A DNA stretch of 64,000 nucleotides from Sanguibacter keddieii DSM 10542 (GCF_000024925.1 NC_013521.1:2480001-2544000), one strand, 5' to 3'. Positions 1-64,000 are shown, numbered from the stretch's first letter. Numbers and translations are program-made. The notes: a model not told the origin generated them from the sequence alone.

Positions 1-2219
<2,219 letters not shown>

Positions 2220-2353
2220 GGCACTTCACTTTCTCAAAGGGTGGTGATGGGCAAGTCTGTCATCCGTGGTCGACCCGGGTGGCCCGGTGGTCGTCTGACG
2301 GACGGTGCTCGGCCGGAGGTCCCGGGCCGAGCGGGTGCGGCAGCCTGACGATG

Positions 2354-2376
2354 ACGTCAGGTGCAGCCAGGTGCGG

Positions 2377-2383
<7 letters not shown>
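2354..2383 (-). repeat. Three phased decamer repeats over the argR stop
   Basis: Read on the minus strand the units are CACCTGACCG, CACCTGGCTG and CACCTGACGT, exactly 10 bases apart. The first holds the argR stop codon TGA, the second has TGG at the same place and the third TGA again, so the next in-phase stop is 20 bases on, in another frame. Similar arrays follow katA and the S4-protein gene in this window. Confidence 0.7.
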
Positions 2384-5121
<2,738 letters not shown>

Positions 5122-5125
<4 letters not shown>

Positions 5126-6138
5126 TGCGGGTCTCCGTCGGTCGTGGGGGTGCTGGTCGTCGGTGTGGAGATCGTCGGCGGGTTGAGCCGCCCGTCGCTG
5201 TCGGGGACGACCATCGTGCCGATGCCCTTGGTGGTGAAGACCTCCATGAGTACCGAGTGCGCGACGCGCCCGTCGATGACGTGGGCCTCGCGGACTCCCC
5301 CGCGCACGGCACGCAGGCAGGCCTCCATCTTGGGGACCATGCCGGACTCGAGAGACGGCAGGAGCGCGTCGAGCGCCGAGGCGGCGATCTCGCTGACGAG
5401 CGACGTGCGGTCGGGCCACGAGGTGTAGAGGCCCTCGACGTCGGTGAGCACGATGAGCTTGCGGGCGCGCAGCGCGACCGCGAGCGCGGCGGCGGCCGTG
5501 TCCGCGTTGACGTTGAGCACCTGGGTGGGGTCGAGGATGTCGGGGGCGACGGTCGAGACCACGGGGATGCGCCCGGCGTCGAGCAAGTCCTGGACGGCAC
5601 GCGGGTCGACGTCGACGACGTCGCCCACGAGACCGACGTCGACGGCCTCGCCGTCGACGGTCGCGTGCCGGCGGCGCGCACGGAGCAGCCCGCCGTCTTC
5701 GCCCGAGAGCCCGACGGCGTGCGGGCCGTGGGCGTTGAGCAGGCCGACGAGCTCGCGGGAGACCTTGCCGGTGAGGACCATGCGGACGACGTCCATGGCC
5801 TCGGGCGTGGTGACGCGCAGCCCGCCGCGGAACTCGCTCTCGATGCCCAGGCGTCCGAGCATCTCGGAGATCTGCGGTCCGCCGCCGTGCACGATGACGG
5901 GGCGCAGGCCGACCTGGCGCAGGAAGACCATGTCCTCGGCGAAGGCGGCCTTGAGGCGGTCGTCGATCATGGCGTTGCCGCCGTACTTGACCACGACGAG
6001 CGCACCGTGGAACTGGCGCAGCCACGGGAGGGCCTCGAGGAGCACCTCGGCCTTCTGGGAGGGGCTGAGGTCTTCGCCGACGTCGATGCCGCTGAGGTCG
6101 AGCGGGGCGTCGGGGGTGCTGGAGGTCTGCTCGCTCAT
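5122..6138 (-). CDS. argB: Acetylglutamate kinase
   Basis: Phosphorylates N-acetylglutamate, usually the arginine-inhibited control step. The 338-residue protein has VVKYGGNAM (phosphate and ATP region) and [12 protein letters not shown] (acetylglutamate binding). About 30 residues precede the kinase core, where the family often holds the N-terminal helix linked to arginine feedback inhibition. The ATG at 6138 overlaps the argJ stop as ATGA and is chosen over a longer in-frame reading. Confidence 0.96.
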
Positions 6139-7310
6139 GAGGAGTACGCGCTGTTCTCGTGGACGTAGTCGTGCGTGAGGTCGTTGGTCCAGACGATGGC
6201 GGTGGCGTCGCCCGCGTGCAGGTCGACGAGCACGCGGACCTCGCGCTGGGCGGCGAGGTCGACGAGGTCGCGGTCCTCCCCCACTCCCCCGGCACGGCAC
6301 ACCTGGACGCCGTTGATCGACACGTCGAGGGTGGTCGCGTCGAAGGCGGCGACCGACTCGGGCACGGTGCCGACGGCGGACAGCACGCGTCCCCAGTTGG
6401 GGTCGTTGCCGAAGACGGCGGCCTTGAAGAGGTTGGAGCGGGTCACGGCGCGGGCCACCGCGACGGCGGCGTCCTCGGAGTGCGCCCCGACCACCTCGAC
6501 GGCGATGTCGTGGCTGGCGCCCTCGGCGTCGGCGACGAGCTGGCGGGACAGCGAGGCGCTCACCTCGGTGACGGCTGCGGTCAGCTCGTCGAGGGTCGGG
6601 CTCTGGCCCGAGGCACCGGAGGCGAGGAGCACGACGGTGTCGTTGGTCGACATGCAGCCGTCGGAGTCGACGCGGTCGAAGGTCGCGGTCGTCGCGGCGC
6701 GCAGGGCGGCGTCGGCGGTCGCGGCGTCGACGGCCGCGTCGGTCGTGATCACGGACAGCATGGTGGCCAGGCCGGGGGCGAGCATGCCGGCTCCCTTGGC
6801 CATGCCTCCGACGGTCCAGGTGCCGGAGGCGGTCTCGACGGTGACGACCGCGGTCTTGGCGACGGTGTCGGTCGTCATGATGGCCTGGGCCGCGTCGCTC
6901 CCCCCGTCGGCGCTCAGCGCGGCGACGGCCGCGTCGACCCCGGGCAGCAACTTCTCCATCGGCAGGCGCACCCCGATGAGCCCGGTCGAGCAGACGACCG
7001 TGTCGCCGGCGGAGACGCCGAGGGCGTCGGCCGTGTGCTCGGCGGTGCGGTGGGTGTCGAGGAACCCCTCGGGGCCGGTGCAGGCGTTGGCGCCGCCGGA
7101 GTTGAGGACCACGGCGCTCGCGCGGCCGTCGGCGACCACCTGGCGGGACCAGGTGACGGGGGCGGCGACCACGCGGTTGGAGGTGAACACGGCGGCGGCG
7201 ACGTCGAGGGGCCCGTCGTTGACGACGAGGGCGACGTCCGGCTTGCCGGTGGACTTCAGCCCTGCGGCGGTGCCGGCGGCCCGGAAGCCCTGTGCTGCGG
7301 TGACGCTCAC
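6135..7310 (-). CDS. argJ: Bifunctional glutamate N-acetyltransferase / ornithine acetyltransferase
   Basis: Recycles the acetyl group from acetylornithine to glutamate, giving the cyclic arginine pathway. The 391-residue precursor has GGMAKGAGM and the self-cleavage site ATMLS, where the threonine becomes the N-terminal nucleophile of the beta chain. The GTG at 7310 overlaps the argC stop as GTGA. Whether it is mono- or bifunctional cannot be told from sequence alone. Confidence 0.95.
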
Positions 7311-8383
7311 GGTGCCACTCCTTCGGTGGTGAGGCCCAGGGTCTGCGGGAGCCCGAGCGCGGTGTTGATCGACTGGAGGGCGCCGCCGGCGGTGCCCTTG
7401 ACGAGGTTGTCGATCGCGGTGACGGTGACGACGCGTCCGGCGCGGCGGTCGTAGGCGACCTGGACGAGGGCGGTGTTGGACCCGACGGTCATGGCGGTCG
7501 TGGGCCACTGGCCCTCGGGGAGCAGCTCGACGAAGGGCTCGCCCTCGTAGGCCTCGGACCAGGCGGAGCGGAGCTGGTCGAGAGTGGGCTCCTCTGCTCC
7601 CGGGGCGAGGCGCGCCGTGGCGGTCGCGAGGATCCCCCGAGACATCGGCACGAGGACGGGCGTGAAGGAGACCGTCACGTCGCCGGCCCCGGCGACCTGG
7701 AGGTTCTGGACGATCTCGGGGATGTGGCGGTGCGTGCCGCCGACCGCGTAGGGCTGCGCGGAGCCGAGCGCCTCGGAGGCCAGGAGGTGGTTCTTGAGGC
7801 TCTTCCCGGCGCCCGAGTAGCCGACCGCGAGGACGGTGACGAGGTCGTCGGTGCTCAGCAGGCCGGCGGCGACGCCAGGCTGGAGCCCGAGCGTGACGGC
7901 GGTGACGTTGCAGCCCGGGACGGCGATCCGCCGGGTGGAGGCGAGCAGCTCGCGCTGCTTGGTGTACTCGACCTGGCTGTCCACGGTCGAGACGCGCAGC
8001 AGCTCGGGCAGGCCGTAGGTCCAGGTGCCGGCGTGCTCGGAGCCGTAGAACTCGGCCCAGGCCGCCGGGTCGACGAGACGGTGGTCGGCTCCGAGGTCGA
8101 CCACGAGCACGTCGTCGGGGAGCTGCGCGGCGATCGCGCCGGAGGCACCGTGCGGGAGGGCGAGGACGACGACGTCGTGGCCCAGGAGGTGCTCGACGGC
8201 GGTCGGCAGCAGCTCGCGGTGCGCGAGGGAGCGCAGGTGCGGATGGTGCGCGCCGAGCAGGGTCCCGGCATTGGAGTGGGCGGTGACCGCCCCGACGGTG
8301 AGCTCTGGGTGCCCGGCGAGGAGCCGGAGCGTCTCGCCTCCGGCGTACCCACTGGCTCCGGCAACTGCCACGGTGAACGTCAT
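7307..8383 (-). CDS. argC: N-acetyl-gamma-glutamyl-phosphate reductase
   Basis: NADPH-dependent reduction of acetylglutamyl phosphate to the semialdehyde. The 358-residue protein has the N-terminal dinucleotide fold GASGYAGGE and the active-site cysteine in VPGCNVTA. First gene of the cluster. The start is either ATG 8383 or ATG 8389 (ATG CAC ATG). No Shine-Dalgarno is visible, and a TATTGT hexamer ends 7 nt before ATG 8383, so a leaderless transcript starting at 8383 is likely. The start lies inside the ArgR operator. Confidence 0.95.
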
Positions 8384-8420
8384 GTGCATAACAATACACA
8401 AGACTGCGAGTTGATACACC
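8383..8420 (-). promoter_or_regulatory. ArgR operator (one strong box, one degenerate box) at the argC start
   Basis: On the plus strand TGTGCAT-AACA-ATACACA (8383-8400) is an 18-bp imperfect palindrome whose arms match at 6 of 7 positions, with the size and 4-base centre expected of an ARG box. A second copy, ACTGCGA-GTTG-ATACACC (8403-8420), keeps the right arm but only part of the left one; the two centres are 20 bp apart, the usual phasing of tandem ARG boxes. It overlaps the putative argC -10 hexamer (8391-8396) and start codon, so bound ArgR would block initiation. It also lies close to the divergent esterase promoter. Confidence 0.75.
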
Positions 8421-8438
8421 GTGGGTCTCGCAGGGCTC

Positions 8439-8444
8439 TACGCT
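8439..8444 (+). promoter_or_regulatory. -10 element for a leaderless esterase transcript
   Basis: TACGCT ends exactly 6 nt before the ATG at 8451, the -12 to -7 spacing expected if transcription starts at the A of the start codon. No Shine-Dalgarno is present. Confidence 0.6.
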
Positions 8445-8450
8445 GGGACG

Positions 8451-9206
8451 ATGACCCCCACCCCCCTCACCCTCGCACCCCGTCCGGCCGCCGACCACCG
8501 GGGTTTTGTCCTGGTGCTCCCCGGCGGGGGCTACGCCCACCGCGCCGAGCACGAGTCCGTCGACGTCGTCGCCTGGCTGTCCGAGCACGGCGTCGCGAGC
8601 GGCTACCTGGACTACGCGATCGCCCCCGAGCGCTACCCCACCGCCCTCGACCAGGTGCTCACCGCGCTCGCCGAGCTGCGGGCCGGGGTGCACGGCGAGG
8701 TCACCGGGCCCGTCGCCGTCCTCGGCTTCAGCGCCGGCGGGCACCTCGCCGGGACCGCGCTCACGGCGACCCCCGACGAGCTCGCCGCCGTGCAGGCACG
8801 CTCCGCGCCCGGCCTCACCGTCGCCCGCCCCGACGCCGCGGTGCTCTGCTACCCCGTGACGTCGCTGGTCCGGACCCCGCACGTGGGCTCGCGCGAGAAC
8901 CTCCTCGGCGACCGCGCCGACGACGCGGCGCTGGCCGCGGGCCTCAGCACCGAGCAGCGCGTGGACGCCGCGACCGCCCCGACCTTCCTCTGGCACACCG
9001 CCGACGACGAGACGGTCCACGTGAGCCACAGCCTGGGGCTCGCCGCAGCCCTCGGCGACCAGGGGGTGCCCTACGAGCTGCACGTGTACCCCACCGGGCA
9101 CCACGGCCTCGGGCTCGCGCCCGGCAGCGGTACGGTCGAGGAGTGGACCACCGCGAGCCTGCGGTGGCTCCGCGAGCAGGGCATCGGGCCCGTCGGCGAC
9201 GACTGA
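8451..9206 (+). CDS. Alpha/beta-hydrolase, acetyl-esterase-like
   Basis: A 251-residue alpha/beta-hydrolase of the BD-FAE/Aes-like group, likely a cytosolic esterase. Visible features are the oxyanion-hole PGGGY (about 24-28), the nucleophile elbow GFSAGGH with Ser94, the acid residue in ADDETVH and the histidine in GHHGLGL. No signal peptide. ATG 8451 is chosen because of the leaderless promoter directly before it; an in-frame GTG at 8421 would lie inside the promoter. The substrate cannot be read from the sequence. Confidence 0.85.
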   Translation: MTPTPLTLAPRPAADHRGFVLVLPGGGYAHRAEHESVDVVAWLSEHGVASGYLDYAIAPERYPTALDQVLTALAELRAGVHGEVTGPVAVLGFSAGGHLAGTALTATPDELAAVQARSAPGLTVARPDAAVLCYPVTSLVRTPHVGSRENLLGDRADDAALAAGLSTEQRVDAATAPTFLWHTADDETVHVSHSLGLAAALGDQGVPYELHVYPTGHHGLGLAPGSGTVEEWTTASLRWLREQGIGPVGDD

Positions 9207-9299
9207 GGAACCCGGCGTCCCCACCCCGCGGAGCACCGCGCCGCAGGACCGGACCAGCAGACCGGACGCACGACCCGGCCGACACGAGCGAGGAGCACC

Positions 9300-10337
9300 A
9301 TGACATCTGTCCAGCCCCCTGAGCACCCCGAGCCCTCCGTGACGCAGTCCTCCATGCGCGCCGTCGTGGCGACCGCGGCCGGTGGGCCGGAGGTCCTGAG
9401 CCACGCCACGGTCGACGCTCCCACCCCCGGGCCCCACGACGTCCTCGTCCGGGTCGCCGCGGCGGGCGTGAACTTCATCGACACGTACCGACGCTCTGGC
9501 GTCTACAGCATCGAGTACCCGAGCGTCCTCGGGTCCGAGGGGGCCGGCGTCGTCGAGGCGGTCGGGTCCGAGGTGACCGACGTGGAGGTCGGCGACCACG
9601 TCGCCTGGTCCGACGCGCCCGCCTCCTACGCCGAGCTGGTCGTCGTGCCGGCAGCCCGCACCCTGCCCGTCCCCGCGGACGTCGACCTCCAGGTGGCGGC
9701 CGCGATCCCGCTGCAGGGCATGACGGCGCACTACCTCGCGACCTCGACGTACCCGCTGGGCCCCGACGACACCGCCCTGGTGCACGCGGGTGCCGGCGGG
9801 GTCGGGCTGCTCCTCACCCAGCTCGCCGTGGCGCGCGGGGCCCGCGTGATCACGACGGTCTCGACCGCCGAGAAGGCCGCCCTGTCGCGGGCCGCCGGGG
9901 CCAGCGAGGTGATCGACTACCGCCAGATGGGCGACCTCACCACCGAGCTCCCGGCCCGGGTCAGGGAGCTCACCGACGGCCAGGGCGTCGACGTGGTCTA
10001 CGACTCCGTCGGCAAGGACACCTTCGACGCGTCGCTCGCCTCCCTCCGTCGACGCGGGATGCTCGTGCTCTTCGGCGGGTCGTCCGGTCAGGTCCCGCCC
10101 GTCGACCTCCAGCGCCTCAACGCCGGAGGGTCGCTCTACGTCACCCGCCCCTCCCTCGGTGACTACGTCGTGACCCGCGACGAGCTCGTCCGCCGTGCCG
10201 AGGAGCTCTTCGACGCCGTCCGGGCCGGCACGCTCGACGTCCGGGTCGGCCACACCTACCCGCTCGCCGACGCCGCCGAGGCGCACCGTGCGCTCGAGGG
10301 TCGTCGCACCACCGGTAAGGTGCTGCTGCTGCCGTGA
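9300..10337 (+). CDS. Quinone oxidoreductase, zinc-free MDR family
   Basis: NADPH-dependent quinone reductase of the medium-chain dehydrogenase family, 345 residues. It has the GroES-like N-domain (AAGVNFIDTYRRSG) and a Rossmann motif AGAGGVGLLLTQLA, with no structural zinc cysteines. About 18 residues precede the usual MRAVV start; ATG 9300 has a good AGGAG five bases upstream, so the longer form is kept, though ATG 9354 remains possible. It follows the esterase after 93 bases. Confidence 0.88.
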   Translation: MTSVQPPEHPEPSVTQSSMRAVVATAAGGPEVLSHATVDAPTPGPHDVLVRVAAAGVNFIDTYRRSGVYSIEYPSVLGSEGAGVVEAVGSEVTDVEVGDHVAWSDAPASYAELVVVPAARTLPVPADVDLQVAAAIPLQGMTAHYLATSTYPLGPDDTALVHAGAGGVGLLLTQLAVARGARVITTVSTAEKAALSRAAGASEVIDYRQMGDLTTELPARVRELTDGQGVDVVYDSVGKDTFDASLASLRRRGMLVLFGGSSGQVPPVDLQRLNAGGSLYVTRPSLGDYVVTRDELVRRAEELFDAVRAGTLDVRVGHTYPLADAAEAHRALEGRRTTGKVLLLP

Positions 10338-10388
10338 CGCGCCACCGGCGCGTCGGCGCACGTCAGCCCGACGTGGCACGGCAGCCGA

Positions 10389-10394
10389 TAGGCT
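10389..10394 (+). promoter_or_regulatory. -10 element for a leaderless transcript
   Basis: TAGGCT lies 7 nt before the ATG at 10402 with no ribosome-binding site between them. Confidence 0.5.
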
Positions 10395-10401
10395 CGACGG
10401 C

Positions 10402-10662
10402 ATGAACCACTCCTGGGCCGACGGCGGCTACGACGAGAGACGACCCGGCCCCTCACGGGGCGCACGCGTCGCCCTGACCGCCCTCATCGTGCTCAGCACC
10501 GGGCTCGGCGCCGCGTGGTACGCGAAGGTCGGCATGGACCAGTCCCGGCTCGCCTGCTACCAGGACCGCCCGCCGGGCGTCAGCACCGAGGACGTCACGA
10601 CGACCTTCCGGTGGCTCCCGCCCGGGTACGACTGCAGCTACGCGCCCGACGGGACCGTCTAG
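10402..10662 (+). CDS. Small single-pass membrane protein, unknown function
   Basis: An 86-residue protein I do not recognise. Residues 1-22 are polar and basic (likely cytosolic), residues about 23-45 form one membrane segment (ALTALIVLSTGLGAAWYA), and about 40 residues follow outside with two cysteines (ACYQ and DCSY) that could form a disulfide. It has its own leaderless promoter and a strong terminator right after the stop. GC pattern and codon use match neighbouring genes. Confidence 0.7.
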   Translation: MNHSWADGGYDERRPGPSRGARVALTALIVLSTGLGAAWYAKVGMDQSRLACYQDRPPGVSTEDVTTTFRWLPPGYDCSYAPDGTV

Positions 10663-10664
10663 CC

Positions 10665-10722
10665 GACGACAAGAGGGCCGGGCCTGCAGGATCACTCCTG
10701 CGGGACCGGCCCTCTCGTCGTA
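10665..10722. terminator. Bidirectional terminator hairpin
   Basis: The arms GACGACAAGAGGGCCGG and CCGGCCCTCTCGTCGT pair almost fully around a loop that itself holds GCAGGA/TCCTGC. It sits between the convergent small membrane protein gene and pheT, so it can end both transcripts. No long U-tract. Confidence 0.8.
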
Positions 10723-10739
10723 CCTGGCGCTGCCTGGCG

Positions 10740-13303
10740 TCAGGCGCGCAGCTCCGCGCCGACACGCGCTGCGGCGGAGGCGACAGCAGCCTCACGGACG
10801 GCCACGGTGTCCTGCGCCGTCAGCGTCCGGTCCTGCGCGCGCAGGCGCAGCGAGAAGGCCAGCGACTTCTTGCCCTCGCCCACCTGCTCGCCGGTGAAGA
10901 CGTCGAACAGCCGGAGGTCCTCGAGGAGGTCGCCGGCCCCGTCGCGCACCGCGTCGAAGACGTCCTGCGCCGGGACGCCGGCGTCGACGACGAGGGCGAG
11001 GTCCTCCTTGGCGAGCGGGAAGGTCGACACGAGGCCTGCCTGCCGAGGCTCGGTCGGCGCGGCCGAGACCAGCGCGTCGAGGTCCACCTCGAAGGCCACC
11101 GTGCGTGCGGGCAGCGCGAGCTGCTCGACCACCTTGGGGTGCAGCTCACCCGCGTGACCGACGACCGTGCCGTCCGTCAGACGGACCTCCGCGCAGCGAC
11201 CGGGGTGCCACGGAGCACGGTCGCTCGTCGACGAGACGACGATCTCGGCACCCGCACGCTCGGCGACGAGACGGACCGCGGCCAGCGCGTCGGTCCAGTC
11301 GGCGGCCCGACCGGTCCCCCACCAGCCCGGCAGCTCGAGGCTCCCCGCCAGGACCCCGGCGACGTGCCGGGGCTGGGCGGGGACGGCTGCTGCGACGGCC
11401 GCGAGCTGCTCGTCCGAGGGACGCTGACCCACCGGGAGCGCCGGGGCCGCGGGGGCGCCGGCGACGGGCAGGGTCACGAGGCCGAGCTCGAAGAGCGCGA
11501 GGTCGCTGCGTCCGCGCGCGACGTTCCGGCGTGCCGTGTCGAGCAGCGTCACCAGCAGGGACGACCGCATCTGCCCCTTCTCGGCCGAGATCGGGTTCAC
11601 CAGCGAGAGCATCGTGCGACGCTCGTCGTCCGCGGGGAGCCCGAGCTCGTCCAGCTGCGCCTGCCCGACGAACGGGTAGCTGAGCACCTCGGCCAGCCCG
11701 TGCTCTGCGAGGCCGCGGGCGACCGAGCGCCGTGCCCGCTGTCCTCGCGTCAGCCCGCTGCCGGCCGGTGCGACCGGGAGGACCGACGGGATCTGGTCGT
11801 AGCCGACGAGGCGGGCGACCTCCTCGACGAGCTCGGCGGCACCGGTGAGGTCGGGGCGCCACGTGGGCACGGTCACGAGCAGCGTGCCGGTCGCCCCCTG
11901 CTCGACGACGGTGCACCCGATCTGCTCGAGCGTGCCGACCACCTGGTCACGCGTGTAGTCGACGCCGACGAGGCGGGCCGGCTCGGTGAGCGCCATCTCG
12001 ACGACGGGCCGCTCGGGCACCGCGTCGAGGTCGCTCACCGCGGGGTCGGCCGTGCCGCCGCCGTGCTCGACGAGCAGGTCGACGACGCGCTGGGCCGCGA
12101 CGGCCGCGAGGCGCGGGTCGACCCCGCGCTCGAAGCGCTTGGCCGCCTCGCTGGGCAGGCGGTGGCGTCGGGCGGTCCGGGCGACCGAGATCGGGTCGAA
12201 GTGCGCGGCCTCGACGAGCACGTCGGTGGTGGAGTAGGACACCTCGGTCTCCGCACCACCCATGACCCCGGCGAGGCCGAGGACGCGTGCGCCGCGTCCA
12301 CCGGCGCTGTCGGTGATGAGGAGGTCCCCGGTGTCGAGGGCCCGGTCGGTCCCGTCGAGCGTGACGAGCCGCTCCCCCGTGGTGGCGCGGCGCACGACGA
12401 CCGGCGCGACGAGCGTCGAGAGGTCGTAGGCGTGCAGCGGCTGACCGAGGTCGAGCATGACGTAGTTGGTCGCGTCGACCGCGAGCGAGATCGGGCGCAT
12501 GCCGGCCTGGGTCAGACGGCGCTGCATCCACGCGGGAGAGGCGGCCGAGGCGTCGACACCGCGCACGACGCGCGTGACGAAGCGGTCGCAGCCGGCGACG
12601 CCGTGGACCGGGGCGTCGTCCTCGACGACCACCTCGAAGCCGTCGGCCGTGGCCCCGGGCAGGGAGCCCGAGGGCAGACCGGGGTCGGTGAAGCGCGCGC
12701 CCGTCGAGTGCGAGTACTCACGGGCGACTCCGCGCATCGAGAAGCAGTAGCCGCGGTCGGGGGTCACGTTGATCTCGAGGACCTCCTCGCCGAGGCCGAG
12801 GAGAGCGATCGCGTCGTCGCCCGGCTCGACGCCGGCGTGCACGGCCGGGTCGAGGACGATGATGCCGTCGCCGCCCTCACCGAGCCCGAGCTCGCTCGTC
12901 GAGCAGATCATCCCGTCCGACACGTGGCCGTACGTCTTGCGGGCCGCGATGGGGAACGGCCCGGGCAGCACGGTGCCGGGGAGCGCCGCGACGACGAGGT
13001 CGCCCTCGACGAAGTTGTGCGCGCCGCACACGATCCCGCGCGGGACCGTCGGCCGGCCGTCGTCGTCCAGGGTGTTGTGCGCACCGGCGTCGACCTGGCA
13101 CCAGTTGATGACCTTGCCGTTCTTCTGCGGCTCCTTGACGAGGCTCAGCACACGGACGACGACGAGAGGACCCGTGACGGCCGCGCCGTGCACCTCCTCC
13201 TCCTCGAGCCCGACGCGCACGAGGTCGACGGCGAGCTGCTCGGCCGTGAGACCGGCAGGGAGCTCGACGTGCTCGCCGAGCCAGGTCAGTGGGATGTTCG
13301 GCA

Positions 13304-13304
<1 letters not shown>
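10740..13304 (-). CDS. pheT: Phenylalanyl-tRNA synthetase beta subunit
   Basis: Large subunit of the alpha2-beta2 enzyme charging tRNA-Phe, 854 residues. It begins MPNIPLTWLGEHVELP and has the tRNA-binding EMAP/OB region near residues 40-150, the central B3/B4 editing part, and a C-terminal anticodon-binding FDX-ACB domain (FPLAKEDLALVVDAG). ATG 13304 shares a base with the pheS stop (TGATG), which fixes the start. CCTGG-type 10-base repeats surround its stop codon. Confidence 0.97.
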
Positions 13305-15848
<2,544 letters not shown>

Positions 15849-15856
15849 GGGTGGTC

Positions 15857-16699
15857 CTAGCGTTGGGCGCGAGAGCTCGCGTAGAGGCAGACGGTGGCGG
15901 CGGTCGCGAGGTTGAGCGACTCGGCGAGCCCGCGGATGGGGACCCGCACCACGGCGTCGGCCAGACCGCGCTCGTCCTCGGTGAGCCCCCAGGCCTCGTT
16001 GCCGAAGACCCAGGCGGAGTGTGCTGCCAGGTCGGGGACACCCTCGGGGGCGCTCCCCGCGACGTCGAGCAGCTCGTCGAGGTCGTGGGTCCCCACGCCG
16101 TCGGCTGCGAGGGTCTGGAGGCCGTGCGCGGAGAGCGCGGCGACGACCTGGTCGAGCGGCACCCCCGTGACGACGGGCAGGTGGAACAGGGAGCCGGCGG
16201 TCGACCGCACCACCTTGGGGCTGTGGATGTCGACGCTGTTCGTGGTGAGCACGACGAGGTCCGCGCCGGCGGCGTCGGCGGCGCGGATGACCGCACCCGC
16301 GTTCCCGGGGTCACGGACGTTCGACAGCACCGCGACGAGCCGCGGTGCTCGGGCGAGGGCCGCGTCGAGGGCGGCCTCGGGACCGTCGCCCGGTGCGGGG
16401 AGGTCGAGCACCGCGAGCACGCCCTGGGAGTCGGGGCTCATGGCCTCGATCACCTCGGGCGTGGTCACGTGGAAGTAGACGCGGGCGGCCTCGGCGTCCG
16501 CGACGATCTCGCGGTAGCGGTCGCGGGACTCCGCCGTGAGGTAGACGTCACGGACGGCCTCCGGGCGGTGCCGGACTGCCTCGCGCACACCCTGCGGTCC
16601 CTCGACGAGGAACCGGCCGGTGCGGGAACGAGCAGGACGCCCAGACAACGACCGGACCATCTTCACCCGATCGCTGCGGGTGCTGGTGATCTCGGTCAT
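15857..16699 (-). CDS. TrmH/SpoU-family RNA 2'-O-methyltransferase
   Basis: A 280-residue SPOUT methylase, probably acting on 23S rRNA. The N-terminal substrate-binding domain (about 10-110) is followed by the SPOUT core with SNVRDPGNAGAVIRAADAAG (motif 1), VFGNEAWGL (motif 2) and SLNLATAATVCLYA (motif 3, SAM knot). Its place after rplT and before pheST is typical of actinobacteria. The exact target is not readable. ATG 16699 has GAGGAC about ten bases upstream. Confidence 0.9.
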   Translation of the reverse strand: MTEITSTRSDRVKMVRSLSGRPARSRTGRFLVEGPQGVREAVRHRPEAVRDVYLTAESRDRYREIVADAEAARVYFHVTTPEVIEAMSPDSQGVLAVLDLPAPGDGPEAALDAALARAPRLVAVLSNVRDPGNAGAVIRAADAAGADLVVLTTNSVDIHSPKVVRSTAGSLFHLPVVTGVPLDQVVAALSAHGLQTLAADGVGTHDLDELLDVAGSAPEGVPDLAAHSAWVFGNEAWGLTEDERGLADAVVRVPIRGLAESLNLATAATVCLYASSRAQR

Positions 16700-16740
16700 C
16701 GTCTGGGCGTCCTCGAGTCTGGTTCGGCGTCACGCAGGTG

Positions 16741-16756
16741 CGTGGCGCCTGCCACG
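16741..16756. terminator. Small hairpin after rplT
   Basis: CGTGGC-GCCT-GCCACG, a perfect 6-bp stem between rplT and the methylase gene. No U-tract. It may weaken transcription past the ribosomal genes or be a processing site. Confidence 0.35.
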
Positions 16757-16763
16757 ACTGTCG

Positions 16764-17150
16764 TCAGGCCGCGACCTTGGGCGCGTTGACGTCGGCCGGC
16801 AGTGCGGCCTTGGCGAGCTTGACGAGCGCGTTGAACGCGGCGACGTCGGAGACGGCGAGCTCCGCGAGGACACGACGGTCCACGAGGATCTCAGCAGCCT
16901 TGAGGCCCTGGATGAACCGGTTGTACGTGATGCCCTCGGCGCGAGCCGCGGCGTTGATGCGCTGGATCCAGAGACGACGGAAATCGCCCTTGCGCTTCTT
17001 GCGGTCACGGTACGAGTAGGTGAGGGAGTGGGTGACCTGCTCCTTCGCCTTCCGGTAGAGGCGCGAGCGCTGGCCGCGGTAACCGCTGGCCTGCTCGAGG
17101 ATAGTACGACGCTTCTTGTGGGCGTTGACCGCCCGCTTCACGCGTGCCAC
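16764..17150 (-). CDS. rplT: Ribosomal protein L20
   Basis: Large-subunit protein needed early in 50S assembly, 128 residues. The long basic N-terminal tail ([20 protein letters not shown]) and globular end AAFNALV are typical. In many bacteria L20 also controls the infC operon. Start is GTG 17150 with AAGGAG six bases upstream. Confidence 0.98.
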
Positions 17151-17214
17151 GTGTAGCTCCTTGCAGTTCGGGGCTGGAAATGAGGTCTGTCAGCGAGCCG
17201 TGGCCCGCCGGAGG

Positions 17215-17409
17215 TCACTTGCCGAGCAGCTTCTTGATCTTCTTGACGTCGGCGGCGCTGACGACCAGGTCGCCAGACAGGCGGCGCTTGCGACGGCTCG
17301 ACTTGTGCTCGAGCAGGTGGCGCTTGTTGGCCTGCTCGCGCATGACCTTTCCACTACCGGTGATGCGGAACCGCTTCTTCGCGCCGGAGTGCGTCTTGTT
17401 CTTCGGCAT
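17215..17409 (-). CDS. rpmI: Ribosomal protein L35
   Basis: A 64-residue basic 50S protein ([20 protein letters not shown]), full length. It lies between infC (133-base gap) and rplT (64-base gap), the conserved order. The gap before it contains CAGGT-type short repeats near 17425-17450. A GAGGAG lies upstream of the ATG. Confidence 0.98.
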
Positions 17410-17542
17410 GGCTGCCGTTTCTCCTCAGGTCTGGTCAGGTGTCAGGTGCAACACTCGACGTCGGTCTGGTCGGAGCCGGTGGGCTCCGCCTCGGTCAGGC
17501 CTCGGACGTGCGTCCGAGGACCGGCCAGGTGGTCGTGCAGCG

Positions 17543-18478
17543 TCACTCGCTCTTCTGCGGAGCGGGCTTTGCGCTCGGCCTGGGTGCTGCCGGCCGGGCC
17601 GCGGGCGGCTTCGGCGTGCTCGGCTTCGCAGCAGGCTTCGGGGTGGCTGCAGGCTTGGGGGCTGCAGCAGGCTTGGGAGCGACGACCGGCTTGGGCGCAG
17701 CAGCAGGCTTGGAGGCCGCTGCAGGCTTCGACGCGGGCGCTGCCTTGGCCGGTGCTGCCGCAGCAGGCGCCGGAGCGGCAGCAGCAGGAGCGGGCGCCTC
17801 GACCGGGGCGGCCTTCGGGGCAGCCTCGACGGCCTCGGTCGCGGCTGCGACCTGTGCCTCGAAGTCCTCGGAGGCGGCCTGGTCCACAGGCTCCTCGGCG
17901 CGGGCCGGGCGGGCCGCACGGGGCGACTCCTCCTGGTTGCGCTTGCGCTGCTCGTTCTTGGCCTCGGCCTTCTTCTTGGTCGGCCCGAGCACCATGATCA
18001 TGTTGCGACCATCCTGCTTGGGCATGCTCTCGATGAAGCCGAGCTCCTGGACGTCCTCCGCCAGGCGCTGGAGCAGGCGGACGCCCATCTCGGGACGCGA
18101 CTGCTCACGACCGCGGAACATGATCATGACCTTGACCTTGTCGCCGGCGCTGAGGAAGCGCTCGACGTGGCCCTTCTTGGTCCCGTAGTCGTGCGGGTCG
18201 ATCTTCAGGCGGAAGCGGATCTCCTTGAGAACCGTGTTGGCCTGGTTGCGGCGAGCCTCACGAGCCTTCATGTCCGACTCGTACTTGAACTTGCCGTAGT
18301 CCATGAGCTTGCACACCGGCGGGCGTGCGTCGGGGGCGACCTCGACGAGGTCCAGGTCAGCGTCCTGCGCAAGGCTCAGGGCGACCTCAATGCGTACGAC
18401 CCCGACCTGCTCTCCACCTGGTCCGACGAGCCGGACCTCGGGGACGCGGATCCGGTCGTTGATGCGAGGCTCGCTGAT
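17543..18478 (-). CDS. infC: Translation initiation factor IF-3, probable AUC start, long C-terminal tail
   Basis: IF-3 checks start codons and keeps subunits apart. From the proposed start it has 311 residues: N-domain ([19 protein letters not shown], 1-70), linker helix, C-domain to about residue 175, then a 130-residue Lys/Pro/Ala tail with KPAAAPKP repeats, not part of the family core. The family N-terminus begins at ATC 18476-18478, which has AAGGAG six bases upstream; no ATG, GTG or TTG fits there. The next in-frame ATG, 18532, lies in a terminator-like hairpin and lacks a ribosome site. Rare AUU/AUC starts of infC are a known autoregulation device, so AUC is preferred. Confidence 0.93.
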
Positions 18479-18820
18479 GTGATGCTCCTTGTGACGTGTC
18501 GGAAGCTCGTCAGGAACGGGAAAGGCCCCCATCCCTGAGCACAGGGTGGAGGCCTGGACGTCCGGGTCGCACGGTCCGTCCGGAGACGGTCGCGGGCGAC
18601 GCTACGACGGGTCGCACCGAGGTGCTGCTCGTCGTTCGGACCAGAACCCGGACTCTGTCGCTACTGCGTGCTGGGCACGTGGCAGGCTGTCGAGACTCGG
18701 GTGGGAGTGGCTCCACTTGTGCACCGGTCGACCGTCGCTCTTCCTCGTCACGTCCACCCTGGTGGGGGCGGGGCTCGGAGACCGCTCGACGATCATTCGG
18801 TCGGTCAGCCGCTAACTGTA
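18479..18820 (-). promoter_or_regulatory. Long 5' leader of infC with candidate -10 box
   Basis: About 330 bases separate a TACAGT hexamer (18815-18820, minus strand) from the infC start. The stretch has no convincing gene and ends with a terminator-like hairpin (18521-18554) and the AAGGAG site (18485-18490). The layout is that of an attenuated leader; ribosomal or IF-3 feedback leaders are known for this operon in other bacteria. The promoter is only inferred from the hexamer; no clear -35 was seen. Confidence 0.45.
18521..18554 (-). terminator. Candidate attenuator hairpin before infC
   Basis: On the minus strand GGCCTCCACCCTG, loop TGCT, CAGGGATGGGGGCC form a 13-bp stem with one bulge, followed by TTT, 43 bases before the proposed infC start. 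It lies in the 5' leader, not at a gene end, so premature termination control is the simplest reading. Confidence 0.6.
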
Positions 18821-18885
18821 CCCCACGAGGGCGTGGGACGGAACCACGACCCTGCAGGCCTCGCCGTCCCCGACACGCCGGACCC

Positions 18886-18909
18886 GTTCCAGTACTGGAA
18901 CGATTCCAG
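18886..18909 (+). promoter_or_regulatory. Fur-family operator before fur-katA
   Basis: CTGGAAC-G-ATTCCAG (18895-18909) is a 7-1-7 inverted repeat with one mismatch, the geometry of Fur/PerR boxes. It overlaps a perfect 16-bp palindrome GTTCCAGTACTGGAAC (18886-18901). Three TTCCA/TGGAA arms are spaced 8 bases apart. An A-rich run (18910-18915) and the regulator start at 18931 follow, so bound repressor would cover the promoter. Confidence 0.75.
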
Positions 18910-18930
18910 AAAAAATGCTGAGATGGACCC

Positions 18931-19410
18931 ATGACCACCCCCGAGCTCACCTCCGAGCGTCCTGCCGCGGACGACCAGCTGCTGCGCAGCCACGGTCTGC
19001 GCGTCACGGCGACCCGGCTCGCGGTGCTCGACGCCGTCGCCCGGTGGCCGCACTCGACGACGGACACGATCCTCGCCCACGTGCGAGCCAGCCTCGGCAC
19101 CGCCTCGACCCAGGCGGTCTACGACGTCCTCGCGGTGCTCACCACGGCGGAGATCCTCCACCGGATCGAGCCCGCCGGTCACCCGGCCCGCTACGAGCGG
19201 CGGGTCGGCGACAACCACCACCACGTCGTCTGCCGCAGCTGCGGCACCGTGGCCGACGTCGACTGCTCGGTCGGCCACGCCCCCTGCCTGGTCCCCTCCA
19301 CCGACCACGGGTTCGTCATCGACGAGGCCGAGGTCGTGTTCTGGGGCACCTGCGCCGACTGCCAGGCCATGACGACAGGACCGCGCCCCGGCGCCGTGCC
19401 CACCACCTGA
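18931..19410 (+). CDS. Fur-family transcriptional regulator (peroxide/CatR-like)
   Basis: A 159-residue metal-dependent repressor. N-terminal winged helix (about 15-85, LRSHGLRVTATRLAVLDAV), then a dimer domain with the metal site GDNHHHVVC and two CxxC pairs (CRSC and CADC) for structural zinc. It lies directly upstream of the catalase gene in the same direction, the arrangement of catR-catA in streptomycetes, so a peroxide-sensing role is inferred. ATG 18931 follows a palindromic operator that it probably binds itself. Confidence 0.9.
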   Translation: MTTPELTSERPAADDQLLRSHGLRVTATRLAVLDAVARWPHSTTDTILAHVRASLGTASTQAVYDVLAVLTTAEILHRIEPAGHPARYERRVGDNHHHVVCRSCGTVADVDCSVGHAPCLVPSTDHGFVIDEAEVVFWGTCADCQAMTTGPRPGAVPTT

Positions 19411-19515
19411 GCGTCCGGCCCCACCCGCTCCCGCCGGACCAGCGTCCGACGGACCAGGACCCTCCGACACCCCCGACGTACCACTCGCCGCATCCCCGAA
19501 GAGAAGGAAGCCCCC

Positions 19516-21015
19516 ATGACCGACCGCTTCACGACCTCCCAGACCGGAACCCCGATCGCCAGCGACGAGCACTCGCTCACCGCCGGACCCGACGGCGCAG
19601 CCGTCCTGCACGACCGCTACCTCGTCGAGAAGCTCGCGCAGTTCAACCGCGAGCGCATCCCGGAGCGCATCGTCCACGCCAAGGGTGGCGGCGCCTTCGG
19701 CACCTTCGAGGTGACCGGTGACGTCTCGGCGTACACCTCGGCAGCCGTCTTCCAGCCCGGCACCGTCACCGAGACGCTGCAGCGCTTCTCGAGCGTGGCC
19801 GGCGAGCAGGGCAGCCCCGACACGTGGCGCGACGTCCGCGGCTTCTCGGTGAAGTTCTACACCTCCGAGGGCAACTACGACATCGTCGGCAACAACACCC
19901 CGGTGTTCTTCATCCGCGACGGCATCAAGTTCCCGGACTTCATCCACTCGCAGAAGCGCCTGCCGGGCTCCGGCCTGCGCGACGGCGACATGCAGTGGGA
20001 CTTCTGGACCCTCTCCCCCGAGTCCGCGCACCAGGTCACCTACCTCATGGGCGACCGCGGGCTCCCCCGCTCCTGGCGCGAGATGCCCGGCTTCGGGTCG
20101 CACACGTACCAGTGGATCAACGCCGCGGGCGAGCGCTTCTGGGTCAAGTACCACTTCACCTCGAACCAGGGGAACATCGAGATGGAGAGCGCCGAGGCCG
20201 AGCAGATCGCCGGCGCCGACGCCGACTACTACCGCCGCGACCTCTACGAGGCCATCGAGGCCGGGAACCACCCGTCCTGGGACGTCCACGTCCAGGTGAT
20301 GCCCTACGAGGACGCCAAGACCTACCGGTTCAACCCCTTCGACCTGACGAAGGTCTGGCCGCACGCGGACTACCCGCTCATCAAGGTCGGGACGCACACG
20401 CTGAACCGGAACCCCGAGAACTTCTTCGCCGAGATCGAGCAGGCTGCGTTCTCCCCCGCGAACACCGTCCCCGGCATCGACATTAGCCCCGACAAGATGC
20501 TCATGGCTCGCGTGTTCTCCTACCCCGACGCCCAGCGGTACCGCGTCGGCACCAACTACAACCAGATCCCGGTGAACGCTCCCAAGGCACCGGTGCACAA
20601 CTACTCGCAGGACGGGGCGCAGCGTCACGGCTTCAAGGCGGCCTCCGACCCCGTCTACGCCCCGAACTCCTTCGGCGGACCGGTCGCCGACGCGTCCCGC
20701 GCGGCAGCCGGCTCGTGGGAGAGCGACGGCGAGCTCGTCCGCACCGCGGCGACGCTGCACAGCGAGGACGACGACTTCGGCCAGGCCGGGACGCTGTACC
20801 GCGAGGTCTTCGACGACGCCGCCAAGGCACGGTTCGTCGAGACCCTCGTCGGGCAGGGCTCGGGCATCACGGTGCACCGCGTCCGTGAGCGCTTCTTCGG
20901 GTACTGGACCAGCGTCGACGCCACCCTCGGCGCGACGCTCCGCGAGAAGGTCGGCTCCATCGAGACGGCCAACGAGTCGGCCGAGCCGATCGGCATCGGC
21001 GCCGACCACGCCTGA
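19516..21015 (+). CDS. katA: Monofunctional heme catalase
   Basis: Splits hydrogen peroxide to water and oxygen. The 499-residue length and lack of a C-terminal flavodoxin-like domain make it a small-subunit clade catalase. Visible active-site parts: distal histidine in [12 protein letters not shown] (about residue 54), the asparagine in [14 protein letters not shown], and the proximal heme tyrosine in [14 protein letters not shown] (about 335). ATG 19516 has AAGGAAG upstream. Cotranscription with the Fur-family gene 105 bases before is likely. Confidence 0.97.
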
Positions 21016-21050
21016 CGATGCCTGAGCGGGCCTGAGCGGGCCTGAGCAGG
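21011..21050 (+). repeat. Four phased decamers after the katA stop
   Basis: CCTGACGATG, CCTGAGCGGG, CCTGAGCGGG and CCTGAGCAGG follow each other with a 10-base period, starting with the katA stop. Each carries TGA, so stops appear at 21013, 21023, 21033 and 21043 and cover all three frames. Confidence 0.75.
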
Positions 21051-21087
21051 CGCCCGGCGCAGCAGGCTGGCGCCCACCGCTGACGCC

Positions 21088-21127
21088 CACCACGGGGCCA
21101 GGACCGGACGGTCCTGGCCCCGTGGTG
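21088..21127 (+). terminator. Strong terminator hairpin after katA
   Basis: An 18-bp perfect stem, CACCACGGGGCCAGGACC and GGTCCTGGCCCCGTGGTG, with a GGAC loop. No U-tract, as often in high-GC actinobacteria. It separates the fur-katA unit from the DUF1844 gene. Confidence 0.8.
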
Positions 21128-21194
21128 CGTCCGGGCACGGCCCGAGGAGCGCCGGAGGTCGCCAGACCGGGGCGTCCTCGTGGACACTAGACCC

Positions 21195-21569
21195 ATGACC
21201 GCAGAGCACACCCACGAAGCACACTCCGTCGACGACCTCGCGCCGCAGGCCACGAGAGACATCGCCGACGTCGCCGCCGTCGAGGTGATCACCACCGCCG
21301 CCGTCCACCTCATGAGCGCGGCCGCGGTGAAGTGCGGTCTCGCGGACGGCCCCGAGGCAGCCGACCAGCTCGACCTCGACGAGGCCCGCAAGCTCATCAA
21401 CGCGCTCGCCGCGCTCGTGACGACCGCCGCGCCAGACATCGGCAACCAGCACGCACGGTCCCTGCGCGACGGGCTGCGCAGCCTGCAGCTCGCGTTCCGC
21501 GAGGCGTCGATCTACCCGGACGCCCCGGGCGAGGGCCCGGGTGAGTCGTTCACCGGCACGGTCAGTTGA
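21195..21569 (+). CDS. DUF1844 family protein
   Basis: A 124-residue, mostly helical acidic protein with the DUF1844 pattern (VEVITTAAVHLMSAAAVKCGL followed by DLDEARKLINALAAL). No membrane segment. Function unknown; in actinobacteria the family is usually found close to infC, as here on the opposite strand. ATG 21195 is preferred over GTG 21180: a GACACT hexamer ends 6 nt before it, fitting a leaderless start. Its stop overlaps the next gene (TTGA). Confidence 0.8.
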   Translation: MTAEHTHEAHSVDDLAPQATRDIADVAAVEVITTAAVHLMSAAAVKCGLADGPEAADQLDLDEARKLINALAALVTTAAPDIGNQHARSLRDGLRSLQLAFREASIYPDAPGEGPGESFTGTVS

Positions 21570-22384
21570 GCAGCCCTGGCGAGGACCGCGCCGACGGCAC
21601 CGACGCCGTCCCGCCGTCCTTCCCCCCGGCCGCACGCACACGGACCAGCGGGCACGTCGCGGCGGAGGCCAGGACCCCGGTCGAGCCGGCGCTGCACCCG
21701 GACGACGTGCGGTCCGGGTCTCCCCGCTCGGGCGAGGCGCAGTCTGACGACGCTCCTCTGGCCGACCACCTCGTGCTGGACGACGTCGCGAACGAGCCCG
21801 AGCCCGCTCCGGCTGACGCGTCGTCCGCGCCGACCGGTCCTGGCACGGCCCACCACCTCGAGCGACCCCGGCGACGACGTGGCGCGACCGTCGCGATCGT
21901 CCTCCTGTCGGTCGTGCTCGTCGCCGCGCTCGCCGGCGGGGGCTATCTCGGCGTGCTCTCGCACCAGTGGAACGAGCGCTCGGGCGAGTGGGAGGCGCAG
22001 TCGCGCGAGCTCGGGCAGCGGGTGGCCGACCTGACGACCGACCTCGAGGGGATCACCGGCGACCTCACGAGCACCCGCGACCAGCTCACCACCGCGCAGC
22101 AGCGCATCACCGAGCTCGCCGACGAGAAGGCCCAGGTGGGCGACGACCGCGAGAGCCAGCGGATCGCCGTCTCCGACTTCCAGGCGGTCGCCGAGGCCGC
22201 GGTCGACGTCTCGTCGAAGATGGGCGACTGCGTGACGGCGCAGACCTCCCTGCTCGGCTTCCTCTCGGCGCCGGACTCGACGACCCCCGAGGGGCTCCAG
22301 CAGGCCACCGACGACACCAACAGCATCTGCAAGGTGGCGATCGACAGCTACAACGCCCTGCAGCGCGACCTGTCGCAGCAGTGA
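21566..22384 (+). CDS. Single-pass membrane protein with coiled coil, unknown function
   Basis: I do not recognise this 272-residue protein. It has a disordered acidic/Pro-rich cytosolic part (1-100), a basic stop-transfer PRRRRG, one membrane helix (about 106-130, VAIVLLSVVLVAALAGGGYLG), and an outer heptad-rich coiled coil (about 140-195) followed by a short domain with two cysteines (GDCVTAQ and SICKVA). TTG 21566 overlaps the DUF1844 stop (TTGA) and fixes the start. The next gene overlaps its stop (GTGA), so it may work with the secreted protease. Confidence 0.7.
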   Translation: MSSPGEDRADGTDAVPPSFPPAARTRTSGHVAAEARTPVEPALHPDDVRSGSPRSGEAQSDDAPLADHLVLDDVANEPEPAPADASSAPTGPGTAHHLERPRRRRGATVAIVLLSVVLVAALAGGGYLGVLSHQWNERSGEWEAQSRELGQRVADLTTDLEGITGDLTSTRDQLTTAQQRITELADEKAQVGDDRESQRIAVSDFQAVAEAAVDVSSKMGDCVTAQTSLLGFLSAPDSTTPEGLQQATDDTNSICKVAIDSYNALQRDLSQQ

Positions 22385-23124
22385 GCCGGCCGACCAGGGC
22401 GCGCACCGCGCTCACCACCGGCGCCCTGTGCGCGCTCCTCGTGGCCGGGTGCGGCACCGTCCCCGACCTCCCCGGGCCGATGCCCGACTCCGTCGTGCCC
22501 ACGCGGGGCTCCGGCAGCGTCCCCGACGAGACCGGGTTCCTGTCGCCCGACGGCTTCGACGCGGCCCGCCGCATGGCCGTACGGGTCCGGAACGTGGGGT
22601 GCGAGGGCGTGATCCGCGGTACCGGCTTCGCGGTCGGCGAGCGGCTGCTCATCACCAACAAGCACGTGGTCGAGGGGAACCAGGACCTCCAGCTGAGCAC
22701 CTACGACGGCCGCGACGTGAGCGTGACCGCCTCGGAGAGCGCCGACCTCGCCGACCTCGCCGTCATCCGGACCGCCACCGACCTCGACACCTTCCCCCAG
22801 CTGGCGCCCGAGGACCCCGAGCCCGGGGACTCCGTGACGGTCGTGGGCTACCCGAACGGAGGGGCGCTCACGGTCACCAAGGGCACCGTCATCGAGTACA
22901 CCTCGGACCCTCTCAACGTCACCCTCGGCCAGGTGCTCCTCACGGACGCCAGCGTCGAGCCGGGCAGCTCGGGCTCTGCGGCGCTGGACTCTGCCGGTCA
23001 GGTGATCGGGATCGTCTACGCCAAGAGCTCGGACGACCTCAGCTACCTCGTGCCTGTCAGCACGCTCCAGGAGCTGCTGGCCGACGACTCGGGGTTCGTG
23101 GAGCAAGAACCGCTGACCTGCTGA
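22381..23124 (+). CDS. Trypsin-like serine protease, predicted lipoprotein
   Basis: A 247-residue S1-type (trypsin/HtrA fold) protease without a PDZ domain. The N-terminal signal ends in a lipobox (LLVAGC), so it should be anchored outside the membrane. The triad is visible: His in ITNKHVVEG, Asp in LADLAVIR, Ser in EPGSSGSA. The GTG at 22381 overlaps the preceding stop as GTGA. Coupling to a membrane coiled-coil protein suggests a two-part envelope protease unit; the target is unknown. Confidence 0.85.
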   Translation: MSRPTRARTALTTGALCALLVAGCGTVPDLPGPMPDSVVPTRGSGSVPDETGFLSPDGFDAARRMAVRVRNVGCEGVIRGTGFAVGERLLITNKHVVEGNQDLQLSTYDGRDVSVTASESADLADLAVIRTATDLDTFPQLAPEDPEPGDSVTVVGYPNGGALTVTKGTVIEYTSDPLNVTLGQVLLTDASVEPGSSGSAALDSAGQVIGIVYAKSSDDLSYLVPVSTLQELLADDSGFVEQEPLTC

Positions 23125-23160
23125 GCCTGTCGCGCGGCTGACCGACCGACGACCAGCGCG

Positions 23161-23946
23161 TCAACCGGCCCGGCCGATCCGCAGCTCGAGCGAGTCGACG
23201 CGCTCGCCGACGACGTCGTCAGCACCGAGCGCGGCGTTGACCTGTGCGAGCACGGCGTCGAGGCCGGCACGGGTCAGGCCCGGGTCGATCGCGAGGACCA
23301 CGGCGACCTCCTTCGAGCGACCAGGCTCTGCCCGGACGCTGGCGACCGACGGGATACCCGAGACCGCCTGGACGACCGCGTGCGCCACGTCCGCGTCCAC
23401 CGCGCCGTCGACGACAGCCGGGACCCACGACCGTCCCTGGGCGACGGCCCAGACGGCGGGACGGGGCACGAGCGCGCTCGCCGGACCTGCCGGGTCGACC
23501 ACGAGCAGCGCCCAGTCCTCGCTGACCGCGGACAGCGCGGCACGCACGGCGTCGGCCGGGACGGGGCGCGCGGCCGGGTGCCAGGCGGTCATCGCAGCGA
23601 CGGAGGAGAACACCGGGAGCGCGCGACGTCCGTCGGGGGCCTCGAGCGCGACGACTCCCGCCGAGGCCTCCTTGTCGACCCGCAGGCCGTCGTCGGTCGT
23701 CCCCTCGGCCTCGACCTCGGCGAGCACCGGGATGAGCACCCGCACCTGCGCGAGCCGTGCGACGACCGCGGTCAGCGGCGCGGTGCCCGCCGCGTGCTCG
23801 ACGAGCAGACGGGCGAGCTCCGGGTCGGCCGACCCGTCGTCACCGGCGAAGGGTGACGCCCCGGGGAGCGCCTTGCCCCCGCCAGCCGCACTGCCGCCGT
23901 GCTCCTGGGCGGCCCCGTCGTGCGGGTGATCGGGGTGCTGCGTCAC
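23161..23946 (-). CDS. SseB-family protein
   Basis: A 261-residue soluble protein with an N-terminal Gly/Ala-rich 40 residues and SseB-type repeats ([34 protein letters not shown]). Function unknown; the family usually follows priA in actinobacteria. GTG 23946 overlaps the priA stop as GTGA. It is convergent with the protease gene across 36 bases with no clear terminator. Confidence 0.8.
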
Positions 23947-24674
23947 GGGCGACCGGCGACGTCGAGCGCCTGCGGCAGCGTGAAGGCGCCTGCGTAGAGC
24001 GCCTTGCCCACGATCGCGCCCTCGACGCCGGACCCGACGAGCTCGCGCAGCGCGGCGAGGTCGTCGAGGCTCGAGATCCCGCCCGAGGCGACGACGGGCG
24101 CCGAGGTCTTCGCCGCGACGTCGCGCAGCAGCTCGATGTTCGGGCCGCGCAGCGTCCCGTCCTTCGTCACGTCGGTGACGACGTAGCGCGAGCACCCGGC
24201 CTGGTCGAGGCGCTCGAGGACCTCCCAGAGGTCGCCGCCCTCCTGGGTCCAGCCGCGCGCCGCGAGGGTGGTGCCACGGACGTCCAGGCCGACGGCGATG
24301 GCGTCGCCGTGCTCGGCGATGACCCGGGCGGTCCACTCGGGGTTCTCGAGGGCGGCCGTGCCCAGGTTGACCCGGGCGCAGCCGGTCGCGAGGGCGCGCT
24401 CGAGCGAGGCGTCGTCGCGGATGCCGCCCGAGAGCTCGACCTTGACGTCGAGGCGCGCCACGACGTCGGCGAGCAGCTCGGCGTTGGAGCCACGGCCGAA
24501 CGCGGCGTCGAGGTCGACCAGGTGCACCCACTCGGCGCCCCCGGACTGCCAGTCGAGGGCGGCGGTCAGCGGGTCGCCGTAGGAGGTCTCGGAGCCGGCC
24601 TCGCCCTGGACGAGGCGGACGGCCTGCCCCTCGGCGACGTCGACGGCGGGCAGAAGGACGAGACGGTCAGTCAT
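23943..24674 (-). CDS. priA: Phosphoribosyl isomerase (HisA/PriA)
   Basis: A 243-residue TIM barrel isomerising ProFAR in histidine synthesis. In actinobacteria the same enzyme (PriA) usually also does the TrpF step of tryptophan synthesis. Two half-barrel phosphate sites are visible: LSGGIRDD and [11 protein letters not shown], with catalytic aspartates in LLPAVDV and VTDVTKDGT. Dual activity is inferred from the lineage; no trpF is in the window. It is separated from hisH by 106 bases with a strong hairpin. Confidence 0.92.
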
Positions 24675-24731
24675 GACGAGATCCTCTCGGGGACCGGTGG
24701 GCGTGGCTGGAGCAGGGGGCGTGCAGGGGCG

Positions 24732-24773
24732 GAGCGCACCCGGCGGGACGGTGAGGTCGCCCCGGGTGCGCTC
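24732..24773 (-). terminator. Intergenic hairpin between hisH and priA
   Basis: GAGCGCACCCGG and CCGGGTGCGCTC form a perfect 12-bp stem around an 18-base loop, just behind the hisH stop. Everywhere else in this operon genes overlap or nearly touch. It may lower priA expression or be a processing site; no U-tract. Confidence 0.5.
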
Positions 24774-24780
24774 GTGCCGG

Positions 24781-25428
24781 TCAGAGCGTGCCGAGCCAGT
24801 TGCGCAGCAGCTGCGCACCGGCGTCGCCCGACTTCTCGGGGTGGAACTGCGTCGCGGAGAGCGGGCCGTTCTCGACCGCCGCGACGAAGCGGCCGCCGTG
24901 GTCGGACCACGTGACCTGCGGGGGCTTGAAGCGACCGTCGACGGGCTCGTCGGTGCCGAGGCTGAAGCTGCGGGCGGCGTAGGAGTGCACGAAGTAGAAG
25001 CGCTCGTCCTCGACGCCGTCGAAGAGCGCCGAGCCGGCGGGCGGCTCGACCGTGTCCCAGCCCATGTGCGGGACGACGGGGGCCTCGAGCCTGTCGACCA
25101 CACCGGGCCACTGGGCGAGGCCCTCGGTGTGCTCGCCGTGCTCGTCGCCGGCGTCGAACATCACCTGCATGCCGACGCAGATGCCGAGGACCGGCCGTCC
25201 GCCCGAGAGGCGACGCTCGATGATCTGCCCGCCGCGGACCTTCTCGAGCCCCTGCATGACGGCGGCGAAGGCGCCGACGCCGGGGACGAGAAGGCCGTCG
25301 GCGACAGCGGCCACCTTCGGGTCGGCGGTGAGCTCGACGGCGGCGCCGACGTGCTCGAGGGCGCGGACCGCCGAGCGGACGTTGCCGAAGCCGTAGTCGA
25401 GGACGACGACGGTGGGTCTGCCGGCCAC
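24781..25428 (-). CDS. hisH: Imidazole glycerol phosphate synthase, glutaminase subunit
   Basis: Class I glutamine amidotransferase supplying ammonia to HisF, 215 residues. Oxyanion strand [13 protein letters not shown], nucleophile Cys in [11 protein letters not shown], and His-x-Glu in [15 protein letters not shown] 25428 lies one base after the previous stop (TGACGTG) with GGGAGG eight bases upstream. hisF is not in the window. Confidence 0.95.
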
Positions 25429-25429
25429 G

Positions 25430-25930
25430 TCAGCGCCTCCCGCGGGGAGCGCGACGCGAGGCGGCCAGGCTGCGAGCAGCCTTCCACCTCGACATCCCCT
25501 TGCTCGACACGGCTCCCTCGACCTCGGAGGCCGCGACGGAGCCGAGCAGGACGTCCTCGAACTCGTGCGGCGCCCCGTCGAGGACGAGCGCGGCGGGGAG
25601 GTCCTCGCCGCGGACGCCCGCGAGCCACTGGCTGGCCGTGATGTGGCCGTCGGTCGCCTCGAAGAGGATGAGCGGGACGGTCTTGACCAGTCCCGACACC
25701 GCGGAGGCCAGCTCGGCCGGGCGGTCGCCGGACGGGTCGACGAGGACCGCGTAGGCACCGATCGGCGACGGGACGGCGTCGACGACGTGCTTGCCGATCG
25801 CGCAGGCTGCCGCGAGCGCCTCGGCCGTGGCCACCTGGGTGAGGATGGCGGCGACGGTCGTCCCGCTCGTGCGCGAGGGGGCCTGCTCTGACGTGCTCTG
25901 GTCGGGTGTGCTCTGGTCGGGGCTGCTCAC
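25430..25930 (-). CDS. Conserved-position hypothetical protein in the his operon
   Basis: A 166-residue protein I do not recognise. A short disordered N-terminus is followed by a helical/strand region ([46 protein letters not shown]) and a basic Arg-rich end. No membrane segment or catalytic motif is clear. GTG 25930 overlaps the hisB stop (GTGA) and hisH follows after one base, so it is translated in step with histidine enzymes. Confidence 0.75.
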
Positions 25931-26541
25931 AGCGCTCCCTTGGTCGACGGGATGCCCTCGACGCGCGGGTCGGGCTCGACCGCTGCGCGCAGGGCGCGGG
26001 CGAGAGCCTTGAACTGCGCCTCGACGATGTGGTGGGGGTCGCGGCCGGCGAGGACGCGCATGTGGATGCAGATCCCGGCGTGGTGGGCGATGGACTCGAG
26101 GACGTGGCGGGTCAGCGAGCCGGTGAAGTGCCCGCCGATGAGGTGGTACTCCTGGCCTGCGGGCTCGCCGGTGTGCACGAGGTACGGACGGCCGGACACG
26201 TCGACGACGGCCTGCGCGAGCGCCTCGTCGAGCGGGACGAGGGCGTCGCCGAAGCGGCCGATCCCCGACTTGTCGCCGAGCGCGATCCGCAGCGCCTCGC
26301 CGAAGGCGATGGCGGTGTCCTCGACGGTGTGGTGCGCGTCGATGTGCGTGTCGCCGGTCGCCTTGACCGTGAGGTCGATGAGCGAGTGCTTGCCGAGCGC
26401 CGTGAGCATGTGGTCGTAGAAGGGCACCGTCGTCGAGATGTCGGTGCGCCCTGTGCCGTCGAGGTCGATCTCGACGAGGACGCTCGACTCGCTCGTCGTC
26501 CGCTCGACGCGCCCGCGGCGCGTCCCCTGTGCAGCCTTCAC
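25927..26541 (-). CDS. hisB: Imidazoleglycerol-phosphate dehydratase
   Basis: Monofunctional manganese-dependent IGPD, 204 residues. The metal ligands are in the two inverted motifs [17 protein letters not shown] and [12 protein letters not shown]. No phosphatase domain, as normal outside enterobacteria. GTG 26541 overlaps the hisC stop (GTGA). Confidence 0.96.
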
Positions 26542-27680
26542 AGCCCTGCCACCTCCACCAGTGCGTCCTTGAACGCGATCATGTCCTGCGGTGTGCCGAT
26601 CGACACCCGGAGCCAGCCCTCGGGTCCGGTCTCCCGGATGAGGACACCTCGGTCGAGAAGACCCTGCCACACGGCGTGCCGGTCGTCGAACGTGCCGAAG
26701 AGCACGAAGTTCGAGTCGGACTCGGCTGCCTGGAGCGGTCTCCCGTCGAGGGTCTGCGAGCGCAGCCACGCGACCGTGGCGTCGCGCTCGGTCCGGAGCG
26801 AATCTACCTGGGCGAGGAGGGCGGGCGCGTGCGCGAGGGCGGCACGCGCCGTGGCCTGCGTCACTGCCGACAGGTGGTAGGGCAGGCGGACGATGCGCAG
26901 CGCGTCGACGAGGTCGGTCGAGCCGGCCAGGTAGCCGACCCGTGCGCCGGCGAGCGCGAAGGCCTTGGACATGGTGCGGCTGACCGCGAGGTTCGGGTAG
27001 CGCTCGAGCAGCTCGAGGGCCGAGGGCACGCCCGCCCGGCGGAACTCGGCGTAGGCCTCGTCCACGACCACCACGGCCGGCGACCCGTCGACGTCGAGCT
27101 CGAGGGCCGCCTCGCAGACCGCCTCGACCGTCGAGAACGGCATCGCGGTGCCGGTCGGGTTGTTGGGGCTGGTGAGGATGATGACGGACGGGGTGTGCTC
27201 GCGGATCGTCGCGACCGCGACGTCGGGGTCGAGCGTGAAGTCCTCCTCGCGGCGCCCGGCCACCCAGCGGGTGTGGGTGTCGCGGGCGTACTCGGGGTAC
27301 ATGGAGTACGTCGGGGCGAAGGACAGCGCCGTGCGCCCGGGGCCGCCGAAGGCCTGCATGAGGTGCAGCATGACCTCGTTGGAGCCGTTGGCCGCCCAGA
27401 CCTGCGCGGGGTCGACCCGGACCCCTGACTCCCCCGCGAGGTAGTCGGCGAGGTCGGCGCGCAGCGCCGGGAAGTCGCGGTCGGGGTAGCGGTTGAGCGT
27501 GCCGGCGGCGGCGGAGACGTACGCGGCGAGGGTCGCGACGACCTCGGGCCCCGGCGGGTAGGGGTTCTCGTTGACGTTGAGCAGGTGCGGGACGTCGATC
27601 TGGGGGGCGCCGTAGGGCACCTCCCCCGCGAGGTCGCGACGGAGCGGCAGCGTGATCGGTGTGTCGGCTCGTGAGGTCAC
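26538..27680 (-). CDS. hisC: Histidinol-phosphate aminotransferase
   Basis: PLP enzyme converting imidazole acetol phosphate to histidinol phosphate, 380 residues. Features: [35 protein letters not shown], and the PLP lysine in [17 protein letters not shown]. The start is GTG 27680, exactly 6 nt after a TAGAAT hexamer, so it is the first gene of a leaderless his transcript. In most actinobacteria hisD precedes it directly; here hisD is about 11 kb away. Confidence 0.96.
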
Positions 27681-27686
27681 CGCTCC

Positions 27687-27692
27687 ATTCTA
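27687..27692 (-). promoter_or_regulatory. -10 element of the hisC operon (leaderless)
   Basis: On the minus strand TAGAAT-GGAGCG-GTG: a consensus-like hexamer 6 nt before the hisC GTG. It shows the his genes restart here rather than read through from hisD. Confidence 0.7.
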
Positions 27693-27850
27693 GGAAGCAT
27701 CCGGGCGGGGAGGTGCCGATGTCCACGCGGAGGTGCGGTGCCGTCCGGGTGCGGAGGCCCGCAGGCCTGCCTCGTCGTCCCCAGGCGCACCGCAGTCGTC
27801 GAGGATCCCCGACGACAGGGACGACGGGCACACGGGCGTCGAGAAGTCCT

Positions 27851-27856
27851 TAGGCT
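27851..27856 (+). promoter_or_regulatory. -10 element of the recQ-like gene (leaderless)
   Basis: TAGGCT-GGTCGT-ATG: hexamer 6 nt before the ATG at 27863, no ribosome site. Confidence 0.65.
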
Positions 27857-27862
27857 GGTCGT

Positions 27863-30802
27863 ATGACCCCCTCTGGCGACAGCACCCCGGCCGGTCGTGA
27901 GCACGACGCTCCCGACGGCGCACCACCCGCCCCGGAGGGCGACGTCCCGCAGGGCGCGTCGTCGCCGCTGCCCTTCAAGCCCAAGGGCCCCAAGCGCTGG
28001 GGTGTCGAGCCCGACTGGTCCAAGCTCCCGTCCACGCCGCGCCGTCGCTACGTCGCGGACGACGGCCCCGGGTGGGGTGCGTCGTCGATGGACGCGCGCC
28101 GGCTCGTGCAGGCCGACCCGGTCGAGACGCCGGGACCGGTTGCGCCCGGCCCCGTGGCGGATCCGCCCGCTCCTTCCTGGCAGACACCGGGGTTCGCGCC
28201 CGAGCCGGAGCCCGAAGCCCCCCTCGCGCCGCACGACGGGCCCCCGGCGGGAGGCAGCCCCGTCTCGCAGGGGACCATCCCCGACGAGGACGACGAGGAC
28301 GACGAGCTGCTCGACGAGGACGACCTCTTCGACGAATCCGCAGCCCCAGCCCCAGCCCCAGCCCCAGCCCCAGCCCCAGCCCCAGCCCCAGCCCCAGCCC
28401 CAGCCCGCACGATGATCGACGACCCGAGGACGGCAGAACCCTCCATGACTGGCTCCACCCCCACCGACCCCTACGGCGACGACCCCTATAAGGACGTCCC
28501 GTTCTTCGACGAGCCGGTGGACGACGCGTGGGGCGAGGAGATGGCCGCGGCGTCGGCCGGACGAGCAGACCGTGCCGGGAGCACCGGGAGCACAGGGAGC
28601 ACGCCGCCGAGCCGACGCCCGTCCGCCCCGCCCGCTCCTGCTCGCCCCGCGGCGGTCCGGGTGCGTCCCGGGGCCGACGAGGACCTGCGCCCGGAGGCCG
28701 AGGCAGCGCTGCGCCGCCTGGTCGGCCGGGACGACGCGGTGCTCCGCGACGACCAGTGGACCGCGATCCACGCGCTGGTCGCCGAGCAGCGTCGCGCCCT
28801 CGTGGTCCAGCGCACCGGGTGGGGCAAGTCGGCGGTGTACTTCGTCGCGACGTCGCTGCTGCGCGCCCGGGGGTCGGGCCCGACGATCATCATCTCGCCG
28901 CTGCTCGCCCTCATGCGCGACCAGATCGCCGCTGCTGGTCGGGCCGGGGTGAAGGCCGCGACCATCAACTCGGCGAACGTCACCGAGTGGGACCAGATCC
29001 ACGAGCAGATCGCCTCCGGAGACATCGACGTCCTTCTCTGCTCTCCCGAGCGCCTCAACAACCCGGGGTTCCGGGACGAGGTGCTGCCGCGCCTGGCGGC
29101 GGACGCCGGCCTCGTGGTCATCGACGAGGCTCACTGCGTGTCGGACTGGGGTCACGACTTCCGGCCGGACTACCGACGGATCCGCACGCTGCTGGCCGAG
29201 CTGCCCGAGGGCATCCCGGTGCTGGCGACGACCGCCACGGCGAACGCCCGCGTGACCCAGGACGTCGCCGAGCAGCTCGAGGTCACCGGAGAGGGCGCGG
29301 GACGCAGCGAGGTCCTCGTGCTGCGCGGCGGCCTCGACCGCGAGTCGCTCCACCTCAACGTGCTGCGTCTCGGCGACCAGCCGACGCGGGTCGCCTGGCT
29401 GCTCGAGGCGCTGCGGTCGACCGAGGGGTCGGGCATCGTCTACTGCCTCACGGTCTCCGTGGCCGAGCAGGTGGCCGCCCAGCTCAAGGCGGCCGGTCTG
29501 CCCGTCGCCGCGTACACCGGTCGCACCGACCCGACCGAGCGCGAGTCGCTCGAGGCGGACCTCAAGGCCAACCGGGTCAAGGCCCTCGTCGCGACGTCGG
29601 CGCTCGGCATGGGCTTCGACAAGCCCGACCTCGGCTTCGTGGTGCACCTCGGGGCGCCGAGCTCACCCATCGCGTACTACCAGCAGGTGGGCCGTGCGGG
29701 ACGTGGCGTCGACAGCGCGCTCGTCGTGCTGCTGCCGGGCGAGGAGGACCAGCGCATCTGGGAGTACTTCGGGTCGCTCGCCTTCCCCCGGGAGGACCAG
29801 GTCCGGGCGACGCTCGACGCGCTGTCACGCGGCGGGACGCAGTCTGCCCAGGCCCTCGAGACCCAGGTCGACCTCACGCGGTCCCGGCTCGAGATGATGC
29901 TCAAGGTCCTCGACGTCGACGGCGCGGTCAAGCGTGTCAAGGGCGGCTGGGAGTCCACCGGGCAGGGCTGGACGTACGAGGCCGACCGGTACGCCCGCGT
30001 CGAGCAGGCGCGGCTCGCCGAGCAGCGCACCATGCTCGACTACGAGTCGACGGACGGCTGCCGGATGGCCTTCCTGCGCCGCACTCTCGACGACCCCGAC
30101 CTCGCCGCCGACGAGCGCTGCGGACGGTGCGACAACTGCGGCGGCTCCACCCTCCCTGCCGCCCCGAGCACCGAGCACGTGGCCGAGGCCCGCAAGGCGA
30201 TGGACGTCCCCGGGGTGGTCGTCGAGCCGCGGAGCATGTGGCCGACCGGGATGCCCACGCTCGGGATCGACCTCAAGGGCAAGCTCTCCCCCGCCGAGAA
30301 GACCGAGCCGGGACGAGCCGTCGCCCGGCTCGACGGGCTCGGGTGGTCCCAGCCGCTGCGCGAGCTCTTCGCGTCCACCACGCCGGACGGCGAGGTGCCC
30401 GTCCACCTGAGGCGGGCCGCGGCGCAGGTCCTCGACGCCTGGTCCGGGCTCTCCGTCGACGGGGTGGTCTGCATCCGCTCGACGACCCGTCCCGTGCTCG
30501 TCGAGCACCTGGCCCGCGGGCTCGCCAAGTACCTCGACAAGCCCTTCGTCGGCACCGTCGGGCCGCTCGCCGGGCACGAGGCACCGCCGCGCCACGACGT
30601 CAACTCCGCCATGCGGCTCGCCGGGGTCGCGCAGCGCCTCGGGCTCGAGCTCTCGCCCGCGGCCTCGGGTGGTCTCGCAGGCCGCTCGATCCTGCTGGTC
30701 GACGACCGCGTCGCCTCCGGGTGGACGCTCGCCGTCGCCGGGCGACTGCTGCGCGAGGCAGGGGCCGGAGCCGTGCTGCCCTTCGTGCTGGCACAGCAGT
30801 AA
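27863..30802 (+). CDS. RecQ-family DNA helicase with disordered N-terminus and phosphoribosyltransferase-like C-terminus
   Basis: A 979-residue ATP-dependent 3'-5' helicase for recombination and repair. Residues 1-270 are Pro/Ala/acid-rich and disordered, including a PA repeat from an 11-copy hexamer. The core shows Walker A (QRTGWGKSAVYF, about 315-326), DEAH (VIDEAHCVSDWGHDFRPDYR, about 419) and motif VI (QQVGRAGRG, about 605). A zinc cluster CGRCDNC lies near 753-759. Beyond the RecQ-Ct part, residues 830-979 end in ILLVDDRVASGWTLAVAG, which looks like the PRPP-binding loop of phosphoribosyltransferases. No HRDC domain is evident. The ATG follows a leaderless promoter. Confidence 0.9.
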   Translation: MTPSGDSTPAGREHDAPDGAPPAPEGDVPQGASSPLPFKPKGPKRWGVEPDWSKLPSTPRRRYVADDGPGWGASSMDARRLVQADPVETPGPVAPGPVADPPAPSWQTPGFAPEPEPEAPLAPHDGPPAGGSPVSQGTIPDEDDEDDELLDEDDLFDESAAPAPAPAPAPAPAPAPAPAPARTMIDDPRTAEPSMTGSTPTDPYGDDPYKDVPFFDEPVDDAWGEEMAAASAGRADRAGSTGSTGSTPPSRRPSAPPAPARPAAVRVRPGADEDLRPEAEAALRRLVGRDDAVLRDDQWTAIHALVAEQRRALVVQRTGWGKSAVYFVATSLLRARGSGPTIIISPLLALMRDQIAAAGRAGVKAATINSANVTEWDQIHEQIASGDIDVLLCSPERLNNPGFRDEVLPRLAADAGLVVIDEAHCVSDWGHDFRPDYRRIRTLLAELPEGIPVLATTATANARVTQDVAEQLEVTGEGAGRSEVLVLRGGLDRESLHLNVLRLGDQPTRVAWLLEALRSTEGSGIVYCLTVSVAEQVAAQLKAAGLPVAAYTGRTDPTERESLEADLKANRVKALVATSALGMGFDKPDLGFVVHLGAPSSPIAYYQQVGRAGRGVDSALVVLLPGEEDQRIWEYFGSLAFPREDQVRATLDALSRGGTQSAQALETQVDLTRSRLEMMLKVLDVDGAVKRVKGGWESTGQGWTYEADRYARVEQARLAEQRTMLDYESTDGCRMAFLRRTLDDPDLAADERCGRCDNCGGSTLPAAPSTEHVAEARKAMDVPGVVVEPRSMWPTGMPTLGIDLKGKLSPAEKTEPGRAVARLDGLGWSQPLRELFASTTPDGEVPVHLRRAAAQVLDAWSGLSVDGVVCIRSTTRPVLVEHLARGLAKYLDKPFVGTVGPLAGHEAPPRHDVNSAMRLAGVAQRLGLELSPAASGGLAGRSILLVDDRVASGWTLAVAGRLLREAGAGAVLPFVLAQQ
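28341..28406 (+). repeat. Hexanucleotide microsatellite (CAGCCC)11 within the recQ-like gene
   Basis: Eleven perfect tandem CAGCCC units encode a Pro-Ala run in the disordered region. The period of 6 keeps the frame whatever the copy number, so slippage would change linker length only. Confidence 0.9.
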
Positions 30803-31104
30803 GGGCGCTGAGGGGCGCCAGCGACCTCAGGCGTCCGAGCCGCGCGCGGCGTGGTGCGGACCAGGAGCCGGCGCCCCGGTGCGTCGTCCGTCACGTCCGG
30901 CTCTCCGCACCCCCGAATGGGACGTAGGTCCTATGCGCCGGAGGGGTCTGACCTGGACACTTGCGTCGCCCTGGCACGGCCCCGCCCCGGCGAGACCCCA
31001 CGGCCGCACCGGTAGACCCGACGGGTCCCGGTACGGCGGGGGTCCGCGCGGTCGACCGCGCCACCTCACACCTGGTCACCACGACCACGCTCGGAGAAGA
31101 TCCC
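30803..31104. other. Intergenic region before the acetate transporter
   Basis: About 300 bases without a convincing gene. It holds a GGGAC/GTCC palindrome (30918-30933) and a GGAG ribosome site (31094-31097) before the transporter. No clear terminator for the recQ-like gene was seen. Confidence 0.5.
30918..30933. promoter_or_regulatory. DosR/DevR-like palindrome
   Basis: TGGGAC-GTAG-GTCCTA matches the GGGAC-N4-GTCC(C) core of DosR-type sites at 9 of 10 arm positions. It lies about 170 bases before the acetate transporter. Assignment to a DosR-like regulator is inference; no such regulator is in the window. Confidence 0.45.
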
Positions 31105-31698
31105 ATGACGTCCTCGACGCCCACCCCTGCACCGCGTCTCATCGCCGACCCCGGCCCGCTCGGGCTCGCCGCCTTCGCGCTCACCACCTTCGTGCTCTCC
31201 GTCTTCAACGCCGGCATCCTCGACCCGAGCCTCGAGCCCGTCGTCCTGCCGCTCGCGCTGTTCTACGGGGGGCTCGTCCAGCTGCTCGCCGGCATGTGGG
31301 AGCTCCTCAAGAACAACACCTTCGGTGCCCTCGCCTTCTCGTCCTACGGCGCGTTCTGGATGTCCTTCGCCGCCTACGTGAAGCTCGTCGTCCCCGGCCT
31401 CCCGGCCGACACGGCCCACCAGGCCACGGGCCTGTTCCTGCTCGCCTGGACGATCTTCACGGTCTACATGACCGTGGTCACCCTCAAGGTCTCTGTCGGG
31501 CTCATGAGCGTGTTCGTGCCCCTCTCGATCACCTTCGCGCTGCTCACCGTCGGGGCTCTCGCCCAGGCGGAGACCGTGACCCACGTGGCCGGCTTCGTCG
31601 GGCTCCTCACCGCCGGCACGGCCTGGTACAACTCCTTCGCCGGCGTCCTCAACATCACGTGGAAGCGCGACGTGCTCCCCCTCGGCGTCCGCGGCTGA
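31105..31698 (+). CDS. satP: Acetate/succinate transporter, GPR1/FUN34/YaaH family
   Basis: A 197-residue, six-helix membrane protein. The family signature NPxPLGL appears as ADPGPLGLAAFALTT (about 17-31), followed by GGLVQLLAGMWELLKNNTFGA. It likely takes up or releases acetate/succinate with protons. ATG 31105 has GGAG eight bases upstream; longer in-frame readings would place polar residues before the first helix and are rejected. Confidence 0.9.
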   Translation: MTSSTPTPAPRLIADPGPLGLAAFALTTFVLSVFNAGILDPSLEPVVLPLALFYGGLVQLLAGMWELLKNNTFGALAFSSYGAFWMSFAAYVKLVVPGLPADTAHQATGLFLLAWTIFTVYMTVVTLKVSVGLMSVFVPLSITFALLTVGALAQAETVTHVAGFVGLLTAGTAWYNSFAGVLNITWKRDVLPLGVRG

Positions 31699-31719
31699 GC
31701 CGGACCACCCTCCCCGCAG

Positions 31720-31777
31720 CGCACCACCGCCCGTCGCCCAGACCTCCTCGTGAGGTCCGGCCGGCGGGCGGTGTGCG
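31720..31777. terminator. Bidirectional terminator between satP and the histidine kinase
   Basis: CGCACCACCGCCCG pairs with CGGGCGGTGTGCG (one bulge), with an inner GACCTC/GAGGTC stem. Placed between convergent genes. Confidence 0.7.
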
Positions 31778-31799
31778 TCTCAGGACTGCTCGACGACGA

Positions 31800-33530
31800 C
31801 TACTCGACGACGGTCGGCAGGTCGACGGTGAACGCCGTCCCGATGCCGACCTCGCTGGTCACGTCGAGGCGTCCGCGGTGCGCGACCACGATCGCCTTGG
31901 TGATCGCGAGACCGAGCCCGATGCCCGGGACCGAGGCGGAGGTGGCGGTGGAGGCCCGGAAGAACCGGGTCGTCAGCTGGTCGAGCTCGGTGTCGGGGAT
32001 CCCGATCCCGGTGTCGCGCACCGTGATGGTCGCGCGCTCGTCGTGCGCGACGAGCGAGAGCGTCACCTGACCGCCGGCCGGTGAGAACTTCACGGCGTTG
32101 GACAGGAGGTTGTCGACGGCCTGCCCGAGACGGGTGGCGTCGCCGCGGACGACCGTCGACAGGCTCTCGTCCATGACCACGCGCAGCCGGACCGACGCCG
32201 CTGCGGCGACGGGCTCGAAGGTCTGCGCAGCGGCGCGCAGCACCGACTCGAGCTCGGTGCTCTGGTGGACGATCGGGAACCGCCCCGCCTCGACCTGCGC
32301 GGTGAACAGCAGGTCCCCCACGAGCCGCAGCAGGCGCTGCGCGTTGCGCTCCGCCACGTCGAGGTACTGCGTCTGCTCCGCCGTCAGCGGGCCGTCCTCT
32401 TCGTCGCGCAGCAGCTCGAGGTACCCGAGGATCGAGCTGAGCGGCGTGCGGAGCTCGTGCGAGATCATCCCGACGAACTCGTCCTTGAGCCGCTCGAACT
32501 CTCTCGCCTTGGTCATGTCGGTCGCGACGAACAGGTACCCGACCACGGCGTCGTCGTCGCCGATGCGCTGCGTGGCGGCGACCTGGACCGGGAGCCGGGA
32601 GTCGTCGGGGCGGACGTAGGTCCACTCCCGGACGTCAGCAGACCCGGGGCCGACGTCCCGCACCAGCGCCGTGAGCGCAGCCTGGGCGTCGAGCGGCGTC
32701 GAGTCGCCCACGGCGGCCACCCGCTCGCGGAGCTCCTCGGCGACGTGCACGTCGGTGATGACGAGCCCGGCCTCGAGGGCCTCGTGCTGAGCCACGCCGA
32801 GCATCTTGCAGGCGCCCGGGTTCCAGGAGTCGATGCGCCCCGTGAGGTCGGTGCCGATGATCGCCTGCTCGGTCACGGCGTCCCACAGGCCGGAGAGCTG
32901 CCGGGACACCGCGGTGGCCCGGGTCTCGCTCGACCGTGCCTCGGCCGACGCCCGCACGGCGTCGACCAGGAGGGAGTCGCGCTGCGCCACGGTCGCGCGT
33001 GCGTCGGCCAGCTGGAGACGCAGACGACGCGCGATCTCGTTGATGACCAGGGCGACGAGGCCGTAGACCAGCGGGGAGAAGAGCACCCGGACGAGGTCGG
33101 AGGTCGAGCGCAGGTCGGTCAGCAGCAGCCCGGGCCCCTGCGACGTGGCGACGAGGGCGACAGCCGCGACGAGCGCGTTGTGACGGCCGGCGGCCAGCGC
33201 GATCCACACGAAGGGCACGAAGAGCATCGCGGAGTACGGCGACCCCACCCCACCGGTCCCGTACCGGACGAGCCCGAGGCCCACGAGCGACACCACCGGG
33301 ACCAGCACGACCCAGCGGTCGTCGTAGGTCTTCCAGGGGAGCACGAGCGCGGCGACCGAGACCGCGACGACCACGAGCGTCCCCGTGACCACCATCGTCG
33401 TGCTCGAGAGCACCCCGGACAGGGGAAGGGTGCCGAGCGCGAGCACGAGCACGGCGAGCGTCGGGAGCTGGTAGAGCAGCACCCCGGAACGCCCCTCCGA
33501 GACCCGACCGAAGAGCGGGTCAAGCGTCAC
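31800..33530 (-). CDS. Membrane PAS sensor histidine kinase
   Basis: A 576-residue kinase, last gene of the seven-gene cluster. About five to six N-terminal membrane helices (15-165), a helical linker, a PAS domain (about 213-340, WNPGACKMLG), then HisKA with the phospho-accepting His358 (MISHELRTPLSSILGY) and a HATPase domain with N box (DNLLSNAVKF), DTGIGIP and GIGLGLAI. GTG 33530 lies inside the end of the receiver gene (11-base overlap), so the two are coupled. The signal is unknown; likely partners are the neighbouring receiver and the receiver-deacetylase fusion. Confidence 0.92.
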   Translation of the reverse strand: MTLDPLFGRVSEGRSGVLLYQLPTLAVLVLALGTLPLSGVLSSTTMVVTGTLVVVAVSVAALVLPWKTYDDRWVVLVPVVSLVGLGLVRYGTGGVGSPYSAMLFVPFVWIALAAGRHNALVAAVALVATSQGPGLLLTDLRSTSDLVRVLFSPLVYGLVALVINEIARRLRLQLADARATVAQRDSLLVDAVRASAEARSSETRATAVSRQLSGLWDAVTEQAIIGTDLTGRIDSWNPGACKMLGVAQHEALEAGLVITDVHVAEELRERVAAVGDSTPLDAQAALTALVRDVGPGSADVREWTYVRPDDSRLPVQVAATQRIGDDDAVVGYLFVATDMTKAREFERLKDEFVGMISHELRTPLSSILGYLELLRDEEDGPLTAEQTQYLDVAERNAQRLLRLVGDLLFTAQVEAGRFPIVHQSTELESVLRAAAQTFEPVAAAASVRLRVVMDESLSTVVRGDATRLGQAVDNLLSNAVKFSPAGGQVTLSLVAHDERATITVRDTGIGIPDTELDQLTTRFFRASTATSASVPGIGLGLAITKAIVVAHRGRLDVTSEVGIGTAFTVDLPTVVE

Positions 33531-33909
33531 CCGGTGCTCCGATCATCGACCGGATGATCTCGGACAGCGTCCGAGGGCTGAACGGCTTGCGCACGAAGGT
33601 GTCGGCGCCCGTGAGGACCGCCGACTGACGCTCGAGCAGGTACACGGATGCGGAGACCATGATGATCCGCACCTCGGCGAGGGACGCGTCCCCCCGGATC
33701 CGCTCGGCCACCTCGACACCCGTCAGCCCGGGCATGGAGATGTCGAGGACCGCGAGGTCGACGCCCCCCTGCGCGATCCGCTGCCAGGCGTCGTCACCGT
33801 TGTCGAAGGAACCCACGATCTCGACGCCGGCGCGACGCGCGGCGATCGAGACCAGGCCGAGGATGTCGGCGTCGTCGTCGGCGATCACCGCCCGGGGGAC
33901 CGCGCTCAT
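33520..33909 (-). CDS. Single-domain response regulator (receiver only)
   Basis: A 129-residue REC protein with no output domain. Acidic pocket ADDDAD (about 10-15), phospho-acceptor Asp in AVLDISMPG (about 56), switch Ser in IMVSAS and Lys in VRKPFSP. Such stand-alone receivers act by protein contact or as relay intermediates. ATG 33909 overlaps the small membrane protein stop (ATGA) and its own end overlaps the kinase start. Confidence 0.93.
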   Translation of the reverse strand: MSAVPRAVIADDDADILGLVSIAARRAGVEIVGSFDNGDDAWQRIAQGGVDLAVLDISMPGLTGVEVAERIRGDASLAEVRIIMVSASVYLLERQSAVLTGADTFVRKPFSPRTLSEIIRSMIGAPGDA

Positions 33910-34046
33910 ACGAACCACACCTCTCGCACCACGAAGAAGACGCCGATGACGGCGACCGCGAGCAGGGCGAACGGGATCATGAGCCACTCCGCGCGGCGAT
34001 CACGGTCGATCTCGCGCTGCAGCTGCTCCCGGGTCGAGCGGTTCAT
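33906..34046 (-). CDS. 46-residue single-pass membrane protein
   Basis: A tiny gene wedged between the glycosyltransferase and the receiver. Residues 1-22 are strongly charged (REQLQREIDRDRRAEW), residues about 23-43 form one membrane helix (MIPFALLAVAVIGVFFVV), ending at VWFV. Both ends overlap neighbours as ATGA (ATG 34046 with the GT2 stop; its own stop with the receiver start), which is strong support for translation. Function unknown; a small subunit or anchor of the GT2 or kinase is plausible. Confidence 0.75.
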   Translation of the reverse strand: MNRSTREQLQREIDRDRRAEWLMIPFALLAVAVIGVFFVVREVWFV

Positions 34047-35536
34047 GCGAGGATCCGTCCTGTCTTCTCGGTCTTGTCCCACGACGCGTCGGCGTGCCGC
34101 AGCTCCTTGACGTAGGAGTCGACGGTGATCGCACACAAGATCGGCCCGTAGCCCACGAGGTACACGAGCAGCGGAGAGACGAACCGGCCGGCTCGGGTCC
34201 CGTCGATCTTCTTGATGAGCCATGCCCCGACCATCGAGAGCGTGATCCAGGAGTACACGAACAGTGTCCACCATCGCAGCGCTCCGTCGCTGACCTCGAC
34301 CCCGAAGATCGCGGGCACGTCGTCCGAGACCAGCCCCGGGAAGAACGTCTCTACGGTGATGAGCACCGAGACCAGGCCCGGGAAGAACACGGCCTCGCGC
34401 AAGGTCTTGCGTGCCGTCGTCGGGTCGAGCGCCAGCGACATGACCATGGTGAAGACGTAGGTGCACGCGGCGAGCGCCCAGATCGTGCGGAACACCTGAG
34501 CAGACGTCGTGCTCTCCAGGAGGTACAGCCCGACCAGACCGACCGACGACAGCACCATGGCCACCGGCTGGAACGCCACGCCGAACCACACGAGCCCGAA
34601 CGCGATGCTCCCGAGGCGGTTCCCCTCCTGCGGCCGGAACCAGAGCCTGCGGTACATCCGGGTGATGTGGACGTTGCCCCGGCCCCAGCGCAGTCGCTGC
34701 TTCCACAGGGCTGCGACGCTCTGGGGTTCCTCGGCGAGGACGACCGCGTGCGGCTCGAAGACGACCTTGCGTCCCGCGAGCTGGGTCTTGAAGGTGGTGA
34801 CGGTGTCCTCCGCGAGCGAGCTCGTGTCGATGCGCCCCCCAAGGGCCTCGAGGTTGGCCCGCGAGTGGAGCTGGGCCCCTCCCGCGAGGCACGCCACCGC
34901 CCCCATGACGTTCTGGGCGCGGCGCGACGCCGCCTGGGACAGCGCGTACTCGAGAGCGATGAACCGGGTCAGGTAGTTCTTCTCCGCGCTCCCCTCCCGG
35001 ATGTACGCGGTCACCGCACCCACCTGCTCGTCGGCGAGGTGCCGGGTCATCTTGCGCAGCGAGTCCGGCAGGTAGACCACGTCGGCGTCCATGATGAGCA
35101 GCGCCTCCATCCAGTCGTCCTCGAGGATGACGGCGAGGCCGTGGTTGAGCGTGTGGGCCTTGCCCTCTCCACCCTTCTCACGTCGCAGGTGGAACACCTG
35201 CCCGGGGTACTGCCGGGACTTGGCGAGGACGACGTCTGGGGTGTCGTCGGTGCTGGCGTCGTCGACGACGTAGACCCGCAGCGCGTCAGCCGGGTAGTCG
35301 AGGCGCATGAGCATGTCGACCGAGTTGCCGACCACCGCTCCCTCGTTCCAGGCGGGGATCACGACGGCGACGCGCGGCAGGTAGGGCGCTGCCTTGGCGT
35401 AGTGGTTGCGGAAGGCGTGCAGCGGGATGAGCACGAACTGGTAGCCCATCGCCACGATCGGGAGGGCTCCCAGCGCCACCAGCACCAGGAGGACGTAGGT
35501 GAGCGTGGTCCCTGCGACGCTCGAGGGGTCAAGCAC
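34043..35536 (-). CDS. Processive-type GT2 membrane glycosyltransferase
   Basis: A 497-residue GT-A enzyme of the BcsA/NodC/PgaC class. One N-terminal membrane segment (10-40), a catalytic domain with VVDDAST (Asp92-93), the DxD IMDADVVY (Asp150-152), the ED of LAEDTVTTF (243-244) and the processivity motif QRLRW (280-284), then about five C-terminal helices. It should join nucleotide sugars into a chain at the inner membrane; the sugar is not readable. GTG 35536 overlaps the PHP gene end by 8 bases. Pairing with a PIG-L deacetylase suggests an N-acetylated sugar. Confidence 0.88.
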   Translation of the reverse strand: MLDPSSVAGTTLTYVLLVLVALGALPIVAMGYQFVLIPLHAFRNHYAKAAPYLPRVAVVIPAWNEGAVVGNSVDMLMRLDYPADALRVYVVDDASTDDTPDVVLAKSRQYPGQVFHLRREKGGEGKAHTLNHGLAVILEDDWMEALLIMDADVVYLPDSLRKMTRHLADEQVGAVTAYIREGSAEKNYLTRFIALEYALSQAASRRAQNVMGAVACLAGGAQLHSRANLEALGGRIDTSSLAEDTVTTFKTQLAGRKVVFEPHAVVLAEEPQSVAALWKQRLRWGRGNVHITRMYRRLWFRPQEGNRLGSIAFGLVWFGVAFQPVAMVLSSVGLVGLYLLESTTSAQVFRTIWALAACTYVFTMVMSLALDPTTARKTLREAVFFPGLVSVLITVETFFPGLVSDDVPAIFGVEVSDGALRWWTLFVYSWITLSMVGAWLIKKIDGTRAGRFVSPLLVYLVGYGPILCAITVDSYVKELRHADASWDKTEKTGRILA

Positions 35537-36338
35537 GGTCGCCTGCTCCCTCGAGCGCGGCCGGCGCCCCGGGTACGGACGCCGCCGCGAGGATCGACGG
35601 GACGCGCACGTACCGACCCACGTCGCGGGCGTCGTGGCTGTCGGTCGCGACCACGAGGCTGGCGCCCGCCAGGAGGGCTGCGCGCACCGCGCGCGGTCCG
35701 GGGCAGGCCCACTTCTCGTTGACCTCGAGCGTGCTGCCCGTCTCCCGGGCGGCGCTCGCCCAGGCGTGCAGGTGCTCGTCGGTGAGGTCGGCCTCGCTCA
35801 GCCCGACCTTCGGGAGGATCGAGAACCAGTGGGCGAGCTGGATCCCCGGCTGGGCGACCATGGCCGCGACGCTCGCCGCGACGAGCTGGTCGACGGCGTC
35901 TGCCGCGCTCAGGCCGTCGGCGAGGCGCGCCCGGGTCTGCGAGGGCGACCAGGGGCCGTCGGTGCCGGGGAACTGGTGGTCGCCGACCAGGACGACGTCG
36001 AGCCCTCCGGTGCCGACGACGGCGTCACGCGGCAGGTCGAGCCGGCCGTGGACGTCGAGCAGCTTGGTCTCGACGCCGCAGCGGACCTCGAGCCCCTCGG
36101 ACACCGAGAGCGCACGGACGGTCGCGACCATCTCGGGCACCCACGCGGTCGTGGACCGCACGTGGTCGACGAAGGTGACCGACGTCAGGCCCGTGGCGAC
36201 GGCCGCCGCGAGGTTCTCGTCGACGCTGCTCACGGCGTCGTCGGAGAAGGTCGAGTGGACGTGCCCGTCGACCGTGGTCGAGGGCAGGAGGAGGGGCGTG
36301 ACGGGAGGGACGGGCTGCTCGGACCGCTCGGCCGTCAC
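35529..36338 (-). CDS. PHP-domain phosphoesterase
   Basis: A 269-residue metal-dependent hydrolase of the HisK-type PHP superfamily. Metal motifs: DGHVHSTFSDDA (1), TFVDHV (2), CGVETKLL (3), and ATDSHDARDVG near the end (4). Histidinol-phosphatase-like activity is a possible alternative, and hisD lies nearby, but coupling to GT2 and ATP-grasp genes argues for a role in this cluster. GTG 36338 overlaps the ATP-grasp stop (GTGA). Confidence 0.82.
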   Translation of the reverse strand: MTAERSEQPVPPVTPLLLPSTTVDGHVHSTFSDDAVSSVDENLAAAVATGLTSVTFVDHVRSTTAWVPEMVATVRALSVSEGLEVRCGVETKLLDVHGRLDLPRDAVVGTGGLDVVLVGDHQFPGTDGPWSPSQTRARLADGLSAADAVDQLVAASVAAMVAQPGIQLAHWFSILPKVGLSEADLTDEHLHAWASAARETGSTLEVNEKWACPGPRAVRAALLAGASLVVATDSHDARDVGRYVRVPSILAAASVPGAPAALEGAGDRA

Positions 36339-37336
36339 TGCTCCGCCCACGCCTCGTCGCGCCCGGTCACGGTCGAGGTGACGATCTCGTCGACGGGGAC
36401 GAACACGTCCTCGAGGTAGCGGACGTTCGCGATCTCCTCGAAGTCCACCCGCTCGGGCACCGGGATGCCGAGCAGCAGGTCGAGGTACAGCGACGGCATG
36501 TCGACGCCCGCGGCGATCGTCAGCGGCATGGCACCGGGGAACCGGGGGTTGATCTCGAGCAGGGCGGGACGACCGTCCTTGTCCCGGCGGAGCTGGACGT
36601 TGGCCACCCCCACGAGTCCCACGGCCCGCGCAGCAGCCGCGGCGGCCTCCACGAGCTCGGCGTCACGGACCGTGCGACCGGCGATGGAGACGCCCGAGTC
36701 GACGCGCTCACGCGTGCGCGGGACCGCGGCGATCACGTGGCCGTCGGTGCCCGCGAGCACGTCGACCGAGTACTCCGCGCCCGGCAGGTGCTCCTGGATG
36801 ATGAGGTCGGAGCCCGTGCCGATGTCCTCGAGCTCGTCCCGGTCGTCGACGAGGCGGACACCGCGCGACCCAGCCCCACGGCGGGGCTTGACGATCACCG
36901 GGAAGTCCCAGGGAGCCGCGACGCCGTCGGCGTCGAGCAGCTCGGTGGCCGGGACGCGCAGCGCGCCGGCGCAGGCCAGCGCGAGCGCGTGCTTGTCGAG
37001 GGTGCTGGCGAGGGTCTCGGCGCTCGGGGCGGCGATCTGGATGCCGTGCGCGGCGAACTCGGTGCGTCGGGCGACGAGTCCCTCGAGCTCGACGTCGACG
37101 GTCGGCACGAGGACGGTCACGCCGTCGTCACGGCACATGTCAAGCACGGTGTCGACGAACTCCGGGGCGGCGCCCCGGGGCACGATCCGCCGGTGGTCGG
37201 CGTCGACGAGGTAGAGACCGCTGGCCCAGCCGTCCATGTCGGCCGAGAAGACCTCGACGTCGTCGCGGCGCAGGAGCGAGCGCACGACGGCGACCCCTGC
37301 CGGTCCGCCGGTGCCTGTGACGAGTACTCGGGTCAT
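36335..37336 (-). CDS. ATP-grasp ligase
   Basis: A 333-residue ATP-grasp enzyme with an N-terminal Rossmann-like domain (MTRVLVTGTGGPAGVAVVRS), ATP lid DFPVIVKPRRGAGSRGV (about 144-160) and metal-binding ALLEINPRFPGA near 280. It resembles CarB-like stand-alone ligases that join a carboxylate to an amine or similar group. Substrate unknown. ATG 37336 overlaps the upstream fusion gene stop (ATGA). Confidence 0.88.
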   Translation of the reverse strand: MTRVLVTGTGGPAGVAVVRSLLRRDDVEVFSADMDGWASGLYLVDADHRRIVPRGAAPEFVDTVLDMCRDDGVTVLVPTVDVELEGLVARRTEFAAHGIQIAAPSAETLASTLDKHALALACAGALRVPATELLDADGVAAPWDFPVIVKPRRGAGSRGVRLVDDRDELEDIGTGSDLIIQEHLPGAEYSVDVLAGTDGHVIAAVPRTRERVDSGVSIAGRTVRDAELVEAAAAAARAVGLVGVANVQLRRDKDGRPALLEINPRFPGAMPLTIAAGVDMPSLYLDLLLGIPVPERVDFEEIANVRYLEDVFVPVDEIVTSTVTGRDEAWAEQ

Positions 37337-38409
37337 GTGTCGATCCGTCCTGCGTGAGAGTCGGCCAGGCGGGACGCGCCTGCCCTGGAGCCTGGGGAGA
37401 TGTCGGCCGTGTCGTGCACTACCTCGAGGGGTTCGCAGTAGTCACCACCGCCGAACCTCGACCAGTAGCGTGCCGTCGCGATGACGAAGCCCGGCTCGAG
37501 GTACCCGCGGATGTCGACCTGCGAGCCGTAGCTGGAGAGCAGCCTGAGCTTCGCGTCGGTGAAGTCGTCGATCGGCACGAAGCGCGTCGGCCGGAAGTCG
37601 ATGGTCGCGGAGGGCGACTGGAAGCAGCAGACCGTGCGCACGCTGCGGGTGGCCACGACCGCCGCGGAGTGCACCGCGCGGTGGTCCTGGTGCCGGTCGT
37701 TGATGCTGTGGGTGTAGACGATGTCGGGACGGACCTCGGCGACGACCCGCTCGATGATCCCGACCGTCGGGTCGGCGGCGCTGATGCGGGTGTCCTCGAG
37801 GTCTTCGAGGAACAGCCGGGCGCCGAGGCGCTCGGCCGCCAGGAGCGACTCGTCCTGCCGGTCGCTCGCCTCCCCGCCGCGCGAGCCGCGCGACATGGTG
37901 AGCACCACCACGGTGTCACCGGCTGCGCGGTGCGCCGAGAGGATGCCGCCGACGCCGATCTCGACGTCGTCGGGGTGCGCCCCGATCGCGAGCACCACGG
38001 TCGGTCGCTGCGCGGCCTTCTTGGCCCGGGCGGCCTCGACCAGGCGAGTGACGACCTCGACGAGGGTGGCGGCGGAGATGGGCTTGGTGAGGAACTCGTC
38101 GGCGTCGCTGCGCAGCGCCGTCACGGCGTAGTCGACCGAGGCGTGGGCGGTCATGACGACGACCGGGATCTCCGGCGACTGGGCCCGGAACCTGGCGAGC
38201 AGCTCGAGGCCGCTCACGCCGGGGAGCTCGATGTCGGTGAGCACGAGGTCGGGCTCGAAGCCCTCGATCGCGCCCGGGAGGTCCCGGGGGTCGGAGATGG
38301 CGAGCACGGTGGCACCCGCACGCTTCTCGAGCACCGTGGTGAGGAAGAGCAGGACGTCAGGGTCGTCCTCGATCACGCAGACCCGGTAGGCCCCTGTCGT
38401 GCCTGGCAT
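37333..38409 (-). CDS. Receiver-domain / PIG-L (LmbE) deacetylase fusion
   Basis: First gene of the cluster, 358 residues. Residues 8-125 are a full receiver domain: pocket EDD (14-16), acceptor Asp59 (LTDIELPG), Thr87, Lys109. A short linker leads to a PIG-L zinc deacetylase (137-358) with AHPDD (144-148) and HQDHRAVH (His240, His243, His247). So a phosphorylation input is joined directly to an enzyme that removes N-acetyl groups from sugars such as GlcNAc. All key residues of both domains are present. ATG 38409 has GAAGGGA upstream and is preferred over an in-frame extension to 38526. Confidence 0.9.
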   Translation of the reverse strand: MPGTTGAYRVCVIEDDPDVLLFLTTVLEKRAGATVLAISDPRDLPGAIEGFEPDLVLTDIELPGVSGLELLARFRAQSPEIPVVVMTAHASVDYAVTALRSDADEFLTKPISAATLVEVVTRLVEAARAKKAAQRPTVVLAIGAHPDDVEIGVGGILSAHRAAGDTVVVLTMSRGSRGGEASDRQDESLLAAERLGARLFLEDLEDTRISAADPTVGIIERVVAEVRPDIVYTHSINDRHQDHRAVHSAAVVATRSVRTVCCFQSPSATIDFRPTRFVPIDDFTDAKLRLLSSYGSQVDIRGYLEPGFVIATARYWSRFGGGDYCEPLEVVHDTADISPGSRAGASRLADSHAGRIDT

Positions 38410-38558
38410 GGTGTCCCTTCGCTCGTCGTCCGGTGCTGACCGCGCACCGTGCACTGCTACCTGATCGTCCCGTGCGCCCAGATCATGACGGATCGGCGCG
38501 ACGCGATGAGATGTGACGCGCGGCACTGATCACGCTACGTCCGATTCATCCCCACGAG

Positions 38559-38593
38559 GAGGACGGCCGGGGATGAACTTCCCGGTCGTCCTC
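38559..38593 (-). terminator. Hairpin after hisD
   Basis: GAGGACGGCCGG and CCGGTCGTCCTC form a 12-bp stem with one G-U type pair and an 11-base loop, 19 bases after the hisD stop. The rest of 38410-38558 is the upstream region of the deacetylase-fusion cluster; no convincing -10/-35 pair was identified there. Confidence 0.6.
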
Positions 38594-38611
38594 GGCGCTG
38601 CGGGGCTGCGC

Positions 38612-39934
38612 TCAGAACCGCACCTGCACGGCCTCGCCGTGCGCCGGGAGGTCCTCCGCGTTGGCGAAGGCGACGATCTTCGACGCGATCTCCCCGAGCG
38701 CCTGCTCGGTGTACTCGACCACCTGCACGGCCTTGATGAAGCTGTGCACTCCGAGACCGCTCGCGAAGTGCGCGCAGCCTCCGGTCGGCAGGACGTGGTT
38801 CGAGCCGGCCATGTAGTCGCCGAGGGCGACGGGCGAGTACGGGCCGACGAAGATCGCCCCGGCGTTGGAGATGCGCTCGGCCACGGCTGCGGCGTCGGCC
38901 GTCTGGATCTCGAGGTGCTCCGCCCCGTAGGCGTCGACGACCTCGATCCCCTGCTCGACCGAGTCGACGAGGACGATCGCGGACTGCGGACCCGCGAGGG
39001 CCTGCAGCACCCGGTCCGAGTGGCGGGTGCCCTCGGCGCGGTCTTTGAGGCGGGCCTCGACGGCGCCGGCGAGCTCGACCGACGAGGTCACCAGGACCGA
39101 GGCGGCGGCGGGGTCGTGCTCCGCCTGGCTGATGAGGTCGGCCGCGACGTGGTCGGGGTGCGCGGTGCCGTCGGCGAGGATCGCGATCTCCGTGGTGCCC
39201 GCCTCCGCGTCGATGCCGACGACCCCGCGGACGAGCCGCTTGGCGGCGGCGACGTACACGTTGCCCGGGCCGGTGACGACGTTCACGGGCTCGCAGAGCA
39301 CCGCGCCGTCCTGCTCCTCGGTGCCACGCGCCCCGTAGGCGAACATCGCGACGGCCTGGGCACCTCCGACGGCGTAGACCTCGTCGACGCCGAGCAGCGC
39401 GCACGCCGCGAGGATCGTCGGGTGCGGGAGACCCGCGTTCTCGCTCTGGGGCGGGCTCGCGACGGCGAGCGAGGGCACTCCGGCCTCCTGGGCCGCCACG
39501 ACGTTCATCACGACCGACGACGGGTAGACGGCCAGGCCGCCGGGGACGTAGAGGCCCACACGGCCGACGGGGACCCAGCGCTGGCGGACCTGCGCGCCGT
39601 CGGCGAGGTCGACCACGAAGTCCTGAGGACGCTGCGCGCGGTGCACGGTGCGCACGCGCGAGATGGTCTCTTCGATCGCCTCGCGCACCAGCGGGTCGAG
39701 CCCGGCCAGCGCGCTCTCGAAGGCCTCGGCCGGGACGCGCAGGTGGTGCGGGCGGACACCGTCGAAGCGCTCGGCGAGGTCGCGGAGCTCGTCGGCCCCG
39801 CGGCGGCGCACCGCCGCGATGATGGGGGCGACCCGCTCGGCGGCGTCCTCGACACGGACCTCTGCCCGGGGCAGCGCCTCGACGAGCTCACGGGCGGAGA
39901 GGGAACGACCTCGCAGGTCGAGTCTGTTGATCAC
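38612..39934 (-). CDS. hisD: Histidinol dehydrogenase
   Basis: NAD-dependent zinc enzyme for the last two steps of histidine synthesis, 440 residues. Zinc and catalytic residues are seen in [13 protein letters not shown] and [21 protein letters not shown] 39934 comes 6 nt after TAGGAT, a leaderless start. It is cut off from the other his genes by about 11 kb (seven-gene cluster, satP, recQ-like gene) and followed by its own terminator. Confidence 0.96.
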
Positions 39935-39940
39935 CCGTCC

Positions 39941-39946
39941 ATCCTA
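39941..39946 (-). promoter_or_regulatory. -10 element of hisD (leaderless)
   Basis: Minus strand TAGGAT-GGACGG-GTG, 6-nt spacing to the start codon. Confidence 0.65.
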
Positions 39947-40052
39947 GGCCGACCGGCGGGCGGCGGGACGTGCGTCTCGCACTGCGACGCGGGGCCTCGC
40001 CCGCTGCCCGACCCTGGTGCGCCACGGTGCCGGTTCGCGAGAGGATGGGGGC

Positions 40053-40271
40053 ATGGACCACGTAGAGATCAGCGACGACGTCATCCGCCTCGGGCAGTTC
40101 CTCAAGCTGGCGAACCTCGCCGACTCCGGCGCGCACGCGCGTGAGCTCGTCGCCGACGGCGAGGTGTCCGTCAACGGCGAGGTCGACACCCGCCGAGGAC
40201 GCCAGCTGCAGAAGGGCGACGTGGTGGTCGTCGACTCCCCCACCGGCCGCGCGAGCGCGACCGTCGCCTGA
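40053..40271 (+). CDS. S4-domain RNA-binding protein
   Basis: A 72-residue protein made of a single S4 fold (LGQFLKLANLADSGAHARELV, then GEVSVNGEVDTRRGRQLQKGDVV). It resembles the YaaA/RlbA group of small S4 proteins that bind rRNA or stalled-ribosome tRNA complexes. ATG 40053 is 6 nt after GAGGAT, suggesting a leaderless start. The target is not known. Confidence 0.88.
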   Translation: MDHVEISDDVIRLGQFLKLANLADSGAHARELVADGEVSVNGEVDTRRGRQLQKGDVVVVDSPTGRASATVA

Positions 40272-40297
40272 CAGGGGCTGGCAGGGACTGACCAGGC
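40268..40297 (+). repeat. Three phased decamers after the S4-protein stop
   Basis: CTGACAGGGG, CTGGCAGGGA and CTGACCAGGC with a 10-base period; the first carries the stop TGA, the second TGG, the third TGA. Same layout as behind argR. Confidence 0.7.
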
Positions 40298-40326
40298 CGC
40301 TCAGCGCGCAGCAGCCCTCAGCGCGC

Positions 40327-40734
40327 TCAGCGCGCCATGTAGCTCGAGCTCATGACGCGGTCGGGGGTGATGACCACGACGACGCGGGCGGGGTTCTCGC
40401 GGGGGACCTTGTAGCGGCGCGCGTAGCGCTGCTCGGCCTCGCGCACGGGCTCCGGCTCGGTGAGCACGGTGACGGGGCCCTCGAGGGTGATCCACCGGCC
40501 GCCCTCGACCTGGCACACGACGGCCCGGGAGGGCTGCCCGTCCGCCCCCGGCTGGGCGGCGTTCTTCGCCTTGACCGACGTCCCGCTGGTGATGACGCGG
40601 ACGACCCCGGCGTCGGGGTCCCACGTGAAGCCGACGGGGACGACGTGCGGCGAGCCGTCGGCCCGCAGGGTCGTCAGGGTCGCGAGGTGGCGCTCGGTCA
40701 CGAACACGTGCTGCTCAGGAGTCAGGTGGATCAC
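40327..40734 (-). CDS. PPOX-class flavin/F420-dependent oxidoreductase
   Basis: A 135-residue split-barrel protein of the pyridoxamine-oxidase-like superfamily (LATLTTLRADGSPHVVPVGF, RYARRYKVPRENPARVVVVI). In actinobacteria such small members often use F420. Substrate unknown. GTG 40734 is 6 nt after TAGAAT, a leaderless start. It is convergent with the S4 gene across 55 bases rich in CTCAGCGCG repeats. Confidence 0.85.
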   Translation of the reverse strand: MIHLTPEQHVFVTERHLATLTTLRADGSPHVVPVGFTWDPDAGVVRVITSGTSVKAKNAAQPGADGQPSRAVVCQVEGGRWITLEGPVTVLTEPEPVREAEQRYARRYKVPRENPARVVVVITPDRVMSSSYMAR

Positions 40735-40740
40735 CCGGCG

Positions 40741-40746
40741 ATTCTA
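40741..40746 (-). promoter_or_regulatory. -10 element of the PPOX gene (leaderless)
   Basis: Minus strand TAGAAT-CGCCGG-GTG, 6-nt spacing. Confidence 0.65.
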
Positions 40747-40841
40747 GGCACCGCGCGAGCCCCACGCCCGGGCGGGCGACCGATGTCACACCACCCGGGC
40801 AGCTGACTGGCACGAGGCCACCCCCGCCAGGCGCGCACGCG

Positions 40842-43800
40842 TCACACGGTGAGGCAGGCGGGTCCCAGCAGGGCCTTGAGCTCGCCTGACAGCGCCGAGG
40901 ACTTCGACACCCTGAACTGGTCGTGCGCCTGGACCACGGTCGTCTTCCCCGGCTCGGTGACGTGGATCCGTACCTGGGCGTCGCCCGGGTGCGTCTTGAG
41001 CGCGTCACGCAGCCTGACCACGATCTGCTCGAGGCACCGGTTCCGCGGGATCGTGATGATCAGCGGCGAGTCGGTCCCCGTCGAGATGTCGGGCAGCGAC
41101 ACCTCCATGGCCTGGAGCTGCATGGTGTCGTCCCGGCGGCGCACGCGACCGCGCAGCACCACCACCTGGTCCTCGGCGAGGATCGTGGAGTAGGCCATGT
41201 ACGTCTCGCCGAAGAACATCACCTCGACGCCGCCGTCGAGGTCCTCGATGGTCACCGCGGCCCACGGGTTGCCCTGCTTGGACATCTTGCGCTGGAGCGA
41301 GGTGATGAGACCGGCGATGACGACGGTCGAGCCGTCCGGGCGGTCCTCGTCGGTGAGCAGCTTGGCGATCGACACCTCGGCGGCCTGCTGCAGCACGTGC
41401 TCGAGCCCGGAGAGCGGGTGGTCCGAGACGTAGAGCCCGAGCATCTCCCGCTCGAAGGCGAGCAGCTGCTTCTTCTCCCAGTCGGGCAGGTCCGGGATGT
41501 CCACGCTGAACGACATCCCGTCGTCCGCCTCGTCGCCGAAGCCGGCGAAGAGGTCGAACTGCCCCTCGGCCTCCTTGCGCTTGACGCCGATCACCGAGTC
41601 CACCGCCTGCTCGTGGACCACCTGGAGCGCGCGGCGGGGGTGGTCGAGCGAGTCGAAGGCCCCGGCCTTGATGAGCGACTCGATGGTCCGCTTGTTGCAG
41701 ACCACCGCCGGGACCTTGTCGAGGAAGTCCGTGAAGGACGTGAAGTTCTGCTTCGCCTCCCGCGTGGTGACGATCGCCTCGACGACGTTCGCCCCCACGT
41801 TGCGGACGGCCGTCAGCCCGAAGCGGATGTCCTTGCCGACGGCGGTGAAGTTCGCCGACGACGAGTTGACGTCCGGCGGCAGCACCGTGATGCCCATGCG
41901 CCGGCACTCGTTGAGGTACAGCGCCGACTTGTCCTTGTCGTCGCGGACGCTGGTGAGCAGCGCCGCCATGTACTCGGTCGGGTAGTTCGCCTTGAGGAAC
42001 GCCGTCCAGTACGAGACCACGCCGTACGCGGCCGAGTGGGCCTTGTTGAACGCGTAGTCGGAGAACGGCAGCAGGATGTCCCACAGCGCCTTGACCGCGG
42101 CCATGGAGTAGCCGCGCTCGACCATGCCGCCCGAGAAGCCCTCGAACTGCTTGTCCAGCTCGGACTTCTTCTTCTTGCCCATGGCACGACGCAGGATGTC
42201 TGCCTGGCCGAGCGAGAACCCGGCGACGATCTGCGCGATCGACATGACCTGCTCCTGGTACACGATGAGACCGTGCGTGGTCCCGAGGACCTCGGCGAGC
42301 GGCTCCTCGAGCTCCGGGTGGATCGGGACGACCTCCTGCAGGCCGTTCTTGCGGAGCGCGTAGTTGGTGTGCGAGTTCGCACCCATCGGCCCCGGACGGT
42401 AGAGCGCACCGACGGCCGAGATGTCCTCGAAGTTGTCGGGACGCATGAGCTTGAGCAGCGTGCGCATGCCGCCGCCGTCGAGCTGGAACACGCCCAGCGT
42501 GTCCCCTCGGGAGAGCAGGGCGTAGGTGTTCGGGTCGTCGAGGGTGAGGCTCTCGAGGTCGATCGCCTCCTTGCCGTTCATGACGATGTTCTCGAGGGCG
42601 TCGTCGAGGATGGTGAGGTTGCGCAACCCCAGGAAGTCCATCTTGATGAGCCCGAGCTCTTCGCACTTGGGGTAGTCGAACTGCGTGATGACGGCGCCGT
42701 CCTGCAGGCGGCGCATGATCGGGATGATGTCGATGAGCGGCTCGCTCGACATGATGACGCCGGCCGCGTGGACGCCCCACTGGCGCTTCAGGCCCTCGAT
42801 GCCCTTGGCGAGCTCCACGACGCGCTGCGCCTCGGGGTCGGCTGCGTGGACCTGGCGGAACTCCTCCGCCTCCGAGTAGCGCTTGTCGTCCGGGTCGAAG
42901 ATCCCGGTGAGGCTGATGTCCTTGCCCATGATCGCCGGCGGCATCGCCTTGGTGAGCTTGTCGCCCATGGCGTAGGGCAGGCCGAGGAGGCGGCTCGAGT
43001 CCTTGAGCGCCTGCTTGGCCTTGATGGTGCCGTAGGTGACGATCTGCGCGACGCGGTCCTCGCCGTACTTGTCGGTGACGTACCGGATCACCTCGCCGCG
43101 GCGACGCTCGTCGAAGTCGACGTCGAAGTCGGGCATGGAGACGCGGTCCGGGTTGAGGAAGCGCTCGAAGATCAGACCGTGGACGAGCGGGTCGAGGTCG
43201 GTGATGCGCATCGCGTACGCGACCATCGACCCGGCACCCGAACCGCGGCCGGGTCCCACACGGATGTTGTTGTCCTTGGACCAGTTGATGAAGTCGGCGA
43301 CCACGAGGAAGTACCCCGGGAAGCCCATCTGGGTGATGACCTTGGTCTCGAAGTCGGCGCGCTCGCGCACCTCGGTCGGGATCCCGTCCGGGTACCGGTA
43401 CTGCAGACCGGTCTCGACCTCCTTGATGAACCAGGACGTCTCGTCCTCGCCCGCCGGGGCCGGGAAATTCGGCATGTAGTTGGCAGCCGTGTTGAACGAG
43501 ACCTCGCACTGCTCGGCGATGACGAGCGTGTTGTCGCAGGCCTCCGGGAGCTCCTTCCAGAGGCGGCGCATCTCTGCGGCGGACTTGACGTAGTAGCCGT
43601 CGCCGTCGAACTTGAAGCGGTCCGGGTCGGTGAGGGTCGAGCCCGAGTTGATGGCGAGCAGCGCCTCCTGCGAGCCGCTGTCCTCCTGGCGCACGTAGTG
43701 CAGGTCGTTGGTCGCCACGATCGGGGCGCCGATGTCCTTGGCGAGGCGCAGCAGGTCCTTGAAGACGCGCGTCTCGATGTCGAGCCCGTGGTCCATGAGC

Positions 43801-44387
43801 TCGACGTAGAAGTACTCCTTGCCGAAGATGTCCTGGAGCTCACCGGCAGCCTTCACGGCCTCGTCGTAGTGACCGAGCCGCAGACGCGTCTGGACCTCGC
43901 CCGAGGGGCACCCGGTCGACGCGATGAGACCTGGGCTGTACCGCTCGAGCAGGTCCCGGTCCATGCGGGGCCACTTGCCCATCTGCCCCTCGAGGGAGGC
44001 GAGGGAGCTCGCCCGGAAGAGGTTGTGCATCCCCTCGTTGTTGCGGGCCCACATCGTCAGGTGGGTGTACGCACCACGGGCGGAGACGTCGTCGCTCGCC
44101 TGGCTCGCGTCGCCCCAGCGCACACGGGTGTTGTCGAAGCGCGACGTCCCAGGGGTGACGTACGCCTCGACACCGATGATGGGCTTCACGCCCGCGTCGG
44201 TCGCCTGCTTCCAGAAGTCATACGCCCCGAAGAGGTACCCGTGGTCGGTCGTCGCGATCGCGCTCTGGCCGACCCTCTTGGTCTCCTCGAAGAGGTCCCC
44301 GAGGCGGGCCGCCCCGTCGAGCATCGAATACTCGGTGTGCACGTGCAGGTGGACGAAGTCCTCAGAACGAGGGGGCGCAGACGACAT
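40842..44387 (-). CDS. dnaE: DNA polymerase III alpha subunit
   Basis: Replicative polymerase, 1181 residues, DnaE1 type. The N-terminal PHP domain (FVHLHVHTEYSMLDG) is followed by the catalytic core with the metal aspartates in PDFDVDFDERRRG (about 420), the thumb/fingers (GPMGANSHTNYAL), a helix-hairpin-helix region and a C-terminal OB fold near 1000-1080. No intein interrupts the core. ATG 44387 lies 6 nt after TAGACT, a leaderless start. Confidence 0.98.
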   Translation of the reverse strand: MSSAPPRSEDFVHLHVHTEYSMLDGAARLGDLFEETKRVGQSAIATTDHGYLFGAYDFWKQATDAGVKPIIGVEAYVTPGTSRFDNTRVRWGDASQASDDVSARGAYTHLTMWARNNEGMHNLFRASSLASLEGQMGKWPRMDRDLLERYSPGLIASTGCPSGEVQTRLRLGHYDEAVKAAGELQDIFGKEYFYVELMDHGLDIETRVFKDLLRLAKDIGAPIVATNDLHYVRQEDSGSQEALLAINSGSTLTDPDRFKFDGDGYYVKSAAEMRRLWKELPEACDNTLVIAEQCEVSFNTAANYMPNFPAPAGEDETSWFIKEVETGLQYRYPDGIPTEVRERADFETKVITQMGFPGYFLVVADFINWSKDNNIRVGPGRGSGAGSMVAYAMRITDLDPLVHGLIFERFLNPDRVSMPDFDVDFDERRRGEVIRYVTDKYGEDRVAQIVTYGTIKAKQALKDSSRLLGLPYAMGDKLTKAMPPAIMGKDISLTGIFDPDDKRYSEAEEFRQVHAADPEAQRVVELAKGIEGLKRQWGVHAAGVIMSSEPLIDIIPIMRRLQDGAVITQFDYPKCEELGLIKMDFLGLRNLTILDDALENIVMNGKEAIDLESLTLDDPNTYALLSRGDTLGVFQLDGGGMRTLLKLMRPDNFEDISAVGALYRPGPMGANSHTNYALRKNGLQEVVPIHPELEEPLAEVLGTTHGLIVYQEQVMSIAQIVAGFSLGQADILRRAMGKKKKSELDKQFEGFSGGMVERGYSMAAVKALWDILLPFSDYAFNKAHSAAYGVVSYWTAFLKANYPTEYMAALLTSVRDDKDKSALYLNECRRMGITVLPPDVNSSSANFTAVGKDIRFGLTAVRNVGANVVEAIVTTREAKQNFTSFTDFLDKVPAVVCNKRTIESLIKAGAFDSLDHPRRALQVVHEQAVDSVIGVKRKEAEGQFDLFAGFGDEADDGMSFSVDIPDLPDWEKKQLLAFEREMLGLYVSDHPLSGLEHVLQQAAEVSIAKLLTDEDRPDGSTVVIAGLITSLQRKMSKQGNPWAAVTIEDLDGGVEVMFFGETYMAYSTILAEDQVVVLRGRVRRRDDTMQLQAMEVSLPDISTGTDSPLIITIPRNRCLEQIVVRLRDALKTHPGDAQVRIHVTEPGKTTVVQAHDQFRVSKSSALSGELKALLGPACLTV

Positions 44388-44393
44388 GCGTCG

Positions 44394-44399
44394 AGTCTA
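44394..44399 (-). promoter_or_regulatory. -10 element of dnaE (leaderless)
   Basis: Minus strand TAGACT-CGACGC-ATG, 6-nt spacing and no ribosome site. Confidence 0.65.
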
Positions 44400-44458
44400 G
44401 ATCGCCCGGAGGGACGACTCACCGAGGGACCACTGTGGGACTTCTCCCACGGCTCGGC

Positions 44459-44959
44459 TCAGGCCGTGCCGTCGACGGTCTTGACGGCGTCGCGGTGCCA
44501 GATGTTCTCGTCGAGGTACCTGTGCGAGTCGTCGACCACGTACCCCTGCCGCTGGTAGAAGCCGATCGCCTGCTCCTGCGCGCTGAGCTCGACCCGCACC
44601 TGGGAGCCGCTGGGGGTCCGCTCGGCTGCGAGGGTCTCGAGGGCCCGCATGAGCACCGCCCCGACCCCCGACGAGCGCCACGGCGCCCGGACCGCGAGGC
44701 GGCCGATGTGCAGGGCGTCGGGGTGCTCGGCGTCGGCGAGCAGGCGTCCCGTGCCGACGGGCTCGGGCGGCTCGACGCTCGTGTCGACGACGAGCACGTG
44801 CTGGGTGGTCGGCGCGCGGTCGGCCGTGTCGAGCTCGGCGTCGGCCGAGACGCCCTGCTCCCCCACGAACACCTCGAAGCGGATCGCGAAGGCGTCCTGC
44901 AGCTGGTCCTCTGAGGTCACCGTGAGCACGCGGAGCGCGCTGCGGTCCCGGGCGGTCAT
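44459..44959 (-). CDS. GNAT-family N-acetyltransferase
   Basis: A 166-residue acetyltransferase of the ElaA type. The N-part [15 protein letters not shown] and the acetyl-CoA loop [14 protein letters not shown] are clear, as is [10 protein letters not shown] near the end. Substrate unknown. ATG 44959 overlaps the rluD stop (ATGA), placing it at the end of the lspA-rluD unit. Confidence 0.88.
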
Positions 44960-45891
44960 CGGTACTCCCCCCGGACGACCTCGAGGGCTGCGGCGAGGTC
45001 CTCGGGGTACTCGCTGACCACCTCGACCCACTCGCCTGTCGAGGGGTGCTCGAAGCCGAGCCGCTTGGCGTGCAACCACTGGCGCGTCAGCGAGACCTTC
45101 TCCGCGAGGCGCGGGTCCGCACCGTAGGTGAGGTCACCGACGCAGGGGTGGCGCAGCGCCGAGAAGTGCACGCGGATCTGGTGGGTGCGCCCGGTCTCCA
45201 GGTGCACCTCGACGAGGGAGGCGGCGGAGAGCATCTCGAGCACCTCGTAGTGCGTCACCGAGGGCTTGCCGTCGGCGACCACCCCGAACTTGTAGTCGTG
45301 GTTCGGGTGGCGGCCGATCGGCGCGTCGATGGTCCCCGTGGTGGGCTCGGGGTGTCCCTGGACGAGCGCGTGGTAGACCTTCTCGACGGTGCGCTCCTTG
45401 AAGGCGCGCTTCATCACCGAGTACGCGTGCTCGCTCTTGGCCACGACCATGAGGCCCGAGGTCCCCACGTCGAGACGGTGGACGATGCCCTGGCGCTCGG
45501 CAGCTCCCGAGGTCGCGATCGTGTACCCCGCGGCGATCAGCGCACCGACCACGGTCGGGCCGGTCCACCCCACGGAGGGGTGCGCCGCGACGCCGACGGG
45601 CTTGTCGATGACCACCACGTCGTCGTCGTCGTACATGATCTTCATGCCGGGGACCGGCTCGGCCACCACGACGGGCCCGCGAGGTGCGGACGGGTCTGGC
45701 ACGTCGACCTCGATCCACGAGTCCGGTGCGAGGCGGTCGGACTTGCCCAGGGCACGTCCGTCGAGGCGGACCCCGCCGTCGGACGCGATCTGGGCTGCGA
45801 CGGTCCGGGAGAGCCCGAGCATGCGGGCCAGGGCCGCGTCGACCCGCTCGCCGGCGAGCCCGTCGGGGACGGGGAGCGTGCGGGTGGTCAT
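44956..45891 (-). CDS. rluD: 23S rRNA pseudouridine synthase, RluA/RluD type
   Basis: A 311-residue enzyme with an N-terminal S4 domain (1-75) and catalytic domain with [15 protein letters not shown] holding the catalytic aspartate. It makes pseudouridines in large-subunit rRNA; exact sites cannot be told. ATG 45891 overlaps the lspA stop (ATGA), the usual lspA-rluD pairing. Confidence 0.94.
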
Positions 45892-46571
45892 CGCTGCTCC
45901 TCGCCCGTGCCGGTGGTCGTCCCGCCGGTCTCGTCCGTGCTGGCTGCCTCCGCGGTGCCCGACGCGCTGTCGACCTCGGCGGGCTCGTCCTGCTCGTCTC
46001 CGCGCAGACCGTCGGGTCCGATCCCGCGGATCGCGAGGATGCCGATCATCACGGCGGCGACGACGATCGCGATGTCCGCGACGTTGCCGATGAACGGGCC
46101 GTAGTCGATGAAGTCGACCACGTGGCCCACGAGGAAGCCGGGCTCCCGGAAGAGCCGGTCGCCGAGGTTGCCGAGGGCCCCTCCGAGCACGAGGCCGAGA
46201 GCGACCGCCCAGGCCGTCGACCGGATCTTGCGGGCCGTGACGACCACGAACACCACGACGCCGACGGAGAGGAGGCTGAGGATCCAGGTCTGGCCGCTGG
46301 CGATCGAGAGGGCCGCGCCCGGGTTGTAGATGAGGCGGAGCTGGATCAGCTCACCGATGAGCGGCAGCGGGGCCGCTCCCTCCTCGAGCCCCGACTGGGC
46401 CCAGAGCTTGGTGAGCTGGTCCACGAGCAGCACCACGGCTGCGATGCCGAGGATGCCCGCCAGCACCCTCCCGGTCCGGGGGCCGGCCGGCGCCGTGCTG
46501 GCGCGCAGGCCGGGCGACCCGGAGGTCGAGCTGCTGTCGTTCGGTCCGGGGCTGTCGTTCTCGGCGATCAC
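45888..46571 (-). CDS. lspA: Lipoprotein signal peptidase
   Basis: Aspartic membrane protease that cuts signal peptides of lipoproteins such as the protease at 22381. 227 residues with four membrane helices between about 33 and 185; conserved [17 protein letters not shown] and NVADIAI carry the two catalytic aspartates. N- and C-terminal tails are long, polar and Ser/Thr/Glu-rich. GTG 46571 follows a GAGACT hexamer by 6 nt; the longer in-frame reading to 46754 is not supported. Confidence 0.94.
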
Positions 46572-46617
46572 CCGTGAAGTCTCCCACGACCGAGCGCGCC
46601 CCGGTGCGTCGTCACGC

Positions 46618-47079
46618 TCAACGACGCTCTTCGCGCTGCTTGCAGGTGACGCAGAGGGTGGCACGCGGGAAGGCCTGCAGGCGGGCCTTGCCGATCGCCT
46701 GACCGCAGGACTCGCACGCACCGTAGGTGCCGGCCCCGATGCGGGCGAGGGCACGCGTGTTCTGCGCGAGCAGGTCCCGGGTGTTGTTGACGAGGGTGAG
46801 CTCCTGCTCGCGCTCGAGGGCGGACGAGCCGGAGTCCGCCTGGTCGTCGCCGGCTCCGTCGCCCGAGTTGCGCAGCAGCTCGGAGAGCTCCTGGTCGGCG
46901 GCGACCAGCTCGGTCTGGAGGCGGACGTTCTCGGTGATCAGCTCGTCGGCGAGCTCTTCGACCTCGGCGCCGGTCCACGGCTCCTCCCCGTCGCGGACGG
47001 GGAAGGACTTGACGTCCTCGGAGAGGGTCGGGAACTGGTCCTTGGCGGGGGCGTTGCTGATTGCGTCACGGATCGACAT
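46618..47079 (-). CDS. DksA/TraR-type zinc-finger protein
   Basis: A 153-residue protein with an acidic/coiled-coil N-part (about 38-100) and a C-terminal zinc finger, CESC...CVTC, spaced 17 residues apart. Such proteins can bind RNA polymerase near the secondary channel; this one is longer at the N-terminus than E. coli TraR. ATG 47079 has AAAGAGG five bases upstream and is preferred over the GTG just before it. Neighbouring lspA is usual in actinobacteria. Confidence 0.88.
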   Translation of the reverse strand: MSIRDAISNAPAKDQFPTLSEDVKSFPVRDGEEPWTGAEVEELADELITENVRLQTELVAADQELSELLRNSGDGAGDDQADSGSSALEREQELTLVNNTRDLLAQNTRALARIGAGTYGACESCGQAIGKARLQAFPRATLCVTCKQREERR

Positions 47080-47119
47080 CACGGCCTCTTTCGTAGAAGT
47101 GAGCCGAGGTTAATCGGCA

Positions 47120-47182
47120 CAGCCGGTGCACGCAATCCACCACGCCGCATTGCGCGGAGAGGTGAACTGCGTGCACCGGCTG
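47120..47182 (-). terminator. Terminator hairpin after divIVA
   Basis: CAGCCGGTGCACGCA and TGCGTGCACCGGCTG form a perfect 15-bp stem around a 33-base loop. It ends the division-gene transcript before the dksA-lspA unit. No U-tract. Confidence 0.75.
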
Positions 47183-47222
47183 AGAGGTGCGTGCGATGCG
47201 TGAGGGCGACGACGCCGGGGCG

Positions 47223-47885
47223 TCAGATGCCCTGCTTGTCCTGACCGGACGAGCCGCCGCTCGGCAGCGCGCTGCCGCGGTTGTCGAGGTCGCCGAGCAG
47301 GTTCTGCAGGTAGCTCTTGAGGCGGGTGCGGTAGTCGCGCTCGAAGATCCGGAGCTCGTCGATCTTGCGCTCGAGGAGCGACCGCTCCTGCTCGAGCTGG
47401 GACAGCGTGCGCGAGGAGGTCTCCTCGGCCTCGCGGACGATGCGGTTGCCCTCGCTCTTGGCCTCGGCGATGAGTCGGTCGCCCTCTTCCTGGCCGGCGC
47501 GCACGTGGTCGTCGTGCAGCTTCTGCGCCATCTGGATGATGCCGGTCGCCATCTCGGGCTCGCGGGGCGTGAGCGCCGGGGCCGCGACGGGCGCAGGCTC
47601 GGCCACGGGTGCCACGACAGGCTTGGGCTCCTCGACGGCCTTCTCGACCGACACGGGGCGCGGCTCGGACTGCTGCTGCGCGTTCGCGCGGCTGAGCTCC
47701 GCGACACGGCGCTCGGACGCCTCGAGCTTCGCCTTGAGGTCGTCGTTCTCGGCGTACAGCTCGCGGAGCGTGGTCAGGACCTCGTCGAGGAAGTCGTCGA
47801 CCTCGACGACGTCGTACCCCTCTCGGAACTTGGTCGCCGGGAACTTCTTCGTCAGGACGTCATCTGCAGTGAGCAGTGCCACCAT
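47223..47885 (-). CDS. divIVA: DivIVA/Wag31 polar growth and septum protein
   Basis: A 220-residue scaffold that marks curved membrane at poles and septa. The lipid-binding N-domain (LTADDVLTKKFPATKFREGYD, then VDDFLDEV) is followed by coiled coils at about 30-70 and 125-195 with a Pro/Val-rich linker (PKPVVAPVAEPAPV) between. ATG 47885 is chosen: AGAGG lies eight bases before it. Upstream 155 bases hold its likely promoter. Confidence 0.95.
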   Translation of the reverse strand: MVALLTADDVLTKKFPATKFREGYDVVEVDDFLDEVLTTLRELYAENDDLKAKLEASERRVAELSRANAQQQSEPRPVSVEKAVEEPKPVVAPVAEPAPVAAPALTPREPEMATGIIQMAQKLHDDHVRAGQEEGDRLIAEAKSEGNRIVREAEETSSRTLSQLEQERSLLERKIDELRIFERDYRTRLKSYLQNLLGDLDNRGSALPSGGSSGQDKQGI

Positions 47886-48040
47886 CGTCATCACCTCTAG
47901 TACTTGCGCTGGTCTCTTCGGTCAATCCACCGACCGCCACAGGTCACGCTAGCGGACGATCGCTCGTGCGCGCGCCCTGTGCCCGGGAGTCGGCGGGGTT
48001 CTGCTTCGTCAGGTCGTCGGATCCTCCGGTCTGGCTCCGG

Positions 48041-48328
48041 TCATGTGCCCGCCAGGACCAGGCACACCTGGAGCAGGAAGGACACCCCGAAGAACAGGAT
48101 GAGCATCCCGAGGTCGAGCCGGATCTGACCGATGGTCAGCGGCGGGATGAACCTCCGCAGGAAGCGCAGAGGCGGGTCGGTCAGGCTGAACACGACCTCG
48201 GCGACCACCAGGGCTACGCCACGGGGCCGCCAGTCGCGGGAGAACACCTGGACCCACGAGAAGATGACCCGTCCGAAGAGGGTCAGCAGGTACAGGAAGC
48301 ACACGATCGCCAGGAGGGAGAAGATCAC
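48041..48328 (-). CDS. YggT-family membrane protein
   Basis: A 95-residue protein with two membrane segments (about 3-25 and 70-92) and the family motif LTDPPLRFLRRFIPP. It is the usual partner between sepF and divIVA; a role in division or osmotic protection has been suggested for the family. GTG 48328 lies three bases after the sepF stop. Confidence 0.92.
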   Translation of the reverse strand: MIFSLLAIVCFLYLLTLFGRVIFSWVQVFSRDWRPRGVALVVAEVVFSLTDPPLRFLRRFIPPLTIGQIRLDLGMLILFFGVSFLLQVCLVLAGT

Positions 48329-48331
48329 GTG

Positions 48332-48823
48332 CTAGCTCTGGTTGTAGAAGGCCGGGCCGGAGGTCTTCTCCTGCGCCTGCTCCTGGCCGGCGGACACCTC
48401 GACGTGCTCGGGCGAGAGCAGGAAGACCTTGCTGGTCACCCGCTCGATCGCACCGCGCAGGCCGAAGATCAGGCCCGCCGAGAAGTCGACGAGACGCTTG
48501 GCGTCGGCGTCGTCCATGTCGGAGAGGTTGATGATCACCGGGGTGCCGGAGCGGAAGGCCTCGCCGATGACCCGGGCGTCGTTGTAGGAGCGCGGGTGCA
48601 CCGTCGTGATGCGTCGGAGCTCGGACGAGGCGACAGCCTGCACGTGGCTCTCCCGTCGTGCGACGGAGCGGTTGATCGGGGTCACCTGGGCCTCGTACTC
48701 CTCAGCCACGTCCGCACCTACCTCGTCGTAGTCGTCGTACTCGTCGTAGTGCTCCTGCTCGACCTCGCCTCGATCGTCTGCGAGGCCTAGGTACAGCATC
48801 GTCTTGCGCAGCGCTCCAGCCAT
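48332..48823 (-). CDS. sepF: Cell division protein SepF
   Basis: A membrane anchor and bundler of FtsZ. 163 residues: amphipathic N-helix ([14 protein letters not shown]), acidic linker with DEYDDYDE, then the SepF core (about 75-150, [23 protein letters not shown]). ATG 48823 matches the family N-terminus and has GGAGAG upstream; ATG 48829 is too close to that site. Confidence 0.95.
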
Positions 48824-48974
48824 CGCCATCTCTCCGTTCCGCGTCAGTCCGGTCAGCCGTGATCCGGAAGGCTCCCGGACGCTGACGGTAGAACTACGCT
48901 ATCCCGGCGCCCCGGGCCGCTCGGCGCGACACGCCAGAGGCGCGGACGACTTTCGACCCCGCGTCTCGCGGACC

Positions 48975-49742
48975 TCACGAGGCGGACGGCGGTCGGACGA
49001 CCCCGGCGAAGCGGCCGGTCACGAGCCCCTCGGCGCTCGCCCGGCGGTGCGAGTAGAACCGCTCGTCGGTCCGCGTGCAGACGTCGAGACGATCGACGGC
49101 CCGCACCCCCGCGGCACGGAGCTGACCGGCCACGGCGCGCGGCAGGTCGAGCGCGGGGGTCCCCCAGGCCGTGGTGGACAGCGCGTCGGGGACCGTCCCG
49201 CCGACGCGGGCCTGCAGGTCCTCGGGGACCTCGTAGCACCGCCCGCACACGGCAGGGCCGACCGCAGCGCGGACCTGCGCGGGGTCGGCACCGGCCGCGA
49301 CCATCGCCTGGACCGCTGCGGTGACGACGCCGGCCTCGACACCGGGCCGGCCGGCATGGACGGCGGCGACGACGCCACTGCCCGGGTCGGCCAGCAGCAC
49401 GGGCACGCAGTCGGCGACGTACACGCCGACCGCCATGCCGCCGGCGGGGGCCACGAGCGCGTCGGCCTCGACGGGTGCGGTCGAGGTGGTGGGTGCGGCA
49501 CCCTCGGCGACCAGGTGCACCTCCCGGCCGTGGACCTGGGAGACGAAGGTCACGGGGCCGCCTGCCGCGTCCTCGACGAGCCTGCGGTTCTCCTCGACGG
49601 ACCCCGGCGCGTCACCGACGGCGGTCCCCACGTTGAGCCCCGCCCAGGGTCCGGTCGAGACACCTCCGTCGCGGGTGGTGAAGAACGCACGGATCCCGGG
49701 CCCGAGGTCGACCTCGAGCACCGGGATCCGTGGTGCGTGCAT
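48975..49742 (-). CDS. pgeF: Peptidoglycan editing factor PgeF (laccase-domain/YfiH family)
   Basis: A 255-residue copper/zinc-fold enzyme thought to remove wrongly placed L-Ser in peptidoglycan precursors; older annotation is polyphenol oxidase. Metal ligands are in FVSQVHGREV, YVADCVPVLLAD and AAVHAGRPG. It follows ftsZ by 13 bases. The PLP-homeostasis gene yggS, which often lies between it and sepF, is absent; the 145-base gap to sepF holds no gene. Confidence 0.92.
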   Translation of the reverse strand: MHAPRIPVLEVDLGPGIRAFFTTRDGGVSTGPWAGLNVGTAVGDAPGSVEENRRLVEDAAGGPVTFVSQVHGREVHLVAEGAAPTTSTAPVEADALVAPAGGMAVGVYVADCVPVLLADPGSGVVAAVHAGRPGVEAGVVTAAVQAMVAAGADPAQVRAAVGPAVCGRCYEVPEDLQARVGGTVPDALSTTAWGTPALDLPRAVAGQLRAAGVRAVDRLDVCTRTDERFYSHRRASAEGLVTGRFAGVVRPPSAS

Positions 49743-49755
49743 GGTGGTGACGGTG

Positions 49756-51081
49756 CTACTTGAGGAAGTCCGGGACGTCGAGGTCGTCGACGCGGCGACG
49801 CGGCGGCTCCTCGTCGAAGATCCTCGGGACCTCGAGCTGCCCCGTGCGCTGCACGGCGTCCGGCTCGGTCGACATGTAGGCCGGGACCGGACCGGTGGCT
49901 CCGGGCTCGGGCTGCCAGGCCGGCGCGGCAGCAGCGGGACGGGCCTGCTGCTGCGACGGGTCGACCGGTGCGGCGTCCGAGGAGTCGAAGCCGGAGTCGA
50001 GCGGCACGACCGGGCGCGCGAGGGCGTGCACCCCGGTGGTCGTGGGCACCGGCTCGGCAGCCGCGGGGGCCGCGTGCTGCTGCTGGACAGGCTGGGCCTG
50101 CTGCTGCTGACGCACGTCCTTGCGGGCGTGCGGCGAGCCGCCGTCGAAGCCGGCGGCGATCACGGTGACGCGGACCTCGTCGCCGAGCGCGTCGTCGATG
50201 ACCGTACCGAAGATGATGTTCGCCTCGGGGTGCGCGGCCTCGTGCACGAGCCGGGCGGCCTCGTTGATCTCGAAGAGCCCGAGGTCGGACCCACCCTGGA
50301 TGCTCAGCAGCACGCCGTGCGCGCCGTCGATGCTGGCCTCGAGGAGCGGCGAGGAGATCGCGAGCTCGGCGGCCTGCACGGCGCGGTCGTCGCCCCGTGC
50401 GGAGCCGATACCCATGAGTGCGCTGCCCGCGCCCTGCATGACCGACTTGACGTCGGCGAAGTCGAGGTTGATCAGGCCCGGGGTGGTGATGAGGTCGGTG
50501 ATGCCCTGGACACCCGAGAGCAGCACCTGGTCGGCCGAGTGGAAGGCGTCGAGGGCCGAGACGTTGCGGTCCGACATGGACAGCAGGCGGTCGTTCGGGA
50601 TGACGATGAGCGTGTCGACCTCGTTGCGCAGCGCGTCGATGCCGGACTCGGCCTGCGTCGCGCGGCGGCGTCCCTCGAAGGTGAAGGGTCGCGTCACGAC
50701 ACCGACGGTGAGCGCGCCGAGCGAGCGGGCGATGCGGGCGACGACGGGTGCGCCACCGGTCCCGGTGCCACCACCCTCGCCAGCGGTCACGAAGACCATG
50801 TCCGCTCCGCGGAGCACGTCCTCGATCTCCTCCTCGTGGTCCTCGGCAGCCTTCTTGCCGACCTCGGGGTCGGCGCCGGCGCCGAGACCACGGGTCAGCT
50901 CGCGGCCGACGTCGAGCTTGACGTCCGCGTCGGACATCAGCAGCGCCTGCGCGTCGGTGTTGATCGCGATGAACTCGACGCCCTTGAGCCCGACCTCGAT
51001 CATCCGGTTCACGGCGTTCACCCCGCCGCCGCCGATGCCGACCACCTTGATCACTGCTAGGTAGTTTTGCGGAGTTGTCAC
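49756..51081 (-). CDS. ftsZ: Cell division GTPase FtsZ
   Basis: Tubulin homologue forming the Z ring, 441 residues. N-terminal nucleotide site [15 protein letters not shown], tubulin signature [10 protein letters not shown] (about 105-114), T7 loop NLDFADVK, a Gln/Ala/Pro-rich linker (about 320-430), and the C-terminal peptide [10 protein letters not shown] that binds SepF and other partners. GTG 51081 has GAGAGG seven bases upstream. Confidence 0.98.
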
Positions 51082-51104
51082 GTCCGTGCCTCTCGATCTG
51101 GAAA

Positions 51105-51150
51105 CCTAAAACCTTCACCCTCAAGTAGAGGGTTATAGTTATGTCAGGTT
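51105..51150 (-). promoter_or_regulatory. ftsZ promoter and leader inverted repeat
   Basis: An AT-rich island in a GC-rich region. On the minus strand ACATAACTATAACC provides a likely -10, followed by CCCTC-TACTT-GAGGG (51118-51132), a 5-bp inverted repeat, then the ribosome site and GTG 51081. It lets ftsZ be expressed apart from the upstream mur genes. Confidence 0.55.
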
Positions 51151-51270
51151 GTGCTAGGCGTGACGCTATGCGCGCCCCACGCCATGAATCAACGACCCAC
51201 CCCGCGTGTCGGGCAGATACTTTTCCCCTTCGGCCGCGCGGGGACGTTCATGAGCCCCTACCGACCCCCG

Positions 51271-52497
51271 TCACCGCGTGATCGGGAAGGTCGGCGCGGA
51301 CACGTCGAACACCTGCGAGGCCGCGCTCACCTCGTTCGAGCGCAGCGTCGCGAGCACCTGCACCTTGAGGGCCGAGTCCGACGACGCCCCCCACTCGACC
51401 ACCACCCCGTCGCGGAGCGTCAGGGTCACCGCGTCCTGCGTCGCCGCCGAGATCGACGCGACCTCCGCGGTGAGCTCGGGCGGCAGCGAGCCGAGCACCT
51501 CGAGCGCGGCGTCGAGCGTCCGGTCGTCCTCGCCGGTGAGCGGGATGGCGATGACCGGCAGCTCCGGCGGGGCCTCCCCCACCGTCGAGACGGTGACCGC
51601 GTCGCGGTCCAGGAGCGCGAACCCGCCCTCGACCGGGACGGACGCCACAGGCTCGCGCGCCACGACCTCGACCGCGAGGCCGGTGGGCCACTGGCGGACG
51701 ACGGACACGTCACGGATGTTCTGCACCTCCATGACCTCGTCGTGGATCGTCGAGGTGCTCAGCAGCGCCAGGGACGTCCCCTCGTGCTCCGCGACCACGG
51801 CGACAACCGCTGCCATGTCGACGGTGGTCCCGCTCCCCTCGACCACCAGGTGGTCGGGGTCGAAGGCGAAGAGGCTCGAGGCGAACAGCACCCACGACGC
51901 CCCGAGGAGGACCGCCAGCGCACCGGTCCACGCCGCGACGCGCCGCACGAGACGGTGCCGACGCATCGCCTTCTGCTCGGCGAGACGCTCCGCCATGCCC
52001 GTCGAGAGCACGGCGACCTTCCCCGTCGACACGGTCGGGGCGGGTCGGACAGGCTGGACCTGGACCTGCGCACCGGTCGACGGACGCGTCGCTCCCGACC
52101 CGGCACGTCGCCCCGTCGGCACGAGGACACGGCCGGTGCTCGGCGCACCTGAGGTCGACCGCTGTGCCGGGGGCCTCCCGCTCTTCGGGGTCGGGTCCTT
52201 CTTCGAGGTCGCGCCCCTCGGCGCGGCGGGCGGCGGCGGGACCGGGCGCGGCTGCGCCGGTGGCCGCGAGCCCTGCGGGCGCCCGTCGCGCGAGGCCTTC
52301 GCCGCGGGCTTCTGCGCGTCCTTCGCCGCAGGCTTCTGCGCGGTGGCGCCCTTCGCCGGGCGGACAGCCCGCGAGGACGCGGTCCGCGACGCGCCGGTCT
52401 GCGCCGGTCGCTGCTCGCGCGGCGCGCCCTGGGTCCCGCGACGGGCGGGCTCGCCGTCGCCGTCGCGCCGCGGGCGGGGGGCTGCCGGTGGCTTCAC
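51271..52497 (-). CDS. ftsQ: Cell division protein FtsQ
   Basis: A 408-residue bitopic divisome protein. A very long basic Pro/Ala/Arg cytosolic part (1-180), one membrane helix (about 185-210, AWTGALAVLLGASWVLFA), the POTRA domain (about 212-285) and the FtsQ beta domain to the end. The cytosolic region is much longer than in E. coli. GTG 52497 overlaps the murC stop (GTGA). 189 bases separate its end from ftsZ. Confidence 0.92.
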   Translation of the reverse strand: MKPPAAPRPRRDGDGEPARRGTQGAPREQRPAQTGASRTASSRAVRPAKGATAQKPAAKDAQKPAAKASRDGRPQGSRPPAQPRPVPPPPAAPRGATSKKDPTPKSGRPPAQRSTSGAPSTGRVLVPTGRRAGSGATRPSTGAQVQVQPVRPAPTVSTGKVAVLSTGMAERLAEQKAMRRHRLVRRVAAWTGALAVLLGASWVLFASSLFAFDPDHLVVEGSGTTVDMAAVVAVVAEHEGTSLALLSTSTIHDEVMEVQNIRDVSVVRQWPTGLAVEVVAREPVASVPVEGGFALLDRDAVTVSTVGEAPPELPVIAIPLTGEDDRTLDAALEVLGSLPPELTAEVASISAATQDAVTLTLRDGVVVEWGASSDSALKVQVLATLRSNEVSAASQVFDVSAPTFPITR

Positions 52498-53993
52498 ACC
52501 GCACCCTCGGTCGGCGCGGTCGTCTCGTCAGGCGCAGCTCCCTCGTCGGGCAGGTCGCCGTCGGCGACCCTCCGACGCAGGGCGTCGAGGACCACGGCAC
52601 CCATCTCGGTGACGTCGCCGGCACCGACGGTCAGGACGAGGTCTCCGGGCTCGGCCGAGCCGGCGAGGCTCGTGGCAGCCTCGACACGGTCCGCCACGAC
52701 CCGTCCCCGACCGGTCATGCGGTCGACGAGCAGGTGCGGTCCGACCTCCGGGTCAGGGTCCTCGCGCGCGGCGTAGACGTCGCACACGACGACGTCGTCG
52801 GCGAGGTCGAGGGCCTCGGCGAACTCCTGGGCGAAGATCCGGGTCCGCGAGAACAGGTGCGGCTGGAAGAGGACGCGCAGGCTCCCGGTGCCGACCAGGG
52901 CGCGCGCCGCCCGGAGCAGCGCCGCGACCTCGGTCGGGTGGTGGGCGTAGTCGTCGACGACCTCGACGCCGCCGACCGTCCCCCGGCTCTCGTACCGGCG
53001 ACCGGTCCCGCGGAAGGCCCAGACCGCCGCCACCGCAGCGGCCGGGTCGACCCCGAGACGCACGGCCGCCAGCAGCGCGGCCGACGCGTTGAGGGCGTTG
53101 TGGAGCCCCGGGGCGCGCAGGCGCACCGTGAGCCCGTCGGCGGACGCGGCGTCGGCACCCGGCAGGGTGAGCTCGAAGGCGCTCGTCCCGTCGGTCTCCA
53201 CCCGGTACCCGCTGAGCAGCGCGGTCGCCCCGGGGGCCGTCCCGTAGGTGACGACCTCTCCGCCGGCGGCCGCGTGACGGCGTGCGAGCTCGGCGGCACC
53301 GGCGTCGTCCGCACAGGCGACCAGGGTCCCGCCCGGGACGATGTTGCCCGCGAACTCGACGAAGGCCTCCTCGAAGGCGGCCCGGGTCCCGTAGTGGTCC
53401 AGGTGGTCGGGCTCCACGTTCGTCACGACCGCGACGGTCGGGCGGTAGGCGAGGAACGAGCCGTCCGACTCGTCGGCCTCGGCGACGAGGACGTCGCCGG
53501 TGCCGGAGTGCCCGCCCGGGACCGCACCGGTCTCGGTGATCACGGAGCCACCGATCGCGAACGACGGGTCGAGGCCGACCTCCCGGAGCACGACCGCCGT
53601 CATCGCCGAGGTGGTCGTCTTGCCGTGCGCCCCCGCGACCGCGACGGCCCGTGACCCCGACATGAGGATGGCGAGGGCCTGCGACCGGTGGAGCACGCGC
53701 AGGCCTGCCGACCGCGCCGCCACCAGCTCGGGGTTGTCCTCTCGGACGGCGCTCGAGACGACGAGCGTCTGCGCGCCGGCCACGTGCTCGGCGCGGTGGC
53801 CGACCTGGACGTCGATGCCCGAGGCGACGAGCGCGTCGGTGACGGCGCTGCGCCGGGCGTCGGTGCCCTGGACCCTCGCACCGCGGGCGGCGAGGAGCTG
53901 GGCGACCACGGACATCCCGGCGCCGCCGATCCCGACGAGGTGGACCGTCCCGAGGTCGGCGACACCGAGGTCGGACGTGAGGTGCGCGCTCAT
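52494..53993 (-). CDS. murC: UDP-N-acetylmuramate-L-alanine ligase
   Basis: Adds L-Ala to UDP-MurNAc, 499 residues. N-domain HLVGIGGAGMS, ATP loop GAHGKTTTSAM (about 118-128), LVAEADESDGSFL and VVDDYAHHPTEV. ATG 53993 overlaps the murG stop (ATGA), discarding a longer in-frame reading. Confidence 0.96.
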   Translation of the reverse strand: MSAHLTSDLGVADLGTVHLVGIGGAGMSVVAQLLAARGARVQGTDARRSAVTDALVASGIDVQVGHRAEHVAGAQTLVVSSAVREDNPELVAARSAGLRVLHRSQALAILMSGSRAVAVAGAHGKTTTSAMTAVVLREVGLDPSFAIGGSVITETGAVPGGHSGTGDVLVAEADESDGSFLAYRPTVAVVTNVEPDHLDHYGTRAAFEEAFVEFAGNIVPGGTLVACADDAGAAELARRHAAAGGEVVTYGTAPGATALLSGYRVETDGTSAFELTLPGADAASADGLTVRLRAPGLHNALNASAALLAAVRLGVDPAAAVAAVWAFRGTGRRYESRGTVGGVEVVDDYAHHPTEVAALLRAARALVGTGSLRVLFQPHLFSRTRIFAQEFAEALDLADDVVVCDVYAAREDPDPEVGPHLLVDRMTGRGRVVADRVEAATSLAGSAEPGDLVLTVGAGDVTEMGAVVLDALRRRVADGDLPDEGAAPDETTAPTEGAV

Positions 53994-55135
53994 CGTGAGA
54001 CCTCCGAGGCTGCGCGCTCGACGAGGGCCGCGACGGCACCGGCCGCGTCGGGCACGCCGACACCGGCAGCGGCGCTCGACATGGTCGACAGCGCGGCGGG
54101 GTCCGTGAGGAGCGGGACCACGTGCGCGGTGACCCAGGCAGGGGTGAGGTCCGCGTCGGCGACCAGCAGGCCACCGCCGGCCTCGACCACCGCGGCGGCG
54201 TTGAGCCGCTGCTCGCCGTTCCCGACGGGCAGGGGCACGTAGACGGCCGGCAGGCCGAGCGCGGTGAGCTCGCAGACGGTCCCGGCGCCGGAGCGGCACA
54301 CCACGAGATCGGCCACGGCGTAGGCGAGGTGCATCTCGTCGAGGTACTCGCGGACCTGGTAGCGCTCCGACAGCCCTCCGGGCAGCGCGGAGACGGCCGC
54401 CGCCACGGGCGCCGACTTGCCGCGACCGGTGAGGTGGAGCACCTGGGCACCCGAGGAGGTGAGCAGCTCGGCGAGGGCCGAGACCGTCTCGTTGAGCCGC
54501 TGCGCGCCGAGGGACCCACCCGTCACCACGAGCACGGGGAGAGCCGGGTCGAGGCCCAGCCGTGCCGCGGCGGCCGCGCGCGAGCCGGCGGCGTCCGAGG
54601 CGCGCTCGTCGACCAGGGCCGCGACCTCGCGGCGCAGCGGCAGCCCGGTGACCACGGCACCGGGGAGCGCGGTCGAGGGGAAGGTGACCGCGACGGACCG
54701 CGCCCACCGCGCGCCGAGACGGTTCGCCAGGCCCGGGCGGGCGTTCTGCTCGTGGATCACGACAGGGACGCCCCGGCGACGGGCCGCGAGGTAGGCGGGG
54801 GTCGAGACGTACCCGCCGAAGCCGACGACCACCTGGGCACCGCTCGTGTCGATCGCCTCGCCCGCGGCGCGCACCGCGGCGCGCAGACGTCCGGGGAGCC
54901 GGAACCAGGCGACGCTCGGACGGCGCGGCAGGGGGACCTTGGGCACCACGCTCAGCGGGTACCCGCGGGCCGGGACGAGGTCGGACTCGAGGCCCTCACG
55001 GGTGCCCAGCACGGTCACGGCGAGCCCGGGGTGGGTCCGGACGAGCTCGTCGGCCACGGCGAGGAGCGGGTTGACGTGACCGGCGGTCCCACCACCCGCC
55101 AGGAGAGCAGACTTCAGCACGTGCGTGTCACCCAT
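53990..55135 (-). CDS. murG: UDP-GlcNAc:lipid I N-acetylglucosaminyltransferase
   Basis: Makes lipid II at the inner membrane face, 381 residues. N-terminal GGGTAGHVNP, membrane-associated VVGFGGYVS and HEQNARPGLANRL, C-domain VVTGGSLGAQRLN. ATG 55135 overlaps the ftsW end by 8 bases. Confidence 0.96.
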   Translation of the reverse strand: MGDTHVLKSALLAGGGTAGHVNPLLAVADELVRTHPGLAVTVLGTREGLESDLVPARGYPLSVVPKVPLPRRPSVAWFRLPGRLRAAVRAAGEAIDTSGAQVVVGFGGYVSTPAYLAARRRGVPVVIHEQNARPGLANRLGARWARSVAVTFPSTALPGAVVTGLPLRREVAALVDERASDAAGSRAAAAARLGLDPALPVLVVTGGSLGAQRLNETVSALAELLTSSGAQVLHLTGRGKSAPVAAAVSALPGGLSERYQVREYLDEMHLAYAVADLVVCRSGAGTVCELTALGLPAVYVPLPVGNGEQRLNAAAVVEAGGGLLVADADLTPAWVTAHVVPLLTDPAALSTMSSAAAGVGVPDAAGAVAALVERAASEVSR

Positions 55136-56432
55136 CGTCGGAGTTCTGTGGACGGCCGCCCCGGCGCCACGTGGCACCGCTGACGACCGCAATCGAGCGG
55201 CGCACCACGCTCGGGCGCGCGGCGAGCGCCTCGCGGGCACCGGGCTCGTCGCGCGCGAAGGAGATGACGATGCCGAGCGCCAGCATCGTCGCGATCAGGG
55301 CAGAGCCGCCCGCCGAGACCAGGGGCAGCGGGACGCCGATCACCGGCAGCAGGCCGATGACCACACCGATGTTGATGAGACCCTGACCGATGATCCAGCA
55401 GCCGATCGCGGCAGTGGTGATCTTGACCATCGGGGCGGGGTGGCGGCGGATGACCCGCACCATGCCGATGCCGAGGATCGCGAAGAGCAGCAGCACGAGG
55501 AGGGTCCCGAGCAGACCGAGCTCCTCGCCGATCACCGCGAAGATGAAGTCGTTGTGCGCCTCGGGGAGGTAGGACCACTTCTCGCGGCTCGCACCGAGCC
55601 CCACCCCGGCGAAGCCGCCGGAGCCGAGCGCCTCGAGCCCGCGCTTGGCCTGGTACCCGACGCCCGCGGGGTCGGCGACCTCACCGCCCAGGAGCGCGGA
55701 GATGCGGTTCGACCGGTTGCCGGTGCTCGCGGCGATCGCGACGAGGACCAGGGTCCCCGCGCCGATCGCGGAGTAGATCCGCAGCGGGACACCCGCCACG
55801 AAGAGCGCGCCTGCCACGAGGAGGATGAAGATCAGGGCGGTCCCGAGGTCCTTGCCCACCATGACGAGGCCGACGACCAGGGCGACCGCGGGGCCCGCGG
55901 GGATCGCCACGTGCTTCCAGTCGTGCAGGAGGTCCTGCTTGCGTGCCAGGACGACGCCGAGCCAGACCGCCAGGGCGATCTTGGAGAACTCCGACGGCTG
56001 GATCGTCAGGCCGGGGCCGAGGCTGATCCAGTTGACGTTGCCCTTGGTGCCGACCGCGAGCGGCGTGAAGATGAGCAGCTGCAGGAACACCGCTGCGGCC
56101 AGCGCGGGCCAGGCGATCCTGCGGTATCCCGCGGGGCGGATCCGCGTGGCGAGGATCATCAGCGGCAGGCCCATGAGCGCGAACTGCGCCTGGTTGAGGA
56201 AGACCTTGTACGGCGAGTCCCCGGCGGCCAGCGAGTCGACCGAGGAGCTCGACAGCACCATCACGAGGCCGAGCACGAGGAGCAGCGACGCGGCACCGAC
56301 GAGGAGGTAGTAGCTGGTGACGGGGCTGTCCCAGTGGCTGGCCCAGGAGGCGCGGAGCGTCTGCCGAGAGCTCCCGCGCGGGGGGCGTGCGGTCGCACCA
56401 CGCCCGGGGCGCTCGATGCTAGGGCTGGCCAT
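55128..56432 (-). CDS. ftsW: SEDS peptidoglycan polymerase FtsW
   Basis: Septal glycan polymerase partner of FtsI, 434 residues, about ten membrane helices. Family motifs: SLGPGLTIQPSEFSKIA, GKDLGTALIF, and PEAHNDFIFAVIGEELG. A basic N-terminus of about 40 residues precedes helix 1. ATG 56432 overlaps the murD end by 14 bases. Confidence 0.96.
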   Translation of the reverse strand: MASPSIERPGRGATARPPRGSSRQTLRASWASHWDSPVTSYYLLVGAASLLLVLGLVMVLSSSSVDSLAAGDSPYKVFLNQAQFALMGLPLMILATRIRPAGYRRIAWPALAAAVFLQLLIFTPLAVGTKGNVNWISLGPGLTIQPSEFSKIALAVWLGVVLARKQDLLHDWKHVAIPAGPAVALVVGLVMVGKDLGTALIFILLVAGALFVAGVPLRIYSAIGAGTLVLVAIAASTGNRSNRISALLGGEVADPAGVGYQAKRGLEALGSGGFAGVGLGASREKWSYLPEAHNDFIFAVIGEELGLLGTLLVLLLFAILGIGMVRVIRRHPAPMVKITTAAIGCWIIGQGLINIGVVIGLLPVIGVPLPLVSAGGSALIATMLALGIVISFARDEPGAREALAARPSVVRRSIAVVSGATWRRGGRPQNSDDG

Positions 56433-57894
56433 CAGGGCCTCCGCGGTGCCCCGGCAGACGCCGGGACTGCTCCGCGAACGCGTCGCCGCGGGCGGCGTAG
56501 GACGCGAACTGGTCCATCGAGGCGCAGGCGGGGGCGAGCAGCACCGTGTCGCCCGGCCGGGCCATCTGGTGAGCGGTCTGGACCGCGCGCTGCATCACCG
56601 TCCCAGTGTCACCAGGATCGACCTCGACCACGGGGACCTCGCCCGCGTGTCGAGCGAGCGCGTCGGCCAGCCCGCGGTGGTCCGTGCCGATGAGCACGAC
56701 GGCCCGCAGCCTGTCGGCGCGGTCCCGGACGAGGTCGTCGAAGGTCGCGCCCTTGGCCAGGCCGCCGGCGACCCAGACCACCGTCCCGGGGGCGAAGCCG
56801 CCGAGCGAGGCCGCGGCGGCGTGCGCGTTGGTCGCCTTGGAGTCGTCGACGAAGGCCACGGTCCCCTCGCCCTCGACGGCCGGGACCTGCGCGACGGTGA
56901 CGATCCGGTGCGCACCGGGGCGGAACGCGCGGAGCCCTTCGCGGACCGCGCGGGCCTCGACGCCGAAGGCGCGGGCCATCGCCGCCGCCGCGAGGGCGTC
57001 GAACACCACGTGGGAGGGCACGGAGCCGTCGGGCCCGGCGAGGTGGCCGAGGTCGTCGAGGGTGCCGAGCTCCGCCGCGCTCTGGTGCCGTCGCGGGTCG
57101 TCGGCCGGGAGGTGGAAGGCCCGGTCGCACAGGACACCCTCGACCAGCCCGAGCTCGGACCGTCCGGGCGCGCCGACCGTCACGCCGACGGCGCGCGCTC
57201 CGTCGACGACGTCGGCGTCCTGGACGAGCCGCTCGGTGACCGGGTCCGCGACGTTGTAGACGCACGCGACCTGAGCCTGGTGGAAGACCTTCCCCTTGGC
57301 GGCCGCGTACTCCTCGAAGGTGCCGTGCCAGTCGAGGTGGTCCGCCGCGACGTTGAGCACCGCCCCGACGAGCGGGGACATCGAGCTGGTGAAGTGCAGC
57401 TGGAAGCTCGAGAGCTCGATGGCGAGCACCTCGATCTCCGGGTCGACGACGGCCTCGACGAGCGGGCGGCCGACGTTGCCGACAGCGGCCGCGCGGCGAC
57501 CGTCGGCCTCGAGGACCGACAGGAGCATCTCCACCGTGGTGGTCTTGCCGTTGGTCCCGGTGAGCGCCAGCCACGGAGCGGGCTGTCCCGTGCTCGCGGT
57601 GGGCACGCGCAGCCGCCAGGCGAGCTCGACCTCGCTCCACACGGGGACGCCGGCCGCTGCCGCGTCGAGGAACACCTGCGACGTGGGCGGCCACCCGGGC
57701 GAGGCGACGACGACGTCGAAGCCCGCGACGTCCTCGGCGGTGACGGTCGCGAGGTCGGCCTCGGGTTCGCCGGCGTCGAGCGTGACGACCCGGGCGGCAC
57801 GGGTCGACAGGACCCGGGCCACGGCTCGGCCGGTCACGCCGTGACCGGCGACGAGCACCGAGAGCGCGGTCAGCGGACCCAACCGACGACCCAC
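56419..57894 (-). CDS. murD: UDP-MurNAc-L-alanine-D-glutamate ligase
   Basis: Adds D-Glu to the stem peptide, about 491 residues. N-domain [18 protein letters not shown] loop [25 protein letters not shown], and [12 protein letters not shown]. The start is uncertain: GTG 57894 overlaps the mraY end by 25 bases; a CTG at 57873 would overlap the mraY stop as CTGA, and GTG 57858 would trim the first strand. None has a good ribosome site; the GTG at 57894 is given. Confidence 0.93.
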
Positions 57895-58961
57895 TCTGCG
57901 TAGAAGATGCCGAGGCCGAGGGCGGTGAACAGCCCGGCGATGATCCAGAACCTGATGACGATCGTGACCTCGCCCCACCCCGAGAGCTCGAAGTGGTGGT
58001 GCAGCGGTGCCATCTTGAACACCCGCCGGCCGGTCATCTTGAAGAAGCCGATCTGGATGACGTCCGAGAGGACGATGATGACGAACAGGCCACCCATGAT
58101 GATGGCGAGCAGCTCGGTGCGCGACAGGATCGACAGGCCGGCCAGGGCGCCACCCAGCGCGAGCGAGCCGGTGTCGCCCATGAAGATCTTGGCGGGCGAC
58201 GCATTCCACCAGAGGAACCCGAAGCAGGCGCCCATGATGGCCGCAGCCACGATCGCGAGGTCGAGCGGGTCGCGGACCTCGTAGCAGCGAGGACCGACGG
58301 CGCTGGCCAGCTGGCAGTTCTGGTTGAGCTGCCAGATCGAGACGATGACGTACCCGCCGAAGACGATGAGCGAGACCCCGGTGGCGAGACCGTCCAGCCC
58401 GTCGGTGAGGTTCACCGCGTTGGACCACGCCGTGATGATGAGGTTCGCCCAGAGGACGAAGAGGATGAGGCCGACCGTCACGCCCGCGAAGGCGAGGTCG
58501 ATGTTGGTGTCCCGGATGAACGACACGCTCGTCGAGGCGGGCGTGCGGAAGTTCGCGTTGGGGAACTGCAGCGCGAGCACCGCGAAGGTGACCCCGACGA
58601 TGCCCTGGCCGACGATCTTCCAGCGTGCGGAGAGCCCCAGGCTGCGCTGCCTCGAGATCTTGATGTAGTCGTCGAGGAAGCCCACGAGCCCGAGGCCGGT
58701 CATGAGGAAGATGACGAGCAGCGACGAGGCCGACGGCAGGCGACCGCTGACGATCGACGCCGCGGCCCAGCCGGCGAGCGTGGCGCCGATGATGACGACC
58801 CCGCCCATGGTCGGCGTCCCGCGCTTGGTGAAGTGCGCCGTCGGACCGTCCTGGCGGATGAACTGCCCGTAGTTGCGCTTGACGAGCAGCTTGATGAAGA
58901 GCGGCGTGCCGAAGAGCGCGACGAGCAGCGAGACCGAGACCGACGCGAGGACCGCGATCAC
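57870..58961 (-). CDS. mraY: Phospho-MurNAc-pentapeptide translocase
   Basis: Makes lipid I on undecaprenyl phosphate; 363 residues, ten membrane helices. Catalytic aspartates lie in GFLDDYIKI and [12 protein letters not shown], with [10 protein letters not shown] and the histidine motif [15 protein letters not shown] 58961 overlaps the murF stop (GTGA). Confidence 0.97.
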
Positions 58962-60352
58962 GAGGTCACCGCCGTGAGCGCGTCGCCCAGCCGCCACAGG
59001 CCAGAGCCGTTGGAGGACTTCACGAGGACCACGTCGCCGGAGCGGAGCTCCTCGGCGAGGAAGCGCTCGGCGGCGGGGACGTCCTCGACCTCGACGACCT
59101 CCTCACCCCAGGAGCCCTCCTGGGTGGCGCCGTCGGCGAGGCCGGAGGCCCCGGCGCCGACCACCACGAGGAGCTTGATGTTGAGGCGGACCACGAGGCG
59201 TCCGATCTCGTCGTGCTGGTCGCGCGAGTCGGGCCCGAGCTCGAGCATCTCGCCGAGGACGGCGACCGAGCGGCGGTCCCGGCCCGCGACGACGGCGAGG
59301 GCCTTGAGGGCCGCGCGCATCGAGTCGGGGTTCGCGTTGTAGGAGTCGTCGATGACGGTCACGCCGTCAGGCCGCTCGGTGACGGCCATCCGGTGCGGGC
59401 TGGCGGCGTCCACGGAGCTGACGAGCGCGGCGGCGGTGTCGAGGTCGACGCCCAGCTCGACCGCCGCGGTGAGCGCGGCGAGCGCGTTGGTGAGGTGGTG
59501 CTCGCCCACGAGGCGGAGCGAGAGGTCTGCGGTGCGCTCCCCCACGACCACCTGGCAGGAGACACGACCGAGACGGTCGACCGAGACGCGGTGCGCCCGC
59601 ACGCCGGCGTCGCGCACGGTCCCGAAGGTGACGACGCGCGAGGGTGCGAGGTCGCGCATGGCGACGACCCGGTGGTCGTCCGCGTTGAGCACGGCGACGC
59701 CCTCGGGGCGCAGACCGGTGACGATCTCGGACTTGGCCCGGGCGACGCCGTCGAGCCCGCCGAAGCCGCCGAGGTGAGCCGCACCGACGGCCAGGACGAT
59801 CGAGACGTCGGGTGGGGCGATACCGGTGAGGTAGGTGAGGTCGCCGGGTGCCGAGGCACCCATCTCGAGGACGAGGTAGCGGGTCTCGGGGCCTGCCTCG
59901 AGGACGGTGAGCGGCAGGCCGATCTCGTTGTTGAAGGAGGCGCGAGGCATGACCGTGGGTCCGCTCTCGGAGAGCACGTGCCCGAGGAGGTCCTTGGTGG
60001 TCGTCTTGCCGACCGAGCCGGTCACCGCGGCGACCTGGAGCGGGCCGGAGGCCCGGAGACGACGGAGGTGCTCGGCGGCGACCAGCCCGAGCGCCCGGGT
60101 GACGTCGTCGACCACGACGCACGGCAGCCCGTCGAGCTCGCGGCTCGCGAGCACGAGCGCCGCGCCGTCGGCGACCGCACCCGCAGCGTGGTCGTGGCCG
60201 TCGGAGGACTCGCCGACGAGCGCCACGAAGAGCGCCCCGGCCGAGACCTTGCGGGAGTCGACCACGGTCGGGCCGTGGACCCGCGTCGTGTGTGGGGCGG
60301 CGAGCGTGCCTCCCGTGAGGTCCGCGACCTCGGCGGCAGTCAGATCGATCAC
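58958..60352 (-). CDS. murF: UDP-MurNAc-tripeptide-D-Ala-D-Ala ligase
   Basis: Adds D-Ala-D-Ala, 464 residues. ATP loop [36 protein letters not shown] and [15 protein letters not shown] are all present. GTG 60352 overlaps the murE stop (GTGA). Confidence 0.97.
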
Positions 60353-61956
60353 TCGCTGTGCTCCTTCGTCGTTCGCTGCGCGCGGTCGGCGACCGCTGCG
60401 CGTGCTTCCACCCTGTCGTCGAGCGGGTGGTCCACCCCGTCGATCTCCTGCCAGACCTCGTGCCCACGCCCGGCGACCAGGACCGTGTCCTCGTCGTCCG
60501 CGGCGAGGACCGCCGCCCGGATCGCGAGCGCCCGCGGCGCGGCCTCGAGCACGTCGACGTCGCAGCCTGGCTGTGCGGCGGCCTCCCGTGCTCCTGCGAG
60601 CACCTCGGCACGGATGCCGTCGGCAGCCTCGCCGTGCGGGTCGTCGTCGGTCACGACGACCACGTCGGCCCCCTCGACCGCGATCCTGCCCATGACCGGA
60701 CGCTTGGTGGTGTCGCGCTCGCCCGTGGCCCCGAACACGACGACCAGCCGTCCCGCGGTCGTCGGCCGGAGGGCCGCGAGAGCGAGGGCGAGGGCGTCGG
60801 GGTTGTGCGCGAAGTCGACGACCACCCGGGGGCTGTCGGAGACCTGCTCCATCCTGCCAGGAACCGCGGGAGAGAGACCGCCGGCAGCCTCCAGAGCGGC
60901 TGTGACGGTCCCCACCTCGATGCCCGACTCGACGACCATGACGATCGCGAGGGCGGCGTTGGCGACGTTGAAGGAGCCCGGGAGGGCCGTCCGCGCCCGG
61001 ACGCTGCGCCCGTCCCGGTGCACGACGGAGAACGTGGAGCCCGAGGCCCCGGCGTGCACGTCCCGCACCGTCCAGTCGCTCTGCGGGCCACCGCTGTGCT
61101 CGACGCTCAGCGTGACCGTGGGGATGTCAGCGGTGGCAGCGAGGCGACGGCCCCACTCGTCGTCGACGACCACCACGCCGCGCCGGGCGCGCTCTGCGGT
61201 GAACAGCTCGGCCTTGGCCGCGAAGTAGCGGTCGAGGTCGCCGTGGAAGTCCAGGTGGTCCTGGCTGAGGTTGGTGAAGCCGGCGACGTCGAAGTGCAGG
61301 CCGTCGATGCGCCGCTGGCTGATCGAGTGCGAGGAGACCTCCATCGCGAGGACGTCGACGCCGTCCTCGCGCATGGTCGCGAGCACGCCCTGCAGGGTCG
61401 CGGCGTCGGGGGTCGTCAGGCGGCTGGGGAGCACGCGTGCACCCGACCGGGTCTCGACGGTACCGACCAGCCCGACGGTCCGGCCGAGGGCGGTGAGCAG
61501 GTGGTCGAGCAGGTAGGTGGTGGTGGTCTTCCCGTTGGTCCCCGTGACGCCGAAGCTGGTCAGCGCAGCCGACGGGTGGTCGTAGAACCACGATGCTGCG
61601 GAGCCTGCGGCGCGCTGCGGGTCGCTGCCCTGGGGCAGCAGCACGACGGGTGTGCCGTGGACGAGAGCCAGACCCTCGTCGGTCGACTCGAGCAGGGCGA
61701 GACCCTCGGTGTCCGTGAGCACCGCGACCGCACCGGCGGCGACCGCCGCGGCGGTGAAGCGTGCGCCGTGCGAGCGTGCTCCGGGGACCGCCACGAAGAG
61801 GTCGCCGGGCTGCACGTCAGCGCTGCCGAGGACAACGCCGGAGACGAGGACGCCCCGAGCCGCCGGGTCGACGGTCACCGCGACGGTGTCGGCGAGGTCG
61901 CCGAGCGACCTCGGCTGCACGGAGGCAGGGCGCAGCGACCCGTGGGGTGACGTCAT
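60349..61956 (-). CDS. murE: UDP-MurNAc-dipeptide ligase MurE, non-DAP-type motif
   Basis: Adds the third residue of the stem peptide; 535 residues. ATP loop [37 protein letters not shown]. The DNPR motif that reads meso-DAP is replaced by DDPH (TDDDPHGEAADG), pointing to L-Lys or L-Orn as substrate. ATG 61956 is preferred: TAGATT ends 7 nt before it, giving a leaderless start; an upstream TTG at 61965 is unlikely. Confidence 0.95.
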   Translation of the reverse strand: MTSPHGSLRPASVQPRSLGDLADTVAVTVDPAARGVLVSGVVLGSADVQPGDLFVAVPGARSHGARFTAAAVAAGAVAVLTDTEGLALLESTDEGLALVHGTPVVLLPQGSDPQRAAGSAASWFYDHPSAALTSFGVTGTNGKTTTTYLLDHLLTALGRTVGLVGTVETRSGARVLPSRLTTPDAATLQGVLATMREDGVDVLAMEVSSHSISQRRIDGLHFDVAGFTNLSQDHLDFHGDLDRYFAAKAELFTAERARRGVVVVDDEWGRRLAATADIPTVTLSVEHSGGPQSDWTVRDVHAGASGSTFSVVHRDGRSVRARTALPGSFNVANAALAIVMVVESGIEVGTVTAALEAAGGLSPAVPGRMEQVSDSPRVVVDFAHNPDALALALAALRPTTAGRLVVVFGATGERDTTKRPVMGRIAVEGADVVVVTDDDPHGEAADGIRAEVLAGAREAAAQPGCDVDVLEAAPRALAIRAAVLAADDEDTVLVAGRGHEVWQEIDGVDHPLDDRVEARAAVADRAQRTTKEHSE

Positions 61957-61963
61957 GGTGGCC

Positions 61964-61969
61964 AATCTA
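61964..61969 (-). promoter_or_regulatory. -10 element before murE (leaderless)
   Basis: Minus strand TAGATT-GGCCACC-ATG, 7-nt spacing. It starts the mur-fts transcript anew after ftsI. Confidence 0.55.
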
Positions 61970-62019
61970 TCGCGGGACGGGGCCGGGCACCGCGAGGATC
62001 CACCTCGGTGCCCGCCCGG

Positions 62020-64000
62020 TCACCAGGTGGAGGGGTACAGCTCCGGGCTCGTGCCGGAGGGCACGACGCCGAGCTGCTGGAGCGCGAAGGACATGACGTC
62101 GGAGAACACCGGCGCGGCGGAGACGCTGCCGAACTTCGCGTACTCGGTCGCCGTCGGGTTCTCGAGGAACACGCCGATCGCGAGGCGCGGGTCGTCGACC
62201 GGGGCGACGCCGATGAAAGAGGCCATGTAGGCGTCGAGCTTCCCGCTGGGGCCGGGGATCTGGGCGGTGCCCGTCTTGCCCGCGACCCGGTAGCCGTCGA
62301 TCATCGCCGCACCGCCGGTGCCCTCCTCCACGGCTGACTCCATCATCGTCAGCACCGTGTGGGCGGTCTCGGGCGAGACGACCTGGACCGGGTCGGGCTG
62401 GACGCTCGGCGTGAAGGTGCCGGCCTCGTCGGTCGTGCCCGCCACGAGGTGCGGGGTGGTGCGCACTCCCCCGTTGGCCATGGTCGCGAAGACGTTGGTC
62501 GACTGGAGAGCGGTCGCCGCCATGCCCTGACCGAACAGCACCGTGTACTGCGTGCGGCCGTCCCAGTCGTCGGCGTCGGCGAGCAGGCCGCGCTCCTCGC
62601 CGGCCAGCTCGATGCCCGTGCGCTCCCCGAAGCCGAACTTGGTGAGGTAGTCGTGCCGGACCTGCTTGGGGATTTGCTCACCCACCATCACGGTCCCGGT
62701 GTTCGAGGACTGCGCGAGGATGCCGGTGAGGGTCCAGTTCTCGAGCCCGTGCTCGTGGGCGTCCTTGAACACCTGCCCGTTGGAGGTGGGGTACTCGTAG
62801 GGCACCTGGTACTGGCTGGTCGGGGTGGCGACGCCGGTCTCGATGGCTGCTGCCATGGTGACGATCTTGGCGGTCGAGCCCGGGTCGAAGATCGTGGAGA
62901 TCGCCTGGCTACCGCCGAAGCCCGTCGGCGAGTTGGGGTCCATCGAGCCGGCGTCGGCGAGGGCGTAGATCTCCCCGGTCTTCACGTCGGAGACGACGAT
63001 GAAGCCACCGCTCGCGTTCATGGCCTCGACCTGGGCCTCGATCGCGGCCTGGGCCTTCCACTGCAGGTCCATGAGCAGCGTGGTCCGGACGTCCGTGCCG
63101 GGGACCGCAGGGGTGGTCGACTGGATGCCGGTCGGGATCACGTGCCCACCGAGCCCGCGCTCGAAGGTCCGGCTTCCGGCGACGCCGGCGAGCTGCTCGT
63201 CGAGGGCGTGCTCGAGGCCGGCCATGCCGTGCCCCTCGGCGCCGACGAAGCCGAGCAGGTTGCCGCCCGTGGTCCCGGCCGGGTACGAGCGCCGCGAGTC
63301 CTGCTCTGCGAAGAGCCCGGAGATCCCGAGCTCCTTGATCGCGTCCCAGGTCTCGGGGGCGGTGTCACGCTTGAGCATCTTGTACTGGCTGCTGCCCGAG
63401 AGCTTCGCGGCGAGCTCGGCCTCGGGCTCCTCGAGGATGGGGGCGAGCAGGCGCGCGGCCTCGGCGGCGCCGCCGACGCGCTCGCCGTCGACCGTGTGCG
63501 CCCAGTCCTCGATGAGGACCTGGTCGGCGAAGACGTTGTAGCGGGTCACCGAGGTCGCGAGCACGTTGCCGTCCGCGTCGGTGATCTCCCCGCGCACGGC
63601 GGGGATGGTCTGGGTGTTCATCCGGCCCTGGAGCGCCTCGGCGGCGAGGGTCTCGCCCTGGTACGCCTGGACGTAGACGAGCCGGCCGGAGAACAGCGCG
63701 AGCGTCGCGATGACGGCGATCGACAGCACCCGGACCCGGGTCAGGGGGTTGCCGACACGTGCCGCGCGCAGACGCCGGTGCGTCCGCGCGTCGACGGTGC
63801 CGCCGACGCGGGGGCGGGCGGCACGCTGGCGCGCGACCGACGACCTCCGAGGCTCGGCTGCGGCGGTCACGCGTGCGGGCCGACCGGTGCGCGGCGTGGC
63901 CGGGGCCGCAGCACGGGCGCGGCCGGGGCGAGCGGTCCGCGGCTCCTGGTCCTGCCCGCGCGGAGCGCTCGACGGACGGTCCGTGGCGCCCGAGGACGAC
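62020..64000 (-). CDS. ftsI: Septal transpeptidase FtsI (PBP3-like), 5' end possibly outside window
   Basis: Class B penicillin-binding protein that cross-links septal wall with FtsW. One membrane helix (about 48-66 from GTG 63870, VLSIAVIATLALFSGRLV), an N-terminal pedestal domain, and the transpeptidase domain with SxxK in DPGSTAKIV, SSN in AQSSNTGT and KTG in VAGKTGTAQ. From GTG 63870 it has 616 residues, but the frame stays open to the window edge with a Pro/Ala/Arg-rich stretch and no other start codon, so the true start may lie outside. Confidence 0.96.
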   Translation of the reverse strand, partial: SSSGATDRPSSAPRGQDQEPRTARPGRARAAAPATPRTGRPARVTAAAEPRRSSVARQRAARPRVGGTVDARTHRRLRAARVGNPLTRVRVLSIAVIATLALFSGRLVYVQAYQGETLAAEALQGRMNTQTIPAVRGEITDADGNVLATSVTRYNVFADQVLIEDWAHTVDGERVGGAAEAARLLAPILEEPEAELAAKLSGSSQYKMLKRDTAPETWDAIKELGISGLFAEQDSRRSYPAGTTGGNLLGFVGAEGHGMAGLEHALDEQLAGVAGSRTFERGLGGHVIPTGIQSTTPAVPGTDVRTTLLMDLQWKAQAAIEAQVEAMNASGGFIVVSDVKTGEIYALADAGSMDPNSPTGFGGSQAISTIFDPGSTAKIVTMAAAIETGVATPTSQYQVPYEYPTSNGQVFKDAHEHGLENWTLTGILAQSSNTGTVMVGEQIPKQVRHDYLTKFGFGERTGIELAGEERGLLADADDWDGRTQYTVLFGQGMAATALQSTNVFATMANGGVRTTPHLVAGTTDEAGTFTPSVQPDPVQVVSPETAHTVLTMMESAVEEGTGGAAMIDGYRVAGKTGTAQIPGPSGKLDAYMASFIGVAPVDDPRLAIGVFLENPTATEYAKFGSVSAAPVFSDVMSFALQQLGVVPSGTSPELYPSTW

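Follow-up and report, generated by a model that had tools for sequence, protein, structure and literature searches.

Seven overlapping genes on the minus strand of the Sanguibacter keddieii DSM 10542 chromosome form a conserved functional unit, whose members co-occur in related genomes and either stay together or are jointly retained. This cassette is best read as a variant of the synthase-dependent glycan systems in which a two-component system directly controls a deacetylase. It is a genuine feature that is widespread and conserved within its part of Actinomycetota and, as far as the literature was searched, undescribed. The window analyzed here is a stretch of 64,000 nucleotides (bases 2,480,001-2,544,000 of the single 4,253,413-base chromosome); positions are counted from its first base.

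Organization of the cassette

All seven genes are located between positions 31800 and 38409, on the minus strand:

37333-38409, minus strand: receiver (REC)-PIG-L fusion (Pfam Response_reg, 2.9e-26; PIG-L, 9.2e-24; motif survey of 117 distinct homologues)
36335-37336, minus strand: ATP-grasp ligase, carbamoyl-phosphate-synthase-like, of the PRK12767/ATPgrasp_Ter type (Pfam ATPgrasp_Ter, 1.9e-34)
35529-36338, minus strand: PHP-family metallo-phosphoesterase, YcdX/HisJ-like (Pfam PHP, 5.3e-07)
34043-35536, minus strand: membrane GT2 glycosyltransferase with a predicted HAS/BcsA-type fold (Pfam Glyco_tranf_2_3, 1.8e-34)
33906-34046, minus strand: 46-aa protein with a single transmembrane (TM) segment, member of a small GT2-partner family (family alignment; dN/dS 0.19)
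33520-33909, minus strand: stand-alone receiver (REC) without an output domain (Pfam Response_reg, 6.9e-22; dN/dS 0.05)
31800-33530, minus strand: membrane sensor histidine kinase with five TM segments, PAS, HisKA (SHELRTP) and HATPase_c (Pfam, hydropathy)

Gene calls and Pfam matches confirm the seven overlapping minus-strand genes of the preliminary description, and each of the six junctions is an overlap. Four overlaps comprise 4 bases (37333/37336, 36335/36338, 34043/34046 and 33906/33909), and that between PHP and GT2 comprises 8 bases (35529/35536). The REC/kinase overlap (33520/33530) is 11 bases long if the kinase starts at GTG 33530; the gene caller preferred a start at 33482, but chose the longer start in S. 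inulinus. According to the same gene caller, the longest overlapping run in the 64-kb window is the six-gene run of the cassette. Purifying selection acts on all seven genes, the 46-aa gene included, with dN/dS values of 0.05-0.32 against S. inulinus.

The borders of the cassette are clear: hisD, dnaE and lspA lie at one end, and at the other a membrane protein of the GPR1/FUN34/yaaH family and a RecQ-like helicase are encoded. These flanks, of housekeeping type, are outside the system. The helicase (window positions 28445-30802) is fused to a phosphoribosyltransferase-type domain (Pfam DEAD, Helicase_C, Pribosyltran).

The active sites are conserved across the cassette. The fusion protein has an intact receiver pocket (D15, D16, D59, T87 and K109), followed by the motifs of a zinc N-deacetylase of the PIG-L/LmbE family (H145-P146-D147-D148 and H240, D242, H243). 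The HPDD zinc/base motif and the H..DH motif are present in nearly all REC-PIG-L homologues. The ATP-grasp protein, which matches ATPgrasp_Ter, ATP-grasp_3 and PylC-like_N in Pfam and has 2pn1 as its nearest solved structure, is strongly conserved across relatives. In the PHP protein, whose nearest PDB entry is YcdX, the metal-binding residues H59, E90, H121, D233 and H235 are invariant in 23 sequences.

Conservation and co-occurrence in relatives

An ortholog of the GT2 was found in 50 of 222 genomes of the family, and genomes with a strong match are sharply separated from those without any. It is present in 20 of 396 sampled genomes of the order (the genome of the window and family members counted in) and in 3 of 396 sampled genomes of the phylum, the genome of the window being one of the three. 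Neither the GT2 nor REC-PIG-L had a match in 72,556 plasmid records. The patchy presence of the cassette and its differing chromosomal sites suggest possible horizontal transfer.

The seven families were expected to occur together in relatives, and in most they do. REC-PIG-L, ATP-grasp and PHP are all present in the loci of 93 of 117 distinct GT2 relatives, 81 of which also contain the kinase; the three enzymes occur without a kinase in 12, and the GT2 occurs without the other cassette enzymes in 13. Most of the remaining loci are cut by a contig end or have broken gene calls. The loci were gathered by GT2 similarity, so that these counts describe GT2 neighborhoods. The two collections used partly duplicate loci; the architecture and receiver-pocket counts were deduplicated, whereas the 118/134 count given below and the 135-locus counts were not.

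The gene order in relatives is REC-PIG-L, ATP-grasp, PHP, GT2, small protein, zero to two stand-alone receivers and kinase. It is kept in most of the 117 distinct loci, which come from Cellulomonadaceae, Microbacteriaceae, Nakamurella, Pseudonocardia, Blastococcus and Janibacter; Cellulomonas, Microbacterium, Leucobacter, Agromyces and Pseudoclavibacter are among the genera sharing this order, at different chromosomal sites. The relatives of the genome of the window include S. inulinus, S. gelidistatuariae and S. suarezii. Close relatives of the GT2 (about 61% identity) stand alone in Leifsonia, without the cassette or the small partner (L132-L139, L141, L144).

Within the family, every one of the 50 genomes that have the GT2 also has the ATP-grasp gene, as does one of the 172 that lack the GT2 (co-occurrence p-values for such counts ignore shared ancestry). 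In five Cellulomonas genomes (G028, G041, G042, G043, G061), the ATP-grasp and GT2 genes are on different contigs or far apart. In the split cassettes that were read, REC-PIG-L, ATP-grasp, PHP, REC and kinase are at one site (L188-L191) and the GT2 and its small partner at a separate one (L071, L072). The single exception, G064 (L192), retains ATP-grasp while the cassette GT2, small ORF and PHP are gone. Its ATP-grasp has lost 6 of 45 invariant residues, including K115, and its PIG-L 3 of 53, including the proline of HPDD, compared with losses of 0 and 1 in the split genomes. The pathway seems to decay as a whole.

Several other neighbors were set aside as functional evidence. The luciferase-like, FAD-binding and SipW-like genes look like genus-level synteny of Cellulomonas or Microbacterium. 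In many Cellulomonas loci (L042-L077), a SipW-like signal peptidase and small secreted proteins of TasA-like appearance lie downstream of the kinase; this is probably also genus-level synteny, and a link to a matrix is possible.

The GT2 synthase and its small partner

The GT2 carries QxxRW (Q280, R281, R283, W284); this motif, the DxD (D150/D152) and the ED (E243-D244) are invariant in 24 relatives. The best NCBIfam match is PgaC_IcaA (TIGR03937), but at 120.8 bits against a cut-off of 422.3 the protein is not a member. Its AlphaFold2 model (pLDDT 88) places two membrane helices at the N-terminus and several at the C-terminus. In a Foldseek search the top match is 6yv7 (PcManGT, a mannosyltransferase with a shorter synthase-like fold); HAS and BcsA also match (E about 1e-12, with query-normalized TM-scores of only 0.46-0.58). 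The predicted fold resembles the synthase type of HAS and BcsA; as its best match is the shorter mannosyltransferase, the GT2 is at most a putative processive enzyme.

We considered whether the 46-aa ORF is spurious and rejected this possibility, based on its dN/dS of 0.19 and its recurrence at the GT2 stop codon: a small TM ORF is located at exactly -4 of the stop (ATGA) in 118 of 134 loci, compared with 3 of 1,061 other genes. A Pfam search with the 46-aa protein gave no match. By analogy, we propose that it is a dedicated partner of the GT2 with a PgaD-like role; PgaD and IcaD are small, non-homologous partners that their GT2s need (PMC7112194).

Kinase and receivers

The kinase has five TM segments, a conserved R.GTGG..S motif, a PAS domain and SHELRTP (from a sample of 84 distinct relatives). 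One or two stand-alone receivers are present in many relatives. No DNA-binding domain was found in the receivers examined, which leaves the REC-PIG-L enzyme as the only visible output. The cassette had been described as containing a phosphorelay; this is not supported, as the kinase is not a hybrid and Pfam detects neither an HPt domain nor a hybrid kinase in the cassette. The system consists of one kinase with one to three receivers.

A broken receiver pocket was seen only where no kinase is linked. Of 117 distinct REC-PIG-L proteins, 108 retain the complete pocket (D-D/E-D-T-K), and 101 of the 108 have a kinase in the fetched locus. It is broken in five, none of which has a kinase in its locus and four of which keep the deacetylase motif; these five are not all independent (those of L104 and L105 are close relatives).

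Direct control of a glycan by the kinase, as originally suggested, stands insofar as the kinase is linked to a receiver with an enzymatic output. As to the glycan, we infer a surface product from the synthase-type GT2 fold, the small membrane partner and neighbors with carbohydrate-enzyme folds. The proposed sequence, in which the glycan is built first and modified afterwards, is not supported: hydropathy predicts no membrane segment in PIG-L, ATP-grasp or PHP, which makes a precursor in the cytosol or at the membrane face their more probable substrate.

Related loci and neighboring genes

A secreted-looking family without a Pfam match, termed SEC here, adjoins the cassette in two Sanguibacter relatives, Agrococcus, Pseudonocardia and three more distant loci, and SEC relatives are also found away from the cassette. 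The SEC model is an (alpha/alpha)6 barrel with Z-scores of 25-30 to carbohydrate enzymes (mean pLDDT 64; only the fold class was used). In three loci (L102, L104, L105), a protein of ~250 aa without a Pfam match directly follows SEC.

The genome of S. keddieii contains a second, unlinked operon outside the window (L208:5529-10153; G000:C1:2113528-2118152), which encodes a SEC-like (alpha/alpha) protein, a PIG-L with N-terminal hydrophobic segments, an ATP-grasp protein and another GT2, with 4-base overlaps among the last three. In a second type of locus (L198-L201, L203-L205), REC-PIG-L, in most cases alongside a kinase, faces an ATP-grasp gene, a different GT2 and a secreted-looking protein of ~380 aa; the latter has only sub-threshold GHL10 matches and no PDB profile match, and was not used as proof. 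Since the second operon and the second locus type hold the same trio, PIG-L, ATP-grasp and GT2 are a combination that recurs in different arrangements.

Seven Cellulomonas genomes (G031, G038, G049, G056, G076, G092, G100) have REC-PIG-L without either type of GT2. In the five such loci that were read (L194-L197, L206), REC-PIG-L and the kinase form a pair, without ATP-grasp or GT2. PIG-L can therefore act independently of the cassette GT2 and may accept substrates beyond what that GT2 makes.

Comparison with known systems

The cassette resembles the poly-beta-1,6-GlcNAc synthase systems PgaCD and IcaAD, in which a membrane GT2 requires a small integral-membrane partner for activity (PMC7112194), an N-deacetylase is among the linked enzymes and synthesis is under post-translational control, exerted in the Gram-negative case by c-di-GMP at PgaCD (PMC7112194). 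The differences are substantial. The cassette GT2 has a PgaC/IcaA- or HAS-like layout but lies outside those families. Its deacetylase is a PIG-L without a TM segment, and no PgaB/IcaB-type polysaccharide deacetylase is found among the seven genes. The cassette has an ATP-grasp and a PHP enzyme in addition, its control would be exerted by a receiver on the deacetylase, and its partner protein has one TM segment. Hyaluronan synthase (HAS) and the cellulose synthase BcsA share with the cassette GT2 the predicted arrangement of membrane helices around a GT-A domain, and DxD, ED and QxxRW, but identity is only 13-18%, no PilZ domain is present among the Pfam matches and the gene neighborhood is different.

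In mycothiol and bacillithiol synthesis (MshA-D, BshA-C), a PIG-L deacetylase frees the amine of glucosamine and an ATP-dependent ligase acylates it, although the cysteine-adding step of bacillithiol differs. The cassette likewise pairs a PIG-L deacetylase with an ATP-dependent ligase, but has a membrane synthase-type GT2, an ATP-grasp ligase where mycothiol synthesis uses MshC, and control through a receiver. Enzyme-output response regulators, such as CheB, PleD and RpfG, likewise combine a receiver and an enzyme in one protein, which puts catalysis under the direct control of a kinase; in the cassette, the output is PIG-L.

Possible function

We consider it somewhat probable that the cassette encodes a surface-glycan system of the synthase-dependent kind, in which phosphorylation switches a cytosolic deacetylase, i.e. 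one under post-translational two-component control. The GT2 and its small single-TM partner would build and export an aminosugar glycan, or load it onto a lipid. PIG-L would N-deacetylate a precursor in the cytosol or at the membrane face, ATP-grasp would couple the resulting amine to a carboxylate, possibly an amino acid, and PHP would dephosphorylate an intermediate. The five-TM PAS kinase would phosphorylate the receiver fused to PIG-L, such that deacetylation, and hence the chemistry of the glycan, is switched without transcription; the stand-alone receiver or receivers may serve as a competing phosphate sink or an adaptor. The PIG-L/kinase pairs that stand alone in some genomes, the solitary GT2 of Leifsonia and the three Sanguibacter relatives without a linked kinase argue against this reading. 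More tentatively, the cassette could represent a new class of bacterial glycan machinery. Its membrane sensor kinase would act on a cytosolic sugar deacetylase by direct phosphorylation, the charge and amino-acid decoration of a surface glycan would thereby change independently of transcription and c-di-GMP, and the deacetylase and ligase together would yield an undescribed N-aminoacylated aminoglycan.

A rather less likely explanation is an aminoacylated glycolipid. The GT2 would add one GlcNAc to a lipid, PIG-L would deacetylate this GlcNAc from the cytosolic side, a step known from GPI-anchor synthesis, ATP-grasp would aminoacylate the amine and the kinase would tune the charge of the membrane surface. 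PIG-L indeed belongs to the GPI de-N-acetylase family, the nearest solved GT2 fold is the short membrane mannosyltransferase PcManGT, the hydrophobic segments of the second-operon PIG-L would place it at the membrane, and PIG-L/kinase pairs exist without the cassette GT2. However, chain-building synthases typically combine QxxRW with TM helices at both the N- and the C-terminus, the dedicated TM partner parallels PgaD and IcaD, and the secreted (alpha/alpha)6-barrel neighbors suggest a polymeric substrate. These neighbors also speak against a soluble aminosugar metabolite, made as in mycothiol or bacillithiol synthesis by glycosyl transfer, dephosphorylation, PIG-L deacetylation and ATP-dependent amide ligation, as does a glycosyltransferase that is an integral-membrane, synthase-type GT2 with a small TM partner rather than a soluble GT4. 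Such a metabolite is improbable, even though the enzyme set parallels MshA/MshA2/MshB/MshC, the best NCBIfam match of PIG-L is BshB1 (78 bits, below the cut-off of 182.5) and its nearest structures are of the LmbE/BshB type.

That the carbohydrate genes and an unrelated two-component system are neighbors by chance is very improbable. The kinase and stand-alone receiver are absent in some relatives (e.g. S. gelidistatuariae and S. suarezii) and precede PIG-L in one locus (L101), as might be expected of chance neighbors, but the fusion of a receiver to the enzyme, the retention of its pocket where a kinase is linked and the split cassettes, which keep the kinase with REC-PIG-L, ATP-grasp and PHP, argue strongly against it.

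Significance

The preliminary description knew of no named system with this set of seven genes, and the literature searched agrees: we found no paper describing a REC-PIG-L protein, and searches on PIG-L with ATP-grasp and on Cellulomonas EPS gene clusters gave no paper describing the gene set of the cassette. The cassette defines a small membrane protein family that is tied to the GT2 and that no family library recognized, and it provides a marker set for finding an uncharacterized surface product of actinobacteria. Among the post-translational controls of bacterial glycan synthases, that by c-di-GMP is the best known. The cassette, which many Microbacteriaceae and Cellulomonadaceae carry, is a small system open to experiment, and in it the two-component system seems to target the chemistry itself.
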